Shown: positions 1 through 64,000 of the stretch, in pieces
Position numbering within the stretch: the first letter of the stretch is position 1
Layout: each line of letters starts with the position of its first letter
Assembly: GCF_013214815.1 (NCBI RefSeq)
Contig: NZ_JABSPU010000008.1
Location: 1 to 64,000, forward strand
Length of the DNA: 64,000 nucleotides
Origin: Gilvibacter sp.
GTDB taxonomy: Bacteria > Bacteroidota > Bacteroidia > Flavobacteriales > Flavobacteriaceae
Direction: 5' to 3'
Notes under the pieces: generated by a model
Told to the model about the DNA's origin: nothing
Databases searched by the model: none
What the model saw: the letters and a program-made list of their open reading frames with translations, nothing else
Program-made: the position numbers and the translations under genes

Positions 1-896
1 TCATCGGTCTTTCCTGTATATCCTGGATAATCCAACTGCATTTCCATGGCCACCAAACTCGGCACTTCAATCACATTCAACGTATAGGGTATAGAGGTCA
101 CGCTATTTGCGGTAAGTCTAAAATCCAGATCTGCATTGGGTCGTTTGAACTCATATTGAAACAGACCCGGACCTACGGGTTTCATTAAAAATCGTTGGCC
201 ACCATAAGTCAAATAAGCTGATTCTGGGATAAAATCACCAGAAGTTGCCACGCGCAGCGTAAAAGATTGATGCTGAATTGCATCTAAAGATTCATTCTCT
301 AAAAAGAAGGCAAAAGGAGCGGGTGGTTCATAGGCTGTATCGTAATTCACTACCCTTTTGTAAGAGTCTGTAAATAGCTCTTTTCCGCCTAACATACTGA
401 TCACTACAAAAAGTAAAACAGGAATGGCTACATACTTTAGATACGGCAAATTCCCTGCATAATTTATGGCACGCTTAAAAGGGATGGGTTCCAATTCTGC
501 AGCCTTTTGGTCAATACTTGCGGCGAGTAATTCAGATTCTCTCTGATTTTGATTCAGCTGAATCACATTCAGCAGCTTATCACTGACCTCAGGGAAATGG
601 TTTCCAATCAGGCGCGAGGCCTCTTCATGGGTAATTCCTTTTTGCAACTGAAACAACTTGGTCAGCGGCAAAGCAATGAATCGAGCAAAAAGCAAAACCT
701 CAACAGCAACAAAAGCCCAAAACAAAATAGCACGACCACCAGAATCCAACCACAAGAAATGCTCCACCAAAAGCGTGATCAATAAATAGAGTAAACCTGT
801 TGCCAAAAACAACAAACTACCCTTGATCAAGGCATTGGTGTAGTATTTTTTAATAAATTGTTCCAGCTTTTGCTGGATGATTCCAAAAGTGCTCAT
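1..896 (-). CDS. DUF4175 family membrane protein, N-terminal part only
   Basis: This minus-strand reading frame starts at the ATG complement at 894-896 and stays open to the window edge, so about 298 N-terminal residues are seen and the C-terminus lies outside. The protein opens with MSTFGIIQQKLEQFIKKYYT. It then has two adjacent membrane segments (about residues 26-50 and 56-78) and a third near 152-169. After that comes a soluble beta-rich stretch that includes 'FTLRVATSGDFIPESAYL'. This matches my recollection of the long (over 1,000 residue) DUF4175 proteins of Bacteroidota, which carry N-terminal helices followed by a large periplasmic part. The molecular role is not known to me. It is divergent from the alkane monooxygenase gene, with 131 bp between them. 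Confidence 0.7.
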   Translation of the reverse strand, partial: MSTFGIIQQKLEQFIKKYYTNALIKGSLLFLATGLLYLLITLLVEHFLWLDSGGRAILFWAFVAVEVLLFARFIALPLTKLFQLQKGITHEEASRLIGNHFPEVSDKLLNVIQLNQNQRESELLAASIDQKAAELEPIPFKRAINYAGNLPYLKYVAIPVLLFVVISMLGGKELFTDSYKRVVNYDTAYEPPAPFAFFLENESLDAIQHQSFTLRVATSGDFIPESAYLTYGGQRFLMKPVGPGLFQYEFKRPNADLDFRLTANSVTSIPYTLNVIEVPSLVAMEMQLDYPGYTGKTD

Positions 897-1027
897 ATAG
901 GGCCTTTACGCGCTTGTAAGCTTCTAAATTACAACTTTATTTCCCAGTTCTGTCTGATTTAACAGTCGTTTAAGGAAGCTGCAAAGACCGTACCCATTCC
1001 GCAGAAAACCATACAAACCCTCAACTT

Positions 1028-2086
1028 ATGTTACAAGATCTTAAATACCTCTCCGCATTTTCAATTCCCGCAGTTGCTATTTTCTCCTTTTGGATGGGAG
1101 AAAGTTGGGCTTATTTCACGCCAATTTTTGCCTTTGTGCTGATTCCAATTATGGAGCTGCTATTGCCTGTAAATACAGAGAATCTTGACAATGAAGAGGT
1201 AGATTCTAAACTTAAAAATCGATTCTTTGATGTGTTGCTTTATTTAAATCTTCCTATCGTTTACGGAATCATTGGATACTTCCTTTGGAGCCTATCTTGG
1301 GCAGACTACAGCACTGCTGCCATTGTGGGTTACACCTTCTCTGTTGGAATCGTTTTGGGCGCCAACGGCATCAATGTAGCCCATGAGCTGGGACACAGAA
1401 AAACAGCCTGGGAACGAACTTTGAGCAAAATGCTCCTTTTGCCTGCGCAGTATATGCACTTTTATATTGAACACAATTTTGGTCATCATTTACATGCCGC
1501 TACGGAGAAGGATCCAGCTTCTGCAGCATACAATCAAACGGTTTACTCCTTTTGGTTTACCTCTACGACCAGACAGTACAGCAATGCTTGGCAAATTCAA
1601 AAGCGCTTACTCAAGGCAGACAACTTGAGCTTCTTTAGCCTCAAAAATGATATGTTCTGGTATTTGGTTTTGCAGCTGGCTTATTTTGGTTTGTGCTTTA
1701 TGTTTTTTGGACCGATGGGACTCTTGCTTGCCGCCGCGATAGCGCTTGTTGGCATACTGCTTTTAGAGAGCATCAACTATATTGAACACTATGGTTTGCG
1801 CCGCGCTAAGACCAAAAGCGGTCGTTATGAGCGTGTTTCTGAGATTCATTCCTGGAATTCCAACCACGTATTGGGCCGTGTGATCCTTTATGAACTCACC
1901 CGTCACAGCGATCACCACTATAAAGCGAGTAAAAAGTATCAGGTTTTGGAGTATCACGAAGTGAGTCCACAACTGCCCTACGGCTACCCCACTTCCATGG
2001 TTTTGGCTATGGTACCTCCGCTTTGGTTTGCGATTATGAATAAGCGCGTGCCTAAAGAAATGGTGGCGCTACAAGCTGCTGCTTAA
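1028..2086 (+). CDS. alkB: Alkane 1-monooxygenase (AlkB-type diiron membrane hydroxylase)
   Basis: Predicted inner-membrane diiron enzyme that hydroxylates the terminal carbon of medium or long n-alkanes using O2 and electrons from a rubredoxin. All family histidine motifs are present: HELGH at residues 119-123, EHNFGHH at 148-154 followed by the DPAS signature, NYIEHYGL at 250-257, and RHSDHH at 292-297 followed by the YQ/LEYH/PYGYP tail. Several hydrophobic segments lie between them (about 9-45, 68-115, 210-248). At 352 residues it is slightly shorter than the Pseudomonas enzyme (about 400). No rubredoxin, rubredoxin reductase or alcohol dehydrogenase gene lies nearby, so the electron partner must be encoded elsewhere. 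Other fatty-acid or hydrocarbon hydroxylases share this fold, so the substrate is inferred. Confidence 0.9.
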   Translation: MLQDLKYLSAFSIPAVAIFSFWMGESWAYFTPIFAFVLIPIMELLLPVNTENLDNEEVDSKLKNRFFDVLLYLNLPIVYGIIGYFLWSLSWADYSTAAIVGYTFSVGIVLGANGINVAHELGHRKTAWERTLSKMLLLPAQYMHFYIEHNFGHHLHAATEKDPASAAYNQTVYSFWFTSTTRQYSNAWQIQKRLLKADNLSFFSLKNDMFWYLVLQLAYFGLCFMFFGPMGLLLAAAIALVGILLLESINYIEHYGLRRAKTKSGRYERVSEIHSWNSNHVLGRVILYELTRHSDHHYKASKKYQVLEYHEVSPQLPYGYPTSMVLAMVPPLWFAIMNKRVPKEMVALQAAA

Positions 2087-2134
2087 ACCACTATTTTTAG
2101 TTCCCAGACCTTTAGAGTTTCTCTCAATTAAGCG

Positions 2135-2142
2135 TAAATTTG
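2135..2142 (+). promoter_or_regulatory. Promoter -7 element of gltX (TAAATTTG)
   Basis: TAAATTTG is an exact match to the Bacteroidota -7 consensus TAnnTTTG. It lies 18 bp before the gltX ATG at 2161. An in-frame TTG at 2140 falls inside this box, which argues against that upstream start. Confidence 0.6.
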
Positions 2143-2160
2143 CCACTTAAATTGAGAGTT

Positions 2161-3672
2161 ATGAGTTGTTCGGTACGCGTACGTTTTGCACCAAGCCCAA
2201 CAGGACCACTCCATATTGGAGGGGTTCGCACAGCACTATTCAACTACCTTTTTGCCAAGAAACAAGGCGGTACTTTTGTACTTCGTATAGAAGATACAGA
2301 CCAAACCCGTTATGTTCCTGGCGCCGAAGATTATATCATTGAAGCGCTAAACTGGCTCAACATTCCTTTTGATGAAGGACCAGGAAAAGATGGTGGTTTT
2401 GGGCCATACAGACAGAGCGAACGTAAAGCGAGCTACAAACAGTACGCAGATCAATTGATCCAAGCCGGACATGCCTATTATGCATTTGATACGCCAGAAG
2501 CCTTAACAGAGCTTCGTGCAGCTGCAGAAGCCAACAAAGAAACCTTTTCATACGGCTGGGCCAATCGAGATGGATTGGACAACAGTTTGAATATGTCTGA
2601 TGAGGATTTACACGCCCGATTAAACTCGGGAATACCTTATGTGATCCGCTTTAAAACACCTGCCGACGAAACCCTCACTTTGCAAGACGTCATCCGTGGA
2701 GAAGTAAAAGTACACACCTCTACCCTAGACGATAAAGTACTGTTTAAGAGTGATGGTATGCCTACCTATCACCTAGCGAATATCGTAGACGACCATTTGA
2801 TGGAGATCACGCATGTGATTCGCGGAGAAGAGTGGTTGCCTTCCTTGGCGCTGCACTATTTGTTGTACCGATCTATGGGTTGGGACGCGCCGGAATTTGC
2901 GCACTTACCGCTGATCATGAAACCGGTTGGCAAAGGAAAACTCTCCAAGCGCGATGGCGATAAAATGGGCTTCCCGGTATTCCCACTGCAATGGAATCCA
3001 CAAGAAGGAGACGCTTCTGCGGGCTATCGCGAAGACGGATATTTGCCTGAGGCTGCCGTGAACATGTTGGCTTTCTTAGGTTGGAATCCTGGAACGGAAC
3101 AAGAGATCTTTTCCCTTGAAGAATTAGTAGAAGCTTTTGATCTCTCCCGAGTGAACAAGGCAGGAGCTAAATTCGATCCGGAGAAAACAAAATGGTTTCA
3201 AACGCATTATATCCAGCAAAGAACTGATGCTGACTTGGCCGCAGAATTTGGACATCTTTTAGTGACCAAAAACATCAGCAGCCGTTTGAATATGCCGGCT
3301 ATAGTAGGCGCATTAAAAGAACGCATCACCTTTACTGAAGATCTTTGGGAATTAGGTCACTACTTCTTTGTAGCTCCGGATTCTTATGATGCCAAAGCAT
3401 CTAAAAAAGCCTTTAAAGAAGAGACTCCTGAGCTGATGAGCAAAGTAGTAGAGCTGCTTAACGGAGTTGATGATTTTACGGCGGAAAATGCTTCAAAAGC
3501 TGTTAAAACATGGATTCAAAGCCTGGAGTTAGGCTTTGGGAAAGTCATGATGCCGCTGCGATTGAGCTTGGTTGGATCCTTACAAGGGCCCGATGTTTTT
3601 GATATTATGGAAATCCTTGGAAAGGTAGAGTCCGTACGTCGCATTGAAAATGCGATTGCGCATATGTCTTAG
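2161..3672 (+). CDS. gltX: Glutamyl-tRNA synthetase
   Basis: Class I aminoacyl-tRNA synthetase charging tRNA-Glu with glutamate in the cytosol. The Rossmann ATP site shows 'FAPSPTGPLHIGG' near the N-terminus (HIGH-type motif, residues 18-21) and the mobile loop KLSKR at about residues 260-264. The length of 503 residues is normal for the bacterial enzyme, including the C-terminal anticodon-binding region. I chose the ATG at 2161. The earlier in-frame TTG at 2140 sits inside a perfect promoter -7 box, and homologues start directly with the short strand before RFAPSPTG. It is probably monocistronic. Its stop codon overlaps by four bases the stop of the convergent membrane-protein gene, with no terminator between them. 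Confidence 0.97.
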   Translation: MSCSVRVRFAPSPTGPLHIGGVRTALFNYLFAKKQGGTFVLRIEDTDQTRYVPGAEDYIIEALNWLNIPFDEGPGKDGGFGPYRQSERKASYKQYADQLIQAGHAYYAFDTPEALTELRAAAEANKETFSYGWANRDGLDNSLNMSDEDLHARLNSGIPYVIRFKTPADETLTLQDVIRGEVKVHTSTLDDKVLFKSDGMPTYHLANIVDDHLMEITHVIRGEEWLPSLALHYLLYRSMGWDAPEFAHLPLIMKPVGKGKLSKRDGDKMGFPVFPLQWNPQEGDASAGYREDGYLPEAAVNMLAFLGWNPGTEQEIFSLEELVEAFDLSRVNKAGAKFDPEKTKWFQTHYIQQRTDADLAAEFGHLLVTKNISSRLNMPAIVGALKERITFTEDLWELGHYFFVAPDSYDAKASKKAFKEETPELMSKVVELLNGVDDFTAENASKAVKTWIQSLELGFGKVMMPLRLSLVGSLQGPDVFDIMEILGKVESVRRIENAIAHMS

Positions 3673-4319
3673 AAATAAATAATTCCTCTCAAAGCTAAAA
3701 AGTTGTTGTTTCCTTTTAGATCGTCCAACTCTGGATTAGTGCCGTTTAACGCATTGAGTGTGTTGGTAATTCCGCGCATATAAAGCAAACTGATTCTAAA
3801 AGGCTCAATTCCAAAGGTCAATCCACCCACCAATCTAAAATCTATAGTAGATAAGTTTCTAAGATCCTCCACGCGCGTTAGGGTATAACCCGCCACCAAA
3901 TTGTTTTCTTGGCTGTCTTCACCGGGTTTGAATTTTCCTTGTACGGCGATAGCTGGGCCGGCCTCCACACTCAGGTGATGTCTAAAAATATTGTAGCTGG
4001 CCAAAAACTGCAGTTGCACCGACTGCTGACTCATGCTCACAAGCTCGTCTCCATTGATACCAACAGTTTGCAAATCCACCTGTTGGTTGTAAAAGGTAAC
4101 GGCGTAGATGAAATCCATCGTACGGCTATAAGAGCCGCGAGTTTCAAGGCCTAAGGTAAAACCGTTAGAGCTGCTCAATGGTAGATCGTCGGTGTCTATA
4201 TCAGAGAACAAGTAACCTCCAGAAACACCAATTTTATTGTAGTTTCTATCATAGCCTTGTGCGGTCGCTGAAAAATTTAATAGTAGGATTGTAACAAATA
4301 GGGGGAATATGTGCCTCAT
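3669..4319 (-). CDS. Outer-membrane beta-barrel protein with signal peptide
   Basis: A 216-residue protein with a clear Sec signal (hydrophobic stretch PLFVTILLLNFSATAQ, cleavage after AQ). It continues with glycine- and aromatic-rich alternating strands such as 'IGVSGGYLFSDIDTDDL', 'FTLGLETRGSYSRTMDFIYAV' (shortened) and a final strand ending LRGIIYF with a terminal phenylalanine. That terminal aromatic is typical of substrates of the Bam barrel-assembly machinery. It most resembles the small porin-like or PorT-like barrel proteins common in flavobacteria, but I cannot assign a subfamily. No function beyond outer-membrane location is supported. It converges on gltX with a four-base stop overlap. 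Confidence 0.7.
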   Translation of the reverse strand: MRHIFPLFVTILLLNFSATAQGYDRNYNKIGVSGGYLFSDIDTDDLPLSSSNGFTLGLETRGSYSRTMDFIYAVTFYNQQVDLQTVGINGDELVSMSQQSVQLQFLASYNIFRHHLSVEAGPAIAVQGKFKPGEDSQENNLVAGYTLTRVEDLRNLSTIDFRLVGGLTFGIEPFRISLLYMRGITNTLNALNGTNPELDDLKGNNNFLALRGIIYF

Positions 4320-4395
4320 AGTATAGCTGAAAGCTGCAAATGTATTGCATTTTTCTTATCTTCTCTTAGTCATTTAATAACTTAAAAATCAACCC

Positions 4396-5340
4396 ATGGA
4401 GTATATTCTTATTGGTCCAGCACTCTTGTTCAGTTTATTGATCCTATTGTCTTCTTTTTTTATGGTCAAACAACAGACCGCAGCTGTTGTTGAACGATTC
4501 GGGCGTTTTGTCGGTATTAGAGGTTCAGGTTTGCGATTTAAGATTCCTTTAGTGGATCGCATTGCAGGCAGAATCAACCTGAAAATTCAACAGTTGGATG
4601 TCATTGTAGAGACCAAAACCAAAGACGATGTATTTGTGCGTCTAAAGATCTCTGTACAATACCAAGTCATCAAAGACAAGGTTTATGAAGCCTTCTATAA
4701 ACTAGACAATCCACATGATCAGATCACCAGTTTTGTATTTGACGTAGTACGTGCTGAGGTGCCAAAAATGAAACTCGATTACGTTTTTGAGCGTAAAGAC
4801 GATATTGCGATCGCGGTTAAACGCGAGCTTAATGAAGCGATGGTAAATTATGGGTACGACATCATCAAAACCCTAGTGACCGACATTGATCCAGACGTAC
4901 AGGTTAAGGCTGCCATGAACCGAATCAACGCTGCTGAGCGTGAAAAAGTAGCTGCAGAATACGAAGCAGAAGCAGACCGTATCAAGATTGTGGCTAAGGC
5001 GCGTGCAGAAGCAGAAAGCAAGCGTTTACAGGGTCAAGGTATTGCGGACCAGCGCCGTGAGATCGCTCGTGGTTTGGAAGAGTCTGTAGATGTCTTAAAC
5101 AATGTGGGGATCAATTCTCAGGAAGCCTCAGCGCTTATTGTAGTGACTCAGCATTATGACACCTTGCAATCCATTGGTGAAGAAACTAACACCAATTTGA
5201 TTCTTTTACCGAATTCTCCTCAAGCGGGAAGCGACATGCTTAACAATATGATCGCCTCTTTCACCGCGAGTAACCAAATCGGTGAAGAGATGAAGAAGCA
5301 AAACGCCGCACGCGGTTTAGGTAAAAACAAATCTGAATAA
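4396..5340 (+). CDS. SPFH/Band 7 membrane-anchored protein (stomatin/paraslipin-like)
   Basis: 314 residues: one N-terminal membrane helix (about 3-25), then the SPFH core beginning 'QQTAAVVERFGRFVGIRGSG'. The core includes the typical 'RINLKIQQLDVIVETKTKDD' strand pair and then an Ala/Glu-rich helix (about 170-225, 'AAEREKVAAEYEAEADRIK') that forms the oligomerising coiled coil. This is the stomatin-type architecture, in which large rings scaffold membrane microdomains. No adjacent NfeD gene is present, so a paraslipin/HflK-like scaffold is more likely than a protease-linked slipin. It is followed two bases later by a small secreted-protein gene, so the two are probably cotranscribed. Confidence 0.88.
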   Translation: MEYILIGPALLFSLLILLSSFFMVKQQTAAVVERFGRFVGIRGSGLRFKIPLVDRIAGRINLKIQQLDVIVETKTKDDVFVRLKISVQYQVIKDKVYEAFYKLDNPHDQITSFVFDVVRAEVPKMKLDYVFERKDDIAIAVKRELNEAMVNYGYDIIKTLVTDIDPDVQVKAAMNRINAAEREKVAAEYEAEADRIKIVAKARAEAESKRLQGQGIADQRREIARGLEESVDVLNNVGINSQEASALIVVTQHYDTLQSIGEETNTNLILLPNSPQAGSDMLNNMIASFTASNQIGEEMKKQNAARGLGKNKSE

Positions 5341-5342
5341 GC

Positions 5343-5867
5343 ATGATCCGTTCCATCCTTTTAATGCTGTTGGTGAGTTTTGGTTTTACGGCCACAGCCC
5401 AGACAGAAGATGAACTCAAGGCCTTGGCTATAGCACAAGCTAAAATTGCCTGTGAAGCTACAGAGAATTCGGATTACGAGACACTTTTTGATTACACCAT
5501 GCCAGAAGTTTTAGAGCTGATGGGCGGACGTGAAAGCGCCTTAGGCATGATGGCAGAAACCATGAAAAGCATGGAAAGTCAAGGGGTTAGCATTACCAGT
5601 AGCGAGGTTATTGAAATGACGGGTTTTGCCTATGAGCAAGACCAGTATCGCTGCGTGATCAAAAACAAGGTGGTGGTAAAAATGAGTCCGGAGCAATCCA
5701 CACAATCCATCTCTCACATGTTTGGCGTGTACAATTCAGACCTCAACCGATGGTATTTCATTGAAGGAGCTCAAATAAACAATCAAGCGTTGATTGGAAT
5801 GATCCTTCCTGATCTCAAAACATCGTTGAACATCCCTCCGGATGAACGCAGCATGATAGATAACTAA
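5343..5867 (+). CDS. Secreted protein of unknown function downstream of the SPFH gene
   Basis: 174 residues with a Sec signal peptide (IRSILLMLLVSFGFTATAQ). The mature part is a small alpha+beta domain of about 150 residues containing two cysteines, 'KIACEATENSDY' and 'DQYRCVIKNK'. Its layout (a helix ending in 'YETLFDYTMPEVLELMGG', then antiparallel strands ending 'WYFIEGAQINNQ') resembles NTF2-like or DUF4878-type small domains, but I do not recognise a named family. It starts two bases after the SPFH stop and ends at a strong terminator, so it forms a two-gene operon with the SPFH protein and may act with it at the cell envelope. Confidence 0.65.
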   Translation: MIRSILLMLLVSFGFTATAQTEDELKALAIAQAKIACEATENSDYETLFDYTMPEVLELMGGRESALGMMAETMKSMESQGVSITSSEVIEMTGFAYEQDQYRCVIKNKVVVKMSPEQSTQSISHMFGVYNSDLNRWYFIEGAQINNQALIGMILPDLKTSLNIPPDERSMIDN

Positions 5868-5872
5868 AAAAG

Positions 5873-5899
5873 AAAAGCCCCGTTAGTCGGGGCTTTTTT
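5873..5899 (+). terminator. Intrinsic terminator, usable in both directions
   Basis: The arms AAAAGCCCCG (5873-5882) and CGGGGCTTTT (5888-5897) pair perfectly around the loop TTAGT and are followed by a T run. The complementary A run on the other side also lets it end glnS transcription. Confidence 0.9.
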
Positions 5900-7914
5900 T
5901 ATGATAAGGCTTCTGCTTCTTGAACCAGCAGGTCGTTGCGGTCTTCTAAAGCTTTGCTTATAAACTCTGTTGCCTCTGGGGTCTTTTCTTGTCCATTAGA
6001 TAGCAATACACCCAGAACTAACATTGCCGCAATACGCGTTCCCGCTTTCTTAGCAGCTGTAGCGAACAAAGGTTCTAGTTCTTCATAGCTCACTTTATCT
6101 GCCAACTCAATTATACGGCCTCTGGTGGCGTTTCGCTTCTCCTCTGGTAGATTGGTATACTTTTTACCGAGTTGTTTAATTACGTCTATTGCAGCGCGCT
6201 CTGGAGCCTGTTGTTTAGGTTTGTTTTGCTGCGGAGCTTGGGGTTTTTGTTTTGCCCAAGTATCGCGCAAGCCAACAGTCTTGTTAAAGATCAAATTGCC
6301 GGGTATGCTGTCTGGATCCACATTGAAATAACCCAAACGCTGAAACTGAAAGTGTTCCAAAACTTTGGCATCTGCCAGAGAAGGCTCTAACATCGCCTTA
6401 CGGATCTTTAAAGAATCTGGATTCACAAATTCCATAAAGCTCTTGTCTTTGTGGGTGTCTGGAGATTCATCCAAGAACAAACGATCGTATTCACGCACTT
6501 CTGCTTCTATGGCATGGTCTGCAGAAACCCAATGCAAGGTTCCCTTTACTTTGCGCAAACTCGCCTCGGTTCCACTGCCACTCAAACTGTCGGGATCATA
6601 ACTACAGTTGATCTGCGTTATATTGCCCTCGGCATCTTTCTCCACAGATTCGGCCTTGATGATATAAGCGCTCTTTAAACGAACTTCTCCGCCTAAAGTC
6701 AGCCTAAAGAATTTGCGTCCGGCTTCCTCTTTGAAATCTTCTTTTTCTATATAAAGCGTACCTGAAAAAGGAATTTCTCTATTACCCGCGTTTGGATCTT
6801 CTGGGTTGTTTTCTGTCTCCAACCACTCCTCTTTTCCTTCTGGATAGTTGGTTATTACCAACTTCACAGGGTTTAAAACAGCCATCACGCGGTTAGCCAC
6901 TTTGTTCAAGTCCTCACGAACACAGTATTCTAAGTGAGATACATCAACCAAGTTTTCACGCTTAGCGATGCCCACACTGTCTGCAAAATTCTTGATGGAA
7001 TCCGGAGTATAACCTCTACGACGCATTCCAGAAACCGTTGGCATACGTGGATCATCCCAACCTGAGACCACTCCTTCTGCCACCAGTTGAGCCAGTTTTC
7101 GCTTGCTCACTACGGTGTGAGATATGTTTCTACGCGCAAATTCACGCTGTTTTGGTCGCAGCTTTGATGGATCGTGAATCTGATCTAAAAACCAATCGTA
7201 CAATTCGCGGTGCGGTAGGAATTCTAGTGTACACAAGGAGTGAGAAATTTGCTCAACATAGTCACTCTCTCCATGCGCCCAGTCATACATCGGGAAGATA
7301 CTCCAATCGGTACCGGTTCTGTGGTGGTGCTTGTGTAAAACGCGATACATCACGGGATCACGCATAAGCATATTTGGAGAGCTCATGTCTATCTTGGCAC
7401 GCACCACGTGCTGTCCTTCTGGCATCTCTCCTGCTTTCATCTTAGCAAAGAGTTCCAAATTCTCTTCTACAGAACGATTGCGGTAAGGACTAGCCACACC
7501 AGGTTCGTTAGGCGTTCCTTTTTGTTCTGCAATGGCTTCTGAACTCTGAGAATCCACATAAGCTTTACCTGCTTTGATCAGCTCTACCGTCCAATCGTAA
7601 AGCTCTTGGAAGTAATCTGAAGCATAGCACTCCGTATCCCAGCTGTATCCCAACCACTCAATATCAAGCTTAATAGCATCTACAAACTCTTGCTCTTCCT
7701 TAGCGGGATTGGTGTCGTCAAAGCGCAAATTTACTGGAGCATTATAACGCTCGCCTAAACCAAAATTCAAACAAATGGCAGAAGCGTGCCCCAAGTGTAA
7801 ATAACCGTTGGGTTCTGGTGGGAATCTAAAACGAAGTTGGTCATTGGAATACGATTTTGAAAGATCGTCTTCAATGATTCGCTCTATGAAATTCAAGGAT
7901 TTATCGTCGCTCAC
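5899..7914 (-). CDS. glnS: Glutaminyl-tRNA synthetase with a C-terminal extension
   Basis: Class I synthetase charging tRNA-Gln. 'FRFPPEPNGYLHLGH' gives the HIGH motif at residues 40-43, and VSKRKL (about 269) is the KMSKS loop. The catalytic domain and the two-barrel anticodon domain end near residue 555. A Gln/Pro/Lys-rich linker then leads to an extra helical domain of about 96 residues (about 576-671) with 'EEKRNATRGRIIELADKVS' and a TRIAAMLVLGVLL helix. Some related GlnS proteins are described as YqeY fusions, but I do not see clear YqeY features, and the tail looks more like a small helical-repeat module. Direct charging by GlnS implies that tRNA-Gln does not depend on transamidation. 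A consensus -7 box lies just upstream. Confidence 0.95.
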   Translation of the reverse strand: MSDDKSLNFIERIIEDDLSKSYSNDQLRFRFPPEPNGYLHLGHASAICLNFGLGERYNAPVNLRFDDTNPAKEEQEFVDAIKLDIEWLGYSWDTECYASDYFQELYDWTVELIKAGKAYVDSQSSEAIAEQKGTPNEPGVASPYRNRSVEENLELFAKMKAGEMPEGQHVVRAKIDMSSPNMLMRDPVMYRVLHKHHHRTGTDWSIFPMYDWAHGESDYVEQISHSLCTLEFLPHRELYDWFLDQIHDPSKLRPKQREFARRNISHTVVSKRKLAQLVAEGVVSGWDDPRMPTVSGMRRRGYTPDSIKNFADSVGIAKRENLVDVSHLEYCVREDLNKVANRVMAVLNPVKLVITNYPEGKEEWLETENNPEDPNAGNREIPFSGTLYIEKEDFKEEAGRKFFRLTLGGEVRLKSAYIIKAESVEKDAEGNITQINCSYDPDSLSGSGTEASLRKVKGTLHWVSADHAIEAEVREYDRLFLDESPDTHKDKSFMEFVNPDSLKIRKAMLEPSLADAKVLEHFQFQRLGYFNVDPDSIPGNLIFNKTVGLRDTWAKQKPQAPQQNKPKQQAPERAAIDVIKQLGKKYTNLPEEKRNATRGRIIELADKVSYEELEPLFATAAKKAGTRIAAMLVLGVLLSNGQEKTPEATEFISKALEDRNDLLVQEAEALS

Positions 7915-7936
7915 AGCCTTTGTTTTTAATGACTGA

Positions 7937-7944
7937 CAAAGATA
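7937..7944 (-). promoter_or_regulatory. Promoter -7 element of glnS (TATCTTTG)
   Basis: On the minus strand TATCTTTG matches TAnnTTTG exactly, 22 bases before the glnS ATG at 7914. I do not see a clear -33 TTG at the expected distance. Confidence 0.5.
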
Positions 7945-7987
7945 CCAAAACCCAAGAATAATCTATCTTAGCGGAAAATTTTTTTAG

Positions 7988-8344
7988 GTGGGAATCATTC
8001 GCTTACACAACGTTAGAGTATACGCCTCACACGGCTGTTTGAAAGAAGAAACCATAATTGGTTCTGATTATTTGGTACAATTGGAGGTAGAAGCTGATTT
8101 GCAAAAGGCAGCCGCAACCGATGATCTCAACGATACTGTAGATTACGTACACCTTAACGCGATCATCAAAGAAGAGATGGCTGTTCCGAGTAAACTCCTT
8201 GAAGTTGTTGCTAAAAAGATCAACACCCGCATCTTAAACGAGCTACCTATGGTAAGCAAAACCAAAGTTTGCGTGGCTAAGATTAATCCACCAATTGGTG
8301 GGGATGTGGCCTCTGTTGAAGTTTGTTTGGAAGACCAGCGCTAA
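7988..8344 (+). CDS. folB: Dihydroneopterin aldolase
   Basis: 118 residues, the normal length for FolB, which converts 7,8-dihydroneopterin to 6-hydroxymethyl-dihydropterin and glycolaldehyde in folate synthesis. Family landmarks are the start 'IIRLHNVRVYASHGCLKEE' (with the YASHG active-site segment), 'DLNDTVDYVHLNAIIKEE', and a C-terminal Lys in 'VCVAKINPPIGGDVASVEV'. No ATG lies near the conserved N-terminus, and the frame opens with GTG at 7988, which I take as the start. It is divergent from glnS with a 73-bp gap and is followed by tRNA-Cys. Confidence 0.93.
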   Translation: MGIIRLHNVRVYASHGCLKEETIIGSDYLVQLEVEADLQKAAATDDLNDTVDYVHLNAIIKEEMAVPSKLLEVVAKKINTRILNELPMVSKTKVCVAKINPPIGGDVASVEVCLEDQR

Positions 8345-8381
8345 AATCGCGGGAAACTTCCCGATTTACAACGAATTTTTT

Positions 8382-8389
8382 TACATTTG
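8382..8389 (+). promoter_or_regulatory. Promoter -7 element of the tRNA-Cys gene (TACATTTG)
   Basis: TACATTTG is an exact TAnnTTTG match ending 11 bp before the tRNA 5' end. The identical octamer stands at a similar distance (12 bp) before the CAT tRNA at 30032. Confidence 0.65.
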
Positions 8390-8400
8390 CCCTCCACAAT

Positions 8401-8471
8401 GGCATCGTGGCCGAGTGGCTAGGCACAGCTCTGCAAAAGCTTGTACAGCGGTTCGAATCCGCTCGATGCCT
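8401..8471 (+). tRNA. tRNA-Cys (anticodon GCA)
   Basis: A 71-nt cloverleaf. The acceptor arms GGCATCG (8401-8407) and CGATGCC (8464-8470) pair perfectly, with discriminator T at 8471. The T loop is GGTTCGAATCC and the anticodon GCA is at 8433-8435 in loop CTGCAAA. The U73 discriminator and GCA anticodon fit cysteine identity. CCA is not encoded. A terminator follows about 10 bp downstream. Confidence 0.95.
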
Positions 8472-8480
8472 CAACAAAAG

Positions 8481-8509
8481 AAAACCCGCTAGATTTAGCG
8501 GGTTTTTTT
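8481..8509 (+). terminator. Intrinsic terminator after tRNA-Cys
   Basis: AAAACCCGCTA (8481-8491) pairs with TAGCGGGTTTT (8496-8506) around the loop GATT, followed by more T residues. It also runs into the 3' end of the convergent LysE-family gene and has an A run for that direction. Confidence 0.9.
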
Positions 8510-9197
8510 ATTCTGTAGTTTCTGATTGTTCCGTCTGGAAATCTTGTATGCCTTGTTTTATAGACTGATTCGGGAAAAATCCTTGATAGAGTAGCATCAT
8601 CCCAAAACCAATGATCAAAATACTCACCCAGCGTTTGGTTCTAAAAATAAAGCGCGGCGTTAGCTTGGAACGCAACTTCTTTGCTAGTGTGATCTTGACC
8701 AGATCTGTCGAGAAAAAAACAATCAAGACCGTTGCTAAAAACAAGATCACTCCTTGTTTGGAAGCGGTTAAGGCGTTGGCCATGATCATAGTTCCTATCC
8801 ATCCCGCAAGAACTCCGAAGTTCACAAAGTTCAAAAGGAATCCTTTTAAAAACAGTCCAGGTAAGTTCTTTTTAACGCTGACTGAATAATGTTCCCGAAC
8901 AATTTTTATAAAGGATTTTGAGATCCGGATGTAGGAGATTATCCCGTAGATCACCAATATGGCTCCTCCAAAAATGATCAGGTTGGGATCATTTTGAAGC
9001 TTTTCTAAGATCTTTTCGGTACTGAAATAAACAAATACAATAAAAAGAATGTCTGCAGTGAAAGCCCCAATATTGAAGAATAGTGCCGCTTTAAAGCCTT
9101 TAGATATAGCGGTTTCTATAAGTGTGAAAAAGACAGGGCCTAGCGCAAAAGCCAGTACAAATCCATAAACTGCCGCATATAATAAGCCCTCTGTCAT
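8508..9197 (-). CDS. LysE family exporter
   Basis: A 229-residue inner-membrane protein of the LysE/RhtB superfamily, which exports amino acids or related small solutes by proton antiport. It has about six helices. The diagnostic N-terminal stretch is 'YGFVLAFALGPVFFTLIETA' (the conserved GPVFF/GP-x-F motif), with a second charged cytoplasmic loop around 'KSFIKIVREHYSVSVKKNLPG'. The length is close to the usual 200-220, with a polar C-terminal extension. No regulator gene of the LysG type is adjacent, so substrate and control are unknown. It is isolated between two terminators. Confidence 0.85.
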   Translation of the reverse strand: MTEGLLYAAVYGFVLAFALGPVFFTLIETAISKGFKAALFFNIGAFTADILFIVFVYFSTEKILEKLQNDPNLIIFGGAILVIYGIISYIRISKSFIKIVREHYSVSVKKNLPGLFLKGFLLNFVNFGVLAGWIGTMIMANALTASKQGVILFLATVLIVFFSTDLVKITLAKKLRSKLTPRFIFRTKRWVSILIIGFGMMLLYQGFFPNQSIKQGIQDFQTEQSETTE

Positions 9198-9273
9198 ACC
9201 CTATAAAAGTACGAATATTTACAGGGGTAAAAAGTCAAATGTTTAGAAACCTTATTCCTTAGAATTAGGACAT

Positions 9274-9308
9274 AAAAAAAGCTCATAACCACAAGGAATT
9301 ATGAGCTT
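9274..9308 (-). terminator. Intrinsic terminator of the head-GIN gene
   Basis: AAGCTCATAA (9279-9288) pairs with TTATGAGCTT (9299-9308). On the minus strand the hairpin is followed by seven T residues and lies 24 bp after the stop of the 9332-10003 gene. Confidence 0.85.
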
Positions 9309-9331
9309 CAAAATTGTGTGCTTTTTTACTG

Positions 9332-10003
9332 CTAGTGCATGCGCTCAATGCGGCCTCCAGCAAATGTTCTCTTTTTCAATTCGGCTGGTTCTCCGTAGAC
9401 ATAGATGTCTCCACCAGCGGTTACTTTTAATTCTGCCTTGTCTTTAGCGTGAATCTCAGCTTCACCTCCAGCAGCTATGGTTACTTTGGTGTAAGAAGTA
9501 ATGAGTTCTTGACCTTTATAAATTCCTCCGGTATTCAAAGTTACTTCTTGCCATTCTGTCTTTCCTGAAGTTTCCAAAATTCCACCAGTAACGGCGCGTG
9601 CTTTTAAACGCTTAACATCCAAACCAACCTTAATGGTTCCTCCTTCTTGAGCGCGCAACTCCAGATCATCTTGGATTAAAGTTTCATTAACCGTGATATA
9701 CGATCCTTCATTGGCGTCAATAGTTTCAATGCTTTTGAAATACACTTCTACAAAAGTGTCATTTCCATTGAATCGACGGTCAATTTCCATACGGATCTTT
9801 AATTTTCCGTTGTCATTGATGATCTTGACATAGTCTATATCACGACCTTTCACTACCACACGATTCTCATCCGCAGGGATCATATTGACTTCAATTAGAT
9901 CAAAAACTTTAATGGTATTAAAATCTCCGACTTCCTTATTGATCTCTTGAGCTAAGATCTGGCTGGTAAATACCAGAGCTATAAGTGTAATTATCTGCTT
10001 CAT
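9332..10003 (-). CDS. Head GIN domain (DUF2807) secreted protein
   Basis: 223 residues with a signal peptide (KQIITLIALVFTSQILAQ). The mature part is a DUF2807/head-GIN domain: a short strand 'FNTIKVFDLIEVNMIPAD' followed by parallel beta-helix-like repeats rich in GG and G-x-I/Y ('EGGTIKVGL', 'TGGILETSG', 'TGGIYKGQ', 'AAGGEAEIHA', 'TAGGDIYVYG'). The domain is very common in Bacteroidota and often occurs on putative adhesins or anti-sigma partners. The function is not established. It is a single-gene unit with its own terminator, located after rnr in the direction of transcription (45 bp), so part of its mRNA could come from rnr read-through only if the gene order were reversed. Here it lies upstream of rnr on the same strand. 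Confidence 0.8.
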   Translation of the reverse strand: MKQIITLIALVFTSQILAQEINKEVGDFNTIKVFDLIEVNMIPADENRVVVKGRDIDYVKIINDNGKLKIRMEIDRRFNGNDTFVEVYFKSIETIDANEGSYITVNETLIQDDLELRAQEGGTIKVGLDVKRLKARAVTGGILETSGKTEWQEVTLNTGGIYKGQELITSYTKVTIAAGGEAEIHAKDKAELKVTAGGDIYVYGEPAELKKRTFAGGRIERMH

Positions 10004-10048
10004 TTTTCTTTAGATTTCTACACTAAGGATAGGGCAGGGCCTTAAATG

Positions 10049-12280
10049 TTACAGTGCATTGGGATAATCGTGGTCTTCTCGGTGCCCGATCATATTATAA
10101 TCCAGCTGTTTTTTGACTAAATCAGCATGTTTTAAAGTAATAAATACTTCATCTCCAAGTTGATACATCATTTTAGTAGAGGCACCTACAATAGCCATTT
10201 GGTCTCTATCAAAATCAAAATGATCTTCTTTTAGATCCCGTAAAGAAACCATTCCTTCACAGCGATTGCTCATGATCTCCACATAAATTCCCCATTCAGT
10301 CACCCCAGAGATCACGCCTAAGAATACCTCGTCTTTATACTGACTCATGTATTTGACCTGCATATACTTGATGCTGTCACGTTCTGCACTTGAGGCCGTA
10401 TATTCCATATCGCTACAGTGACCACAATCCCGTTCAAATTGATCTTTATTCGTACTCTTGCCTCCGTCTAAATAATGCTGCAGCAAACGGTGCACCATCA
10501 CATCCGGATAACGACGAATCGGTGAAGTAAAGTGCGAGTAATAATCAAAAGCCAATCCGTAGTGACCAATATTATCGGTACTGTAAATGGCTTTACTCAT
10601 GGATCGGATGGCTAAAGTATCTACCAGGTTTTGCTCTTTGGCGCCTTGAACATCTTTTAATAACTGATTCAAAGCTGCAGTAGTTGATTTTCTATCTTTT
10701 ACAGAAAAACGGTGTCCAAACTGATGAGCAATGTTTCCGAGTTGGGTGAGTTTTTCATCATCCGGTTCATCGTGAATACGATACACAAAAGTCTTTGGAG
10801 GGTCTTGTTTCCCGATAAATTCAGCCACTCTTCTATTGGCTAAAAGCATAAACTCTTCAATGAGTTTATTAGCATCCTTAGAAGTTTTAAAGAAGATCCC
10901 TTCTGGATTATTGTTTTTATCTAAGTGGAATTTGGTTTCTACTTTATCAAAAGAAATGGCCCCAGCTTGCATACGTTTTTTACGCATGATCTTAGCGAGA
11001 AAATCCAAGGTTGAAATAGCCTCAACTAAAGGAGCTGGTATCTTATAAGCGCCATCACGAATGGAAATATCTTCTGGAATTTCTACCTCAGAATACGGCG
11101 CTTGCTGCTTAGCTTCTATGACCACTTGAGCTTCTTCATAAGCGTAGCGTGCATCAGAATAAGTAACTGTACGCCCAAACCATTGGGATTGGATCTGAGC
11201 ATTTTTATCGATCTCAAAAACTGCAGAGAAGGTATACTTCTCTTCATTCGGGCGCAAGGAGCACGCATTGTTAGAAAGTACTTCAGGCAACATAGGCACT
11301 ACTCGATCCACCAGGTAAACAGAAGTAGCTCGTTCAAAGGCCTCTTCATCTAAAATAGTTCCTTCTTGCAAGTAATGCGATACGTCTGCAATGTGAATTC
11401 CTATTTCAAAATTACCGTTCTCTAAGATTTGAAATGAAAGCGCATCATCAAAATCTTTAGCATCTTTTGGGTCAATGGTAAAGGTTAATACCTTACGCAT
11501 ATCCCGTCTTTTATCAATCTCTTTTTGAGTGATCGAGGTGTCTAAACCATCGGCAAAAGCTTGAACCTCAGGAGGAAATTCATACGGCAAACCGTATTGT
11601 GCTAAAATAGCATGAATCTCTGTATTGTGCTCACCTTCAGGACCAAAGCTTTTAATTATACTTCCAAATGGAGAGTCTGCAGACTCTGGCCAGTCTTCTA
11701 ATTTGACCAACACTTTATCTCCATCTTGTGCCTTCCCGATCTTCCCTTTTGGAATAAAAATATCTACGGATAGTTTAGAAGCAGAAGTATCTACAAAGGC
11801 AAAATTCTTTTGGATTTGAATGGTTCCGACAAACTCCGTGCGCTTTCGCTGAATCACTCTTGTGATCTCACCTTCTAATCTTCCACCTTTTCTACGTTTG
11901 AAAATATAGACTTCAACGGTATCGCCATTTAGCGCTCTATTGAGATTGCCTTGTTTTATAAAGACATCTTCTTGCATGCCTTCTACTATGACATAACCTT
12001 GTCCTCTACTGGTCACGTCAATGATACCCTCATGATAAAAGGATTTTGCTACAATTTTGAACTTACCTCTATCAATTTCTTCAACTTGACCCTTGGTCTG
12101 TAATTGTCGGAGCTTTTTAATGATCTGATTGCGTCCACTAGGATCTGTGACTTGCAATTTAGCAGCGATCTGTTTGTAGTTAAAACTCCTGGAAGGATCT
12201 TTTTTTAGGATACTGAGAATGCTTCGGCTAAGGTGCTGAATCTTAGTAACTCCCTTTTTCTTTCTTTTTTTCTTTCCCAT
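10049..12280 (-). CDS. rnr: Ribonuclease R
   Basis: A 743-residue 3'-5' exoribonuclease of the RNB family that degrades structured RNA, including rRNA fragments and mRNA. In order it shows an N-terminal winged-helix region ('SFNYKQIAAKLQVTDPSGRN'), two cold-shock domains, and the RNB domain with metal-binding aspartates in 'IDPKDAKDFDDALSF'. The catalytic region 'YDSHFTSPIRRYPD'-like (here YYSHFTSPIRRYPDV) follows, then a C-terminal S1 domain ('VFLGVISGVTEWGIYVEI'). I start it at the ATG at 12280 (MGKKKRKKKG, basic). A start ten codons earlier would precede the consensus -7 box at 12297-12304. The usual C-terminal basic tail is short. Confidence 0.95.
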   Translation of the reverse strand: MGKKKRKKKGVTKIQHLSRSILSILKKDPSRSFNYKQIAAKLQVTDPSGRNQIIKKLRQLQTKGQVEEIDRGKFKIVAKSFYHEGIIDVTSRGQGYVIVEGMQEDVFIKQGNLNRALNGDTVEVYIFKRRKGGRLEGEITRVIQRKRTEFVGTIQIQKNFAFVDTSASKLSVDIFIPKGKIGKAQDGDKVLVKLEDWPESADSPFGSIIKSFGPEGEHNTEIHAILAQYGLPYEFPPEVQAFADGLDTSITQKEIDKRRDMRKVLTFTIDPKDAKDFDDALSFQILENGNFEIGIHIADVSHYLQEGTILDEEAFERATSVYLVDRVVPMLPEVLSNNACSLRPNEEKYTFSAVFEIDKNAQIQSQWFGRTVTYSDARYAYEEAQVVIEAKQQAPYSEVEIPEDISIRDGAYKIPAPLVEAISTLDFLAKIMRKKRMQAGAISFDKVETKFHLDKNNNPEGIFFKTSKDANKLIEEFMLLANRRVAEFIGKQDPPKTFVYRIHDEPDDEKLTQLGNIAHQFGHRFSVKDRKSTTAALNQLLKDVQGAKEQNLVDTLAIRSMSKAIYSTDNIGHYGLAFDYYSHFTSPIRRYPDVMVHRLLQHYLDGGKSTNKDQFERDCGHCSDMEYTASSAERDSIKYMQVKYMSQYKDEVFLGVISGVTEWGIYVEIMSNRCEGMVSLRDLKEDHFDFDRDQMAIVGASTKMMYQLGDEVFITLKHADLVKKQLDYNMIGHREDHDYPNAL

Positions 12281-12296
12281 TGGAAACTTTAAGCGA

Positions 12297-12304
12297 CAAA
12301 AGTA
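12297..12304 (-). promoter_or_regulatory. Promoter -7 element of rnr (TACTTTTG)
   Basis: Minus-strand TACTTTTG matches TAnnTTTG and ends 16 bases before the rnr ATG at 12280. It fixes that start, because the longer frame would begin upstream of the transcript. Confidence 0.55.
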
Positions 12305-12360
12305 GACCAATAAAGCGAGAATGCATTTTTTAAGCTTAAAAGATTTGGTAAATTAGATCA

Positions 12361-12600
12361 ATGGAACGTTTTGAAACCATAGCCATATTCACCTATCCCT
12401 CAGAATATACCGTTCTAGAGCACCTGCTTCAGCAGCAGAGTATTCGCTACGTATTTCAGAATGAAACCATGATCTCCGTCCTTCCCTTTCATTCTAACGC
12501 CATCGGCGGCATTCGTCTCAAAGTCCACCCAGAAGACAAAGACACTGCCATTCAAATCATCGAAGATCTAAAATCCTCAGGAAGCTTAAAGATTGTCTAA
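12361..12600 (+). CDS. DUF2007 putative signal-transducing small protein
   Basis: 79 residues forming one ferredoxin-like DUF2007 domain: 'FETIAIFTYPSEYTVLEHLLQQQSI' (shortened) gives the first strand-helix, followed by a beta pair and 'IRLKVHPEDKDTAIQIIEDL'. DUF2007 proteins are structurally related to PII/ACT-like folds and are labelled putative signal transducers, but no ligand is known to me. It is divergent from rnr (80 bp between starts). Downstream lies the longest AT-rich gene-free stretch in the window. Confidence 0.8.
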   Translation: MERFETIAIFTYPSEYTVLEHLLQQQSIRYVFQNETMISVLPFHSNAIGGIRLKVHPEDKDTAIQIIEDLKSSGSLKIV

Positions 12601-13100
12601 AACAGTTTTTAACACTATTTATATTATTCTCTTTTTTTCTTTTTTTTAAATTGATTTTAGTGGTGCTTATTATATGCTGTTGAAAACTGGTAAAACTTCT
12701 TGTTCACTTATTTTGATTCTGCTTTTAAATGAATTTATCTACGAGTTCTCAACAAGATATTAGAAATCTGACTGCTTGATTTTAAAAGATTTGGAGATTC
12801 TAATTCACAACTGTGAATAACTCCAATAAAAAGTGAATTTTTAATAAGTAGATCTGTGAACAGCTGTTAGAAAGTTGCTGTATTTTTGTAATAAGTTCAT
12901 CAAAAGATGGAATAAGAAAAATTGGTTTCCGATTTGATTTTTATAAGGAACATTTCAGGTCAGACTTCCAAATTTTTTTATCGGTAAGCGATAACATTTT
13001 ATAAACATTTAATTTACACAAGACTGCTTTTTCAACATCCCCTGAACCTCAGCCTATTAGCTAAATTGATAACTATCTAACTTTTAAATACTTCGCAATT
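12601..13100. other. 500-bp AT-rich gene-free stretch, possible replication origin
   Basis: No reading frame or RNA gene is visible here. The stretch is far richer in A+T than its surroundings and holds a T/C tract (about 12626-12650). It contains DnaA-box-like nonamers in both orientations: TGTGAATAA (12812-12820, one mismatch to TGTGGATAA) paired head-to-head with TAATTCACA (12801-12809), plus TGTTGAAAA (12678-12686) and its complement TTTTCAACA (13029-13037). rnpA lies 5 kb away. These features would suit oriC, but no box is perfect and dnaA is not here. An AT-rich regulatory region for rpiB is the alternative. Confidence 0.35.
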
Positions 13101-13532
13101 ATGAAAATCGCCATTGGAAATGATCACGCCGGAACGGAATACAAAGCTGCTATAGTTGCACATTTAGAAGGGCAGGGACATCAAGTAAACAACCATGGTA
13201 CTGATGATAGTTCCAGTGTTGATTATCCAGACTTTATCCACCCTGTGGCCACTGATGTTGAAAACGGAAGTGTAGATTTAGGAATCATTATTTGCGGGAG
13301 CGGAAACGGAGCTGCCATGACGGCTAATAAACATCAACAAGTGCGCGCTGCGCTTTGTTGGACGAAAGAGATCACTGAGCTGGCCAGACAGCACAACGAT
13401 GCAAACGTTTTGAGCATCCCTGCGCGTTTCACCTCATTACCACAAGCCATTGCTATGGTGGATGTATTTTTAGCTACTGAATTTGAAGGTGGACGTCACG
13501 CCAATCGCGTAAATAAGATCGCCTGTATGTAA
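13101..13532 (+). CDS. rpiB: Ribose 5-phosphate isomerase B
   Basis: 143 residues of the RpiB/LacAB family, which interconverts ribose 5-phosphate and ribulose 5-phosphate in the pentose phosphate pathway. Seen: 'MKIAIGNDHAGTEYKAAI' with the phosphate-binding DHAG (residues 8-11), 'VDYPDF', and the active-site loop 'IICGSGNGAAMTANK' whose cysteine acts as the base. Here it reads CGSGNG, where the usual form is CGTGIG or CGSGIG. 'NDANVLSIPAR' and 'FEGGRHANRVNKI' complete the family. Ten bases separate it from the cation efflux gene, so a short operon with the next three genes is likely. Confidence 0.95.
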   Translation: MKIAIGNDHAGTEYKAAIVAHLEGQGHQVNNHGTDDSSSVDYPDFIHPVATDVENGSVDLGIIICGSGNGAAMTANKHQQVRAALCWTKEITELARQHNDANVLSIPARFTSLPQAIAMVDVFLATEFEGGRHANRVNKIACM

Positions 13533-13542
13533 ATCAAATATC

Positions 13543-14442
13543 ATGGGTGGGAACCATCATCAAAACGATACTAAGGGCACCAAACTTGTAGTGTCCATCC
13601 TGCTCAATGTGATTATTACAGCCTCCCAGGTTATTGGAGGCGTTATTTCAGGTAGCCTTGCCTTACTTTCTGACGCGCTTCACAACTTTAGTGATGTTCT
13701 TTCTCTATTAATTAGTTATGTTGCTGAACGACTTTCTAAAAGATCTGCTTCTACCTCTAAAACCTTTGGGTACAAAAGGGCTGAGATCATTGCAGCTTTT
13801 ATCAATTCCAGTACACTGCTCATTGTGGCGGTGATCTTGATCATTGAATCTATAGAGCGGTTTATCAGCCCTCAGGAAATTGAAAGCAATTTGGTGATCT
13901 GGCTTTCTGCTATTGCAATTGTGGCTAACGGATTGAGTGTTTTATTACTGCGCAAGGAAGCAGAATCCAATATGAACATGCGGTCGGCCTATCTGCATTT
14001 ACTGACCGATATGTCTGCATCCGTAGCTGTTTTGATTGGTGGATTGCTTATGAAATACTATCAACTGTGGTGGGTGGATAGCCTCTTAACTTTAGCCATT
14101 GCTCTGTATTTGATCTATATGGGATACGATCTGTTCAAACAATCGCTTAAGGTGCTTATGTTATTTACTCCGGAGGGGATCCATATTGATAATATCATTG
14201 AAACAATTAATCAATATCCGAATGTAAAGGCTATGCACCATGTCCATGTATGGCAAGCCAATGAACACGAAACGCATTTAGAAGCGCATTTGGATTTACA
14301 AGACGATATAAAGATCTCCGAATTTGACGCCCTTTTACTGCAAATAGAAGCGTATCTTCATAAAGAATTTGGAATCAACCACGTAAACATCCAACCGGAA
14401 TTCAATAAAAACGACGCTAAAGATGTCATTGTCCAAGACTGA
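13543..14442 (+). CDS. Cation diffusion facilitator family transporter (zinc type)
   Basis: 299 residues with six membrane helices and a C-terminal cytoplasmic ferredoxin-like domain. It exchanges a divalent metal, most often Zn2+, for protons across the inner membrane. The transport site is visible as the helix II motif 'SDALHNFSD' (D44, H47, D51) and the helix V motif 'HLLTDMSAS' (H152, D156). The His/Asp tetrad is characteristic of zinc or zinc/cadmium CDF proteins of the CzcD/ZitB branch. A short His-containing N-terminus (GGNHH) precedes helix I. The last 20 bases overlap the start of the next acetyltransferase gene, which implies translational coupling. Confidence 0.92.
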   Translation: MGGNHHQNDTKGTKLVVSILLNVIITASQVIGGVISGSLALLSDALHNFSDVLSLLISYVAERLSKRSASTSKTFGYKRAEIIAAFINSSTLLIVAVILIIESIERFISPQEIESNLVIWLSAIAIVANGLSVLLLRKEAESNMNMRSAYLHLLTDMSASVAVLIGGLLMKYYQLWWVDSLLTLAIALYLIYMGYDLFKQSLKVLMLFTPEGIHIDNIIETINQYPNVKAMHHVHVWQANEHETHLEAHLDLQDDIKISEFDALLLQIEAYLHKEFGINHVNIQPEFNKNDAKDVIVQD

Positions 14443-14884
14443 TCTAAAAATAGAAGTAAAGATCTTTGAGCAGCTCAATATTTGCGAGCTCTACGAGCTT
14501 TTACAATTACGCTGCGAGGTGTTTGTGGTGGAGCAAGATTGTGTATACCAAGACTTAGACGGTAAAGATCAAAAAGCACTTCACATAATCGGAACGCGCA
14601 ACGATAAGATTGTGGCCTACACGCGCTGTTTTAAACCGGGAGATTATTTTCCGGAAGCTGCTATTGGTAGGGTAGTGGTGGCAGAAAAACACCGCAAGGA
14701 CGGTTATGGACATCAGATCATGCAGGCGTCTATTAAGGCTATAACAGACACTTACAATACCAGTGTCATTAAACTATCTGCCCAGACCTATCTCATTGAC
14801 TTTTACAACAGTCACGGTTTTCAAACTACAGGCGATTCCTATTTAGAAGACGGAATTCCACACATAGCCATGATTAAAAGCTAA
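14423..14884 (+). CDS. GNAT acetyltransferase, ElaA-like
   Basis: 153 residues of the ElaA branch of the GNAT superfamily. Diagnostic is 'LYELLQLRCEVFVVEQDC' near the N-terminus, then 'IGRVVVAEKHRKDGYGHQIM' containing the acetyl-CoA-binding R/Q-x-x-G-x-G/A loop, and 'LSAQTYLIDFYNSHGF' toward the end. The natural substrate of ElaA proteins is not established. The start overlaps the CDF gene by 20 bases, and the stop lies three bases before the next GNAT gene, so three genes form one transcriptional unit with rpiB. Confidence 0.88.
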   Translation: MSLSKTDLKIEVKIFEQLNICELYELLQLRCEVFVVEQDCVYQDLDGKDQKALHIIGTRNDKIVAYTRCFKPGDYFPEAAIGRVVVAEKHRKDGYGHQIMQASIKAITDTYNTSVIKLSAQTYLIDFYNSHGFQTTGDSYLEDGIPHIAMIKS

Positions 14885-14887
14885 GCC

Positions 14888-15337
14888 ATGCGTTTCCAAA
14901 GAGTCTCCAATACAGATTCCGATCTTTTGGCTTTGGTCCGTCAATTAGACGCGGAGCTAAAAGTTACAGACGGAGAAGATCACGCCTTTTACAATCAGTA
15001 CAATGGCCTTGAGGATATTCAACATTTGTTGCTCGTATATACAGAAAATCGCGCGACCGCCTGCGGCGGTTTTAAAGCTTTAAATAAAACTACGGCCGAA
15101 ATAAAACGGATGTATACAGCAGCTGAAGCTCGAGGAAAAGGCATTGCAAAAGCAGTGCTTCAAGAGCTTGAAATTTGGGCCAAATTAGAAGGGTTTCAAC
15201 AGTTGGTACTAGAAACTGGCAAACGTCAGCATGCGGCGATTGCCCTTTATGAATCCACAGGCTTTAAGCGAATGGAAGAAAACTACGGACCCTACAAAGG
15301 CCTTGACGAAAGCTTCTGTTTTACAAAAGCCCTGTAG
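14888..15337 (+). CDS. GNAT family N-acetyltransferase
   Basis: 149-residue single-domain GNAT protein. The acetyl-CoA site is 'MYTAAEARGKGIAKAVL' (motif A, R-G-K-G-I-A), followed by 'LVLETGKRQHAAIALYESTGF', a typical motif B with the ALYE-x-x-GF helix. Its N-terminus 'DLLALVRQLDAELKVTDG' resembles acyltransferases of small-molecule substrates. The substrate is unknown. It is the last gene of the rpiB run and converges on the S41 protease gene one base away. Confidence 0.88.
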   Translation: MRFQRVSNTDSDLLALVRQLDAELKVTDGEDHAFYNQYNGLEDIQHLLLVYTENRATACGGFKALNKTTAEIKRMYTAAEARGKGIAKAVLQELEIWAKLEGFQQLVLETGKRQHAAIALYESTGFKRMEENYGPYKGLDESFCFTKAL

Positions 15338-15338
15338 C

Positions 15339-16970
15339 TTATTTCAAGATTTTTGCATAGCGCTGCGGGTCATTCAAGACCGCCAAAGCTTCCAAGATCT
15401 CCGGATTGTTTACCACTTGGTACTCATAAAGGCCTTCTCTATAGAAATAACGCTTTAATATCTCTTGCTCCAAAAGCGACTTGATCTCTACTTTCTTATC
15501 GCGAAGCTCGTTTTGTTTTACCGCATCAATCTCGGAGCGCAAAGTAGTGTAGGCCTTTTTGATCTGATCTTGAAGCTCGTCACTTTTAGCCTTACTAAAG
15601 GCCACATCAAAGGCTTTCTCGGTTTCTGTTTCGTACTCAAAACCGTTTTTGTTGAGGTATTTCACAAAGCCATCAAAGTCAGAATCAGAGAAAGAAAAGT
15701 TCTCCCAAGAGTCTAAATTTTTCTTGTAATAGTATTCTGTGGCGTAGTTGAAAATAGCATTGTCTCTCAAAAGCGCTGTAGTGATTGGGCTGTATTTAGA
15801 AGACTCCAATTCAATATCTGGTAAGATTCCGCCACCGTCGTAAACGGTTCTTCCACCACGTGTTTTAAAGGCATTGTACTCACTAGGCTCTGCCCGTACA
15901 GGATCTCCATTCTCATCGCGATTCCAATAGTCCAAAGCCTGAATACAACGACCGCTTGGGGTGTAGTATCTTGAGATAGTGATCTTAAGTTGTGTTCCGT
16001 ACGTCAGGTTCTTAGGTCTTTGTACCAGTCCTTTACCAAAACTACGCGCACCAATAACTACTCCTCGGTCCAGATCTTGAATGGCTCCAGAAACGATCTC
16101 GCTCGCAGAAGCAGAGCGTCCATTAACCAAAACCACCAATGGAATTTCTGTATCCACAGGATCTTGTTGGGTCATATAACTGCGGTTGTATTTTTTAATG
16201 ACCGACTTAGTGGTGGTAATCACTTCACCTTTGTTGACAAAGAGGTTAACAACATTAATTGCTTCATTAAGTAGCCCACCGGGATTACCGCGCAGATCCA
16301 GAATGATCTTGGTTGCACCCTCTTCTTTGAGGTCTTCCATGGCTTTTCGGGTTTCAATAGTTGTCTTTGCATTGAACTTACTCAACACAATATAACCGGT
16401 ATCGCTGTTGATCAACTTTGAAAAAGGAACGGCTTTAATGCCTACCGCTTCACGAGTAAGTTGAGTCGTGTACTCTTTGCCTTGTCGCATATAAGTGAGA
16501 CTTACCGTGGTGCCAGGAGCCCCTTTTAAAAGGTCTCCGGCATCATCAGTAAAGTCGCTTAAGGCAATGTTGTCGATCTTAATGATCTCATCGCCTGCCT
16601 TTAAGCCTGCTTTGTCAGCAGGATATCCTTTAAAGGGTTCCATTACTAGGATCTTCCCTTTTAAAGTTCTCGCCGAGGCGCCGATCCCAGTGTATTCTCC
16701 GGAATTATTAATTCTGGCATCCTCTACTTCTTGCTCATTCCAATAAACCGTATAGGGGTCCAGATCATCAAGCATGCCGGTAATGGCCTTGTCCATCAGT
16801 TCTGCCGGAGTGGTCTCGTCCACATAGTTCATATTGAGTTCTTTGAACAAGGTGGTGAAGATCTCTACCTGTTTAGCGATTTCAAAAAAATCGTTTTTAA
16901 AAGCCGTGGTCCCGAACAAGATCAGTCCTAACACTACGGGAATACCTATACGTTTTACGCGCTTGAGCAT
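15339..16970 (-). CDS. S41 family C-terminal processing peptidase (CtpA/Prc type)
   Basis: 543-residue periplasmic serine protease. It has an N-terminal membrane/signal segment (about 8-23), a helical N domain with the typical 'LDDLDPYTVYWNEQEVED', a PDZ domain (about 95-175), and the S41 catalytic domain. The catalytic region shows 'VNGRSASASEIVSGAIQDL' (nucleophile serine in SASASE, 286-291) and the general-base lysine in FGKG (K313). Such enzymes trim or degrade proteins by their non-polar C-termini. The about 200-residue C-terminal part beyond the catalytic core is Lys/Glu-rich and helical, as in other Bacteroidota CtpA proteins. It is the third gene of rnpA-DUF4349-S41. Confidence 0.93.
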   Translation of the reverse strand: MLKRVKRIGIPVVLGLILFGTTAFKNDFFEIAKQVEIFTTLFKELNMNYVDETTPAELMDKAITGMLDDLDPYTVYWNEQEVEDARINNSGEYTGIGASARTLKGKILVMEPFKGYPADKAGLKAGDEIIKIDNIALSDFTDDAGDLLKGAPGTTVSLTYMRQGKEYTTQLTREAVGIKAVPFSKLINSDTGYIVLSKFNAKTTIETRKAMEDLKEEGATKIILDLRGNPGGLLNEAINVVNLFVNKGEVITTTKSVIKKYNRSYMTQQDPVDTEIPLVVLVNGRSASASEIVSGAIQDLDRGVVIGARSFGKGLVQRPKNLTYGTQLKITISRYYTPSGRCIQALDYWNRDENGDPVRAEPSEYNAFKTRGGRTVYDGGGILPDIELESSKYSPITTALLRDNAIFNYATEYYYKKNLDSWENFSFSDSDFDGFVKYLNKNGFEYETETEKAFDVAFSKAKSDELQDQIKKAYTTLRSEIDAVKQNELRDKKVEIKSLLEQEILKRYFYREGLYEYQVVNNPEILEALAVLNDPQRYAKILK

Positions 16971-16980
16971 AGCTTTAATT

Positions 16981-17814
16981 TTATGAGTTTGCCGATCTAG
17001 CTGATCGTTTTAAATACCGTCGAACAAAAAAGAACACCACTCCGATAAGCAGCACAAAAGGCCAGAGATAGAGTACTCCAATAAAGAAGGTCAACAATCC
17101 ACTCCACCCGCCTTTAAAGGCGTTGGCAATCTTACTACCAAAAGAAGCTTGAACCTGTGTTTCTACAGTCTCTTTGTAGAATCGTAAAGAGATTGTACTC
17201 ATGCTTACTTGGCTCTGGAGGTAATTCAATCGGCCTTGTTTAGCTTCGATTTCTTCTCGAATATTGGCCAACTCTCTTTCTATCTCCAACATTTCTGTGA
17301 CGTTCTTAGCTTTTCCCAGCAGTTCCAAATAACGCTCTTCTAATGTGCGTTTGGCTTTGAGTCTAGCTTCAAGATCCACAAATTCCTCGCCCACGTCACG
17401 ACGAGAAATTCGTTTGGTGTCAAAATAATCAACACCCTGGCCAATAGAATCTACCAGAGGTCCAAAATTCGCAGACGGAACACGAATCACAAGGCTTCTA
17501 TAAACCTGATTGTATGATTTTCCCGTATTGTCGTCTTGTAAATTTCCACCCTGAGCAGCAATCGCTTTGCGAATGCGGGTGTAAGTGGCATCCATATCGC
17601 GGGTTTGAAATTCAATTTCCGCGGTCTTAATAATCTTAGCGTCTTTGTTATCCGTTTCGCTGTATTCTGCAGTGGGTTCTGCATTTACGTACGAGTTTCC
17701 GTCTACATCTGCGACGGCCCAACCGTCTGAGTCTGCAATTCCCATCGTGCTTGATCCTGAGTCAGAACAAGCTAAAAAAGTCCCAAAAAGGGCGATAAAT
17801 AAGGTTTTCATCAT
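16981..17814 (-). CDS. DUF4349 lipoprotein with C-terminal membrane anchor
   Basis: 277 residues. The N-terminus 'MKTLFIALFGTFLACSDSG' carries a lipobox (LAC), so it is probably a lipoprotein. The DUF4349 domain follows: 'IIKTAEIEFQTRDMDATYTR', a long coiled-coil hairpin (about 125-205) rich in Glu/Arg/Leu, then 'YLQSQVSMSTISLRFY'. A strong membrane helix (about 240-265) and a basic tail (RRYLKRSARSA) come last. A lipid anchor at one end and a helix at the other is typical of the family, whose function is unknown. Its ATG overlaps the rnpA stop (ATGA). Confidence 0.85.
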   Translation of the reverse strand: MMKTLFIALFGTFLACSDSGSSTMGIADSDGWAVADVDGNSYVNAEPTAEYSETDNKDAKIIKTAEIEFQTRDMDATYTRIRKAIAAQGGNLQDDNTGKSYNQVYRSLVIRVPSANFGPLVDSIGQGVDYFDTKRISRRDVGEEFVDLEARLKAKRTLEERYLELLGKAKNVTEMLEIERELANIREEIEAKQGRLNYLQSQVSMSTISLRFYKETVETQVQASFGSKIANAFKGGWSGLLTFFIGVLYLWPFVLLIGVVFFFVRRYLKRSARSANS

Positions 17815-18155
17815 TCCAATTGTTTTAAAAGTTTTGCCATTGACAGGCGTAATTCAATTAAAGTTGGAAGATTTTTGCCCGTATAAACGAACAACATCAA
17901 ATACCGTGCAGAAGTTGAATCGACTGTATTTTTCTCCAATCGATACGCTTCTCGCATCAGGCGTTTGACACGGTTGCGGTCTACAGCTTTTTTAAAATTT
18001 CGCTTCGAGACGGCAAAAGCGGCTTTGTGTGCAGGCACATCAGCAGGCATAAAACGCATCAGCAAAGGAAAGGCCTTAGCCGTTTTACCTTGGGTAAATA
18101 GGGCTTCGATCTGTTTGCTGCTCTTAAGTCGCTGTGAAGCTGGAAATTTTAACAT
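17811..18155 (-). CDS. rnpA: Ribonuclease P protein component
   Basis: 114-residue protein subunit that supports the RNase P RNA in maturing tRNA 5' ends. The family signature is 'FAVSKRNFKKAVDRNRVKR', the conserved RNR helix. The N-terminus is 'LKSSKQIEALFTQGKTAK'. The gene is not next to rpmH or dnaA as in many bacteria. Instead it heads an operon with a DUF4349 lipoprotein and an S41 protease, an arrangement I associate with flavobacteria. The stop overlaps the next start as ATGA. Confidence 0.95.
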   Translation of the reverse strand: MLKFPASQRLKSSKQIEALFTQGKTAKAFPLLMRFMPADVPAHKAAFAVSKRNFKKAVDRNRVKRLMREAYRLEKNTVDSTSARYLMLFVYTGKNLPTLIELRLSMAKLLKQLE

Positions 18156-18220
18156 AGGTTAAATGTAACCAATTAAGGCATTGGCAATTCCCAATTATTT
18201 CTAAAACTCCTGCTAAAAAC

Positions 18221-18249
18221 AAAAAAAGTCCTGCATTTGCAGGACTTTT
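18221..18249 (-). terminator. Intrinsic terminator of the peptidase operon
   Basis: AAAAGTCCTGC pairs with GCAGGACTTTT (about 18224-18249) around a short T-rich loop. On the minus strand a run of T follows. It lies just after the stop of the M1 peptidase gene at 18271. Confidence 0.85.
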
Positions 18250-18270
18250 GATCATTTGTGATGGATGTGC

Positions 18271-20067
18271 TTACATCTTTTTCATGTTGTCATCTGGCTG
18301 GGCATCTGCCATCAAATTGGAGGGGTCAATTTGAATGCTCTGAATGGTTTTTCCGTTGGATGGAATCTCAAAATCATAGGTTGGATAAGCCCAAGCCCAA
18401 TCATCCAGAACGGTGCGTTTCACACCATCATACGGATTGTCTTTTCCGCCACGCATCATGCGTAAAGGAATATAGAACGACTCTTTGGATCCATCGGCAT
18501 AAGTAACCATAAGGTCAAGAGGCATCGGCATGAGTCCGTTGCGTTTTAGAGTGACTTGGGTACCGCCTTCTGATGCAACTACGTTCTCAATTCCGTAGTC
18601 GATAGTGTTGATGGTCTGCCCGAAATCTTGCAAGTACCAATCCAATTCTAGCCCAGAAACCTTTTCTGCCACACGAATAAAATCATTCGGCGTAGGGTGT
18701 TTGAAGGCAAATTCATCGTAATAGCGCTTGATGGTCTTGGCCAAGTTCTCTTGTCCAATCACATAACCCAATTGAGCCATAAACACCGCCCCTTTGCTGT
18801 AAGCAGCAATACCATAAGCCATGTTGATGTCGTAACGATCCGCATGGGTGGTCAAAGGCTGTTCTTTCCCGCTATTTGCCAGATAGATATAACTGCGATA
18901 ACTTCCTCTGTGCGGGTTATCTGAGTTCTCTCCCATAATCTCATTCATGGCGGCATTTGAAATATACGAGGTGAAACCTTCATCCATCCACTCGTGGATC
19001 GATTCATTGGTCGCCAACAGGAATTGGAACCAGCTGTGTGCCATTTCGTGAGCCGTCACTCCCACAAGAGAACCGAATTTGCGTTCTCCAGTGATCAAGG
19101 TACACATGGCGTATTCCATACCCCCGTCACCACCTTGGATCACAGAGTATTGTTTGTAAGGATAATCACCAATATGCTTGTTGAAGAATTCTAAAAGCGC
19201 AGCTGTTTTAGGCTGCAATTCCTTCCAGTTCTTCAGGTTAGTTTCGCTCATGGTCTTCTTGTAGTAGAAGTTAAGCGTCACTCCATTGGCGCCTTCATAA
19301 ACATCATGAACAAAGTCGGGATCAGCGGCCCAAGTGAAATCATGAACCATAGGCGCATCAAAAACATAGGTCGTCTTGCCGCGCTTGGTTGTAGGCTCAC
19401 CCACCAAATATCCAGTTCCTCCAACAACAAAATCTTTGTCAATGCTCAAGGTCACTTTCCAATCTCCCCAAACACCGTGGAACTCACGGCCAATATAAGG
19501 GTGTGCGTGCCAACCTTGGAAGTCGTATTCTGCCAACTTCGGATACCATTGGGTCATGGAATAAGCTACGCCCTCTGCGTTGTATCTTCCGCTTCTGCGA
19601 ATCTGTACAGGAACTTGAGCGTCCCACTCCAAATAGAAAGTTGTGCTGGCTCCAGGCAAGATCGGCTGGGCCAAATCAACTTCCATAACAGTACCAACCA
19701 CGTCATAATTAAGCTCCATTCCATTTTGAGTGAGTTTCATCGGTTTGATATACCCGATTTCTTCCGGACTCAATTTGGAGATTCTGTCTTTTACCCGCGG
19801 ATCTGCATCAGCGATGGTTCTGGAACGAACGTCCATTTCACTGCCAGGCTGAAAAGCGTTGAAATACAAGTGATAGAATACACGATTCAACGTATCTGGT
19901 GAATTATTGGTGTATTCTATGGTTTGTTTTCCTTTGTACTGATGGCTTTCAACATCAAAGTCGATGTCCATAGTATAATCTGCTTTTTGTTGCCAGTAGG
20001 AAGTGTTGTTCTGTGCAAAGCTGCTCAAGGTCAAGCAACCTACAAGCAGTAAAATGTAAGTTCTCAT
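18271..20067 (-). CDS. M1 family metallopeptidase (aminopeptidase N-like)
   Basis: 598 residues with a signal peptide (TYILLLVGCLTLSSFAQ), so periplasmic or secreted. The zinc site is complete: HEMAH at residues 340-344 and the third ligand Glu363 in 'MDEGFTSYIS', 18 residues further on. The substrate-N-terminus motif reads 'GGDGGMEYAM' (about 312-321), a variant of GAMEN. The N-terminal beta saddle (30-230) and a short C-terminal beta domain are present, but the large helical C-terminal domain of PepN is absent. This is the short M1 type common in Bacteroidota. Its ATG overlaps the stop of the upstream S8 protease gene as TAATG. Confidence 0.93.
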   Translation of the reverse strand: MRTYILLLVGCLTLSSFAQNNTSYWQQKADYTMDIDFDVESHQYKGKQTIEYTNNSPDTLNRVFYHLYFNAFQPGSEMDVRSRTIADADPRVKDRISKLSPEEIGYIKPMKLTQNGMELNYDVVGTVMEVDLAQPILPGASTTFYLEWDAQVPVQIRRSGRYNAEGVAYSMTQWYPKLAEYDFQGWHAHPYIGREFHGVWGDWKVTLSIDKDFVVGGTGYLVGEPTTKRGKTTYVFDAPMVHDFTWAADPDFVHDVYEGANGVTLNFYYKKTMSETNLKNWKELQPKTAALLEFFNKHIGDYPYKQYSVIQGGDGGMEYAMCTLITGERKFGSLVGVTAHEMAHSWFQFLLATNESIHEWMDEGFTSYISNAAMNEIMGENSDNPHRGSYRSYIYLANSGKEQPLTTHADRYDINMAYGIAAYSKGAVFMAQLGYVIGQENLAKTIKRYYDEFAFKHPTPNDFIRVAEKVSGLELDWYLQDFGQTINTIDYGIENVVASEGGTQVTLKRNGLMPMPLDLMVTYADGSKESFYIPLRMMRGGKDNPYDGVKRTVLDDWAWAYPTYDFEIPSNGKTIQSIQIDPSNLMADAQPDDNMKKM

Positions 20068-21743
20068 TATCGTGACATTTTATCTGCCATCAAGATGGCG
20101 TTGTACATATTGACCATTTTTCCAGAAACAGAAATCTGGCCAAAGGCTTGTGCGTTAGCTGGATCTCCGCCCAAAACAACGTTCTGAGAAGAATCCAATC
20201 CGCTCTTCATCAAGATATCTTTTACTTGAGCTGCAGTCAAATTAGGATAGTAGGAACGAATAACTGCTGCTACACCCGCTGCTGCTGGAGCCGCCATAGA
20301 AGTACCTTGCTGATATTCATAGGTGTTGTTTGGCATGGTAGACCAAATCTTAGTTCCAGGCGCAAACACATCAACAGAAGTATTTCCGTAGTTGGAGAAG
20401 TTTGCTACCATCTCACTACCGTAATCGTGGTGCATTGCACCAATAGTAATAAAGTTGTCTGCAATTTCAGCACCGTCTAATTCTTGGTCATTTGGATATA
20501 CTTGAATACCATCCAAGTCCAAGGCTTCATTTCCTGCTGCGTTTACAATGAGCACGTCTTTGCTAGCCGCGTATTTGATAGCATCCCAAACCCATTCTGG
20601 GTGCGGAGAATAGTATTTTCCAAAACTTGTATTAATCACTTTTGCACCATTGTCTGCTGCGTAGCGAATCGCTAAAGCGATGTCTTTATCGTATTCGTCC
20701 CCGTCTGGCACTGCGCGCAATACCATGATCTCAACGTTGTTGGCCACACCATTCATTCCAATGCCGTTGTTGCGTTCTGCAGCAATGATACCGGCCACGT
20801 GAGTTCCGTGAGAAACGTCTTCTTTATCTGCAGTTGGTCCGTCAACATCGTTGTTTCCGTAAGTCTTGTCGTTCCAGTCGTCTGGATTGTCTCCAAGCGC
20901 TCCTCTAAAGTCTGCAGTCATGTTGAAGTGTGAGTCCATACGCCCACCGAAGTAATCGATCCCTTCTTGAAGCTGATCTAAAACATCCGGCACGGTATCT
21001 CCGTAAGTAAGCATTTGAGTCAACATACCGATTTGCTGCTGTGTTGCAGCATCAGGATTTGCAATTCCTTGCAAGTCTTTTGCGGTATAGTCTTCCTTCC
21101 CGAGTTTTTTAGCGATGGCTTCGTGAGCTGGCTTTACTTGAGCCAAGATAGCATTGTATTGGTTCAAAGTTCCTTGTACGTCAGCAACTTCTTTTTCGTA
21201 TTCAGCTTTCGCTTTTTGATACAAAGCGTAATCTTCACGGTCAGCAGCGCTGATAGCAGCCTCTGATTTACCGTCGAATTTAGGACCTAGTTTGCGCATA
21301 TAACGAACATACTCCATGTTCTCAGCCACTACATCGCCTAAGAAATTCCAACCATGTATATCATCAATATAACCGTTGTTGTCATCGTCTTTCCCGTTAT
21401 TCGGGATCTCTCCTTTGTTTACCCAGATCACATCGTCTAGATCTTCATGCTCAATGTCGGTACCGCTATCAATTACCGCAACGATCACAGTTTCCCCTTT
21501 CTTTTTGTTGAGCAGTTCTGCATAGGCTTTATCCACACTCATTCCAGGAATGGTGTCCATTACTAAATCGGCAGCTCCCCAACTTTTAGTTTGGGCCTCT
21601 GTTAGTGGCGCAACCTTTAAGGGTACTGAATCAATATTTCCGATAGGAGTTGAAACCAATGGAGCAGGACCTCCACAGGAAACCATAAACAGCGATAAAC
21701 CTAACGCTGGAATGATCATCTTCTTCATATTCATAGGTATCAT
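20067..21743 (-). CDS. S8 subtilase lipoprotein with a large insertion between catalytic Asp and His
   Basis: 558-residue subtilisin-type serine protease. A lipobox (SLFMVSCGG) suggests anchoring in the outer membrane. The catalytic triad is Asp92 ('AVIDSGTD'), His312 ('SHGTHVAG') and Ser482 ('GTSMAAPAAAG'), with the oxyanion Asn405 (NAAGNE). Asp and His are 220 residues apart, whereas classical subtilases have 30-50. The insert contains a helical, charged segment (about 165-265). I use the ATG at 21743, which overlaps the upstream stop as TAATG. ATGs at 21734 and 21728 are alternatives that would also leave a complete signal. It sits in the middle of an MBL-S8-M1 coupled operon. Confidence 0.92.
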   Translation of the reverse strand: MIPMNMKKMIIPALGLSLFMVSCGGPAPLVSTPIGNIDSVPLKVAPLTEAQTKSWGAADLVMDTIPGMSVDKAYAELLNKKKGETVIVAVIDSGTDIEHEDLDDVIWVNKGEIPNNGKDDDNNGYIDDIHGWNFLGDVVAENMEYVRYMRKLGPKFDGKSEAAISAADREDYALYQKAKAEYEKEVADVQGTLNQYNAILAQVKPAHEAIAKKLGKEDYTAKDLQGIANPDAATQQQIGMLTQMLTYGDTVPDVLDQLQEGIDYFGGRMDSHFNMTADFRGALGDNPDDWNDKTYGNNDVDGPTADKEDVSHGTHVAGIIAAERNNGIGMNGVANNVEIMVLRAVPDGDEYDKDIALAIRYAADNGAKVINTSFGKYYSPHPEWVWDAIKYAASKDVLIVNAAGNEALDLDGIQVYPNDQELDGAEIADNFITIGAMHHDYGSEMVANFSNYGNTSVDVFAPGTKIWSTMPNNTYEYQQGTSMAAPAAAGVAAVIRSYYPNLTAAQVKDILMKSGLDSSQNVVLGGDPANAQAFGQISVSGKMVNMYNAILMADKMSR

Positions 21744-22603
21744 TAATTAAATAAGTTGTTAAATGTATGTGCTTGGTCAAATCGCACGCCTTTCTCGGTG
21801 TGCTTGACCGTGATAATTTCATGATGTGGATCGTGTTCTAAAAACAAGTACAATTCCTCGTTCGCTGCCCGATCCAAAAAAGCAGCTTTTTCATCCAAGG
21901 TCAACAGTGGGCGCGTATCGTATCCCATCACATAAGGAAGCGGAACATGTCCCGCCGTTGGGAGCAGATCTGCCATAAAAACCAAGGTCTTGCCTTTGTA
22001 TTTGATGTGCGGGATCATTTGTTTTTCCGTGTGTCCATCGGCAAAAAGTATTCCAAAGCCCAGCTCGCTTGATTCCGTATAAGGCAAACCTTGCGGATCC
22101 ACAAAATGCAATTGTCCGCTTTCTTCTAGCGGCATGATGTTTTCTTTCAAAAAAGAGGCCTTCTCACGAGCATTGGGATTCACAGCCCATTCCCAGTGGG
22201 ATTTGTTGGTCCAGTATTTAGCGTTTTTAAACGCTGGACGATATCCACTTTTGTCTGCATTCCAAACCACAGAACCTCCGCAGTGATCAAAATGCAAATG
22301 GGTCATAAAGACGTCGGTGATATCATCCGGATGAAATCCGTGCTTTGCCAAAGAACCTTCTAAACTGTAATCTCCCCAGAGGTAATAGTAGCCGAAGAAT
22401 TTTTCGGACTGCTTATTACCCATTCCCGTATCGATCAATATCAATCGATCGCCATCTTCTATGAGCAGGCAGCGTGCTGCCATATCGATCATATTGTTCG
22501 CATCCGCCGGATTGGTTCGTGTCCAAAGTGATTTGGGAACCACTCCGAACATGGCTCCGCCGTCTAATTTGAAATTTCCGGATTCAATAGGGTAGAGGGT
22601 CAT
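21743..22603 (-). CDS. MBL-fold metallo-hydrolase
   Basis: 286 residues of the metallo-beta-lactamase superfamily. The metal motif is 'THLHFDHCGG' (HxHxDH), with further ligands in 'LFADGHTEKQMIPHI' and the C-terminal 'FLEHDPHHEI'. It lacks a signal peptide and looks cytosolic. It resembles the quorum-lactonase/AttM-like and 'MBL fold metallo-hydrolase' proteins acting on esters or lactones, but the substrate cannot be told. It is the first gene of a run in which each stop overlaps the next ATG, feeding into two exported peptidases. Confidence 0.88.
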   Translation of the reverse strand: MTLYPIESGNFKLDGGAMFGVVPKSLWTRTNPADANNMIDMAARCLLIEDGDRLILIDTGMGNKQSEKFFGYYYLWGDYSLEGSLAKHGFHPDDITDVFMTHLHFDHCGGSVVWNADKSGYRPAFKNAKYWTNKSHWEWAVNPNAREKASFLKENIMPLEESGQLHFVDPQGLPYTESSELGFGILFADGHTEKQMIPHIKYKGKTLVFMADLLPTAGHVPLPYVMGYDTRPLLTLDEKAAFLDRAANEELYLFLEHDPHHEIITVKHTEKGVRFDQAHTFNNLFN

Positions 22604-22762
22604 TCCTTTAACAAAAGTTACGCAAATTACTAAAAGACAAAGACTCTTCCCCGATTAAGCCTCAGATTTTTGGGATTGTTAACGCAGTATTTTAACAATT
22701 TTAGCACTATTTGGTTCATTGCCGCCAATTCTTGTTATTTTTAGACAACCAAACCGCAGCAC

Positions 22763-24613
22763 ATGATTGAATTAGCAGGGATAATTGTTTTAGGAATTTT
22801 GGCCCAATGGGTGGCCTGGAAATTTAAGATTCCTGCCATTTTACCGCTGATTTTGATCGGTTTGTTCGTGGGTCCAATTTCCACCTTGATCTCTGAGGAT
22901 GGAACCCAGTGGATCCAGCCTATTTTTAATGGAGACAAAGGGCTTTTTCCCAACCAACATTTGTTCAATTTTGTATCCCTAGCGATTGGTATCATTCTCT
23001 TTGAAGGAGGTTTGACCTTGAAGCGTGGAGAGGTTTCTAAAATTGGTCCTGTGATCGGGAAGTTGATCAGTTTGGGCTCTGTGGTGACCTTTGCCGGAGC
23101 GGGATTAGCCGCCCATTATATTTTTGGTCTTGACTGGCGCATCAGCTTTTTATTTTCTTCTTTGATCATCGTTACCGGGCCGACGGTAATCACGCCTATT
23201 CTCAGAAATATTCCGCTGAAAAAAGACGTCTCTGCGGTATTAAAGTGGGAAGGTATTTTGATCGATCCAATAGGTGCTTTGGTTGCCGTATTGGTCTTTG
23301 AGTTTATAAGCGTTGGAGGAGATGCGGGCTATACCAAGCAAGCTTTGGTAGAGTTTGGTAAGATTGTCCTGATTGGATTTGCCTTTGGTATTTCTGGCGG
23401 ATATGCGCTCTACTATGCCATTAAAAAGAAATTCATTCCACACTACTTGCTAAACGTGGTGGCACTTTCTGTAGTGCTATTGATCTTTGTAGAAAGTGAC
23501 ATTTTTGCTCATGAATCGGGCCTTTTGGCTGTGGTAGTGATGGGGATGTTCTTAGGAAATAGCGACCTTCCCAACCTCAAGGAACTGCTTTACTTTAAAG
23601 AGTCTTTAAGCGTACTTTTGATCTCTATACTGTTCATTTTATTGGCGGCAAACATTTCTTTGGAGGACTTGTTGCTGGTATACACTTGGGAGACTGCTGC
23701 GCTTTTAGCGGTAATTGTATTTGTACTCAGACCGATAGGGGTATTCCTATCCACTATTGGTAGTAGTTTAAAAACCAACGAGAAACTCTTTATTTCTTGG
23801 GTTGGGCCTCGTGGTATTGTGGCCGCAGGTATTGCCTCACTTTTTGGAACCAAATTGGTGGAGCAAGGCGTCAAAGGCGCAGAGTACATTACGCCCTTGG
23901 TTTTTGCGGTAGTATTGGCCACGGTTTTACTCAATGCCGCAACAGCCAGACTTTTTGCCCGTTTAGTTGGGGTGTTTTTGACCTCATCAGAAGCGATAAT
24001 CATTGTGGGGGCTTCCAAACCCTCACGAGTCATTGGGAGCTATCTCAAAAAGAACAAGCGCGATGTAGTTTTGATCGATACCAACGCGAGTAATATCAGT
24101 CTAGCACGTGAGCTCGGTCTGGATTCCATGAATGCGAATATTTATGAAGGAGATCTGACAGACAACATTGAATTCAATGACGTAGGTTTTCTTATTGCCA
24201 TGACGGGTAATGATGAGATCAACAAATACGCCTTGACCAAATACAGAGCCTCTCTAGGAGAGAACGGATCCTTCCGCCTTATGAGTGATGAGGAACGCAA
24301 AAAGGGCTTACAAAACGGAAGCGCTCCGGATGAAGTACTCTCTACCACTCATGACTATGCAGACCTAACTCGAGTAGCGAATGAGTACCCTTCCATTCAA
24401 GAGATCGATATTGATTCCGAGGTGGTCTTTCAGCGCATGTTGGACTATATTCTTGACCACAAAGACATGGTGGCTCTGTTCTTGAAAGCGCCTAGTGGTG
24501 AACTGAGCTTTATTACCAATCCTTCTCAAATGGAAGTTGTAGAAGGCTCTCAATTAGCTTACCTGGGCAAGACCATTGATGTAGAAAGTGTGTTGAAAAA
24601 TGTGCCTAGCTAA
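22763..24613 (+). CDS. CPA-type cation:proton antiporter with cytosolic TrkA-N domain
   Basis: 616 residues. About 12-13 membrane helices (residues 3-400) form a sodium/hydrogen exchanger domain. The N-terminus is 'WKFKIPAILPLILIGLFVGP', and the family helix is 'GILIDPIGALVAVLVFEFI' with its conserved acidic ion-binding DP. From about 410 a Rossmann-like TrkA-N segment follows ('IIIVGASKPSRVIGSYL', 'DVVLIDTNASNISLARELGL'), which in relatives binds nucleotides to gate K+ or Na+ export. A TrkA-C-like tail ends the protein. It likely handles pH and salt homeostasis. It is divergent from the MBL gene, with a near-consensus -7 box TATTTTTA just upstream. Confidence 0.9.
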   Translation: MIELAGIIVLGILAQWVAWKFKIPAILPLILIGLFVGPISTLISEDGTQWIQPIFNGDKGLFPNQHLFNFVSLAIGIILFEGGLTLKRGEVSKIGPVIGKLISLGSVVTFAGAGLAAHYIFGLDWRISFLFSSLIIVTGPTVITPILRNIPLKKDVSAVLKWEGILIDPIGALVAVLVFEFISVGGDAGYTKQALVEFGKIVLIGFAFGISGGYALYYAIKKKFIPHYLLNVVALSVVLLIFVESDIFAHESGLLAVVVMGMFLGNSDLPNLKELLYFKESLSVLLISILFILLAANISLEDLLLVYTWETAALLAVIVFVLRPIGVFLSTIGSSLKTNEKLFISWVGPRGIVAAGIASLFGTKLVEQGVKGAEYITPLVFAVVLATVLLNAATARLFARLVGVFLTSSEAIIIVGASKPSRVIGSYLKKNKRDVVLIDTNASNISLARELGLDSMNANIYEGDLTDNIEFNDVGFLIAMTGNDEINKYALTKYRASLGENGSFRLMSDEERKKGLQNGSAPDEVLSTTHDYADLTRVANEYPSIQEIDIDSEVVFQRMLDYILDHKDMVALFLKAPSGELSFITNPSQMEVVEGSQLAYLGKTIDVESVLKNVPS

Positions 24614-24679
24614 ATCCCGAGGACTGTTTTAAAAAATAAACCAGGAATTCTAACGTTCCCATTCACAAAGCCATCCCTT

Positions 24680-24898
24680 ATGAAAAGAGTTGTCGTTCTA
24701 AGCCTTGTTATTCTAGCTTGTTTTACTTCTTGTAAAGACGATGATGTTTCTTGCGTAAGCTGCAGTAATGAGTTAACACAAACCTTTACACTCTGTCGTG
24801 AAGCCAATGGTGATGCCTCGGTCAACGGTGAAGATACCGATACCGACTATGACGTATACCTTTCCAATCTAACGGAACAAGGTACGAGTTGTAATTAG
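24680..24898 (+). CDS. Small cysteine-containing lipoprotein, unknown
   Basis: 72 residues. The N-terminus '[19 protein letters not shown]' is a lipoprotein signal with lipobox and an acidic +2 region typical of Bacteroidota outer-membrane or surface lipoproteins. The mature 55 residues contain four more cysteines ('[10 protein letters not shown]', 'LCREANGD', final SCN), which suggests two disulfides. It is otherwise acidic and low in structure. I do not recognise a family. Similar short C-x-x-C lipoproteins are frequent next to transporters in flavobacteria, but no functional tie is proven. It converges on lepA with a four-base stop overlap. Confidence 0.6.
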
Positions 24899-26691
24899 TC
24901 GTTGAGTTTTAGAACGGCCATGAAAGCTTCCTGTGGGATCTCCACATTACCAACCTGACGCATACGCTTCTTCCCTTTTTTCTGCTTCTCCAAAAGCTTT
25001 CTCTTACGGGAGATATCACCACCATAACATTTGGCTGTAACGTCTTTTCTAAGCGCTTTTACAGTCTCACGAGCAATGATCTTAGCTCCAATGGCCGCCT
25101 GAATTGGAATATCAAACTGCTGTCTCGGGATAAGCTCTTTAAGCTTCTCGCACATCTTTTTCCCAATGTCATAAGCATTGTCCTTGTGCAAGAGTGCAGA
25201 AAGGGCGTCTACGGTGTTCCCGTTGAGCAGCACATCAACTTTTACCAAGTTAGAAGTGCGCATTCCAATAGGTGCGTAGTCAAAGGAGGCGTATCCTTTA
25301 GATACCGTTTTGAGTCGATCGTAGAAGTCAAATACAATTTCCGCCAAAGGCATATCAAAAGAAAGCTCTACGCGCTCAGGCGTCAAATAATTTTGATTGG
25401 TGATCTGTCCGCGCTTTTCAATACACAAGCTCATCACCGGTCCAACAAAATCCGATTTGGTAATTATACTCGCCTTAATGAAGGGCTCTTCTACACGATT
25501 CATTGTAGACGGCTCCGGAAGATCAGAAGGGTTATTCACCAAAATGACCTCATCCGGTTCTTTGTTGGTGTAGGCGTGATAGGATACGTTAGGTACCGTA
25601 GTGATCACGGTCATATTGAATTCGCGTTCCAAACGCTCTTGGATGATCTCTAAGTGCAGCATTCCTAGGAATCCACAACGGAATCCAAAACCAAGGGCTG
25701 CAGAACTCTCCGGTTGGAACACCAAAGAAGCGTCATTAAGCTGCAACTTTTCCATAGAGTTCCTCAGTTCTTCATAATCTTCAGTATCCACGGGATAGAT
25801 CCCAGCGAATACCATCGGTTTTACATCTTCAAAACCTTCGATCATTTTGGTTGTAGGCTCCTTTGCGTCAGTAATAGTGTCACCCACTTTTACATCACGA
25901 GCATCTTTGATCCCTGTGATGAGGTAACCTACATCCCCTGCGCCTACTTTTTGTTTCGGAGCTTGTTTGAGCTTGAGGGTTCCAACTTCATCGGCAAAAT
26001 AGGTCTTGCCCGTTGCCATGAATTTGATCTGTTGCCCTTTGCGGATCTCGCCATCAATCACTCGAAAGTAGGTCTCTACTCCGCGGAAAGGATTGTAAAC
26101 AGAATCAAAGATCAGCGCTTGCAGCGGTGCTGCAGGATCACCTTGAGGAGCAGGAATGCGCTCAATAATGGCGTTTAAAATATCTTCAATTCCAATACCT
26201 GTTTTAGCACTGGCAGGAATTACTTCTTCAGCATCGCAACCCAAAAGATCAACAATGTCATCAGTCACTTCCTCTGGATTCGCACTCGGAAGATCAACTT
26301 TGTTAAGCACAGGAATGATCTCTAAGTCGTTCTCCAAAGCCAAATAGAGGTTAGAGATGGTCTGCGCCTGAATGCTCTGAGCAGCATCAACAACCAATAG
26401 TGCTCCTTCACAGGCAGCAATAGATCTTGAAACCTCATAACTAAAATCAACGTGACCCGGAGTATCAATCAAGTTGAGGACATAGGTCTCTCCTTCATAA
26501 ACATACTCCATTTGAATCGCGTGGCTTTTAATAGTGATCCCGCGTTCACGTTCGAGATCCATATTGTCCAAGAGTTGGTTTTGACTCTCACGTTCAGTTA
26601 CCGAACCCGTGTATTCCAAAAGTCTGTCGGCCAAGGTAGATTTTCCGTGGTCGATATGCGCGATGATGCAAAAGTTGCGAAAGTGCTTCAT
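24895..26691 (-). CDS. lepA: Elongation factor 4 (LepA) ribosomal GTPase
   Basis: 598 residues, the standard LepA length. GTPase motifs are G1 '[10 protein letters not shown]', G3 'DTPGHVDF', G4 NKVD and G5 SAKTG. Domains II, III and V follow, then the LepA-specific C-terminal domain ('[20 protein letters not shown]') that reaches into the peptidyl-transferase centre. LepA binds the ribosome under stress and helps initiation or back-translocation. A TATCTTTG promoter box lies just upstream. It ends in a four-base convergent overlap with the small lipoprotein gene. Confidence 0.97.
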
Positions 26692-26717
26692 ATACTTGCC
26701 TTTGGGGCGATTTTGCG

Positions 26718-26725
26718 CAAAGATA
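26718..26725 (-). promoter_or_regulatory. Promoter -7 element of lepA (TATCTTTG)
   Basis: The minus-strand TATCTTTG is an exact TAnnTTTG match, 26 bases before the lepA ATG at 26691. It lies within the short divergent region shared with dusB. Confidence 0.55.
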
Positions 26726-26774
26726 GTGCAAAAGCGCGGCTTTTAGTAGCATTTTGTAAGAATCTGATTTTACG

Positions 26775-26782
26775 TAATTTTG
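26775..26782 (+). promoter_or_regulatory. Promoter -7 element of dusB (TAATTTTG)
   Basis: TAATTTTG matches TAnnTTTG, and a TTTG at 26753-26756 lies 18 bp upstream as the -33 element. It ends only 6 bp before the dusB ATG, so the transcript would be leaderless or nearly so. Confidence 0.65.
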
Positions 26783-26788
26783 CAGCCA

Positions 26789-27781
26789 ATGGCTAAAATA
26801 GGAGACATAGATGTAGGCGAGTTCCCTTTATTACTCGCACCGATGGAAGATGTAAGTGATCCGCCGTTCCGCGCCCTGTGCAAGGAACAAGGCGCAGACG
26901 TGGTGTACACGGAGTTTATTTCCTCAGAAGGACTCATCCGCGATGCCGCTAAGAGTGTGATCAAATTGGATATCTACGAAAAGGAACGCCCTGTAGGGAT
27001 TCAGATCTTTGGAGCCAATATGGACTCCATGTTGCAGTCTGTGGATATCGTTACTGCTTCCAAGCCAGATATTATTGACATCAATTTTGGGTGTCCGGTA
27101 AAGAAGGTGGTCTCAAAAGGTGCTGGTGCTGGGATCTTGAAAGACATTGACCTGATGGTGAAACTCACCAAGGCCATGGTAGAGCGCACGCACTTGCCTG
27201 TAACGGTAAAGACCCGCTTGGGTTGGGATCACGACAGCATTAAGATCGTTGAGGTTGCAGAGCGACTGCAAGATGTAGGCTGTAAGGCCATTTCGATTCA
27301 CGGCAGAACGCGAGCTCAGATGTATAAGGGTAATGCCGACTGGCGCCCTATCGCAGAGGTAAAGAATAACCCGCGCATGCACATTCCTGTTTTTGGAAAT
27401 GGAGATGTGAACTCTCCCGAACGTGCCGTGGAGATGCGTGATGACTACGGATTAGACGGCGCTATGATTGGACGTGCAAGTATTGGATATCCTTGGTTCT
27501 TTAGGGAAGTGAAGCATTACTTTGAAACGGGTGAACACCTTGCTCCCCCAACACTACAAGAGCGTGTAGAGGCTGCAAAACGTCACTTACAAATGTCCAT
27601 TGACTGGAAGGGTGAAAAGCTTGGAGTTTTTGAAACCCGCCGTCATTATACCAATTACTTTAAAGGGATTCCTCATTTTAAAGAGTACCGCACCAAAATG
27701 GTGACCAGCGATCATTCTGCTGATGTCTTTGCAACTTTTGATGAGGTTTTAGAACGTTTTGCTGATTTCCAGTTTGCCTAG
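26789..27781 (+). CDS. dusB: tRNA-dihydrouridine synthase B
   Basis: 330-residue FMN enzyme that reduces uridines in the tRNA D-loop with NADPH. Seen: 'LLLAPMEDVSDPPFRALC' (FMN-binding start of the barrel), the catalytic cysteine in 'NFGCPVKKV' (C102), 'VKTRLGWDHDS', the phosphate loop 'ISIHGRTRAQMYKG', and 'FGNGDV'. I start it at the ATG at 26789. The upstream in-frame TTG at 26780 lies inside the -7 box. That gives a leader of only a few bases. It converges with the permease gene by a four-base stop overlap. Confidence 0.95.
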   Translation: MAKIGDIDVGEFPLLLAPMEDVSDPPFRALCKEQGADVVYTEFISSEGLIRDAAKSVIKLDIYEKERPVGIQIFGANMDSMLQSVDIVTASKPDIIDINFGCPVKKVVSKGAGAGILKDIDLMVKLTKAMVERTHLPVTVKTRLGWDHDSIKIVEVAERLQDVGCKAISIHGRTRAQMYKGNADWRPIAEVKNNPRMHIPVFGNGDVNSPERAVEMRDDYGLDGAMIGRASIGYPWFFREVKHYFETGEHLAPPTLQERVEAAKRHLQMSIDWKGEKLGVFETRRHYTNYFKGIPHFKEYRTKMVTSDHSADVFATFDEVLERFADFQFA

Positions 27782-28983
27782 ATTTTAGACAACATCTTTT
27801 CATTTACGTTTCTGGAGGCAATATTTGCTGCGATAACACCTAGCACTAACATGGTGGCTAAAACTACCACCGCGTTTAGGACTGTGGGCTTTACAGGATA
27901 AGCGAGTGTGGCCGTTATGGCAACCCAGCCAAATTGCAACTGACACCATACAATTATAAAGCCTAACGCAAGCCCAATTACACCACTTACGGCAGTTAGC
28001 AGTATGCCTTGATAATAGAAGATCTTCCTGATCTCAGATCCTAATAGCCCTAGATTTTGCAGGGTCTTTAAGTTCCCTTTCTTGTCCAGGATCATCATAA
28101 TGATGGCTCCAATCACGTTAAATAAGGCAATGATCAATACTAGGGTGAAAATCAAATAGACTGCAACATTCTCTGTGTTGAGCATTTTGTAAAGTGCATC
28201 GTTTTGTTGCAGGCGTGTTTTGATGTCTACCGGATTACCAAAATGCTGCGCTAAGGCTATTTTAACCGCTTCTGGATCGGCACCAGGATCTAGTTTGATC
28301 TCAAAGCCAGAAACTGTATTTTCATCATAATCCAATAGCCTTCTGGCTAAATTGATGTCTGCAAAGATATAGGTGTCATCTACGTCTTCATTCACATTGT
28401 AGACTCCGGTGACCACTACGCGTTCTTTCCTAAAAGCTTGTTGCGGATCTAAAATTTGACCCGTTCCGGGCTTAGGCGCATAGATCTCCAAAAGTTCACT
28501 GTAGTCATAGGTTCCCAGAGATAATTTTACAGAAGTTGTAAGCCCAATAACGGCTTCATTCTCACCGCTACGAAACCAATCATTGATAAAAAGCATGCTG
28601 TCTACAGGTACAACGGCTTCAAAGCGATCATCCACACCTTTTATAGTAGCAATATGATTCTTGCCTTTAAAGTTGAGATAAACGCGCTCTTCCACTATTT
28701 GCGTCAAGGCCAGGACGCCATCGGTCTGTAAGATGGCTTGTCTCAAGTTACCATCCGTTCGGATCGTTTTACCTGTCTGCGGATAAACCTTTAGATCAGC
28801 ATCAAATACGTTGGTGAAACTCAGAGAAAAATCACGTAAACCAGCAAAGCCAGATAGCACAATATAAAGAGCTGCAGTTGCAACAATAACTCCCACAGCG
28901 GCAATCCGCGTGATCTTGTTAATGGCGTTGTTGTTGCTTTTGCTCCAGAGGTAACGCCTTGCAATGTAGAAGGGCGTGTTCAA
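27778..28983 (-). CDS. ABC transporter permease of the LolE/FtsX type
   Basis: A membrane protein of about 401 residues with one N-terminal helix ('ITRIAAVGVIVATAALYIVL'), a periplasmic MacB-like domain (about 60-250) and three C-terminal helices of the FtsX fold. The architecture is that of the lipoprotein-releasing LolC/LolE permeases. The beginning 'NTPFYIARRYLWSKSNNNAI' matches what I recall of Bacteroidota LolE-like proteins, so I take the TTG at 28983, one base after the rbfA stop. The frame extends upstream but there it only reads through rbfA in another frame. No ATPase gene is adjacent, so the LolD partner must be elsewhere. Confidence 0.85.
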   Translation of the reverse strand: MNTPFYIARRYLWSKSNNNAINKITRIAAVGVIVATAALYIVLSGFAGLRDFSLSFTNVFDADLKVYPQTGKTIRTDGNLRQAILQTDGVLALTQIVEERVYLNFKGKNHIATIKGVDDRFEAVVPVDSMLFINDWFRSGENEAVIGLTTSVKLSLGTYDYSELLEIYAPKPGTGQILDPQQAFRKERVVVTGVYNVNEDVDDTYIFADINLARRLLDYDENTVSGFEIKLDPGADPEAVKIALAQHFGNPVDIKTRLQQNDALYKMLNTENVAVYLIFTLVLIIALFNVIGAIIMMILDKKGNLKTLQNLGLLGSEIRKIFYYQGILLTAVSGVIGLALGFIIVWCQLQFGWVAITATLAYPVKPTVLNAVVVLATMLVLGVIAANIASRNVNEKMLSKI

Positions 28984-28984
28984 C

Positions 28985-29380
28985 TCAGGATTTTTTTCTT
29001 CTCCCCAGCAGGTCCGGATTTTTAACAGGGTCGTGTTCCCCTTCAAGGGCTTTGTCTATAGATTCAATATACTCTAGTGAATCGTCCAGATAAAAGATCA
29101 GATCGGGCATTTTTCGCAATTGGTCTCGGGTAAGTTGTGCCAACTGATGTTTGATGTTTGGAGCCACGGTTTTGATCTCTTCCATCATGCCCTTAGCATG
29201 TTGGGCCGGAAAAATGCTCAGATAAACCTTGGCAATAGACAGATCAACAGTTACATTCACTTTAGTAACAGATACTACTAATTGTGTTTGACCCGCCTCA
29301 CGTAACATCTTTTGGATCAAGTTCGCGATATCGCTTTGCAGGATTCCTGCTATTTTTTTCTGCCGATTGCTTTCGTTCAT
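28985..29380 (-). CDS. rbfA: Ribosome-binding factor A
   Basis: 131-residue KH-type protein that binds the 30S subunit during late 16S 5'-end maturation and cold adaptation. Typical features are 'RQKKIAGILQSDIANLIQKM' at the N-terminus, 'VSVTKVNVTVDLSIAKVYLS' (type II KH strand with the AxG-like kink) and 'LRKMPDLIFYLDDSLEY', the conserved R-x-x-P-x-L-x-F. A -7 box (29385-29392) leaves only four bases before the ATG, so the mRNA is likely leaderless. It is followed at one base by the permease gene. Confidence 0.94.
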   Translation of the reverse strand: MNESNRQKKIAGILQSDIANLIQKMLREAGQTQLVVSVTKVNVTVDLSIAKVYLSIFPAQHAKGMMEEIKTVAPNIKHQLAQLTRDQLRKMPDLIFYLDDSLEYIESIDKALEGEHDPVKNPDLLGRRKKS

Positions 29381-29384
29381 ACTG

Positions 29385-29392
29385 CAAAAGTA
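29385..29392 (-). promoter_or_regulatory. Promoter -7 element of rbfA (TACTTTTG)
   Basis: Minus-strand TACTTTTG is an exact TAnnTTTG match ending four bases before the rbfA ATG. A 17-bp element, also found before mce, sits immediately upstream and would cover the -33 position. Confidence 0.55.
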
Positions 29393-29396
29393 GCTT

Positions 29397-29560
29397 ATGA
29401 GTTTGTTTATACCCCTTTCATGAGCTAAAAAATTGCCTTTTTTCGGATTCTCTTTGCCTTTTTATCGTTCCGTAGCGCTGCTATGCAACTCAAAAAAGCC
29501 TTCTATAATCCTAAAAAATTCTAATTTTCGCTTAAATTCAAAAGGTATAAACAAGCTCAT
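29397..29560. repeat. 17-bp inverted repeat pair between rbfA and mce
   Basis: ATGAGTTTGTTTATACC (29397-29413) and GGTATAAACAAGCTCAT (29544-29560) are reverse complements with one mismatch, 130 bp apart. Each lies next to the start of one of the divergent genes in the same relative orientation. They could be paired operator sites or the ends of a small degenerate element. The stretch between them contains no gene and two near-copies of TTGCCTTTTT. Confidence 0.5.
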
Positions 29561-29577
29561 TTTTTAATTTAAAGTAA

Positions 29578-29979
29578 ATGACAAAAATTGAACACATAGG
29601 AATTGCTGTGAAGGATCTGGAATCTGCAAACAAAGTGTATGCCGCACTTTTGGGTAAACCTCATTATAAAGTAGAATCAGTAGAGTCAGAAGGGGTGGAC
29701 ACCTCATTTTTTCAGTGTGGAGCGTCCAAAATCGAGCTTTTGGCCGCCACCAATTCTGAAAGCCCGATTGCTAAGTTTATTGAGAAAAGGGGAGAAGGGA
29801 TCCATCACATCGCTTTTGCTGTAGATGACATAGAAGCGGAGATCGATCGGCTTAAAAAAGAAGGCTTCCGCGTTTTGAATGAAACCCCTAAGCAAGGGGC
29901 TGACAACAAAATCATTGCGTTTTTACATCCAAAATCCAGTAATGGCGTTCTGGTAGAGTTGTGTCAGGAGAGAAATTGA
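29578..29979 (+). CDS. mce: Methylmalonyl-CoA epimerase
   Basis: 133 residues of the vicinal-oxygen-chelate fold, interconverting (R)- and (S)-methylmalonyl-CoA in propionate metabolism. Start 'KIEHIGIAVKDLESANKVYA' supplies the first metal histidine, 'FFQCGASKIELLAATN' the strand with Glu, 'EGIHHIAFAVDDIEAEI' the second histidine, and 'GVLVELCQE' the final Glu ligand. This pattern separates it from glyoxalase I and other VOC enzymes. Methylmalonyl-CoA mutase genes are not in the window. Confidence 0.92.
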   Translation: MTKIEHIGIAVKDLESANKVYAALLGKPHYKVESVESEGVDTSFFQCGASKIELLAATNSESPIAKFIEKRGEGIHHIAFAVDDIEAEIDRLKKEGFRVLNETPKQGADNKIIAFLHPKSSNGVLVELCQERN

Positions 29980-30011
29980 ATTAAATAGTTTGCGGATCAA
30001 GGAACTAATTT

Positions 30012-30019
30012 TACATTTG
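30012..30019 (+). promoter_or_regulatory. Promoter -7 element of the CAT tRNA gene (TACATTTG)
   Basis: TACATTTG with a TTTG at 29989-29992 19 bp upstream gives a complete Bacteroidota-type promoter, ending 12 bp before the tRNA. The same octamer precedes tRNA-Cys. Confidence 0.7.
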
Positions 30020-30031
30020 CACACTAATTCA

Positions 30032-30105
30032 GGACCCATAGCTCAGCTGGTTAGAGCACCTGACTCATAATCAGGGGGTCGAAGGTTCGAGCCCTTCTGG
30101 GTCCA
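30032..30105 (+). tRNA. tRNA with CAT anticodon (elongator Met, or Ile2 after lysidine modification)
   Basis: A 74-nt cloverleaf. Acceptor arms GGACCCA (30032-30038) and TGGGTCC (30098-30104) pair, with discriminator A at 30105. The anticodon stem CCTGA/TCAGG encloses loop CTCATAA with CAT at 30066-30068. It is not the initiator, because three G-C pairs do not close the anticodon loop. Met-elongator and Ile2 cannot be separated safely by eye. CCA is not encoded. Confidence 0.93.
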
Positions 30106-30193
30106 CTAGATTGTAAAATAACTGTTACTAATTCGCTTGGAAAGAAGCTTTTCCTTTGCGATTTTAAAAAAATTAGTACATTAGAACCCGATT

Positions 30194-30391
30194 ATGCGAC
30201 CCCAAATCGTAAAAATAACAGTCTTAGGACTGTGTTTGCTGTTGCCCCAAACAATAGCTGCCCAGAGTCCACCACCGCCTACGGGCCCCCCGCCACCGGG
30301 GCTTCCCATAGATGCATCAAGTTTTGTATTGCTTATTTTCGGAGTCGCGCTAGGCATCTTTATTGCCTACAGAAGAAAACGTCTTAGCTAG
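30194..30391 (+). CDS. Small proline-rich exported protein with sorting-signal-like tail
   Basis: 65 residues in three parts: a Sec signal (VKITVLGLCLLLPQTIAAQ), a run of about fifteen residues made of Pro, Gly and Thr, and a tail of a P-I-D motif followed by a hydrophobic helix (FVLLIFGVALGIFIAY) and a basic end RRKRLS. The order 'short motif, helix, arginines' is the layout of C-terminal protein-sorting signals. I recall flavobacterial proteins of this size labelled PID-CTERM, but I could not verify the match. Almost nothing remains after removal of signal and tail, which is odd for a cargo. Its last 8 bases overlap the 3' end of the convergent ribE. Confidence 0.6.
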   Translation: MRPQIVKITVLGLCLLLPQTIAAQSPPPPTGPPPPGLPIDASSFVLLIFGVALGIFIAYRRKRLS

Positions 30392-30974
30392 ATTGTCTTA
30401 GCAATTTCTGAACGTATTTTCCCACAACATCAAATTCTAAATTGACCGTATCGCCTGCTTTTAGCGCGTGGAAATTTGTGTGCTCATGCGTGTAGGGAAT
30501 GATTGCCACACTAAATTCGGTATCCGTACTGTCAACTACAGTAAGACTTACACCATTTACAGTAATTGACCCTTTTTCTATCGTTAGGTTTCCTGGAATC
30601 AGATCATGTCTGAATCTATAGGTCCAAGAGCCGTCCAAAGTTTCTGATGCTATGCAGGTCGCTGTTTGATCTACATGACCTTGAACAATGTGACCGTCCA
30701 AACGCGCGCCCATTTTCATGGCGCGTTCTAAATTTACACCACTACCCACAGCCAATTCTCCAAGATTGGATTTTTGAAGAGTTTCATCAATAGCTGTTAC
30801 TGTGTATTGATTGCCATCAATGGCAACGACCGTAAGGCAAACACCGTTATGCGCCACACTTTGATCGATCTGCAACTCTGGTGTCATTTGTGCTTGCATG
30901 CTGATGTGGATATTTCCGCCTTCGCGCTCAATTTTTACTACTTCTGCTACTTCTTCAATGATCCCTGTAAACAT
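30384..30974 (-). CDS. ribE: Riboflavin synthase, alpha chain
   Basis: 196 residues. The enzyme dismutates two 6,7-dimethyl-8-ribityllumazines into riboflavin and a pyrimidine. Both lumazine-binding barrels are visible: 'MFTGIIEEVAEVVKIE' with 'VAHNGVCLTVVAIDG' in the first, and 'HIVQGHVDQTATCIAS' with 'GSITVNGVSLTVVDS' in the second. I start it at the ATG at 30974 because the MFTGIIEE start is invariant. A longer frame adds ten unrelated residues. A -7 box sits 28 bases upstream. No FMN riboswitch is apparent. Confidence 0.95.
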   Translation of the reverse strand: MFTGIIEEVAEVVKIEREGGNIHISMQAQMTPELQIDQSVAHNGVCLTVVAIDGNQYTVTAIDETLQKSNLGELAVGSGVNLERAMKMGARLDGHIVQGHVDQTATCIASETLDGSWTYRFRHDLIPGNLTIEKGSITVNGVSLTVVDSTDTEFSVAIIPYTHEHTNFHALKAGDTVNLEFDVVGKYVQKLLRQSS

Positions 30975-31001
30975 CTTAATATTGTTGTTAACTTTGTAGT
31001 A

Positions 31002-31009
31002 CAAAAATA
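31002..31009 (-). promoter_or_regulatory. Promoter -7 element of ribE (TATTTTTG)
   Basis: Minus-strand TATTTTTG matches TAnnTTTG, 27 bases ahead of the ribE ATG at 30974. It also lies upstream of the alternative in-frame ATG only marginally (31004 falls inside it), which supports the shorter start. Confidence 0.5.
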
Positions 31010-31065
31010 CGAATAATCGCCCAGCTTTTATTGCAGAACTAAAGGCGGTTTAAGACCCTTAGGCT

Positions 31066-32127
31066 TTGAGTAAAAAAGAACAGATCACAGTAGGAATTTC
31101 CATAGGAGATCTCAACGGAATTGGCGGAGAGATCATACTTAAAACCTTTTTGGATTCCCGCATGTTGGAGTTCTGCACTCCCGTGATCTTTGCTTCAGTA
31201 AAGCTGATGTCCTTTTACAAAAAGCATTTTGGTTTGCAGATGAATCTGCACGGCATTCACAGGTTGGATCAGATTGCTCATAAGAAGATCAACGTCTTTA
31301 ATGTTTGGAAAGAAGGGGTGAATGTCCAATTTGGAGAAGAGCACCCAGAAGCAGGAGCTTATGCCATCAAGAGTTTTAAATCTGCAGTAAGAGCACTTAA
31401 AGAAGACAAGATTGACGTTTTGGTCACTGCGCCTATCCACAAGCACAACATTCAAGCAGAAGATTTTAAATTTCCTGGCCATACAGATTATCTCAACCAG
31501 GAACTGGAAGGCAATAGCATGATGTTTATGATCAGTGAATCTTTGCGTGTTGGCCTTTTGACCGATCACTTACCGGTCAAAGACGTTTCCGAAGCCATTA
31601 CTCCAGAGCTCATTGAGACAAAAATTAAAACAGTGACCCAAACCTTAAAACAGGACTTTGGGATCATTACACCAAAAGTGGCCGTTTTGGGGATCAACCC
31701 ACACACTGGGGATAACGGAGTTATTGGGAAGGAAGACGATGAGGTGGTTCGACCAACTTTGGCCAAACTCAATGAAGAGGGTACCTTGGTATACGGCCCG
31801 TATGCAGCAGACAGCTTCTTTGGGACCAAAAATCATTTGAACTTTGACGCCATCATTGCCGCCTATCACGACCAAGGCTTGGTGCCTTTCAAAACACTTT
31901 CCTTTGGACAGGGGGTGAACTATACGGCGGGGCTTCATAAAATTCGCACCTCACCAGACCACGGAACTGCTTATGATAAGGCCGGAAAAGGTGAGGCCGA
32001 TAACAGCTCTTTTAAAGAAGCTGTGTTTAGTGCTATTCAGATCTATAAGACCCGACAAGAATATTTAGACTTGAGCGCTAATCCTTTGCAGAAAAGAGCC
32101 CGTAAAGTCTTGGCAAAAAAGCGCTAA
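31066..32127 (+). CDS. pdxA: 4-hydroxythreonine-4-phosphate dehydrogenase
   Basis: 353-residue NAD-dependent enzyme of pyridoxal 5'-phosphate synthesis. Seen: 'GISIGDLNGIGGEIILK' (normally GDPxGIGPE, so the proline positions are changed to L and G), the metal-ligand 'FPGHTDYL', 'LGINPHTGDNG', 'AAYHDQGLVPFKTL' and 'RTSPDHGTAYDKAGKG'. The frame opens with TTG at 31066, and no ATG precedes the conserved start. It is divergent from ribE and 78 bp upstream of the DUF177-rpmF-fabH run. Confidence 0.93.
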   Translation: MSKKEQITVGISIGDLNGIGGEIILKTFLDSRMLEFCTPVIFASVKLMSFYKKHFGLQMNLHGIHRLDQIAHKKINVFNVWKEGVNVQFGEEHPEAGAYAIKSFKSAVRALKEDKIDVLVTAPIHKHNIQAEDFKFPGHTDYLNQELEGNSMMFMISESLRVGLLTDHLPVKDVSEAITPELIETKIKTVTQTLKQDFGIITPKVAVLGINPHTGDNGVIGKEDDEVVRPTLAKLNEEGTLVYGPYAADSFFGTKNHLNFDAIIAAYHDQGLVPFKTLSFGQGVNYTAGLHKIRTSPDHGTAYDKAGKGEADNSSFKEAVFSAIQIYKTRQEYLDLSANPLQKRARKVLAKKR

Positions 32128-32156
32128 GGCTTCGTAGTCCGTTTTAATTTATTTTT

Positions 32157-32164
32157 TATCTTTG
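32157..32164 (+). promoter_or_regulatory. Promoter -7 element of the DUF177-rpmF-fabH-acc run (TATCTTTG)
   Basis: TATCTTTG matches TAnnTTTG exactly. It lies 41 bp before the proposed DUF177 start, leaving a short leader. Confidence 0.55.
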
Positions 32165-32205
32165 CAGCCGTCTTTGATAGAGACGGGATCGTAAACGAGT
32201 TGATT

Positions 32206-32745
32206 GTGAAGGAATTGAAAGCATATACTATCCCGTTTGTGGGCCTTAAAATAGGCGCCCATCAGTTTGACTATCAGATAGACAACGCGTTCTTTGAGCA
32301 CTTTCAGTATGATGAGTTTCACAAGGCCGATGTAAAAGTTGACCTAGAACTGGAAAAGAAAAGCACCCTTTTGGACCTGCATTTTCAGTTTGACGGAACC
32401 GTCAACATCAATTGTGACTTGACCAATGAGCCCTATGATCAGCCTATTTCTGGCAATTTTGATCTGGTAGTTAAGTTTGGACAAGACTACAATGATGAAG
32501 AAGAAGATCTTTTGATTTTGCCGCACGGCAGTTATGAGGTTGAAATAGCACAATATATATATGAGAGTCTTGTGCTAGCTGTTCCAGCAAAAAGGGTTCA
32601 CCCTGGAGTTGCGGACGGGACCTTAAAATCAGAAGCTTTAGAGAAGTTAGAAGAACTTAGCCTGAATAATCAGGCAGAACAAACTGACGATGATCAAACT
32701 GATCCGCGTTGGGACGATTTAAAGAAATTATTAACGGATAAATAA
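32206..32745 (+). CDS. YceD/DUF177 family protein
   Basis: About 179 residues. YceD proteins are linked to 23S rRNA processing and are almost always encoded just before rpmF, as here (7-bp gap). It starts 'KELKAYTIPFVGLKIGAHQF' and carries the family segment 'INCDLTNEPYDQPI' with one of the usual two cysteines (the C-x-R-C form of proteobacteria is not seen). Late in the protein is 'VHPGVADGTLKSEALEKLEE', followed by an acidic tail and 'DPRWDDLKKLL', a typical terminal motif. I prefer the GTG at 32206. A TTG at 32200 would add two residues. Confidence 0.87.
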   Translation: MKELKAYTIPFVGLKIGAHQFDYQIDNAFFEHFQYDEFHKADVKVDLELEKKSTLLDLHFQFDGTVNINCDLTNEPYDQPISGNFDLVVKFGQDYNDEEEDLLILPHGSYEVEIAQYIYESLVLAVPAKRVHPGVADGTLKSEALEKLEELSLNNQAEQTDDDQTDPRWDDLKKLLTDK

Positions 32746-32752
32746 ATAAGTA

Positions 32753-32950
32753 ATGGCACATCCTAAGAGAAAGATCTCTAAAACCAGAAGAGACAAGCGC
32801 AGAACGCACTATAAAGCTACTGCACCTCAATTGGCCACTGATCCTACTACAGGTGAGACGCACTTATATCACAGAGCGCACTGGCACGAAGGAAAGCTAT
32901 ACTACCGTGGACAGGTTCTTATTGACGATACCGAGTCTGCAGAAGCATAG
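32753..32950 (+). CDS. rpmF: 50S ribosomal protein L32
   Basis: 65 residues. The N-terminus '[19 protein letters not shown]' is the conserved basic extension of L32 that reaches into the large subunit. '[19 protein letters not shown]' follows. The zinc-binding C-x-x-C ribbon of many L32 proteins is absent, and here histidines and tyrosines take its place, so this is a C-minus form. A strong hairpin (32974-33007) follows and probably limits read-through into fabH. Confidence 0.96.
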
Positions 32951-32973
32951 TAGTACCTGTTTTGTAAAATATT

Positions 32974-33013
32974 ACTCTCGCGGTCAAAGTTTTTGATTCG
33001 CGAGAGTTTTTTA
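32974..33013 (+). terminator. Hairpin terminator or attenuator between rpmF and fabH
   Basis: ACTCTCGCG (32974-32982) pairs with CGCGAGAGT (32999-33007) around a 16-base loop and is followed by six T residues. As the downstream genes belong to the same conserved cluster, partial termination is likely. Confidence 0.8.
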
Positions 33014-33132
33014 TTACAAGAAGCCAAAAATGTCATAAATGAGCCAATTTTGGCTTGTTTTTGTCTAAAAATCGTTATTTTCACTTCCTTTTAAGGCAAT
33101 AATGCCTTTTTTTGTGTACTGAATTCTGTAAA

Positions 33133-34128
33133 ATGAGTAAGATCACAGCAGCTATTACCGCTGTCGGGGGCTACCTGCCAGATTACGTACTGACCAACCA
33201 GATTCTGGAAACTATGGTTGATACGAACGACGAATGGATTACCACCCGTACCGGAATCAAAGAACGCCGCCTATTAAAGGACAGCAACAAGGGAACTTCT
33301 TATATGGCTATCAAAGCCGCACAGGATGTCCTTGAGAAAAGCGGCACCGACCCAAAAGATATTGACATGGTCATTATGGCCACAGCGACTCCGGATATGC
33401 CGGTAGCAGCAACAGGCGTTTACGTAGCCTCTCAGATAGGAGCCGTAAACGCTTTTTCATATGATTTAGTTGCGGCTTGCTCAAGTTTCCTTTACGGGAT
33501 GTCTACGGCAGCTCGCTATATCGAATCTGGTCGTTATAAAAAAGTACTGCTCATAGGGGCAGACAAGATGTCTTCAATCATTGATTATGAAGATCGTGCC
33601 ACCTGTATCATCTTTGGTGATGGCGGTGGCGCTGTGCTTTTTGAGCCTAATGAAGAAGGCTACGGCTTGCAAGATGAGGTCCTGAGAAGCGACGGTATTG
33701 GCCGTGAGCATTTGAAGATCGACGCTGGCGGATCAATCCTTCCGGCATCTCATGAAACTGTAGATGCCAAAAAGCACTATGTGTTCCAAGATGGAAAAAC
33801 CGTGTTCAAATTTGCCGTATCCAATATGGCAGATGGAGCTGCGAAGATCTTAGAACGCAATGACCTGACGGGCGATGATGTTGCCTGGTTGGTTCCGCAT
33901 CAGGCCAACAAACGCATCATTGACGCAACAGCCCGCCGTATGGGCTTGGATGACAACAAGGTGATGATGAACATTGAGCGTTACGGGAACACCACTTCGG
34001 CGACCTTACCGCTTTGTCTATACGATTACGAAAAACAGCTTAAAAAAGGAGACAAATTGATCTTTGCTTCTTTTGGAGGCGGATTTACCTGGGGATCTAT
34101 TTACTTAACCTGGGCATACGATTCATAA
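33133..34128 (+). CDS. fabH: Beta-ketoacyl-ACP synthase III
   Basis: 331-residue condensing enzyme that starts fatty-acid synthesis by joining acyl-CoA and malonyl-ACP. The Cys-His-Asn triad is C116 ('DLVAACSSFLYG'), H256 ('WLVPHQANKRI') and N286 ('RYGNTTSATLPL'). The glycine-rich end 'FASFGGGFTWGS' is standard. I start it at the ATG at 33133. An upstream TTG at 33112 would add seven residues not found in the family. It is 35 bp before accB. Confidence 0.96.
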   Translation: MSKITAAITAVGGYLPDYVLTNQILETMVDTNDEWITTRTGIKERRLLKDSNKGTSYMAIKAAQDVLEKSGTDPKDIDMVIMATATPDMPVAATGVYVASQIGAVNAFSYDLVAACSSFLYGMSTAARYIESGRYKKVLLIGADKMSSIIDYEDRATCIIFGDGGGAVLFEPNEEGYGLQDEVLRSDGIGREHLKIDAGGSILPASHETVDAKKHYVFQDGKTVFKFAVSNMADGAAKILERNDLTGDDVAWLVPHQANKRIIDATARRMGLDDNKVMMNIERYGNTTSATLPLCLYDYEKQLKKGDKLIFASFGGGFTWGSIYLTWAYDS

Positions 34129-34163
34129 AAACCACAACCTAATAAACTAAAAAACAAAATCCG

Positions 34164-34658
34164 ATGGAAATTAAGGATATTCAGAATCTGATCAAGTTTG
34201 TAGCCAAGTCTGGCGCAAACGAGGTAAAATTGGAGACGGACGAGTTTAAGATCACCATCCGCACTGGGATGGAGAGCAAAGGTCCTGAGGCCACTTACAT
34301 TCAGCAGATCCCTGCTGCCGCTCCTGTTGCCGCTGCACCTGTTGCCGCTGCACCAGCTCCGGCTGCTGAAGCCGCTGCGCCTGCTGCAGAAGCTGCACCT
34401 GCGAGTGACGATTCAAAATACGTTACGATCAAATCTCCTATTATTGGAACCTTCTACCGCCGTCCGGCACCAGACAAACCTATGTTTGTTGAGGTGGGAG
34501 ACAGTATAGGAAACGGCGATGTGCTTTGTGTTATCGAAGCCATGAAGTTGTTTAACGAGATCGAATCAGAAGTGTCTGGTAAAATTGTGAAGATCCTAGT
34601 TGAGGATTCTTCTCCAGTTGAGTTTGATCAGCCACTATTCTTAATCGACCCATCATAG
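34164..34658 (+). CDS. accB: Biotin carboxyl carrier protein of acetyl-CoA carboxylase
   Basis: 164 residues. An N-terminal part 'IKDIQNLIKFVAKSGANEVK' is followed by a long Ala/Pro-rich flexible hinge (about 50-85). The biotinyl domain then begins 'VTIKSPIIGTFYRRPAPD' and carries the biotin attachment motif 'VIEAMKLFN' with K128. The hinge is built from the repeated GCTGCACCTG-type codons. It supplies carboxybiotin to the transferase for malonyl-CoA synthesis. It is directly followed by accC. Confidence 0.96.
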   Translation: MEIKDIQNLIKFVAKSGANEVKLETDEFKITIRTGMESKGPEATYIQQIPAAAPVAAAPVAAAPAPAAEAAAPAAEAAPASDDSKYVTIKSPIIGTFYRRPAPDKPMFVEVGDSIGNGDVLCVIEAMKLFNEIESEVSGKIVKILVEDSSPVEFDQPLFLIDPS

Positions 34659-34717
34659 TCAAATCGGATTACATAGTGTGTTAGTCCCTCTGGACTGATG
34701 CAAAAAATCACAGTGTT

Positions 34718-36070
34718 ATGTTTAAAAAAATACTGATTGCCAATCGGGGAGAGATCGCCTTGCGCGTTATCCGAACCTGTAAAGAAATGGGTATTAAGAC
34801 GGTAGCTGTATATTCTACTGCCGATACCGATAGCCTCCACGTGCGTTTTGCGGACGAGGCTGTATGTATTGGACCGCCAGCGAGTTCAGAATCCTATCTA
34901 AAAATATCGAACATCATCGCTGCAGCAGAGATCACGAATGCTGACGCGATTCACCCGGGATACGGGTTTTTATCTGAGAACGCGAAGTTCTCTAAGATCT
35001 GTGAAGAGCACGAGATCAAATTCATCGGTGCCTCCGCAGAAATGATTGACCGTATGGGAGACAAAGCTTCTGCAAAAGCTACCATGAAAGCTGCAGGAGT
35101 ACCTTGTGTTCCTGGTTCAGATGGTGTAATTCCAGACTTCGATACTTGCAAAAAGCTTGCAGTTGAGACAGGATACCCTGTTATGCTTAAAGCCAGTGCC
35201 GGTGGAGGAGGAAAAGGAATGCGCGCCGTATGGAAAGAAGAAGACCTTCAAGCTGCTTGGGAGTCTGCTCGTCAAGAGAGTAAGGCCGCCTTTGGAAACG
35301 ACGATATGTACATGGAAAAACTCATTGAAGAGCCACGCCATATCGAAATCCAAGTAGTTGGAGATTCTACAGGAAAAGCCTGTCACCTCAGTGAGCGTGA
35401 CTGTTCCGTACAGCGTCGTCACCAAAAATTAACGGAAGAAACTCCTTCTCCATTCATGACTGATGAGTTGCGTGATGCCATGGGTAAAGCCGCGGTAAAA
35501 GCAGCAGAATACATCAACTACGAGGGAGCAGGAACGGTAGAATTCTTAGTAGACAAGCACCGTAACTTCTACTTCATGGAAATGAACACGCGTATTCAGG
35601 TAGAACACCCGATTACCGAAGAGGTTGTTGATCACGATTTGATCCGCGAGCAGATCAAAGTTGCTGCGGGTGTGAAGATCTCTGGAAAGAACTACTATCC
35701 GCAACTGCACTCCATTGAGTGTCGTATCAATGCTGAGGATCCTTACAACGACTTTAGACCATCGCCAGGACGCATCACTGTATTGCATGCTCCAGGAGGA
35801 CACGGAGTTCGTTTAGATACTCACGTATACGCTGGATACATGATTCCACCAAACTATGATTCCATGATCGCTAAATTGATCGTTACTGCGCAAACGCGTG
35901 AGGAGGCGATCGCTAAAATGAAGCGTGCTTTGGATGAGTTTGTTATTGAGGGAATTAAAACGACCATTCCGTTCCACCGTCAACTCATGGAAGAAGACGC
36001 CTACGTAGAAGGAAACTATACTACGGCATTCATGAACGACTTTGAAATGCGCGAACCAGAAGAAGAGTAA
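34718..36070 (+). CDS. accC: Biotin carboxylase subunit of acetyl-CoA carboxylase
   Basis: 450-residue ATP-grasp enzyme carboxylating biotin on AccB. N-terminal '[20 protein letters not shown]', '[14 protein letters not shown]', the ATP-binding glycine loop '[16 protein letters not shown]', 'ECRINAEDP' and the catalytic '[15 protein letters not shown]' are all present. The accA/accD genes are not in this window. A terminator follows at 36094, closing the DUF177-rpmF-fabH-accB-accC run. Confidence 0.97.
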
Positions 36071-36093
36071 ATCCTTCTTTTAGAGATATTGAG

Positions 36094-36127
36094 AAATCCG
36101 GAGTCTTTTGGCTTCGGATTTTTTTAT
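36094..36127 (+). terminator. Intrinsic terminator after accC
   Basis: AAATCCG (36094-36100) pairs with CGGATTT (36115-36121), with additional AG/CT pairing inside, followed by a T run. It ends the fatty-acid operon 10 bp before a new short gene. Confidence 0.8.
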
Positions 36128-36136
36128 TTTTAGTCC

Positions 36137-36289
36137 ATGCGAGAGGGCTATTTTAAACATATTGCTTTTATAGTGACCTCAGTTATTGTGGTAATGATCG
36201 GCCTCAAAACTTTGGGTGTTTATTTTGCGCTCTCCATTCCGCTGTTTATGCTCATATTTATCATCATTGCTAAAAAGGCTAAGAAATGA
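36137..36289 (+). CDS. 50-residue two-helix membrane peptide
   Basis: A short frame starting at ATG 36137 and ending at TGA 36287-36289. After MREGYFK it has two hydrophobic segments (IAFIVTSVIVVMIGL and YFALSIPLFMLIFIIIA) separated by a K-T-L-G turn, and a basic end KKAKK. The stop overlaps the ATG of the following oxidoreductase gene (ATGA), strong evidence that it is translated and coupled. It begins just after the accC terminator, so it heads the next operon. I do not recognise the family, and small-gene callers would miss it. Confidence 0.65.
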   Translation: MREGYFKHIAFIVTSVIVVMIGLKTLGVYFALSIPLFMLIFIIIAKKAKK

Positions 36290-37404
36290 CACTTTCCTAT
36301 TGGGAACATAAAACCTGGTTTAAGGATATTGATTTTGCCATAATTGGTAGTGGTATTGTAGGCCTTTCTGCAGCTTTAGCTTTGCGCCAGCGATACAGTG
36401 AGGCCAAGATCACCGTTTTGGAGCGCGGCATGCTGCCTTCTGGAGCCAGCACCAAGAATGCAGGCTTTGCCTGTTTTGGGAGCGTTTCAGAGCTCTTAGA
36501 CGATCTTTCTTCGCACAGCGAGCAAGAAGTGTTAGAGTTGGTTAAAATGCGCGTCAACGGGCTGGAAAGCTTAAAATCGCTATTAGGCAACACCGCCTTG
36601 GCTTATGATCCTTGTGGCGGTTATGAGCTCTTTACCCAAGAAGATGCAGAGCTCTATGAAAAAAGTTTAGCAGCTTTATCAAGTATGAACGACTTACTTG
36701 ATCCAATTTTTAAGGCGCCTGTTTTTAGTGCGGTAGACAATAGCTTCGGATTCAATCAGCTGCAACCAAAGCTCATTTTCAATCAGTTTGAAGGAAAGAT
36801 AGATACCGGAGCCATGATGCAAGCTTTGATCCAAAAGGCAGAGGCTCATAATATTCAGATCATCAATGGTGCTGCAGTCAGCGCTATATCTGACGATGTT
36901 TCTGGTGTGAAACTTCAACTCAATAATTCTACTGAGATCACTGTTGGTCGCTGTTTGATAGCCACCAATGGTTTGGCAGGAAGTCTTTTACAAGAAGATC
37001 TCAAACCAGCTCGGGCTCAAGTATTGATCACAGAACCTATTCCAGAGCTGCATTTTAACGGCACCTTTCATTTAGATCGCGGTTATTATTACTTCCGCAA
37101 TATTGACAACAGAATTCTCTTTGGTGGCGGACGCAATTTGGATGTGGAAGGAGAGACCACTACAGCTATGGAAACTACCGAGCGCATACAAAATGCTTTA
37201 GATTTACTATTACGCCATACGATTTTACCCGGGAAAGACGTTAAAATTGAACAGCGCTGGAGCGGTATAATGGGAGTGGGCAGCAAAAAAGCGCCCATTG
37301 TCAAGCAGCTTTCCAATCGTGTTTTCTGCGGAATCCGTTTAGGAGGAATGGGAGTTGCTATTGGTGCGGATACCGGCCAAGCGTTGGCCAATCTTATCGA
37401 TTAA
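36286..37404 (+). CDS. FAD-dependent oxidoreductase, D-amino-acid-oxidase (DAO) fold
   Basis: 372 residues. The N-terminal dinucleotide motif is 'FAIIGSGIVGLSAALALRQR' with an acid ending the second strand (VLERG). 'SGASTKNAGFACFGSVSELL' is the segment that contacts the flavin in DAO-family enzymes. Near the end 'RWSGIMGVGSKKAPIVKQL' and 'RLGGMGVAIGADTGQALA' form the C-terminal FAD contact. No signal peptide is seen. Family members oxidise amines or amino acids such as glycine or sarcosine. The substrate is unknown. It is coupled on both sides (ATGA upstream, TAATG downstream). Confidence 0.88.
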   Translation: MTLSYWEHKTWFKDIDFAIIGSGIVGLSAALALRQRYSEAKITVLERGMLPSGASTKNAGFACFGSVSELLDDLSSHSEQEVLELVKMRVNGLESLKSLLGNTALAYDPCGGYELFTQEDAELYEKSLAALSSMNDLLDPIFKAPVFSAVDNSFGFNQLQPKLIFNQFEGKIDTGAMMQALIQKAEAHNIQIINGAAVSAISDDVSGVKLQLNNSTEITVGRCLIATNGLAGSLLQEDLKPARAQVLITEPIPELHFNGTFHLDRGYYYFRNIDNRILFGGGRNLDVEGETTTAMETTERIQNALDLLLRHTILPGKDVKIEQRWSGIMGVGSKKAPIVKQLSNRVFCGIRLGGMGVAIGADTGQALANLID

Positions 37405-38105
37405 TGCGCAAACTCATTCGTTTTTTATTCAAGAGCTTCTTTTGGTTTTTGGTCTTGTCCAACCTCTGGGTTTTGGCGTATCGCTATTTGCCTGTCCCCG
37501 CGACTCCTTTAATGGCCATTCGATATTTTCAACAGGAGGAGCCTGCTCCAGTCCAACATGAGTGGATCGCTTTGGATCAGATCAGTCCTGAGCTACAAAA
37601 GGCGGTGATCTGTGCGGAGGATCAGCAGTTTTTAAACCACAATGGATTTGATGTTGCAGCCATTAAAAAAGCCCAAGCCAGCAACAAAGAAGGCAAGGCC
37701 TTACGAGGCGCGAGCACCATCAGTCAACAAACAGCAAAGAATGTCTTTTTATGGCCTCAGCGTTCCTGGGTTCGGAAAGGGTTTGAAGTCTATTTTACCT
37801 TTTTAATTGAGACCTATTGGAGCAAAGAGCGCATTTTGGAAGTCTATTTGAACAGTATTGAATTCGGCCCGAATGTATACGGTGCCCATGCTGCAGCTCA
37901 GCATTGGTTTGATAAAGAGGCAGCGGATCTGTCCAAGGACCAAGCCACGGCCCTAGCGGCAATTTTGCCCAATCCAAGAAGCTATCGCCCTGTGAATCCA
38001 TCGGGGTATATTGCAAAGAGAAAGCGTTGGATCAGCAAACAGATGATTAACTTTGGACCTTTGGAATTTGAATCAGAAACAACCAAAGACATTGGCGCCA
38101 AATAA
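37404..38105 (+). CDS. mtgA: Monofunctional peptidoglycan glycosyltransferase
   Basis: 233-residue GT51 enzyme that polymerises lipid II without a transpeptidase domain. An N-terminal membrane helix (about 8-27) is followed by the GT51 motifs: 'AVICAEDQQFLNHNGFD' with catalytic Glu72, 'LRGASTISQQTAKNVFL', 'RKGFEVYFTFLIETYWSKE', 'RILEVYLNSIEFGPNVYG', and 'LAAILPNPRSYRP'. The length fits MtgA. The ATG overlaps the oxidoreductase stop (TAATG), and the last bases overlap the Gre-like gene. Confidence 0.94.
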   Translation: MRKLIRFLFKSFFWFLVLSNLWVLAYRYLPVPATPLMAIRYFQQEEPAPVQHEWIALDQISPELQKAVICAEDQQFLNHNGFDVAAIKKAQASNKEGKALRGASTISQQTAKNVFLWPQRSWVRKGFEVYFTFLIETYWSKERILEVYLNSIEFGPNVYGAHAAAQHWFDKEAADLSKDQATALAAILPNPRSYRPVNPSGYIAKRKRWISKQMINFGPLEFESETTKDIGAK

Positions 38106-38544
38106 AGAAGATTTATTACAGCTTTGTTATGCTTCATTAGACAAGCGTTTGCAAGGCCTGAAGCGGGCACAAGCAGCCGTGGACGAATCCATGTCTGGAG
38201 CCGTAAAGAGCAGTGCTGGAGACAAACACAACACGGAGCGCGCCCATTTACAATTGCAAAGTGAGAAGCTGGGGCAGCAGTTCAAAGTCTTGGACCAACA
38301 GCGCTTGGTGCTTTCAAAAATTATAACGGATTCCGTGACGGGAAGAGTTCATTTAGGCAGTTTGGTTCAAACCGATCAGCAGTGGTATTTCTTGTCGATT
38401 CCTGCAGGAGAATTGATCCTTAATGATAGCTCCTTTTGGGCAATAGCCCCGCAGAGTCCTATTGGGCAACTGTTGTTGGGAAAAGCGGCCGGTGATTCGT
38501 TTTCTTGGAACGGCAAGAGCCAAGAGATCAAAGCAATTTATTAA
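38092..38544 (+). CDS. GreA/GreB C-terminal-domain-like protein
   Basis: About 150 residues. The N-terminal half is a helical, probably coiled-coil region with 'GAVKSSAGDKHNTERAHLQL'. The C-terminal half reads 'VHLGSLVQTDQQWYFLSI', 'FWAIAPQSPIGQLLLGKAAG' and 'GKSQEIKAIY', which is the FKBP-like fold of Gre factors (compare the Gre motif S-P-x-x-x-A-L-x-G). I recall flavobacterial homologues carrying the wrong name 3-oxoacyl-ACP synthase. The acidic fingertip of the Gre coiled coil is not evident, so it may bind RNA polymerase without cleaving RNA. No ATG is available. A TTG at 38092 is the best start, and TTG 38053 is possible. Confidence 0.7.
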   Translation: MAPNKEDLLQLCYASLDKRLQGLKRAQAAVDESMSGAVKSSAGDKHNTERAHLQLQSEKLGQQFKVLDQQRLVLSKIITDSVTGRVHLGSLVQTDQQWYFLSIPAGELILNDSSFWAIAPQSPIGQLLLGKAAGDSFSWNGKSQEIKAIY

Positions 38545-38999
38545 TCGTCATCACGCGTAGCGTCATAGACTTCAATGTTCAAGGATGCAGCAATGCCATC
38601 GGCCTTATCCATGGCGTCCTCTTTAGTATCCCCTTCGTAGACTGTAATGTGTTTGTTTCTTTGGTAGAATAGGTTGATGCGGTACACGGTCTTGCCCATA
38701 GCAGCCTCGGCTACCCAAACACGAGCGCGGTAGTTTTTTACCGTCTTAAAGACAGAAACATATTCAATCTCTGGCAAAGGTTTCCAACTGCCAATAGTTA
38801 CTCCCCAAACCGAATACAGATGGCGGTATTTCTTTTCAAAGACATTTACCTCCGCTCCTTCTCTCATGGATAAACGCGCTGCAACTCCCATTAAGATCAA
38901 GCCAAACATAGTGCCTTGAGTGAGTAAATAGGCTCCTAAGAGAACCACAGCAATAGAAAAGACCACTTTAACTGGTGGAATAGGGTTTAAAAAACGCAT
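38541..38999 (-). CDS. Two-helix membrane protein of unknown function
   Basis: 152 residues. Two hydrophobic segments near the N-terminus ('VVFSIAVVLLGAYLL' and 'TMFGLILMGVAARLS') are followed by a soluble beta-rich domain with 'YRHLYSVWGVTIGSWKPLP' and an acidic C-terminal helix ending DATRDDD. I do not recognise the family. It is translationally coupled (TAATG) to the ABC ATPase gene upstream, so both products are probably made together. It has the topology of an anchored accessory protein rather than a full permease. It converges with the Gre-like gene by a four-base stop overlap. Confidence 0.6.
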   Translation of the reverse strand: MRFLNPIPPVKVVFSIAVVLLGAYLLTQGTMFGLILMGVAARLSMREGAEVNVFEKKYRHLYSVWGVTIGSWKPLPEIEYVSVFKTVKNYRARVWVAEAAMGKTVYRINLFYQRNKHITVYEGDTKEDAMDKADGIAASLNIEVYDATRDDD

Positions 39000-39919
39000 T
39001 AATCTTGAATTTTTAGCTGGACTTGAGTGCCCCCTTCTAGAGCGTCTGAAGCGTTGAAGAAATACTCTTGAGTCCCGTTTTTAGCATGAATAAGATAGTG
39101 ACTTCCTTTGAAATAACTGGCGTGAACTGTGGCAGAGAAATCGGCGGGTTCTGCGACAGCTTTTAATTGATGCGGGAATAAATAACGCCCGTCTTTTAAT
39201 GCGTTGATCTCACCAAAGAATCCGGCTTGGTATGCGCTGGATACATTCTTATACAACTCCTGGGGAGGTCCGTAAAAAGAAACACTTCCTGCTTCTAAAA
39301 TCAAGACCTTATCTGCAAAGCTCAAGGCCTCATTGGCGTCGTGTGTGGCGGTAATACAGGTGATTCCTTCTTGCTTTAAATAATTGTACAACAACCTTCT
39401 TAAGCGCGAACGTCTAAACTCATCAATATGCGCAAAGGGTTCATCCAAAAGCAGGATTTCAGGAACCAATGCCAAAGCCTTGGCGATTGCCACGCGTTGC
39501 TTTTGACCGCCACTGAGTGATTTGACTTTTTGTTTGGCAAAAGGCACCAGATCCAAAAGTTTGAGTAGCTGCTCGGTTCGTGCGGCTTCTTGCTCCGGAT
39601 TGCGTCTGGAAAAATGCTCTTGAATATTCTCACTAACGGAGGTGTAGGGCATCACATTGGCCTCTTGAGCGACCAGCTTCATGAATGGAGCACCGGGAAC
39701 CAATTGATCTTTGGGTCCAAGAACGGGATCGCCCTTCCATTGAATGTGGCCAGATTCTAGATCCATTAAACCATAGATCAGATGAAGCAGGGTGGATTTA
39801 CCGCTGCCACTTTCTCCTAAAATGGCCAAATGTTCCCCGGCTTCTAAATGGAATTTAAGAGGTCCCAACAGATGTTCCTGTTGGTCATAGCTGAATTGTT
39901 CAATGGAGACTTCGAGCAT
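38999..39919 (-). CDS. ABC transporter ATP-binding protein with TOBE-like tail
   Basis: 306 residues. Walker A 'GESGSGKST' (about 35-43), Q-loop 'KLVAQEANVM', signature 'SLSGGQKQRVAIAKAL', Walker B 'PEILLLDEPFAH' and the switch 'ITATHDANEAL' make a complete importer-type ATPase. From about residue 250 a beta-rich extension ('ATVHASYFKGSHYLIHAKNG') resembles the TOBE domain of sulfate, phosphonate, iron or polyamine importers. No permease or binding protein is encoded next to it. The only coupled partner is a two-helix protein downstream, so the substrate and the membrane channel are unknown. Confidence 0.87.
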   Translation of the reverse strand: MLEVSIEQFSYDQQEHLLGPLKFHLEAGEHLAILGESGSGKSTLLHLIYGLMDLESGHIQWKGDPVLGPKDQLVPGAPFMKLVAQEANVMPYTSVSENIQEHFSRRNPEQEAARTEQLLKLLDLVPFAKQKVKSLSGGQKQRVAIAKALALVPEILLLDEPFAHIDEFRRSRLRRLLYNYLKQEGITCITATHDANEALSFADKVLILEAGSVSFYGPPQELYKNVSSAYQAGFFGEINALKDGRYLFPHQLKAVAEPADFSATVHASYFKGSHYLIHAKNGTQEYFFNASDALEGGTQVQLKIQD

Positions 39920-39921
39920 AG

Positions 39922-39949
39922 AAAAAAGCCCTTGCTTTTTGGCAAGGGC
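39922..39949 (-). terminator. Intrinsic terminator of the prolyl oligopeptidase gene
   Basis: GCCCTTGC (39928-39935) pairs with GCAAGGGC (39942-39949), with a T6 run on the minus strand. It lies between the S9 peptidase stop and the ABC gene start. Confidence 0.85.
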
Positions 39950-39958
39950 GTTTATTTT

Positions 39959-42121
39959 TTATCCTTTCACTTTTGAACTGACATCTTGTGGCAATACGCG
40001 GTAACCCATGTTGTAGAGGGTAAATCCAAAGAGGTCTGCATAGAGTTCAATGGTTTTACTCACCGGAGTTCCAGCGCCGTGACCTGCATCTTTTTCAATG
40101 CGGATCAGCGTTGGGTTGGCTCCGCCATTCTTGGCTTGTAATTCTGCAGCAAATTTAAAACTGTGTGCAGGCACAACTCGGTCGTCATGATCTGCCGTGG
40201 TGACCAAAGTGGCTGGGTAGTTCACTCCTTGTTCCACATTGTGTACTGGGCTGTATCCTAAAAGATAGTCGAACATCTCTTTGGAATCTTCTGAGGTTCC
40301 ATAATCATAGGCCCATCCAGCTCCAGCAGTAAAAGTGTGATAACGCAACATATCCAAAACTCCAACTGCAGGTAAGGCTACCTTCATCAAGTCTGGGCGC
40401 TGGGTCATTACGGCTCCAACTAAAAGTCCTCCGTTAGATCCACCGCGGATCGCAAGGTATTCTGAAGAGGTGTATTTGTTTTCAATCAAATATTCACCTG
40501 CGGCAATAAAGTCATCAAACACATTCTGCTTTTGCATTTGCGTACCAGCGTCGTGCCAAGCTTTTCCGTATTCACCACCACCGCGAAGGTTAGGCACAGC
40601 ATAAACTCCGCCTTGTTCCATCCAAACGGCGTTAGCAATGCTAAATCCTGGGTTCAATGAGATATTGAATCCGCCGTAACCATAAAGAATAGTTGGGTTT
40701 TTACCATTGAGCTCCAAACCTTTCTTATGAGTTATGATCATAGGAACCTTTGTCCCGTCCTTAGAGGTATAGAAAACTTGAGTGCTCTCGTAATTGTCTG
40801 GGTTGAAATCAATGGCTGATTTGCGATAAAGCGCAACCTCGCCACTGTCTGCCTGGTAGGTATAAATGCTGCCTGGCGTGTAGTAATTGGTAAAGCTGAA
40901 GTAGATCTCATTCTCTTCTTTTTTGGAGAAGAATCCACCGGCAGAACCGATTCCTGGTAATTCAACCTCACGTACCAAAGAACCGTCATAGTTGTACTGC
41001 ATCACTTTTGAGATGGCATCAACAGAGTATTCCGCAAAGATGTATCCGGCTCCCGTAGAAGGGCTCAATACGTTCTCTGTTTCTGGGATCACATCTACCC
41101 AATTGGCAGGACTAGGATCTGTCGCTGAGGTTTTAACGATACGCTGATTAGGAGCGTTTAGATTAGTCACTAAATAAAGAGTGTCTCCATCGTTATCCAA
41201 CATATAAGTATCGCTATCTACATTGTCAATTACGGTGATCAATGGGCGATCTGGATTCTCTAGGTCTTTTAAGAACATTTTGTTCCCGGAGGTTGATACT
41301 GAGGCAGAAATGGCCAACCACTTATTGTCTTCAGAAACGCCTCCACCAACATAGCGGTGCTTTTCAGCTTCTGTACCACCAAAGACCACAGGGTCGTCTG
41401 CTTGATCGGTTCCGAGTTTGTGATAATACAGTTTATGCTGATCGGTCTTTGCAGAAAGCTCGCTACCTTCTGGTTTATCGTAACTCGAGTAATAAAAACC
41501 TTCATTCTTATACCAAGAAATACCACTGAATTTCACATCGCGTAGGGTATCTTCAATGATTGCTTTAGAAGCAACATCCATGATCAGGATCTTACGCCAG
41601 TCACTTCCTCCTTCAGAAATACTGTAAGCAGCCAGGCCTCCATCCTCAGAAAAACTAAGGCCAGAAAGGGAGATGGTGCCGTCTTCTTTAAAGGTATTTG
41701 GATCTAAGAAAACCTCTGCAGTACTCGGGTCATCACCAGTTTTATAGCGATAGACTACATACTGGTTTTGCAAACCATCGTTCTTTCTGAAGTAAGTATA
41801 GTCGCCTTCTTTGAATGGCGCTGTTACCTTTTCGTAATTCCAGATAGATTCCAAACGCGATTTGAGTTCTTCACGAAACGGAATGGTATCCAAAAATCCA
41901 TTGGTCACCTCATTTTGGGCATCCACCCAGGCTTCAGTTTCTTCACTTCTGTCGTCTTCTAGCCAACGGTAGGGATCGGCTACATTAACACCGAAGTAGG
42001 TGTCTACGGTGTCTACTTTTTTGGTCTGATGATATTCCACAGTGGGTACGGGTTCTGGGGTATTTTCTTGGCAACTTATTGCCACTACAGCCAATAAGGC
42101 TGCTCCAAATAATCTCTTCAT
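39959..42121 (-). CDS. Prolyl oligopeptidase family serine peptidase (S9), lipoprotein
   Basis: 720 residues. A lipobox signal ([12 protein letters not shown]) predicts an envelope lipoprotein, whereas classic prolyl oligopeptidase is cytosolic. A seven-bladed propeller (about 75-420, starting '[17 protein letters not shown]') covers the alpha/beta-hydrolase domain. The catalytic triad is Ser in '[10 protein letters not shown]', Asp in '[10 protein letters not shown]' and His in 'EKDAGHGAG'. The enzyme cleaves short peptides after proline. It is a single-gene unit with its own terminator. Confidence 0.94.
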
Positions 42122-42250
42122 CTAAATTTAGTTTTACGGGCCCAATATGCAGCCTAATCTCAGCTGAATTTTAAGGCAGCTAAAGGTAAGAAAAAGTAGC
42201 GTTGCTGCATTGCTGCAAAAATCAGTTTAACAGCAACTTAAGAGCTTATG

Positions 42251-42625
42251 CTAATTGAACAGTGGGGTATAAGCTTTCCAGTATTTATAAATCAGGACCA
42301 CATTGAGTCCAGCAACAACCAAGGCGATGCCTATGTCTGGCAAGTCCAAAAAGATGTGAAACAAGACAATGTTTAAGGATATTGGCGCTAGCAAGATCAG
42401 CGCAAAAGGAACCCATTTATTCAATAAAAGCATCAAGCCGACGAGAATCTCTAAGGCCCCAACAATGTACAGTACGTAGCCAGTGGCATCGAGTGAAGTC
42501 ATAAATTCTGAGGCGCGAGGTGGGAATTCTGGTGGGGTTAGAAACTCAAAGAATTTGTTGGCTCCAAAGACCAAAAGGGCAAGGCCTAAAAGCCACTTTA
42601 AAATTTTAGAAAAGGTGGAATTCAT
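42251..42625 (-). CDS. DoxX-like membrane protein, paralogue 1
   Basis: 124 residues with four helices of the DoxX/DoxD fold: 'ILKWLLGLALLVFGANKFFEF' (the conserved N-K-F-F after helix I), 'GYVLYIVGALEILVGLMLLL', 'PFALILLAPISLNIVLFHIFLD' (shortened in the family) and 'IALVVAGLNVVLIYKYW'. It is clearly related to the protein encoded at 45907-46305 (same N-K-F-F, VG-x-x-L-L, P-I-S-[IL]-N-I-V-L-F-H and final YKP/YTP-[ML]-F). DoxX proteins are linked to quinone or thiol oxidation at the membrane. The precise role is unknown. Confidence 0.82.
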   Translation of the reverse strand: MNSTFSKILKWLLGLALLVFGANKFFEFLTPPEFPPRASEFMTSLDATGYVLYIVGALEILVGLMLLLNKWVPFALILLAPISLNIVLFHIFLDLPDIGIALVVAGLNVVLIYKYWKAYTPLFN

Positions 42626-42680
42626 AGGGCGGTGGTTAGTTAGTGAGCTGCGCTTGAGCGCATTACTAAAGATAGTAAAA

Positions 42681-42712
42681 ATAAAAAACCCTGTGATCTG
42701 GTGACCACAGGG
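42681..42712 (-). terminator. Intrinsic terminator of the FG-GAP gene
   Basis: CCCTGTG (42689-42695) pairs with CACAGGG (42706-42712). On the minus strand six T residues follow. It stands 24 bp after the stop of the 42737-44368 gene. Confidence 0.85.
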
Positions 42713-42736
42713 CTCGTTTAGAGAAGTGAGATTCTC

Positions 42737-44368
42737 TTATTTTTTCAAGAACTGTTTGTTGATGACAGCTCCGTTAGTTTCAACCTTTAAAACATAAGCA
42801 CCAGTAGCTAGCGCCGCAACATTGATGGTTTTGTTACCCACTGTTCCAGATTGTACTAGAGCTCCGTTTAAATTGTAGATGTTGTATTGAGCGTCGTTAA
42901 GCGGCGTTCTGTAATCCAATTGCAACAACTCTGTTGCAGGGTTAGGGAATACAGTTAAGGCAACTTCGTTAGTTTGCTCCTCAACGCTTAACGGTTGACC
43001 TTCATAAATAGTCAAAACCTGATCTACAGCAACGTCTTCAAAAGTGTCAACAGTACCTGATGGCCACTTAACAACCAAAGTGTTGATGTTTGTCGCAGTC
43101 CCCAATCCGAAGTGTGTGTTCAGCGTGCTCAAGAAACGGAATCCTTCTCCGTTACGCACATCGCGAATTTGAGTTCCGGCATCTGTAGTCAACTCAATAC
43201 GAGCTCCAATACCGTTAATATTACTTGGATCACCCACCGTGTTGATCGTCAACCAGTGGTTGGCGTTCCCATCATTGTAACGGATAAAGCCTGAGTTGAA
43301 TGCATCTACAAAACCGTCGTTGTTCAAGTCTCCGAAGGCTCCGTTGCTTCCACTGATGGCTCCAAAGGAAATAGTAGTAAAGGTTAGATCTCCGTTTCCG
43401 TAAAGGATGTTCCCGTTAGAGGCGATATCCAAGAATCCGTCGTTGTTGAAATCGTGTGTAGCGTTTTCAATTCCAGTAGCCGTTACAGCCAAAACTCCAG
43501 AAACTGCCGTTACATCAGTAAAGGTATATCCAGATCCAGGTCCGTTATTACGCATCAGCTTGTGCGCTCCAGAACTTGCTCCAACAAAGACGTCCATATC
43601 TCCGTCGTTGTCAAAATCTCCCCAAGCAGAAGACCATGTTTGCATAGGGTCTGCTAAGCCAATGGAAGCTCCGTTCTCAGTAAAAGTACCATCTCCGTTA
43701 TTTCTGTGCATTTGGTTGGTTCTACGAGCAACTTCTCCACCACACTTGGCGATAAACATGTCTAAAAGACCGTCGTTGTCATAATCGATCCAAACCGATC
43801 CGTAGTTACCCCCAGAAGGATAATCTCCTAAACCACCTTGGTTGAAACTCAAGGCTCCGGTTCCGTCGTTGATGTAGTATACGTTTGGAGCAACATCGTG
43901 ACATACAAAAGCGTCCATGTTTCCATCATTGTTGATGTCTACAAAGTTGGAACGCTGAGAGAATACGAATTCAGGCCCAGAGACTTCAACGAAACCGTTT
44001 CCTGTTCCATCCGAGCGCATGAATGTAACACCACTTCCACCTCCATAAAGCAGGTCGGTGTAACCATCGCGGTTGTAATCAGCCGCAGCTAAACTCCAAG
44101 AAGGGGTATAGTTTGCTGAACTTGTAGAAATATTACGGGTCACAAAAGTTCCATCCGGTTGTTGTTCCAAGATGTTTACGTTGGTAGAGCTGATCGATAC
44201 GATATCGTCCAGAAAATCTCCGTTCATATCCACAACGGCTCGGTTTGACCCAGAGGTAGATACAGAAGAAAAACTGAAGCTAACCGGATCCACACTACCG
44301 GCAGAATCCTGAGCAAAAAGAGCACCCACCGTGGTCAAGGCAAGGATGCTTAGCATAATTTTTTTCAT
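42737..44368 (-). CDS. FG-GAP/UnbV (CRTAC1-like) protein secreted by T9SS
   Basis: 543 residues with a Sec signal (IMLSILALTTVGALFAQ). At least seven DxNxDG-type calcium loops mark a beta-propeller: 'DMNGDFLDD', 'DYNRDGYTD', 'DINNDGNMD', 'DYDNDGLLD', 'DFDNDGDMD', 'DFNNDGFLD', 'DLNNDGFVD'. An ASPIC/UnbV domain follows ('NGIGARIELTTDAGTQ', 'LVVKWPSGTVDTFEDV'). From about 460 comes a T9SS type A sorting domain with 'VFPNPATELLQLDY' and 'GAYVLKVETNGAVINKQFLKK' (shortened to its core). The product should be exported across the outer membrane. The gene is 30 bp downstream of the diheme cytochrome gene, so the two probably form one operon. Confidence 0.93.
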   Translation of the reverse strand: MKKIMLSILALTTVGALFAQDSAGSVDPVSFSFSSVSTSGSNRAVVDMNGDFLDDIVSISSTNVNILEQQPDGTFVTRNISTSSANYTPSWSLAAADYNRDGYTDLLYGGGSGVTFMRSDGTGNGFVEVSGPEFVFSQRSNFVDINNDGNMDAFVCHDVAPNVYYINDGTGALSFNQGGLGDYPSGGNYGSVWIDYDNDGLLDMFIAKCGGEVARRTNQMHRNNGDGTFTENGASIGLADPMQTWSSAWGDFDNDGDMDVFVGASSGAHKLMRNNGPGSGYTFTDVTAVSGVLAVTATGIENATHDFNNDGFLDIASNGNILYGNGDLTFTTISFGAISGSNGAFGDLNNDGFVDAFNSGFIRYNDGNANHWLTINTVGDPSNINGIGARIELTTDAGTQIRDVRNGEGFRFLSTLNTHFGLGTATNINTLVVKWPSGTVDTFEDVAVDQVLTIYEGQPLSVEEQTNEVALTVFPNPATELLQLDYRTPLNDAQYNIYNLNGALVQSGTVGNKTINVAALATGAYVLKVETNGAVINKQFLKK

Positions 44369-44398
44369 GTCATTTTTTAGTTAAGTGTTTAACGTTGT

Positions 44399-45772
44399 TT
44401 AGTCGCAAGTTCCCGTTAGTGAATTGATCCAGGCTTCCACCATGGCAACCGCTTGGTCATCGCGTATAGTTCTGCCTAAAAGAGGCATGCGGTATTCTTC
44501 TGCTTCTGAATTCACTCTAAAGTACAAGACAGAAGTGTCAATATCGCCAGGGACCACGATCTGAGTGTTGGGTGGAATCGGAGTTTCCGGATCCACACAA
44601 ACGCCCAAATTCACGTTGTCCGCAGTTTCATTAAAGGCAAAGCGCACGGGGCGATAGTCACAATGACGATCGTCTGAGTGGCAATGCGCACAATTTATAT
44701 CTACATAAGAGCGCATTCGCAGGCTGATAGGCTGCGAGATGTCTCTCCAGTCAATTACGGTTTGTATATCGGCAGGAAGATTATCTGCCAGATAGCCGAT
44801 AGCTACCATTTTTTGCAGCTGATTACTCACGCCGTCATTATAGGCGTAATCACTGTTGATGTGTTGTGGTTTGAGTCCGATCGGGATGGGGTCCAATTGT
44901 GTTTTGTGGCAGGTGAAGCATTCCGCTTCTGATGGGATGCGGTAGTTAATGGTGCGCTCTACACCTTCTTGCAGCCAAGTGACCTCTGTGAAAGCTCCGT
45001 CGAGATTCAAACTGGCTTCTGTTTGCTCGTCGTTCCAGATGTATTCTGCAAACTCCCAACCAGACGCTTTGCGATAGATCAAACGCGTTTCAATGATTCG
45101 TGTAGTTCCAGCAGGCAGGACATTATCGTAGTAGAACGTCTTGATCAAAATTGTTCCAACGGGCATGTCCAGGAGTTCATAAGACTCTGTAAAATTGGCT
45201 TGAGCTCCATCAGGCATCCAAATGAAACGCTTTTTAAGCGCGTAATCTGTAAATAAGGTGCTGATGGGTTTGTACGGAAGTACTCCATAAACCGGAAGTT
45301 GATCTGCCATCGCGCCATCAAAGAAGTTGTAGTCCGAAAGATTCTCGTAAGGAAATTGTTCCAGATTAAAATTCACAGGACTAACAGGCGTAATATTGAT
45401 TCTCAAGGTTGCCCCAACGCAATTGTCGGTTCCACCCTCACAAATATTGTAAGTGAAAGTCACCTCTCCAACGGTAAATCCGTCCGCAGTGTACTCAATA
45501 AGATCATCACTTGGATCATCGGGAGTGTTGTTAGGATCGAGGATATTTACACTTCCAGAAGTTGCCGCAGAAACACTTAGGGAACCTGTTTGAGGTACAT
45601 TTTCATCGTTGGCAAATACATTAATAGAAATGGTTGCATTTTGCGCAACAACGGCCGCGTCATCTACCGCCACATAGGTCAAGGGCGTGTAGCCGTTATC
45701 ATCAGAATTACATGCTACCAAAGCCAAAAAGGCAAGGCAGGGTAATCCTATCCTTTGAAGAAGGTTGATCAT
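44399..45772 (-). CDS. Diheme c-type cytochrome lipoprotein (SO2930/TIGR03806-like) with a cadherin-like repeat
   Basis: 457 residues. The lipobox is 'LAFLALVACNSDD'. An Ig/cadherin-like repeat follows (about 35-130: 'NVFANDENVPQTGSL', then 'IEYTADGFTVGEVTFTYN'). The main domain begins near residue 140 ('FPYENLSDYNFFDG') and matches the family I know as SO2930 diheme cytochromes. Two heme-binding motifs are seen: C-F-T-C-H (about 285) and C-A-H-C-H (about 359). A late methionine ('YRMPLLGRTIRDD') may be a distal ligand. I start it at the ATG at 45772, since the longer frame adds 31 residues before a normal lipoprotein signal. It is likely an envelope electron carrier or oxidase. Confidence 0.87.
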   Translation of the reverse strand: MINLLQRIGLPCLAFLALVACNSDDNGYTPLTYVAVDDAAVVAQNATISINVFANDENVPQTGSLSVSAATSGSVNILDPNNTPDDPSDDLIEYTADGFTVGEVTFTYNICEGGTDNCVGATLRINITPVSPVNFNLEQFPYENLSDYNFFDGAMADQLPVYGVLPYKPISTLFTDYALKKRFIWMPDGAQANFTESYELLDMPVGTILIKTFYYDNVLPAGTTRIIETRLIYRKASGWEFAEYIWNDEQTEASLNLDGAFTEVTWLQEGVERTINYRIPSEAECFTCHKTQLDPIPIGLKPQHINSDYAYNDGVSNQLQKMVAIGYLADNLPADIQTVIDWRDISQPISLRMRSYVDINCAHCHSDDRHCDYRPVRFAFNETADNVNLGVCVDPETPIPPNTQIVVPGDIDTSVLYFRVNSEAEEYRMPLLGRTIRDDQAVAMVEAWINSLTGTCD

Positions 45773-45851
45773 GGTTGGCACATTAGTGTATTTATTAAAC
45801 AAGAAAGGGACAAAAAACCCTACTTCCCAAGCATTTAACAAAAGTATTGCA

Positions 45852-45883
45852 AAAATAACAACCATCCGAAGGGATGGTTGTTA
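45852..45883 (-). terminator. Hairpin terminator after the second DoxX gene
   Basis: AACAACCATCC (45858-45868) pairs with GGATGGTTGTT (45873-45883), followed on the minus strand by ATTTTTG. It lies between the DoxX stop and the cytochrome gene. Confidence 0.75.
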
Positions 45884-45906
45884 ATCTATCATTTCTGATA
45901 TGGCTA

Positions 45907-46305
45907 TTAAGAGAACATGGGTTTATAAGCGTCCCAATGTTTGTACATCAAATATCCGTTAAGCAATGCCACCAAGATGGCAGGGCCGATATTAGGCAAA
46001 TTCAAAAAGGCGTGGAACAAGACAATATTTATTGAAATAGGAACTAGCATTACTAAGGCTAGCGGCACCCACTTTCTAATGACTAAAAGCAATCCTACAA
46101 CTACCTCAGTGAGGCCAACAAGACCCATTAGGTAACCTTTACCAACATCTGTTGCGTCAGAATAGCGCAAAGCAGTGAATAGATACTCAGCTTGGGGGTA
46201 ACCAGAAAAGTCAAAGTCTTGAAGAAACCAGAAGAATTTGTTGAATCCAAAGAGCAACAACATCAGTCCTAGTCCAACGCGTATAACAAGATTTAAATAT
46301 TTCAT
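45907..46305 (-). CDS. DoxX-like membrane protein, paralogue 2
   Basis: 132 residues, four helices, closely related to the 42251-42625 protein: 'LGLMLLLFGFNKFFWFLQ', 'GLVGLTEVVVGLLLVIRKWV', 'LALVMLVPISINIVLFHAFL' and 'ILVALLNGYLMYKHW', then YKPMF at the end. I start it at the ATG at 46305, 54 bp after the asd stop. A longer frame adds 16 unrelated residues. With paralogue 1 it brackets the FG-GAP and cytochrome genes. Transcription probably comes from asd. Confidence 0.82.
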   Translation of the reverse strand: MKYLNLVIRVGLGLMLLLFGFNKFFWFLQDFDFSGYPQAEYLFTALRYSDATDVGKGYLMGLVGLTEVVVGLLLVIRKWVPLALVMLVPISINIVLFHAFLNLPNIGPAILVALLNGYLMYKHWDAYKPMFS

Positions 46306-46358
46306 TTTAACTGTTTTGGGTTGATTATGAGGTCTTAGACGAAGCCTCCCCAAACAGC

Positions 46359-47351
46359 TTACAAAAGATTTTCCCGATCCAAATGCTGAGCAATCTGAAC
46401 CGCATTGGTCGCAGCTCCTTTTCTCAGGTTATCACTAACGATCCAAAGGTTCAAACTGTTCGGCTGACTCAAGTCCCGTCTTATACGCCCAACAAATACA
46501 TCGTCTTTGTGATGCGCGTAGATGGGCATAGGGTACGTATTGGTGTCTGGATTGTCCTGCACCACCACGCCTTGAGTTCCCGCAAGCAAATTGCGAACCT
46601 CATTGAGTTCAAAATCGTTTTCAAATTCAATGTTTACGGATTCGGAGTGGCCACCTTCCGTAGGAATACGCACAGCTGTAGCCGTTAGCGCAATACTTCT
46701 GTCGTCTAGGATCTTTTGAGTTTCGCGGACTAGTTTAAATTCTTCCTTGGTATATCCGTTGGATTCAAATACGTCACAATGCGGCAGCGCATTGCGGTAA
46801 ATTGGATAAGGATAGGCCATTTCCCCTTGAACACCACTTACCTCGTTGTTCATTTGCCGCACGGCTTTACTACCTGTACCAGAAACAGATTGATAGGTAG
46901 AGATCACAATGCGTTTGATCTTGTACTTGTCGTGCAAGGGTTTAAGCACCATTACCAATTGAATGGTAGAACAATTTGGGTTGGCAATGATTTTATCCGC
47001 AGCAGTTAGGTTGAAGGCATTGATTTCAGGAACCACCAGATTGATATCTTGTTCCATGCGCCAGGCGGAAGAATTGTCTACTACGGTACAACCAATTTCA
47101 GCGAATTTTGGCGCCCATTCTTTGGAAGTGTCTCCTCCAGCAGAGAAAAGTGCCAACTGTGGTTTCATTTCAAGTGCAGTTTCCATACTCACCACCTTAA
47201 ACTCTTTACCCTTATAGGCTACAGGTTTTCCAACCGATCGCGCCGAGGCTACCGGGATGAGTTCTTCAATAGGAAAATTGCGTTCTTCTAAAACGCGGAG
47301 CATGACTTGGCCAACCATTCCGGTGGCACCAACAACTGCTACTTTATACAT
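46359..47351 (-). CDS. asd: Aspartate-semialdehyde dehydrogenase
   Basis: 330 residues. It reduces aspartyl phosphate to the semialdehyde, the branch point to lysine, diaminopimelate, threonine and methionine. The nucleotide motif is 'VAVVGATGMVGQVML', the catalytic cysteine C127 is in 'ANPNCSTIQLV' and the base H235 is in 'IPTEGGHSESV'. 'SVSGTGSKAV' is also typical. A TACTTTTG box 18 bases upstream of the ATG marks its promoter. Confidence 0.97.
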   Translation of the reverse strand: MYKVAVVGATGMVGQVMLRVLEERNFPIEELIPVASARSVGKPVAYKGKEFKVVSMETALEMKPQLALFSAGGDTSKEWAPKFAEIGCTVVDNSSAWRMEQDINLVVPEINAFNLTAADKIIANPNCSTIQLVMVLKPLHDKYKIKRIVISTYQSVSGTGSKAVRQMNNEVSGVQGEMAYPYPIYRNALPHCDVFESNGYTKEEFKLVRETQKILDDRSIALTATAVRIPTEGGHSESVNIEFENDFELNEVRNLLAGTQGVVVQDNPDTNTYPMPIYAHHKDDVFVGRIRRDLSQPNSLNLWIVSDNLRKGAATNAVQIAQHLDRENLL

Positions 47352-47369
47352 GATTTAAAATTTAAAATG

Positions 47370-47377
47370 CAAAAGTA
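47370..47377 (-). promoter_or_regulatory. Promoter -7 element of asd (TACTTTTG)
   Basis: The minus-strand TACTTTTG is an exact TAnnTTTG match. A TTTG (complement CAAA at 47400-47403) lies 22 bp further upstream as a possible -33 element. Confidence 0.6.
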
Positions 47378-47411
47378 CAGCAAGCCGATAAAATGAAATC
47401 AAAAAAGAAGC

Positions 47412-47442
47412 ATAAAAAAGCCGCCTTGGGGGAAGGCGGCTT
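47412..47442 (-). terminator. Intrinsic terminator of mscL
   Basis: AAGCCGCCTT (47418-47427) pairs with AAGGCGGCTT (47433-47442). A T run follows on the minus strand. It is located 25 bp after the mscL stop. Confidence 0.88.
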
Positions 47443-47466
47443 AAAGCTATCTAATCTTAAAAGAGA

Positions 47467-47874
47467 TTATTTTTTAAGTAGGTCTCTGATCTCTGCAAGT
47501 AATTCTTCTTGCGTTGGTCCTGTCGGAGCTTCTGGAGCCGGCTCTTCTTTCTTCTTGGTCTTGTTGTAAGCCTTAACGATCATAAAGAGTACGAAACCTA
47601 CGATCACCAAGTTGATGATGGCATCGATCCAGTTACCGTAAGCGATCGCATTTTCTGGAGTAGATACTGTACCATCAGCAGCTACAACAGCTTCTGTCAA
47701 TACAATCTTGAGATCTGTAAAGCTCACACCTCCAGTGAAATGACCGATTACAGGCATCATGATGTCGCTCACAAATCCTTTCACTACTGCAGATACTGCA
47801 CCAGCAAGAATAACTGCTACTGCTAGATCAATGACGTTACCCGTCATTATAAAATCTCTAAATTCTTTTAACAT
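47467..47874 (-). CDS. mscL: Large-conductance mechanosensitive channel
   Basis: 135 residues. It forms a pentameric inner-membrane channel that opens under osmotic downshock. The N-terminal amphipathic helix and TM1 read 'LKEFRDFIMTGNVIDLAVAV', with the family glycine/valine gate 'ILAGAVSAVVKGFVSDIMMP'. The periplasmic loop is acidic, TM2 is 'IINLVIVGFVLFMIVKAYN', and the C-terminal bundle has the conserved 'EELLAEIRDLLKK'. It is monocistronic with a good terminator. Confidence 0.97.
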   Translation of the reverse strand: MLKEFRDFIMTGNVIDLAVAVILAGAVSAVVKGFVSDIMMPVIGHFTGGVSFTDLKIVLTEAVVAADGTVSTPENAIAYGNWIDAIINLVIVGFVLFMIVKAYNKTKKKEEPAPEAPTGPTQEELLAEIRDLLKK

Positions 47875-47960
47875 GGAATATTGATGTATTAGTTAATTGA
47901 CTACAAAGTACTAAAAACTAGCTCGGAATGTTAAAAGTGGCAGCTAAGTTTTTAACACAC

Positions 47961-49067
47961 TTATCGAAGAACGACACGTTTTATTCGACCACCAACTGCA
48001 GTCAATAATTCATACGAAATCGTGTTGGCTTTTTTGGCCAAATCTTCTGCGGATTGAGTCGAACCAAATACCTCTACTTCATCACCTTCTTGACAATCAA
48101 TCCCGCTAACGTCAACCATGATCATATCCATACAAACATTGCCGACAATAGGGGCTTGTTTGCTGTTGATGATTACTGCCCCAACGCCTTTTCCGAGGGC
48201 TCTTGGCAAGCCATCAGCATGTCCAATAGGAAGCGTGGCCATTTTCATGGGTGATTCAACTACATGACCTCGGTTGTAACCAATGCTGTCTCCAGGCTGC
48301 AAGCTATGGATTTGGCTAATCACAGTTTTTAGTCGCATAACAGCCTTGAGTGCTCGATCTAATTCTGGAGCATTCGCATATCCGTAAAGGCCTATTCCGG
48401 TGCGAACCAGATCATAATGCGCTTGCGGATAATTGAGAATCCCAGAAGTATTGGTGGCATGCGCGAAGAACTTTTGATCTCCTAACGCCCGTAATTTTGG
48501 AAGAACTTCGTCAAAGGCTGCAAGTTGACCCAAGGTGAAGTCGCGTTCTGCGGCATCTTCACTGGCGGCTAAATGCGTAAAAGCAGATCGCAAGGATAAA
48601 GACTCGCTCTTATTAACGAGTTCTGCGGCTGAAACTGCTTGCTGCGGAGCAAATCCGAGTCTGTTAAGTCCAGTATTTACTTTAAGGTGAACAGGATAGG
48701 CCACTAATTTCTGCTCGCTGGCAAACGTGCTAAAGGCTTCCAATAGTCGCTCCGAATAAATACTAGGCTCCAAGCACTTTGCGACCATTAACTCAAAATT
48801 GACCGGTTGCGGATGCAAAACCAGAATGGGCAAAGTCACTCCAGCGTCTCTTAGGAACAATCCTTCATTCACATAAGCTACGGCCAAATAATCAACGCCC
48901 AGTTCTTGCAATTCCAGGGCCACTGTAGTAGCGTTCCCCCCATAGCCATTGGCTTTGACTACCGCGAGCATTTTGCAATCGGGTTTGAGTTTTGCTCTTA
49001 AGAATTGGTAATTATGATGCAGGGCACCCAGGTCCAGTTCCAATACAGTTTCTGAAACTGAACTCAT
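47961..49067 (-). CDS. alr: Alanine racemase
   Basis: 368-residue PLP enzyme making D-alanine for peptidoglycan. PLP lysine K38 is in '[14 protein letters not shown]'. Other landmarks are '[13 protein letters not shown]', '[12 protein letters not shown]', the catalytic tyrosine in '[10 protein letters not shown]', and '[15 protein letters not shown]' containing the substrate-entry residues. The final strand '[12 protein letters not shown]' is also typical. The ATG overlaps the tdk stop by four bases (ATGA), so tdk-alr is one coupled unit. Confidence 0.96.
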
Positions 49068-49705
49068 GCTTTTTTCTGTTTAGGCGAGATTTGCTCGGGA
49101 TCTTTGACTTCCATCTTGGAGAGCTTTTCACGCAGGTTTGCCTTGTAAAAGGCGGCACGACTCAAAGGTTCGTATTCGTCTGTTTCTCCCAGTAGAACCA
49201 AATTATCATTTGCGGATTTACGATAAGAATACTGTGCTAGATTTCCGGTGCGGGTACATACAGCATGTACCTTGGTGACGTATTCTGCAGTGGCCATAAG
49301 TGCCGGCATAGGCCCAAAAGGATTTCCTTTATAATCCATATCCAAACCAGCAACGATCACACGAATACCGCGATTGGCCAAGTCGTTACAGACCTTGACG
49401 ATCTCATCGTCAAAGAACTGTGCCTCATCAATTCCAACCACATCACAGTTGTCTGCAAGGATGGGAATATTGGCCGCAGCAGGAACCGGAGTTGAGAGAA
49501 TTTCATTGCTGTCGTGAGAAACTACCATCTCCTCATCATAACGACGATCAACGGCTGGTTTGAAGATCTCCACGCGTTGTTTTGCAAATTGAGCGCGCTT
49601 GAGTCTGCGGATCAGTTCCTCTGTTTTACCAGAGAACATAGAGCCACAGATGACTTCTATCCATCCAAACTGTTCTTGTTGATTTACGGTGTTTTCGAGA
49701 AACAT
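49064..49705 (-). CDS. tdk: Thymidine kinase (type II)
   Basis: 213 residues, salvaging thymidine to dTMP. The P-loop is '[16 protein letters not shown]' (about 20-35). '[17 protein letters not shown]' carries the Walker B Asp and Glu, and '[16 protein letters not shown]' the lasso Asp. The zinc-binding segment normally holding C-x-x-C is reduced here to '[15 protein letters not shown]' with one cysteine, and no C-terminal cysteine pair is seen, so the structural zinc is probably lost. It is the first gene of a coupled pair with alr. Confidence 0.94.
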
Positions 49706-49900
49706 TTTGTAATTTACTACACGAAAAAAGACAAATTTCCGTTAGGATTAACGGGTGGCGTAAAGGTAACAAAACGTCCAAATAAAAAGGAGCTAATTTG
49801 ATAAGTTATGGGTTGAACATTACATTTTTAGATCGCAATCAGACTAACATGAGCGATCGTGTGATTTATTCAATCCCAAAACTTCAGTAAAGTGAGAAAA

Positions 49901-50674
49901 ATGAACAAGACTATCCATGCCGAATTGCGCGAGTTGGCACAGGAAATCCTAGACGGACCCAAGGTGCTTAGCGCCGCTGACCTCAAGGGCAAAGCCCAAA
50001 GACTGTATGAAAAACTCATCATTTTGAGTCATTTGGAGGCTCAAGTTGGAGTAGATCCATTGACAACTCCCGTTCCTGATAGTGAATCTTTGGATTCCAA
50101 GAGTTATAGAGAGCAAAATTGGTTCACAGAACCTAAGCCGGTTGAAAAACCTGCACACGATGAGGAACTCGTGGAACCACTCATAGAGAAGATCAAAGAC
50201 ATCGTGGCTCAAATGCCGGAGGAATCACAAAAGGTCGATGCGCTTTTAGAAGATATTTTACCCAAGCCCAAATACGTTAAAAATGATTTGGAAGACCTTG
50301 CTGCAGATTACAAGCACACGCCCGTGTTTGAGCGCAAGCAAGAGGCTCCGCCTACTGCGGTAGAGACTCCAGAGCCTCCAGCGCAAGAAGTTGCAGAGAC
50401 CACCAACAACGCTGTTGACAAGCCACGTTCATTAAATGATGCGTCAGCTGCTGGAGCTCAAATTGGACTCAATGACCGCATTGCTTTTATCAAGCATCTT
50501 TTTGACAACAAACCTGAGGACTACGCTCGCGTGATGTCTCAATTGGACACCTGCGATTCTTTTGAGCAGGCTCAAGATTTTATTCAATTGCAAGTAAAAC
50601 CAGAATACAATTATTGGTTGGATAAACAAGAGGTTGCAGAGCGCTTTATGGGCATCATTGAGCGCCGATTCTAG
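49901..50674 (+). CDS. Conserved protein of unknown function with disordered middle
   Basis: 257 residues. An N-terminal helical pair ('HAELRELAQEILDGPKVLSA' and 'KAQRLYEKLIILSHLEAQVG') is followed by an acidic, proline-rich linker (about 70-190). The C-terminal helical domain starts at 'IGLNDRIAFIKHLFDNKPED' and continues 'YARVMSQLDTCDSFEQAQDF' to 'QVKPEYNYWLDKQEVAERFM'. I remember this layout from many flavobacterial genomes but no function is attached. No signal peptide is present. I use the ATG at 49901 rather than the GTG at 49892. It leads a run with a DoxX-like gene (4-bp gap) and rsmI. Confidence 0.75.
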   Translation: MNKTIHAELRELAQEILDGPKVLSAADLKGKAQRLYEKLIILSHLEAQVGVDPLTTPVPDSESLDSKSYREQNWFTEPKPVEKPAHDEELVEPLIEKIKDIVAQMPEESQKVDALLEDILPKPKYVKNDLEDLAADYKHTPVFERKQEAPPTAVETPEPPAQEVAETTNNAVDKPRSLNDASAAGAQIGLNDRIAFIKHLFDNKPEDYARVMSQLDTCDSFEQAQDFIQLQVKPEYNYWLDKQEVAERFMGIIERRF

Positions 50675-50678
50675 GAAG

Positions 50679-51029
50679 ATGAATCCCGGAAAACTGATTT
50701 ATTGGTCCAGCACCGTGGCCATTTGTTTGATCATGTGCTATTCTGCCGGCATGTATTTTTCCAATACAGAAATGGTTGAAGGTTTCTTTAGACGCTTCAA
50801 TTACCCAGACTATTTGGTTATTCCTTTGGCCGTTGCCAAGATACTGGCGGTGATCATGATCTTATGGCGTAAGATACCTTGGGTCACCGAATGGGCTTAT
50901 GCCGGTCTTTTCTTTGATCTGATCCTTGCCTTCTTTGCCCACGAACGTTTGGGAGATTCGGTTACCTTTGTACTGTTGGCAGCTATTGCTTTGCTGACTT
51001 CCTACTTTTTTGGTAAATACTATCGATGA
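50679..51029 (+). CDS. DoxX-like small membrane protein
   Basis: 116 residues with four predicted helices ('LIYWSSTVAICLIMCYSAGM', 'YLVIPLAVAKILAVIMILW', 'WAYAGLFFDLILAFFAH', 'VTFVLLAAIALLTSYFFG'). The layout and the 'F-N-Y-P-D-Y' loop fit the DoxX-like (DUF6764-free) proteins of flavobacteria, more distant from the two DoxX paralogues at 42-46 kb. The start is ATG 50679, four bases after the preceding stop, as the longer frame runs back through the upstream gene. The stop overlaps rsmI as ATGA. Confidence 0.75.
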   Translation: MNPGKLIYWSSTVAICLIMCYSAGMYFSNTEMVEGFFRRFNYPDYLVIPLAVAKILAVIMILWRKIPWVTEWAYAGLFFDLILAFFAHERLGDSVTFVLLAAIALLTSYFFGKYYR

Positions 51030-51700
51030 ACGCTTCGCTTTATTTAGTTCCCACACCTATTGGTAATTTAAAGGACATCACCTTGCGCGCTTTAGAAGTG
51101 CTACAAGAGGCCAGCTTGATCTTGGCGGAAGACACGCGTACCAGCGGAAAGTTGCTCAAGCATTATGAGATTGCCACTCCCATGCGCTCTTATCATATGC
51201 ACAATGAGCACAAGGCTACCGCAGCCATAGTTGCTCAAATGCAGGCCGGACAAACTGTGGCTATGATCTCTGATGCGGGAACTCCTGGAATCAGTGATCC
51301 TGGGTTTTTGTTGGTTCGAGAAGCCTTGGCTGCGGGTTTACAGGTGGAATGCCTTCCTGGTGCAACTGCTTTGATTCCAGCATTAGCTGCTAGTGGACTG
51401 CCTTGCGAACGTTTTGTTTTCGAGGGATTTTTGCCGGTCAAAAAAGGACGTGCAACGCGTTTAGAAAGCCTAAAGGAGGAATCCAGAACCATGGTCTTTT
51501 ACGAATCTCCGCATAAACTTTTAAAAACGCTAACGCAGTTTGAAGAGCTGTTTGGAGGAGACCGCAAAGCCGCCGCTGCGCGTGAATTGACCAAACTCCA
51601 TGAAGAGATCGTCCGCGGGAGTTTAAGCGAAATAAAAAGGCACTTTGAAACCAAAGCGCCTAAAGGTGAATTTGTATTGGTAGTAGCTGGAGCTTCTTAA
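51026..51700 (+). CDS. rsmI: 16S rRNA 2'-O-methyltransferase RsmI (C1402)
   Basis: 224 residues of the tetrapyrrole methylase fold. RsmI methylates the ribose of cytidine 1402 in the decoding centre. Characteristic segments are 'YLVPTPIGNLKDITLRAL', 'EDTRTSGKLLKHYEI', 'SDAGTPGISDPGFLLVREA', 'LPGATALIPALAASGLP' and 'MVFYESPHKLLKTL'. It ends slightly earlier than the E. coli enzyme (286), as in other Bacteroidota where the C-terminal extension is missing. It converges with the AhpD-like gene with a four-base overlap. Confidence 0.95.
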   Translation: MNASLYLVPTPIGNLKDITLRALEVLQEASLILAEDTRTSGKLLKHYEIATPMRSYHMHNEHKATAAIVAQMQAGQTVAMISDAGTPGISDPGFLLVREALAAGLQVECLPGATALIPALAASGLPCERFVFEGFLPVKKGRATRLESLKEESRTMVFYESPHKLLKTLTQFEELFGGDRKAAAARELTKLHEEIVRGSLSEIKRHFETKAPKGEFVLVVAGAS

Positions 51701-52287
51701 AGGTGCTTGCCTTTATTCCAACCGTGTTTTCCTAAATACTGATTACCGCTTTCTACAGCACCGTCTTCAATTGAAGTACCCATTGAATCATTCCAACGGT
51801 TCAAGTATCCAAACAAGGAGATCACTCCTAACATCTCTACGATCTCGCCTTCATCCCAATGCTGGTAAAGACGTTCTTTGATCTCTTCGTCTACTTGGTT
51901 TGGCACCAAGGAAGCCGCAAGGGAAAAGTCTAGGGCTGCGCGTTCTGCTTCACTAAAAGCAGGGTGGGTGCGGTATTCCCAAATATTGTCCAATTGCTCT
52001 TGTTCTGCTCCGTAGCGTTCTGCAGCGCGAATGGCATGCGCTTGGCAATAACGACAGCCCGTACTGTTGCTGCTTACCCAAGCGATCATTCTCTTAAGGG
52101 CAGAAGTCACTCGACCTTCATTGGCCATAACCGCTTTGTTGAGGTTGATAAACGCTTTGCTAATGGCCGGTCTGCGTTGCATGGTCAGTACGCTGTTTGG
52201 ACAAAAGCCAAGGGTTTCGTTGAAGAATTTCGCCAGTTCGGCGGTTTCCGGATCGTGGTCCGGAGAAAGTGGAGTCACTAAAGGCAT
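51697..52287 (-). CDS. AhpD-like carboxymuconolactone decarboxylase family protein (peroxidase-related)
   Basis: 196 residues, all helical. The redox motif is 'STGCRYCQAHAIRAAERYG', a CxxC-x-x-H site as in AhpD and 'uncharacterized peroxidase-related' proteins. The N-terminal domain 'ETLGFCPNSVLTMQRRPAI' and the central 'SALKRMIAWVSSN' helix are consistent. Such proteins form oligomers and reduce peroxides through a cysteine pair. No signal peptide is seen. It is a single gene with a start 127 bp from the divergent recJ. Confidence 0.87.
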   Translation of the reverse strand: MPLVTPLSPDHDPETAELAKFFNETLGFCPNSVLTMQRRPAISKAFINLNKAVMANEGRVTSALKRMIAWVSSNSTGCRYCQAHAIRAAERYGAEQEQLDNIWEYRTHPAFSEAERAALDFSLAASLVPNQVDEEIKERLYQHWDEGEIVEMLGVISLFGYLNRWNDSMGTSIEDGAVESGNQYLGKHGWNKGKHL

Positions 52288-52414
52288 GGGTTCAATTTTT
52301 TATGTTGTGAATTTACGAATTTAAGGCGTTGAAAAGCGGGATACCTTACATAAAAAACCGCAATTTGGCTACCTTTACTCCTGTAGTCAGATCTTCCTTA
52401 ATCAATCGCATCCC

Positions 52415-54112
52415 ATGCAATGGAATCTTAAAGAAATACCGCCACAACAAAGCGTTGACCAGCTAAAAGATGCCTTAGGTATTCCCGAGGTTGTCGCGAC
52501 ACTTTTGGTCCAACGCGGGATCACTTCTTTTGACGCTGCTAAGGATTTTTACAGGCCCTCTTTAGACGCCTTGCACGACCCTATGTCCATGCGTGATATG
52601 GACAAGGCGGTAGCTCGTATTGAAGCCGCAATTGCCCATGAGGAATTGATCATGGTTTATGGCGATTATGATGTGGACGGCACCTGTAGTGTAGCTTTAA
52701 TGGCTTCCTATTTACTGACTTATTACGACAGAGTTTCCACCTATATCCCAGACCGATATGCAGAAGGTTATGGCGTGTCTTTGCAAGGCATTGATTTTGC
52801 CAGTGATAATGGAGTTGGGCTTATTATTGCTTTGGATTGTGGAGTAAAAGCTATGGAGCAGGTAGCCTATGCCAAAGAGAAGGGAGTGGATTTTATCATT
52901 TGCGATCACCACTTACCCGGAGATCAACTTCCTGATGCCGTTGCTGTTTTGGATCCCAAGCGGTCGGATTGTGATTATCCGTATAAGGAACTCTGCGGAT
53001 GCGGGGTAGGTTTTAAGTTGATACAGGCCTTGGCCGCTCAACGCAGTTTAGGGATTGATTCCCTTTTACCCTATTTGGATTTGGTGGCCACAGCCATCGC
53101 CGCAGATATTGTGCCTATGACAGGAGAGAACAGGGTGCTGGCTGCGCACGGGTTACAGGTAGTCAATCAAGCACCTCGGGCTGGAATAAAAGCCCTTTTG
53201 GCGCAGCGGGATAAAACCAATTTTGATATTAGTGATCTGGTTTTTGTGGTCGCCCCGAGGATCAATGCAGCGGGAAGAATGAAGCATGGAGATTATGCGG
53301 TCGCTTTGCTTATGGCAGAATCTGTGGATTCCTGTTTGGAATTTGCCCAAGAGATCGAGGCGTTCAATACTTCAAGACGCTCAACAGACGAACAGATCAC
53401 CGCAGAGGCACTAGCTAAAATCTTGGATCAAAAGGAAGAATATCGCGCCACTACGGTGGTTTATGAGCCGCATTGGCACAAAGGGGTGATAGGAATTGTA
53501 GCCTCTCGACTTATAGAAAACTACTACCGCCCTACCTTGGTCATTACCAAATCTGGGGAACAGCTGGCAGGTTCTGCCCGCTCTGTAAGCGGCTTTGATG
53601 TGTATCAGGCTTTGGAGTCCTGTAAGGAACATATGATTCAATTTGGAGGTCATAAATACGCTGCTGGTTTTACTTTAGAGGAAGCCCAATATCCTGCATT
53701 TAAAGACGCCTTTGAAAAGGTGGTAGCCCAGACTCTGGATGAATCTTTAAAGACTCCTCAGCTCAGTGTTGACATGGAATTGAAGCTAGAAGACATCACC
53801 CCAAAGTTTTACCGTTTGATCAAACAATTTGCCCCTTTTGGCCCCGGGAACCGCACACCTGTTTTTGTCACTAGAGGCTTAAAGGATTCGGGTTGGGCTA
53901 AGCAGGTCGGGTCAGATCAGTCTCACTTAAAATTCAAGGCTACTGATGGTCAATACAGCTTTGAAGGTATTGGATTTGGCTTGGGTAAAAAGCTCGATTT
54001 GATTCAAGACAAACAGTCGTTTGACCTGGTTTACGCCTTAGATGAGAATCATTGGAACGGTAAAGTGAGTCTACAATTACGTGCCAAGGACCTTAAAAGT
54101 GCCAATTTATAA
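52415..54112 (+). CDS. recJ: Single-stranded-DNA-specific exonuclease RecJ
   Basis: 565-residue 5'-3' exonuclease of the DHH superfamily acting in recombination and mismatch repair. The metal motifs are 'VYGDYDVDGTCSVALM', 'IALDCGVKA' and 'ICDHHLPGD' (DHH). The DHHA1 region is 'RINAAGRMKHGDYAVALL' and 'GSARSVSGFDVYQALESCKE' with 'FGGHKYAAGFTLE', followed by a C-terminal OB-type domain 'GNRTPVFVTRGL'. The length matches the family. It precedes the peptidoglycan-binding protein gene by 79 bp. Confidence 0.96.
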   Translation: MQWNLKEIPPQQSVDQLKDALGIPEVVATLLVQRGITSFDAAKDFYRPSLDALHDPMSMRDMDKAVARIEAAIAHEELIMVYGDYDVDGTCSVALMASYLLTYYDRVSTYIPDRYAEGYGVSLQGIDFASDNGVGLIIALDCGVKAMEQVAYAKEKGVDFIICDHHLPGDQLPDAVAVLDPKRSDCDYPYKELCGCGVGFKLIQALAAQRSLGIDSLLPYLDLVATAIAADIVPMTGENRVLAAHGLQVVNQAPRAGIKALLAQRDKTNFDISDLVFVVAPRINAAGRMKHGDYAVALLMAESVDSCLEFAQEIEAFNTSRRSTDEQITAEALAKILDQKEEYRATTVVYEPHWHKGVIGIVASRLIENYYRPTLVITKSGEQLAGSARSVSGFDVYQALESCKEHMIQFGGHKYAAGFTLEEAQYPAFKDAFEKVVAQTLDESLKTPQLSVDMELKLEDITPKFYRLIKQFAPFGPGNRTPVFVTRGLKDSGWAKQVGSDQSHLKFKATDGQYSFEGIGFGLGKKLDLIQDKQSFDLVYALDENHWNGKVSLQLRAKDLKSANL

Positions 54113-54191
54113 GGCGGTCTCGTAGAATTGTGTACTTTTATTCTTGGATGCGATACCCGGTATCGTTGCAACTAACGCAATTTTTTGGGGG

Positions 54192-54851
54192 ATGAAACAG
54201 ATCATCATTTTTTTGTTGCTCATTATAGTGGGAATTATGGGCTACAACGCTTACAGCAAATACAAAAGGTTCAACCCGCCCGGGTCAGAATATCAAGCCA
54301 GTAAACCCATTGATCTCAATTACTTTGATCCGAATGTAGTGGAGGACTATCATCATGCTGTTGCTCGACTCAATGGTTATGCAGTGCAAATGTGGAGCTT
54401 TCACGGTATCGACGTAAGAGCCCCAAAAAAAGACAATGCGGCGACTAAAGAGGCTTTGGTTAAATATGAGGAATTAATGGCAACTCTAAAAGCCTTCGAA
54501 GCAAAACTGGAAGAATCTGCATCCCTTAAAGAACAAGGCTTGACCAATATGCAAATTAAGTCCCTGGGCCAGAACGAGCCCAAGTCCGCGGAAGATCAAA
54601 AAACTAAAAACCAGATGCTTTTAGACTGGTTGAGTCAAAGCCCGAATGACTTCGATTTTGGTATGGGTGAGCAAGGTCCCTTGGTGTATGAGCTTCAGGG
54701 CATTTTGATCAATATGGGCTATGAATTAGAACATGACGGAATTTTCCGTATTGCTACTTCTAGTGCTGTAGAGGCTTTTGAAACCAAAAATGGATTTTAT
54801 GCCGATGGGCGCATGGATCCTATTACTGCTTACGCGCTGTTAGCCAACTAG
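54192..54851 (+). CDS. Membrane-anchored protein with C-terminal peptidoglycan-binding domain
   Basis: 219 residues. An N-terminal helix 'KQIIIFLLLIIVGIMGYNAY' anchors the protein. A middle helical region (about 50-135) contains 'YHHAVARLNGYAVQMWSFHG' and charged helices. The end 'GPLVYELQGILINMGYELEH' and 'SAVEAFETKNGFYADGRMDP' fits the PG_binding_1 fold (L-Q-x-x-L...G-x-x-G...D-G-x-F/M). I start it at the ATG at 54192, because a GGGGG tract stands just before it and a 16-residue extension would be unlike the signal anchor. Its role is probably cell-wall attachment. The enzyme partner is unknown. Confidence 0.75.
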   Translation: MKQIIIFLLLIIVGIMGYNAYSKYKRFNPPGSEYQASKPIDLNYFDPNVVEDYHHAVARLNGYAVQMWSFHGIDVRAPKKDNAATKEALVKYEELMATLKAFEAKLEESASLKEQGLTNMQIKSLGQNEPKSAEDQKTKNQMLLDWLSQSPNDFDFGMGEQGPLVYELQGILINMGYELEHDGIFRIATSSAVEAFETKNGFYADGRMDPITAYALLAN

Positions 54852-55612
54852 GAGTCTGCCTCAAAAGTCTTTAAGGAAAAAGAGTCGCCATCAAATTCAC
54901 CAAAAGTATAGTGACTGATCCAGTCGCCCAGATTGATATACTTTGATTGATCTCCTGCCTGAATTTCCATAGGCAAATGACGATGACCAAATATCAAGAA
55001 ATCGTAATGCTTAGTTTCTAATTTGCGCTTGCAGTATTGTACCAGCCATTCTCCGTCTTCTCCTAGAAACTTTTTGTCTTCATCTCCGGAGATAAGTTTA
55101 TTCTTCACCGATAAATACTGGGCAATACGCATTCCAATATCAGGATGCAACCATCTAAACAACCAATTGAAAAACGGACTGGTGAAAACTTTCTTCATGC
55201 GTTTGTAACCCTTGTCACCAGGGCCTTTTCCGTCTCCATGGCCTAGGAGAAATTGCTTGCCATTGAATTCAAATTCCTGAATATCTCTGTAGGTTGGTAT
55301 GTCTAGTTCATCCTCAAAATAGGATTTCATCCAAAGGTCGTGATTGCCCACAAAAAAGTAGATAGGAATCCCGCTATCGCGAATTTCTGCCAGCTTGCCC
55401 AGAACGCGTACAAAGCCTTTTGGAACAACAGTTTTATACTCGAACCAAAAATCAAAGAGATCGCCGAGTAGAAAGATAGCAGCGGCGTCTTGTTTTACGT
55501 GGTCCAACCAACGGACAAATTTCTTTTCCCGTGGCAGACTCTGTTCAGGTGTTGGAGCACCTAAATGATTGTCACTGGCAAAGTAGATTTTCTTTCCTGC
55601 AGGAATTTGCAT
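54848..55612 (-). CDS. lpxH: UDP-2,3-diacylglucosamine diphosphatase
   Basis: 254-residue metallophosphoesterase of lipid A synthesis, hydrolysing UDP-2,3-diacylglucosamine to lipid X and UMP. Metal motifs run in order: 'YFASDNHLGAPT' (D-x-H), 'IFLLGDLFDFWFEYKT', 'FVGNHDLWM', 'LLGHGDGKG', and 'DFLIFGHRHLPMEI'. The LpxH-specific lid is the basic stretch 'DKGYKRMKKVFTSPFFN'. It shares a probable transcript with queD, which begins 24 bp upstream. The stop overlaps by four bases that of the convergent gene. Confidence 0.92.
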   Translation of the reverse strand: MQIPAGKKIYFASDNHLGAPTPEQSLPREKKFVRWLDHVKQDAAAIFLLGDLFDFWFEYKTVVPKGFVRVLGKLAEIRDSGIPIYFFVGNHDLWMKSYFEDELDIPTYRDIQEFEFNGKQFLLGHGDGKGPGDKGYKRMKKVFTSPFFNWLFRWLHPDIGMRIAQYLSVKNKLISGDEDKKFLGEDGEWLVQYCKRKLETKHYDFLIFGHRHLPMEIQAGDQSKYINLGDWISHYTFGEFDGDSFSLKTFEADS

Positions 55613-55636
55613 GGGTTAAAGATAGTAAATGCGCTT

Positions 55637-56086
55637 CTAGTTCTCAGAAGCAAACCATTCCGCAAAGCTGGTTGCGGTCTCTTGAAGTTTTAAAGAGTGT
55701 AGTTTGATGCCTTCTGGGAGACGATTGGATATTTTCGCTGCGAAATCAACAATCATCATTTCTGTGGTAGGCTGATAGTCTACCAAAATGATGTTGTGTC
55801 CTCGGGATTTGAGGTCATTGGCCAACTCAAGATGCGGCGTATTTTTATTAAATACCATGGAGTGATCAAAAACGGAAACGATCTCATCATTGACAATTCT
55901 TTTAAGATCGCCAAAGTCAATGACCATTCCGTGTTTAGGATGACTTGCGTCGGTATTAGGCTGTCCAATAACCGTTACAAATAGGTGATAACTATGTCCG
56001 TGCAAATTGCGGCATTTACCGTCATATCCATGGAGGGCATGACCGGCTTCAAAAGAGAACTTTTTTGTAATTCTAATATTACTCAT
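55637..56086 (-). CDS. queD: 6-carboxytetrahydropterin synthase (QueD)
   Basis: 149 residues of the PTPS fold, making 6-carboxytetrahydropterin from dihydroneopterin triphosphate for queuosine or 7-deazaguanine synthesis. Zinc ligands are H16, H29 and H31 ('FEAGHALHGYDGKCRNLHGHSYH' in part). Catalytic cysteine C25 lies in 'YDGKCRNLHG'. 'GMVIDFGDLKRIV' and the Glu in the C-terminal 'HSLKLQETATSFAEWF' complete the site. The CxxxHxH spacing supports QueD over eukaryotic PTPS. It precedes lpxH, and the combination has no obvious metabolic logic. Confidence 0.93.
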   Translation of the reverse strand: MSNIRITKKFSFEAGHALHGYDGKCRNLHGHSYHLFVTVIGQPNTDASHPKHGMVIDFGDLKRIVNDEIVSVFDHSMVFNKNTPHLELANDLKSRGHNIILVDYQPTTEMMIVDFAAKISNRLPEGIKLHSLKLQETATSFAEWFASEN

Positions 56087-56109
56087 ATATCATATGCACT
56101 AAGCAAGGG

Positions 56110-56117
56110 CAAAAGTA
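56110..56117 (-). promoter_or_regulatory. Promoter -7 element of queD-lpxH (TACTTTTG)
   Basis: The minus-strand TACTTTTG is an exact TAnnTTTG match, 23 bases before the queD ATG at 56086. No clear -33 TTG was found. Confidence 0.55.
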
Positions 56118-56175
56118 GTAAAGAACAGTGAAATATTCTTTTTAGAAGCTGAGAAAGACATTTCAGCAGAAAGAC

Positions 56176-58131
56176 TTGGTGAATTTCTGCAGAAATAAAG
56201 ATATTGAGGCTTCAAAATACAATCCGATCAAAATTCCTCCTCACATTAGACTCTTTGCCTTGCTATTATGGCTTCCCATGCAGGCCATCTCGAGTGATCT
56301 CAATTACTGGGACAAGGCTCCAGAACAAATCGAAAGTTATACTCAGAAAGACACTTTGCGACTCAAGCTGATTTACGGCCTGATTCAGTATAACAATATG
56401 CGCAATATCCAGGAAAATGCGGCGCTTTTAGCAGAAGCTGAGCAGATCACCGAGCAAATAGCACTCCCTGAATATCAGATCAAACTCTTGATCAATCAAG
56501 GAGAGCAATTGACCTTGGCCGGGGACTATAAAAACGCGATGATCAAGCTTTTGGAGGCTTTAGAAATGCTGGAAGATCATCCAAACACAGAAGATTTTGT
56601 CCATTTGCAGATAGCTCGAACCGAGGTTTTAAGAGAGCAAAAAATTTATGAAAAAGCCCTCGAGGAAATGGGGCGAGCCTTGGCGGTTTTAGATCCGGAG
56701 CGCCATCCTTTTTTAATGGGATGGGCACATATGCAATTCGCCAATATTTTTACCAACCTTTATGAAGATCCGCGATACATAAAGGCTGAGCAGCACCTGG
56801 ATGAGGCCGAAAAATTCTTTTCCATTGCAAAAACGCAAACAGGGTTAGGACTGGTAGCCGTGAAACGGGCACGCTATTTCAAAAACACGCTTTTTTCTAA
56901 ATCCAATGCCGCAAAGGATCGCGAAGGGGTTTACAACCGTGTTTTGAACCTGGCGGATGAGGCTATGAATTATTACGAGCCGCTCTCTCAGAGTGCCAAT
57001 ATCGCTTACGCAGAATACACCAAAGCCACTGCAGCATCCATCATGGGGCTTCATGAGAGTTCAATTCCATTTTACAAAGCTGCCTTGAAAAGCTATCAAA
57101 AATCTGAGAATTTGTTTTTTCTCATGAAGATCCATCAGCATCTTTTTGTGGCTTATTCTATTCTGGGCAATCAGCAGCAAGCTATGACAGAGAATCGGGA
57201 GTTTGTGAAGATCAAGGACAGTATTTTCGGGATGGAAAAGCGACAGCTTATCGCCGAGGCGGAAACCAAGTTTGAGACCGAACGTATCCAATCAGCCAAA
57301 GAAAAGGCAGAGATCGAGAGTCAACGCAATCGCTATTATCTAATTGGTTTGGGTATTATGTTATTGCTTTTACTGAGCTCTGGGATCTTTTATATTGGGC
57401 GCAGTCGGGCTCAAAAAAAGGCAGAACTTATCGCCCTGGAACTCGGAGAGACCCAAAAGCGCTTGGCCTTAGAAAAACAGTATCGTGACAGCGAGCTTAA
57501 GGCTTTGAAAGCACAAATGAATCCGCATTTTATCTTTAATGCGCTTAATTCTATACAGGAATACATCATTCTCAATGAGAAGGAGTTGGCTGGAGATTAT
57601 CTAGGTAAGTTCGCCGATTTGATGCGCAAGTATCTCAACTACAGCGACGCGGGCTTTATCAGTTTGCAAGAAGAAGTGGATACCTTAGCGATGTATTTGG
57701 AATTGGAAGCCATTCGTTTTGAGGACTCTTTGAGCTATAACATAGAGATAGATCCGGAGCTTCCGGATGAATTTGTAAAGATCCCAACAATGCTCATCCA
57801 ACCCTATGTGGAGAATGCCATTAAGCACGGCTTATTGCATAAAAAGCAAGACCGTCAGCTCAAGGTTGACTTTGCTATGGAAGATGCGAAAACCGTGCGA
57901 TGTATCATTGAAGACAATGGTGTGGGAAGAGCTCGGGTAAAAGAGATCCAACAGCAAACCCAGAACAAGCGAAAAGGCTTTGCCACCAAGGCAACGCAGT
58001 CTCGATTGGAATTGCTTAATTACCAAAAATCTCAAAAGATCGGTGTGGAGACCATTGACCTTTTTGATAAAGAAGGACTCGCGTGCGGAACGCGAGTTGC
58101 ATTGTCCATACCTATTAAAAAAGAACTGTGA
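56176..58131 (+). CDS. TPR-containing sensor histidine kinase (LytS/YehU type)
   Basis: 651 residues. A signal-like hydrophobic stretch (about 25-40: LFALLLWLPMQAISS) precedes a periplasmic tetratricopeptide array (about 60-375), one transmembrane helix (about 388-408), and the cytoplasmic His_kinase domain PF06580. The phosphoacceptor is His451 in 'KAQMNPHFIFNALNS'. 'LQEEVDTLAMYLELEAIRF' and 'MLIQPYVENAIKHGLLHKK' are further family motifs, and the ATPase glycine box is 'IIEDNGVGR'. The frame opens with TTG (56176) or GTG (56179), and no ATG precedes the signal. The stop overlaps the regulator gene as ATGA. Confidence 0.9.
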   Translation: MVNFCRNKDIEASKYNPIKIPPHIRLFALLLWLPMQAISSDLNYWDKAPEQIESYTQKDTLRLKLIYGLIQYNNMRNIQENAALLAEAEQITEQIALPEYQIKLLINQGEQLTLAGDYKNAMIKLLEALEMLEDHPNTEDFVHLQIARTEVLREQKIYEKALEEMGRALAVLDPERHPFLMGWAHMQFANIFTNLYEDPRYIKAEQHLDEAEKFFSIAKTQTGLGLVAVKRARYFKNTLFSKSNAAKDREGVYNRVLNLADEAMNYYEPLSQSANIAYAEYTKATAASIMGLHESSIPFYKAALKSYQKSENLFFLMKIHQHLFVAYSILGNQQQAMTENREFVKIKDSIFGMEKRQLIAEAETKFETERIQSAKEKAEIESQRNRYYLIGLGIMLLLLLSSGIFYIGRSRAQKKAELIALELGETQKRLALEKQYRDSELKALKAQMNPHFIFNALNSIQEYIILNEKELAGDYLGKFADLMRKYLNYSDAGFISLQEEVDTLAMYLELEAIRFEDSLSYNIEIDPELPDEFVKIPTMLIQPYVENAIKHGLLHKKQDRQLKVDFAMEDAKTVRCIIEDNGVGRARVKEIQQQTQNKRKGFATKATQSRLELLNYQKSQKIGVETIDLFDKEGLACGTRVALSIPIKKEL

Positions 58132-58877
58132 TGAAGTGTATCATCATTGATGACGAACCTAAAGCGCGACGCCTGTTGCGAATTCTTGTTGAAGAGAATT
58201 GCCCTAAGATCACGGAGATATTAGAGGCCGGAGATCTCTTGTCTGGAGTGGCTATCATTAAAGAAGAGCATCCCAGCATTGTATTTTTAGATATTGAAAT
58301 GCCCGAACATTCTGGCTTGGAGATCTTGGAATTCATAGAGAAAGATGTGGTCAATTTTGAGATCATTTTCACCACAGCCTACAGTGAATACGCCATTGAA
58401 GCCTTCCAATTGGCCGCGGTAGATTATCTGCTCAAACCCGTAAGACCTGCTCAGGTTAGACAAGCGGTTGATAAAGCCATGAATCTTTTGGGTAAATCTC
58501 AGATCAATGAGAAGCTGGAGTCTTTAAGAAGCAGTTTACTTAAAGGAGAGTTTAATAAGATCGCTTTGCCAGTGAGTGATGGGGTTCAATTTGTGCCCAT
58601 AGATGAGATCATCCTTTTAAAGGCTGAAGGGATGTACACTACGTTCTATACCCAAGCTGGCGAGTTGGTGGTGAGCAAACCGCTCAAGAACTTTGTTCCC
58701 ACCCTGCAGGAGAAAAGCAATTTCTACCGTCCGCATCGTTCGTATTTGATCAACCTTAAGTACATCAAACAGTACGTGAAAAGTGATGGCGGCTACATTG
58801 TTATGGACAATGATCAGCAGGTTTCCATAAGCAGGGATAAGCGAGATGAATTCTTTGCCTTTATCAGTAATCTGTAG
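58128..58877 (+). CDS. LytTR-family response regulator
   Basis: 249 residues. The receiver domain holds the acidic pocket 'IIIDDEPKARR' and phospho-acceptor D55 in 'SIVFLDIEMPEHSGLE', with K108-like 'YLLKPVRPAQV' at the end. The LytTR DNA-binding domain occupies about 140-245 ('PVSDGVQFVPIDEIILLKAE', 'FYRPHRSYLINLKYIKQY'). The start overlaps the sensor's stop. Targets are unknown, but a pair of 11-bp direct repeats at 21-bp period lies 21 bp downstream of the stop, ahead of the next gene. Confidence 0.94.
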   Translation: MMKCIIIDDEPKARRLLRILVEENCPKITEILEAGDLLSGVAIIKEEHPSIVFLDIEMPEHSGLEILEFIEKDVVNFEIIFTTAYSEYAIEAFQLAAVDYLLKPVRPAQVRQAVDKAMNLLGKSQINEKLESLRSSLLKGEFNKIALPVSDGVQFVPIDEIILLKAEGMYTTFYTQAGELVVSKPLKNFVPTLQEKSNFYRPHRSYLINLKYIKQYVKSDGGYIVMDNDQQVSISRDKRDEFFAFISNL

Positions 58878-58897
58878 GTTTCTTTAGGCTGATGGGA

Positions 58898-58929
58898 TTC
58901 AGCAATTCAAATTGACGTTTCAGCAATTC
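58898..58929. promoter_or_regulatory. Candidate LytTR operator: two TTCAGCAATTC repeats at 21-bp period
   Basis: TTCAGCAATTC occurs at 58898-58908 and again at 58919-58929, exactly 21 bp apart, or two helical turns. LytTR domains bind tandem direct repeats spaced about two turns. The site lies between the LytTR gene and the 58989 lipoprotein gene, 60 bp before its ATG. Confidence 0.45.
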
Positions 58930-58988
58930 GCGACCGTTTAAGGGCTTGATTAAGGCTAGCTTAGCTTCCATAATCAAACCGTCACACG

Positions 58989-60467
58989 ATGAAACTAATC
59001 AAAAATTTAATGCTCCTTTTTGCCATAAGCTTTTTTGTGGTAGGATGTGAGCAAGAACTATTACAAGAAGAAGTGTCTTCTGAAGAAACCGCGACAACAG
59101 TTCGTGGAAAAGCCGCTGATGCCTTTATCCGTAGAGGAAAACTCAAGCAACGCCCCCGCGTAGGCTATAAAGTCGTAACCGTTGTTGCAGACATCAATGA
59201 TCTTGTACAGCGCATTGATGGAGAGGTATTCAGTACCAATGAATTCATTCCAACAATTGACATTTATTCTGCAGAGGCCACTGCCTTTGACGGAGAAGAC
59301 AAAAAGTTTGTCTTCAATGGCCTTGACTTTGAAAACGGAAGCCCAAATGGCTGGCCAATCAAGCAAAAGATCAGCTTTTATGATATAGAAGATCAACAAG
59401 TTGGCACTCCACAAGACCTTTGGTTAACGCCTCAAGATGAGGATGGAGTGGATATCTTGACTGTAAAGATCAAGCAGAATGGTCCAAGAGGAAACTATAA
59501 AGTCAAAACCAAGATTCAAGCCGTTGACAGCACGGACTCTTCAACCGTTACCTACTATTTCACGGCTATTAGTGAAGATGGAATGCTTGAAAAAGACAAG
59601 ACCATTGGTTATGAACCATCGGATCGTGTCTACAATTTCAAAGAAGTAACTGGACTCTCAGCGGAGCTTGAAGTCATTGACTACAATGATGGTGAAGATA
59701 TCCGGAGTAAGATCAATCCAGAGACCAATTCCGTAGGTGTTATTGTGGAAGTGAGAAACGAGCTCGGACAAATCATGGATGACGACCTTTTTGTGGTCAA
59801 TATAGAAAACACAGCTCCAGAAGGTATTCAGATCAAAAGCACTAAGCACAGAATTCGCACCGACGGCAACAGTGTGATTCGCGTGAAGCTTGAGGGTACG
59901 GATGTGGAACAAGCCAGTTATGCGGAATGGCCTGATTTAAGTGATGGAGGTCGTGTGAGATTGGATGAAAATGGCGAATTGGATTTTGAATTCGTATCAG
60001 ACCCTCAACCCATAGAAAATGTAAGTATCGGTGATTTCTACCAAGTGCCTATTAGTGTTTTTAATGAAGGCGGAGAAGTTATTGCAGTGTTAGAAGCAGA
60101 ATTCAACGTAACCGGGCCAACACCAACAGATCCAGTGACTTTTGGAACTCTAGCTATTCAAAGCATGGCTGGTGGCGATGCCTATGAAATGAGCATTACT
60201 GCACTAACTGTTGGAGATTCTGATGCGAATCCTATTGAGCGCGTGACAGTAACCTTTGAAGAACCTTTTGAAGGGCCAACCCCTCTAGAAACAGAGGTAG
60301 AATTGTCTTTTATGGGGATAGATGGCGATTTACCCACCTACGGTCGTGGTGACATACTATTTGAAGCTGCACCGGTAGGATTTCCTTATCCAGTGAAGAT
60401 CCTTGCCTTTGATGTGGAAGGCAATGTACTTGCGGAAACAACACAGGAAGTTGTGATAGAAGAGTAG
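58989..60467 (+). CDS. Large secreted lipoprotein of unknown function
   Basis: 492 residues. The lipobox is 'LLFAISFFVVGCEQE'. The mature protein is acidic and almost entirely beta in character, with a basic patch near the N-terminus ('AFIRRGKLKQRPRVGYKVV') and then three or four Ig-like modules. Linker-like strings such as 'FNVTGPTPTDPVTFGTL' mark a domain border near residue 375. I do not recognise the family. Position directly after the sensor-regulator pair, with a repeat operator between, suggests it is a target gene and perhaps a surface protein linked to the periplasmic TPR sensor. A terminator follows. Confidence 0.65.
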   Translation: MKLIKNLMLLFAISFFVVGCEQELLQEEVSSEETATTVRGKAADAFIRRGKLKQRPRVGYKVVTVVADINDLVQRIDGEVFSTNEFIPTIDIYSAEATAFDGEDKKFVFNGLDFENGSPNGWPIKQKISFYDIEDQQVGTPQDLWLTPQDEDGVDILTVKIKQNGPRGNYKVKTKIQAVDSTDSSTVTYYFTAISEDGMLEKDKTIGYEPSDRVYNFKEVTGLSAELEVIDYNDGEDIRSKINPETNSVGVIVEVRNELGQIMDDDLFVVNIENTAPEGIQIKSTKHRIRTDGNSVIRVKLEGTDVEQASYAEWPDLSDGGRVRLDENGELDFEFVSDPQPIENVSIGDFYQVPISVFNEGGEVIAVLEAEFNVTGPTPTDPVTFGTLAIQSMAGGDAYEMSITALTVGDSDANPIERVTVTFEEPFEGPTPLETEVELSFMGIDGDLPTYGRGDILFEAAPVGFPYPVKILAFDVEGNVLAETTQEVVIEE

Positions 60468-60481
60468 CTCTTCAATGTTAT

Positions 60482-60516
60482 AAGCCTCGGTCCTTGGATC
60501 GGGGCTTTATTTTTTG
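60482..60516 (+). terminator. Intrinsic terminator after the lipoprotein gene
   Basis: AAGCCTCGGTCC (60482-60493) pairs with GGATCGGGGCTT (60496-60507) with two G-U wobbles. A run of T residues (60508-60516 apart from one A) follows. It lies 15 bp after the stop. Confidence 0.8.
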
Positions 60517-61835
60517 GCCAAAACGTAGTACTTATTCTTGTACTTAACAATCAATGCCAAAGCGCGATAGAGGATCCAAACGAGCAGCGCATACCAGATC
60601 CCATCCATCTGCAGATCAAAATACTTACTGATAAAAAGCGTTGGTATAAAGCCCAAAATGGTTGAACCCAGCAATACGTTGCGCAGGTATTTCATCTCAC
60701 CCAAACCTTTAAAGACCGCATCTAAAGTAAAGGCCATTGCACTGATCGGCATCGACACTAAAACATACCAAAAGATATCGTTGTATACCGCAAGTACTTC
60801 AGGTTCTTTATTGAATAACACTCCTAGCGGCGTGTAGAAAATAAGACCAACGGTGATGAGAATTGCACTGACCACCAAATTGTAACCGCAGACCTTTTTG
60901 GTAAGTGACCAAAGACCTTTGTAGTCGTTTCCTCCCAGCAATCGCCCACCGAGTATATTCCCAGCTGCACCGTATCCGTCTAAGAAAAAGGCCGCAAAGA
61001 GCCAGAGGTTAATGGCAATGGTATAGCCAGCAATTTCATTATCCCCTAAAGAGGTTGCCTCTCTAACAGCCAAGATCAAGGCGGCGTTCAGCGCCAAAGA
61101 GCGCACTACCAAATTTCCCCACATACTCACCAAGCGTTTGACTTCTGGGTGTAAGGTCTTCTTAAAGCGGAGCGAAACTTTGGTTTTGGTTTTGAGCAGT
61201 ACGGTGACCAAAATGGCCATGACCGCCTGAGCAATTAAACTGGCCCAAGCAGCGCCTTTAATGTTCATGGGCTCGATAAAGCCTTCCACGCCATAGACCA
61301 AGGCAAAGTCTAAAATGATGTTAACTACTACTCCCGTTATGGCCACGATCATAGGCCAAAAGGTATTTTGCAGACCTCTAAAAATCCCAAAGATCGCAAA
61401 GGTGTACAGCGTCAGTGGGAAGCCCCAAACACGAATGTTGTAATAGTCCACACTGTAATCCAGAATGCGACCGTCCGCTTCCATTAGAATGAAGATCTGC
61501 CGTGAAAAGAAATAGGTGGAGGCCAAAATGATCAGGCTAGTGAGCACATTGAAAAAGACGGCCTGTGCTGGGAAGCTGCGGAGTTTATCCAAATTCCCTG
61601 CACCTAAATTTTGACTGATGATTGCCGTGATGGCTGATCTGGATTGCCCCAATACCCAAATAAAGGTAGACAGCAGCGTCCCGACGATTCCTGCGGCAGC
61701 CAGGGATTCTTTTCCAAACTCTGGGATATTCCCAACAACGGCAGTATCTGTAAGGGATAACACCGGTTCTGCTATACCCGAGATGATCGCTGGGATGGCC
61801 AATTGCTGTATTCGTTTAAACGAGATATCAACCAA
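60507..61835 (-). CDS. MATE family efflux transporter
   Basis: 442 residues with 12 predicted helices in two six-helix halves. It exports cationic drugs or metabolites using Na+ or H+. The N-terminal half starts 'RIQQLAIPAIISGIAEPVLS' and continues 'LTDTAVVGNIPEFGKESLAA'; the family residues G-x-x-x-x-Q-N are seen in 'FGIFRGLQNTFWPMI' and 'IISQNLGAGNLDK'. The DinF subgroup fits best. The gene shares 8 bases with the preceding acetyltransferase gene, so the two are coupled. Confidence 0.9.
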   Translation of the reverse strand: MVDISFKRIQQLAIPAIISGIAEPVLSLTDTAVVGNIPEFGKESLAAAGIVGTLLSTFIWVLGQSRSAITAIISQNLGAGNLDKLRSFPAQAVFFNVLTSLIILASTYFFSRQIFILMEADGRILDYSVDYYNIRVWGFPLTLYTFAIFGIFRGLQNTFWPMIVAITGVVVNIILDFALVYGVEGFIEPMNIKGAAWASLIAQAVMAILVTVLLKTKTKVSLRFKKTLHPEVKRLVSMWGNLVVRSLALNAALILAVREATSLGDNEIAGYTIAINLWLFAAFFLDGYGAAGNILGGRLLGGNDYKGLWSLTKKVCGYNLVVSAILITVGLIFYTPLGVLFNKEPEVLAVYNDIFWYVLVSMPISAMAFTLDAVFKGLGEMKYLRNVLLGSTILGFIPTLFISKYFDLQMDGIWYALLVWILYRALALIVKYKNKYYVLAKK

Positions 61836-62346
61836 GACCTTTAGTGTTTAAGGGCAGTTCATAACAGTAAAAAGGATGCTCGCTCTGTTTGGGGAAGTAG
61901 ATATTACCCAAACGCTTATATCCACGGGCTTCGTAGAATTTTTGATTCCGATGGTTTTGACTAAAAGTGTCCAACCGAACGGAGGTCACATTATTGATCT
62001 TGGCCAGACCTTCTGCAAAATCCATTAGCGAACGCGCCAAACCTTGTCCTTGGAATTGAGGATGTACCGCCAGGCGATGAATATAGTACTGCTTTGCGTC
62101 TTTGGTTAGCCAATTGACCTCTTGGTATTCTTCATCCTTGAGGGTGGAAATGGTAATGGTTCCCGCAAGTATGTCATCTTGGAATAAAAGGTAGAGTTCT
62201 TTGCGTTTTAAGTCGTTTTCAAAGGCTGCTTTGGAAGGGTAATGTGCGTTCCACTGGTAGATGCCTCGGGAGATCATATCCTGAGCACAAGCCGCTGTGA
62301 GGGCCAGTATTTGCGGTATTTCTTCTTTTTTTGCGAGCCGAATCAT
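61828..62346 (-). CDS. GNAT family N-acetyltransferase
   Basis: 172-residue GNAT protein. The acetyl-CoA loop is 'LAVHPQFQGQGLARSLMDFA' (Q-x-Q-G-L-A), motif B is 'VRLDTFSQNHRNQKFYEARG' and the beginning is 'IRLAKKEEIPQILALTAACA'. The closest known types act on small molecules such as amino acids. Its end overlaps the MATE start by 8 bases, a plausible resistance pair, but the substrate is unknown. The start lies 10 bp from a TAnnTTTG box used by the divergent usp gene. Confidence 0.87.
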   Translation of the reverse strand: MIRLAKKEEIPQILALTAACAQDMISRGIYQWNAHYPSKAAFENDLKRKELYLLFQDDILAGTITISTLKDEEYQEVNWLTKDAKQYYIHRLAVHPQFQGQGLARSLMDFAEGLAKINNVTSVRLDTFSQNHRNQKFYEARGYKRLGNIYFPKQSEHPFYCYELPLNTKGLG

Positions 62347-62356
62347 TAATTCGCAT

Positions 62357-62364
62357 TACTTTTG
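62357..62364 (+). promoter_or_regulatory. Promoter -7 element of the universal stress protein gene (TACTTTTG)
   Basis: TACTTTTG matches TAnnTTTG and ends 28 bp before the ATG at 62393. It makes the longer reading frame starting upstream (62297) unlikely. Confidence 0.6.
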
Positions 62365-62392
62365 TGTAAAGGTAATTAAACCCACCACCAAA

Positions 62393-63187
62393 ATGAAGAA
62401 GATAATCGTACCGGTTGGAAATACCGAAAACGGAATCAACAATTTGAACTATGCTGTAAAGTTTGCTTCCATGAGTGGAGCTACAGTTTACCTAGTAAAT
62501 CTTTACAGAGAGTTCTCTAAAGTTGGGGGGCTTACCAAGGTCAATGAGTTGCTTCATGAAGAGAGTGAAGCGCAGCTGCAAAAGATCATTGATTCTGTGG
62601 ATACAGGAGATGTCGAAGTACTCGCTCGCGCGATTAAAGGCGACCCTTTTGAAGGCATCACACGTATTTCTAATCAGCTGGGTGTTGATCTAATGATCGT
62701 TTCTCCTCAAAGTATTGATATCAAAGACGAAGTCTATCTAGGCAGTATTACTGGAAAGATCATCAAAGAAACAGACATTCCTGTTTTGGTAATTCCACAA
62801 GATTATATTTTTAGAAAGGTTGAGGTGATCCTTATGGCTATTAAAAGCGGAAGGATCGTGAAAGAAGGATTATTGGACCCTCTTAAAGCGATGCTGAATC
62901 TATTCTCGGCTAAACTCAATGTACTTCACGTGATCACTCCAGACACTGATGAGAATGACCTAGAGCACGATGCGGTTTTAAAGGAGCTTGAAAGCAACAC
63001 CAAAACCACAGAAAACGCTACGATTTATCAAGGGGTGTTGGAGCACTTCCAATCCAACAATCCAGACATGCTTTGCGTGATCCGCAGAAAGCGTGGATTC
63101 TTCCAAAAGCTGTGGGAAACCTCAGCGGTTATGAAAAAAGACTTTTACACCAGCAAACCTTTGCTGATCTTAAGCGGACAAGAATAA
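62393..63187 (+). CDS. Universal stress protein with two Usp domains
   Basis: 264 residues. The first Usp domain begins 'KKIIVPVGNTENGINNLNYA' and ends 'GSITGKIIKETDIPVLVIPQ', a G-2x-G-9x-G-like end with a Thr rather than the exact ATP loop. The second starts at 'FRKVEVILMAIKSGRI' and is more divergent. It is typical of flavobacterial tandem Usp proteins, which respond to starvation or oxidative stress. ATP binding is uncertain because the glycine pattern is incomplete. I start it at the ATG at 62393. Downstream, 27 bp away, is tRNA-Ala. Confidence 0.88.
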   Translation: MKKIIVPVGNTENGINNLNYAVKFASMSGATVYLVNLYREFSKVGGLTKVNELLHEESEAQLQKIIDSVDTGDVEVLARAIKGDPFEGITRISNQLGVDLMIVSPQSIDIKDEVYLGSITGKIIKETDIPVLVIPQDYIFRKVEVILMAIKSGRIVKEGLLDPLKAMLNLFSAKLNVLHVITPDTDENDLEHDAVLKELESNTKTTENATIYQGVLEHFQSNNPDMLCVIRRKRGFFQKLWETSAVMKKDFYTSKPLLILSGQE

Positions 63188-63195
63188 AATTTTAC

Positions 63196-63203
63196 TATTT
63201 TTG
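63196..63203 (+). promoter_or_regulatory. Promoter -7 element of tRNA-Ala (TATTTTTG)
   Basis: TATTTTTG matches TAnnTTTG and ends 11 bp before the tRNA 5' end, the same distance as for tRNA-Cys. Confidence 0.6.
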
Positions 63204-63214
63204 CTTCCCACAAT

Positions 63215-63288
63215 GGGGATGTAGCTCAGTTGGCTAGAGCGCTTGACTGGCAGTCAAGAGGTCGTCGGTTCGAATCCGATCTTCTCCA
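63215..63288 (+). tRNA. tRNA-Ala (anticodon GGC)
   Basis: A 74-nt cloverleaf. GGGGATG (63215-63221) faces CTTCTCC (63281-63287) with discriminator A at 63288. It shows the G3-U70 wobble that specifies alanine, and one U6-U67 mismatch. The anticodon stem CTTGA/TCAAG holds GGC at 63249-63251. The T arm GTCGG-TTCGAAT-CCGAT is standard. CCA is not encoded. Confidence 0.95.
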
Positions 63289-63298
63289 CATCAAGCAG

Positions 63299-63330
63299 AA
63301 AATCCACACCAGAAGGTGTGGATTTTTTTA
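63299..63330 (+). terminator. Intrinsic terminator after tRNA-Ala
   Basis: AAAATCCACACC (63299-63310) pairs with GGTGTGGATTTT (63315-63326) around AGAA and runs into a T tract. That T tract is also the left arm of the next, larger hairpin. Confidence 0.88.
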
Positions 63331-63383
63331 TACCGAAAAGCGAGTTGAAAGTTTACTTTCATAAACGCTTGGAGGTATAAAAA
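63325..63383. other. Nested three-stem hairpin of 59 nt
   Basis: The outer arms TTTTTATACC (63325-63334) and GGTATAAAAA (63374-63383), the middle arms AAGCG (63338-63342) and CGCTT (63366-63370), and the inner arms GAAAGT (63347-63352) and ACTTTC (63355-63360) are all exact complements. A further small hairpin CCAACC/GGTTGG (63389-63403) follows. No coding sequence is seen. Confidence 0.6.
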
Positions 63384-63412
63384 ATAAACCAACCGAAGGT
63401 TGGGTTGATTTT

Positions 63413-63720
63413 CTATTTGCATAAGTGTGAGTCATTTCGGAAGATTTGGCGAAGACAAATCAATCCGAAGAGTGCGTGAATGCTCGGAACATTCAACGCT
63501 AGTTGAATGAATCTGGAGGGTGCGAGAATGTTCGGAAGCGCGCAGCGAATCCGCGCATAAACTGCCAGCGCGGCAGTCTGGCCCCTTCGCTAAAAATGTC
63601 TACCAGACATTTTCTAAACGCTCGGTCCTATTTGCAGTAGTGCGAGTCACTTCGGAACATTTTGCTTGCAAAATGAATCCGTGATTGTTCGGAAGATTGA
63701 ACAAAGCCAATTCAATCTGA
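63413..63720. repeat. Array of five hairpin units with constant flanks and variable stems
   Basis: Units begin near 63425, 63472, 63520, 63640 and 63681. Each has a head ending in TCGGAA, an inverted repeat and a tail AATCYG. The arms are GATTTG/CAAATC, CATTCAAC/GTTGAATG, CGC/GCG, CATTTTGC/GCAAAATG and GATTGAA/TTCAATC. Units 1 and 4 share a longer preceding 36-bp copy (63413 and 63628) that is about 85% identical. Between units 3 and 4 lie ACTGCC/GGCAGT (63561-63577) and AAAATGTCT/AGACATTTT. No convincing gene is present, though one forward frame is partly open. Confidence 0.7.
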
Positions 63721-63742
63721 CATCTATGTCCTCTCAAAAACC

Positions 63743-64000
63743 CTAATCCAAACTCAAACCTAGCAACTGCAACATTTCTTTAACCCCCATTTCTTCAATT
63801 TTAGTAGCATTGAAGGTCATGGTGAAGTCATTTGTAACAAGCTGGTATTTAAGATAGGGCCGCTCGGTCATTTTATAGAAATCAGCCAGGTAATACTCCA
63901 CATGATTGCTCAGTAGGCGATAATCGAGCTTGGGAGCATGTTCACTGGCACAGAAATAAACTAGTACTTCTTCACCAGATTTAATGTCTTTGGAATAATA
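63743..64000 (-). CDS. C-terminal end of an unidentified protein
   Basis: The stop codon is TAG (complement at 63743-63745) and the frame remains open to the window edge, giving 85 C-terminal residues. The sequence includes 'YSKDIKSGEEVLVYFCASEH', 'DYRLLSNHVEYYLADFYKMT' and ends 'EMGVKEMLQLLGLSLD'. It looks like a compact alpha+beta cytosolic domain. I do not recognise a family, and the start is outside the window. The hairpin array lies immediately downstream of its stop, so it could act as this gene's 3' region. Confidence 0.65.
   Translation of the reverse strand, partial: YYSKDIKSGEEVLVYFCASEHAPKLDYRLLSNHVEYYLADFYKMTERPYLKYQLVTNDFTMTFNATKIEEMGVKEMLQLLGLSLD

Follow-up and report, generated by a model that had tools for sequence, protein, structure and literature searches.

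The string of hairpins behind a tRNA-Ala gene in this Gilvibacter genome is one case of a genus feature, namely tRNA-specific arrays of dead tRNA ends that are plugged by hairpins. In the window, as we call the whole 64,000-nucleotide stretch of DNA that was analysed, the array comprises five units which, judging from their sequence, are very probably decayed copies of the 3′ portion of the tRNA-Ala gene beside them, with the T-loop replaced by a self-complementary plug. The derivation from tRNA is well supported, being firm for the family and in keeping with the window locus, and the cause of the arrays can be given as a supported guess. An earlier note on this DNA had described the hairpins without recognising the T-arm of the neighbouring tRNA in their constant frame, or that many other arrays, each specific to a tRNA, exist.

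Anatomy of the array downstream of tRNA-Ala

The tRNA-Ala gene (GGC; 63215-63289, plus strand), identified by ARAGORN, Rfam and inspection of the sequence, carries its T-arm at 63264-63280, composed of the stem strand GTCGG (63264-63268), the loop TTCGAAT (63269-63275) and the stem strand CCGAT (63276-63280). Directly 3′ of the tRNA trailer ATCAAGCAG, and likewise on the plus strand, as are all features described below, lies HP1 (63299-63332), a perfect 12-bp hairpin (100% complementary) followed by a T run and therefore terminator-like. The nested hairpin HP2 (63324-63384; 84% complementary) has the tip GAAAG-TTTA-CTTTC, and a core of its type occurs within 200 nt of 14 of the 26 own-genome tRNA genes examined, while HP3 (63389-63403), CCAACC-GAA-GGTTGG, comes after an A run. 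The array had been placed directly after tRNA-Ala; it does lie downstream of that gene, but with these further hairpins in between.

Ahead of unit 1 stands a head, CTATTTGCATAAGTGTGAGTCA (63413-63434), which is 84% identical over 38 nt to a second head, CTATTTGCAGTAGTGCGAGTCAC (63628-63650), and which also occurs at tRNA-Ala loci of other genomes. Unit 1 (63436-63468) reads TTCGGA-A-GATTTGgcgaagaCAAATC-AA-TCCGA, unit 2 (63484-63516) TCGGA-A-CATTCAACgctaGTTGAATG-AA-TCTGG and unit 3 (63532-63553) TCGGA-AG-CGCgcaGCG-AA-TCCG; unit 4 (63652-63681), TCGGA-A-CATTTTGCttGCAAAATG-AA-TCCG, and unit 5 (63688-63720), TTCGGAA-GATTGAA..TTCAATC-TGA, follow the second head, and successive units are spaced by 47, 48, 120 and 37 nt. 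Between units 3 and 4 a multi-hairpin element, termed 'E' (63558-63627; ..TGTCTACCAGACA..), has been inserted, related copies of which are found elsewhere in the own genome (G000 in our numbering) and in the relatives G001, G002 and G003. Kin of this element (..TGTCCACTGGACA.., with variable outer arms) were seen in several tRNA arrays (window 63558-63627, L002, L003, L141 and L152), and also at the position where a T-loop would be expected. The frame TCGGA..TCCGA (or TCTGA) is itself self-pairing, head with tail, which makes a two-storey hairpin; when folded as DNA, units 1, 2 and 4 show an A/AA internal loop between the two storeys, and unit 5 forms the inner stem only.

Three CGGAA..AATCYG frames in the window enclose a flush inner stem of at least 5 bp (6, 8 and 8 bp), compared with 0.01 per window in 100 first-order shuffles; the stem of unit 5 is offset in this frame and scored only 2 in the scan. 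Folded singly as DNA and compared with 200 first-order shuffles, units 1, 2 and 4 were better than all of them, unit 5 was equalled by 2, and unit 3, with its three inner pairs, was equalled by 27 and is not significant alone. The array of five hairpin units at 63436-63720 is accordingly confirmed, with unit 3 weak when taken by itself. In agreement with the earlier note, it is no CRISPR, since the direct repeats are only 65-84% alike and the variable part is self-complementary, in place of a constant repeat with unrelated spacers. Nor are the units simple terminators: by eye, the T run that should follow the G+C-rich hairpin of an intrinsic terminator stands behind none of the five, and HP1 alone fits that description. 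An origin as remnants of one coding gene's tail is not supported, the frame matching the tRNA instead. Among the families of Rfam 15, only the tRNA scored above the gathering threshold in 62900-64000, two others falling below it. A blastn comparison of 62000-64000 with phage records matched 173 records, the best 20 of which cover the tRNA only, and gave no support for a phage origin.

The frame and the upstream tRNA

The T-arm of tRNA-Ala, GTCGG-TTCGAAT-CCGAT, can be laid directly against the units, TCGGA..AATCCGA, so that a unit's tail would represent AAT followed by the 3′ strand of the T-stem, in forward tRNA sequence, and the head would be the strand that pairs with it. In the own genome 33 tRNA genes were found; 30 loci were used, from which 32 distinct tRNA entries were read, and arrays stand behind many of the genes with frames worded like the local tRNA. 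A search for TTCGGAA..AATCYG gave eight own-genome matches, four of them in the present array and the other four, by eye, lacking flush paired arms; the arrays behind other tRNA genes of this genome are differently worded. Framed plugs number 19, 25, 20 and 5 in G000, G001, G002 and G120, against 1.5, 1.2, 1.5 and 1.1 in shuffled sequence, and 0 and 1 in G061 and G076, against 1.2 and 2.6. They occur at 9 of 26 tRNA loci in G000, 12 of 28 in G001, 9 of 24 in G002, 2 of 29 in G120, 0 of 27 in G061 and 1 of 30 in G076.

The 69 framed plugs collected from G000, G001, G002 and G120 yielded, after two were dropped, 67 units with a T-stem reading at 30 tRNA loci. Across these units of four genomes, the tails agreed with their own T-stem at three positions with a match of 0.59, compared with 0.28 for permuted tRNAs (0 of 5000 permutations). 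Loci that are orthologous between G000, G001 and G002 do not count as independent cases, and only the type-level test takes account of this: with one value for each of 13 tRNA types, the match was 0.58 against 0.28 (0 of 20000). The heads, scored per tRNA type in the same way, reached 0.29 against 0.23 (2408 of 20000) and do not follow their own tRNA. A word-count variant of the T-stem test was weaker, with 8 own matches against 2.4 for 6-mers (79 of 20000) and 1029 to 2008 of 20000 for other word choices.

Forward copies of the tRNA 3′ end were sought by comparing each tRNA, as query, at its own locus and at all tRNA loci of the same genome. With the 3′-terminal 26 nt of the own tRNA as query, copies beyond +75 gave z scores of 7.2, 6.4, 5.0 and 5.8 in G000, G001, G002 and G120, and, in other families, of 3.9 in G061 and -1.2 in G076, so that forward copies are enriched downstream in five of the six genomes tested. 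The tRNA 5′ ends, used as query downstream in the six genomes, gave no signal (z -2.0 to 0.6). At the window locus, other matches surpass the forward match to the own tRNA, which ranks 4 of 26 in G000 (2 of 28 in G001 and 4 of 24 in G002 for the tRNA-Ala loci there), and this locus alone would therefore not have proved the derivation from tRNA.

Inverted copies are clear at a few loci and weak genome-wide. For the tRNA body (last 26 nt, from +75) their z scores were 2.4, 1.9, 0.2 and 0.0 in G000, G001, G002 and G120, and 1.2 and 0.6 in G061 and G076. Most of the inverted signal lies in the trailer, and a trailer that is itself an arm of an ordinary terminator produces the same signal in the control genome G076 from +15 (z 6.1, falling to 0.7 from +75); near the tRNA, the inverted signal is confounded by terminator arms. 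At the Asn and Gln loci the inverted copies are plain, and further forward copies there include the trailer and the terminator. An inverted copy between forward ones, the candidate mark of a tandem inversion duplication, is visible at Asn and Gln and weak genome-wide for the tRNA body.

Orthologous tRNA-Ala loci were reached through the upstream gene, which encodes a universal stress protein (PF00582). In G000, G001 and G002 the T-stems GTCGG/CCGAT are accompanied by units with TCGG/TCCG, two of which stand behind tRNA-Ala in G001, and one unit of G002 departs from this wording (TTTGG/CCCGA). In G003, of the same genus, tRNA-Ala reads GTGGG-TTCGA-CTCCC and the units TGGGAG..ACTCCC. The Aureisphaera-like genome G197 has the same head with the full tRNA 3′ end kept, AATCCCATCTTCTCCACATCAAGCA, and in both G197 and G231 the copy retains the complete tRNA 3′ end and the trailer. 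Of 299 genomes in the family, 28 contain the head pattern TATTTGCANNAGTGNG; among the loci scanned (28 numbered loci and two others), those with arrays adjoin tRNA-Val, tRNA-Arg or tRNA-Ala, and many single matches lie in coding-like DNA with no tRNA.

Unit 5 is identical in sequence in G002, as is the inner sequence of unit 3. About 50 kb of other DNA separate tRNA-Ala from the displaced array in that genome, which indicates that the site has been used for integration, and at the front of the displaced array stands a copy of the 3′ portion of the tRNA. An alternative follows this lead and regards the units as scars or decoys of tRNA-targeting integrases, that is, attachment sites displaced as elements entered and left the 3′ end of the tRNA gene and later disrupted by palindromes; it is very improbable, as it leaves unexplained both the matched arms of nearly every unit and the hairpin-closed partial copies found in anticodon or D-arm positions. 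The 50-kb stretch itself, covered by L030 (G002:C1 from 554600) and L092 (G002:C1:604545), resembles an element integrated at a tRNA.

Pairing of the arms and a possible mechanism

The arms had been described as differing between units and yet pairing perfectly. The pairing does outlast changes of the arms, and arms co-vary in related genomes, a failure of which the earlier note had named as a refuting outcome. On the other hand, the arms follow one consensus, most of their variation being close to the tip, and one internal mismatch is present in 15 of 55 plug-like frames. The 8-mer arms GATTTGGC, CATTCAAC, CATTTTGC and GATTGAAC have S-A-T-T-N-N-N-C in common (in this 8-mer reading, unit 1 contains a single G.A mismatch and the loop GAA), and wholesale replacement of arms was rejected in view of this shared base. 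With orthology assigned by position, the arms CATTCAAC of unit 2 are unchanged in three species with the loops GCTA, GCCA (G001) and GTTA (G002), while a CATTTT unit occurs as CATTTTGC, CATTTTTC and CATTTTCT, each with a matching partner. The first tRNA-Met unit carries CATTTTGC in G000 and G002 and CATTTTTTGC in G001, a gain of two bases in each arm. In nine perfect 7-bp units with 3-nt loops, whose complete pairing is due to their selection for perfection, each of the seven inner pairs has changed on both sides in one unit or more. When one internal mismatch was allowed, 40 plug-like frames were perfect and 15 were not, a few of the latter being coding-like noise.

Such pairing could arise by selection on RNA. 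Under this explanation the hairpins would be transcribed past the tRNA terminator, serve as extra terminators, 3′-end stabilisers or decoys of tRNA enzymes, and be maintained by compensatory point mutation. Folded as RNA, the array region is far better than first-order shuffles (z -7.06, 0 of 100), and 471 hairpins were counted in the array set against 147-163 in shuffled sets. Single-mismatch plugs have G.U seven times and A.C once (P 0.07), a lean that suits selection for a fold of the sense strand as well as template switching, and that weakens a reading at the DNA level only, to which the balance over all array hairpins would otherwise point: in 327 distinct hairpins from 107 loci (first 520 nt), 2556 Watson-Crick pairs stand beside 21 G.U and 22 A.C, an equality that speaks against RNA selection. 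Loops are biased as well. Array triloops are GNA in 60 cases and TNC in 11 (P 3e-9; 9 and 10 when shuffled), and closing pairs are C-G in 177 and G-C in 43, a bias that indicates folding of the tRNA-sense strand, be it as RNA or as DNA. This bias speaks for RNA selection, but the loops are unlike those of the HP1 terminators (n=36; G.U 6, A.C 1), where GNA triloops number 0 of 36 against 60 of 327 in array hairpins (P 0.0016). Since HP1 is placed ahead of the array, the two-base gains at tRNA-Met affected both arms together, and Rfam detected only the tRNA above gathering in 62900-64000, selection on RNA is rather unlikely.

We favour the proposal that a tRNA-targeted cassette has left the arrays behind as dead ends and that fold-back copying keeps them paired, which we consider about evenly balanced between right and wrong. 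In a first step, a cassette would target tRNA genes, regenerate the intact tRNA and leave a hairpin-closed broken copy, the units being leftovers or non-autonomous parts of a cassette comparable to the small GIY-YIG genes of relatives. In a second step, the tRNA-sense strand, when single-stranded, would fold back, and intrastrand template switching would copy arm onto arm, as a result of which arms drift between units and stay paired within a unit. In a third step, tandem duplication would multiply the units, with joints in hairpin loops. At L205 (tRNA-Ser of G002) and L182 (tRNA-His of G001), tandem copies were seen by eye to begin anew within the loop of HP2 and to lack the left arm, in agreement with joints at hairpins. 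DNA hairpins with GNA loops are stable. According to PMC8794818, stems can become fixed through template switching, and sites of instantaneous compensatory change are enriched in GNRA and CUUG loops, which are stable both as DNA and as RNA. Loops of the gCTTGc and GNA types are abundant in the arrays. Taken by itself, fold-back copying has a roughly equal prospect of holding, and the base CATT..AATG, common to plugs of different tRNA loci, counts against local copying and is left unexplained by it. The G.U lean of the single-mismatch plugs also weighs against the proposal.

The common CATT..AATG base also speaks for a further explanation, in which a RAYT (Y1) transposase would move REP-like palindromes that happen to settle at targets resembling a T-arm. 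REP families have sub-families with alternative complementary stem residues, as described in PMC3733652, and in G001 a RAYT gene (NF047646; 81.5 bits against a cut-off of 80) is found some 0.7 kb past the array. This gene, for a REP-associated tyrosine transposase (L031 3320-3796, minus strand), has palindromes on its flanks. The explanation is nonetheless quite unlikely: by eye, the units lack the terminal GTAG or CGTC tag that stands next to the stem-loop of REP palindromes (PMC3733652), their tails carry local tRNA sequence, which is unexpected of a dispersed element, and the paired-arm frame occurs in the own genome only here, other loci having frames matched to their own tRNA.

GIY-YIG genes and comparison with known systems

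The earlier note had suggested that similar strings may neighbour GIY-YIG nuclease genes or rRNA/tRNA loci in flavobacteria, which is borne out in part: 7 of 23 small-ORF GIY-YIG loci have a tRNA within about 1.5 kb, but the window locus has no GIY-YIG gene. PF01541 is present in at least 39 of 40 relatives. None of nine large-ORF loci has a tRNA within that distance, a difference that is not significant alone (Fisher P 0.15); if 25-40 tRNA clusters are assumed in 3.3 Mb, 7 of 23 has a chance of 1e-6 to 2e-5. Eleven GIY-YIG/tRNA loci were inspected, namely these seven and four others (L263, L171, which adjoins tRNA-Asn, L108 and L121). A clear partial tRNA copy lies beyond the GIY-YIG gene in seven of them (L233, L245, L249, L254, L256, L263 and L108; scores 44 to 88), all hairpin-closed by eye; no copy was found in L171, L243 and L244, and that of L121 is weak by score. 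In L254 (tRNA-Arg of G015) and L245 (tRNA-Val), another perfect stem has taken the place of the dead copy's anticodon arm, and L265 (tRNA-Thr of G061) shows the same swap, for a perfect palindrome, with no GIY-YIG gene. These swaps follow the logic of the T-arm plugs of the window in another arm. L254 also contains a tandem pair of near-identical GIY-YIG genes.

The window locus has a hairpin-closed partial tRNA copy, with no GIY-YIG gene between it and the intact tRNA; the three PF01541 genes of the own genome lie only on contigs C7, C84 and C1, and the window is on C128. Only one of the GIY-YIG genes detected in the own genome is small (L059, on C7), and it has TATCGAGTG..TATCGAGATAAC hairpins with different stems on both sides and no tRNA within 1.5 kb. 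The missing gene at the window, together with the 3 of 11 GIY-YIG/tRNA loci that have no copy and the weak copy of L121, counts against the cassette proposal, and whether the GIY-YIG genes are linked to the arrays could go either way. Tentatively, and with more doubt, we suggest that a tRNA-directed copying system may operate in Flavobacteriaceae, in which small GIY-YIG nucleases and hairpin ends would repeatedly copy tRNA 3′ ends while the gene is kept intact. Dead copies, with the T-, anticodon- or D-arm swapped for a new self-complementary arm, would fold as single-stranded DNA on the tRNA-sense strand, and long arrays would record this activity.

If these readings are right, the DNA behind tRNA genes in this group preserves a legible history of copying events that took place again and again, with the intact parent beside each array. 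Arm changes would become datable, and single compensatory steps could be tested against fold-back copying on many replicate hairpins. The free-standing GIY-YIG genes of the group would gain a candidate target, and annotators would be warned to take hairpin strings of this kind for fragments of broken tRNAs and neither for CRISPRs nor for new RNA genes. Among the titles and abstract openings listed in a literature search, outside subscription journals and preprints, none gives a description of such arrays.

Several known systems resemble the arrays in part. Attachment sites of integrative elements comprise displaced tRNA 3′ ends, which are likewise partial direct copies downstream of an intact tRNA; in contrast, the copies in the window are multiple and short, and a plug replaces the T-loop. 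The attC site of integrons, a candidate for comparison, has R″ and R′ boxes with an imperfect palindrome. Free-standing homing-type GIY-YIG nuclease genes (PF01541) lie, in relatives, between an intact tRNA and a plugged partial copy, but none is present at the window locus, and their homing on tRNA genes is only putative. REP/BIME sequences with their RAYT are, according to PMC3733652, short extragenic hairpins with constant ends and alternative-stem sub-families that are often grouped; unlike them, the window units bear no GTAG/CGTC tag and take their frame from the adjacent tRNA, with a wording specific to the tRNA of each locus. Template-switch (quasipalindrome) mutation (PMC8794818) is a mutation process rather than an element and serves here as a fit only, the likeness being its prediction that both arms of a hairpin change in concert, several bases at a time included.
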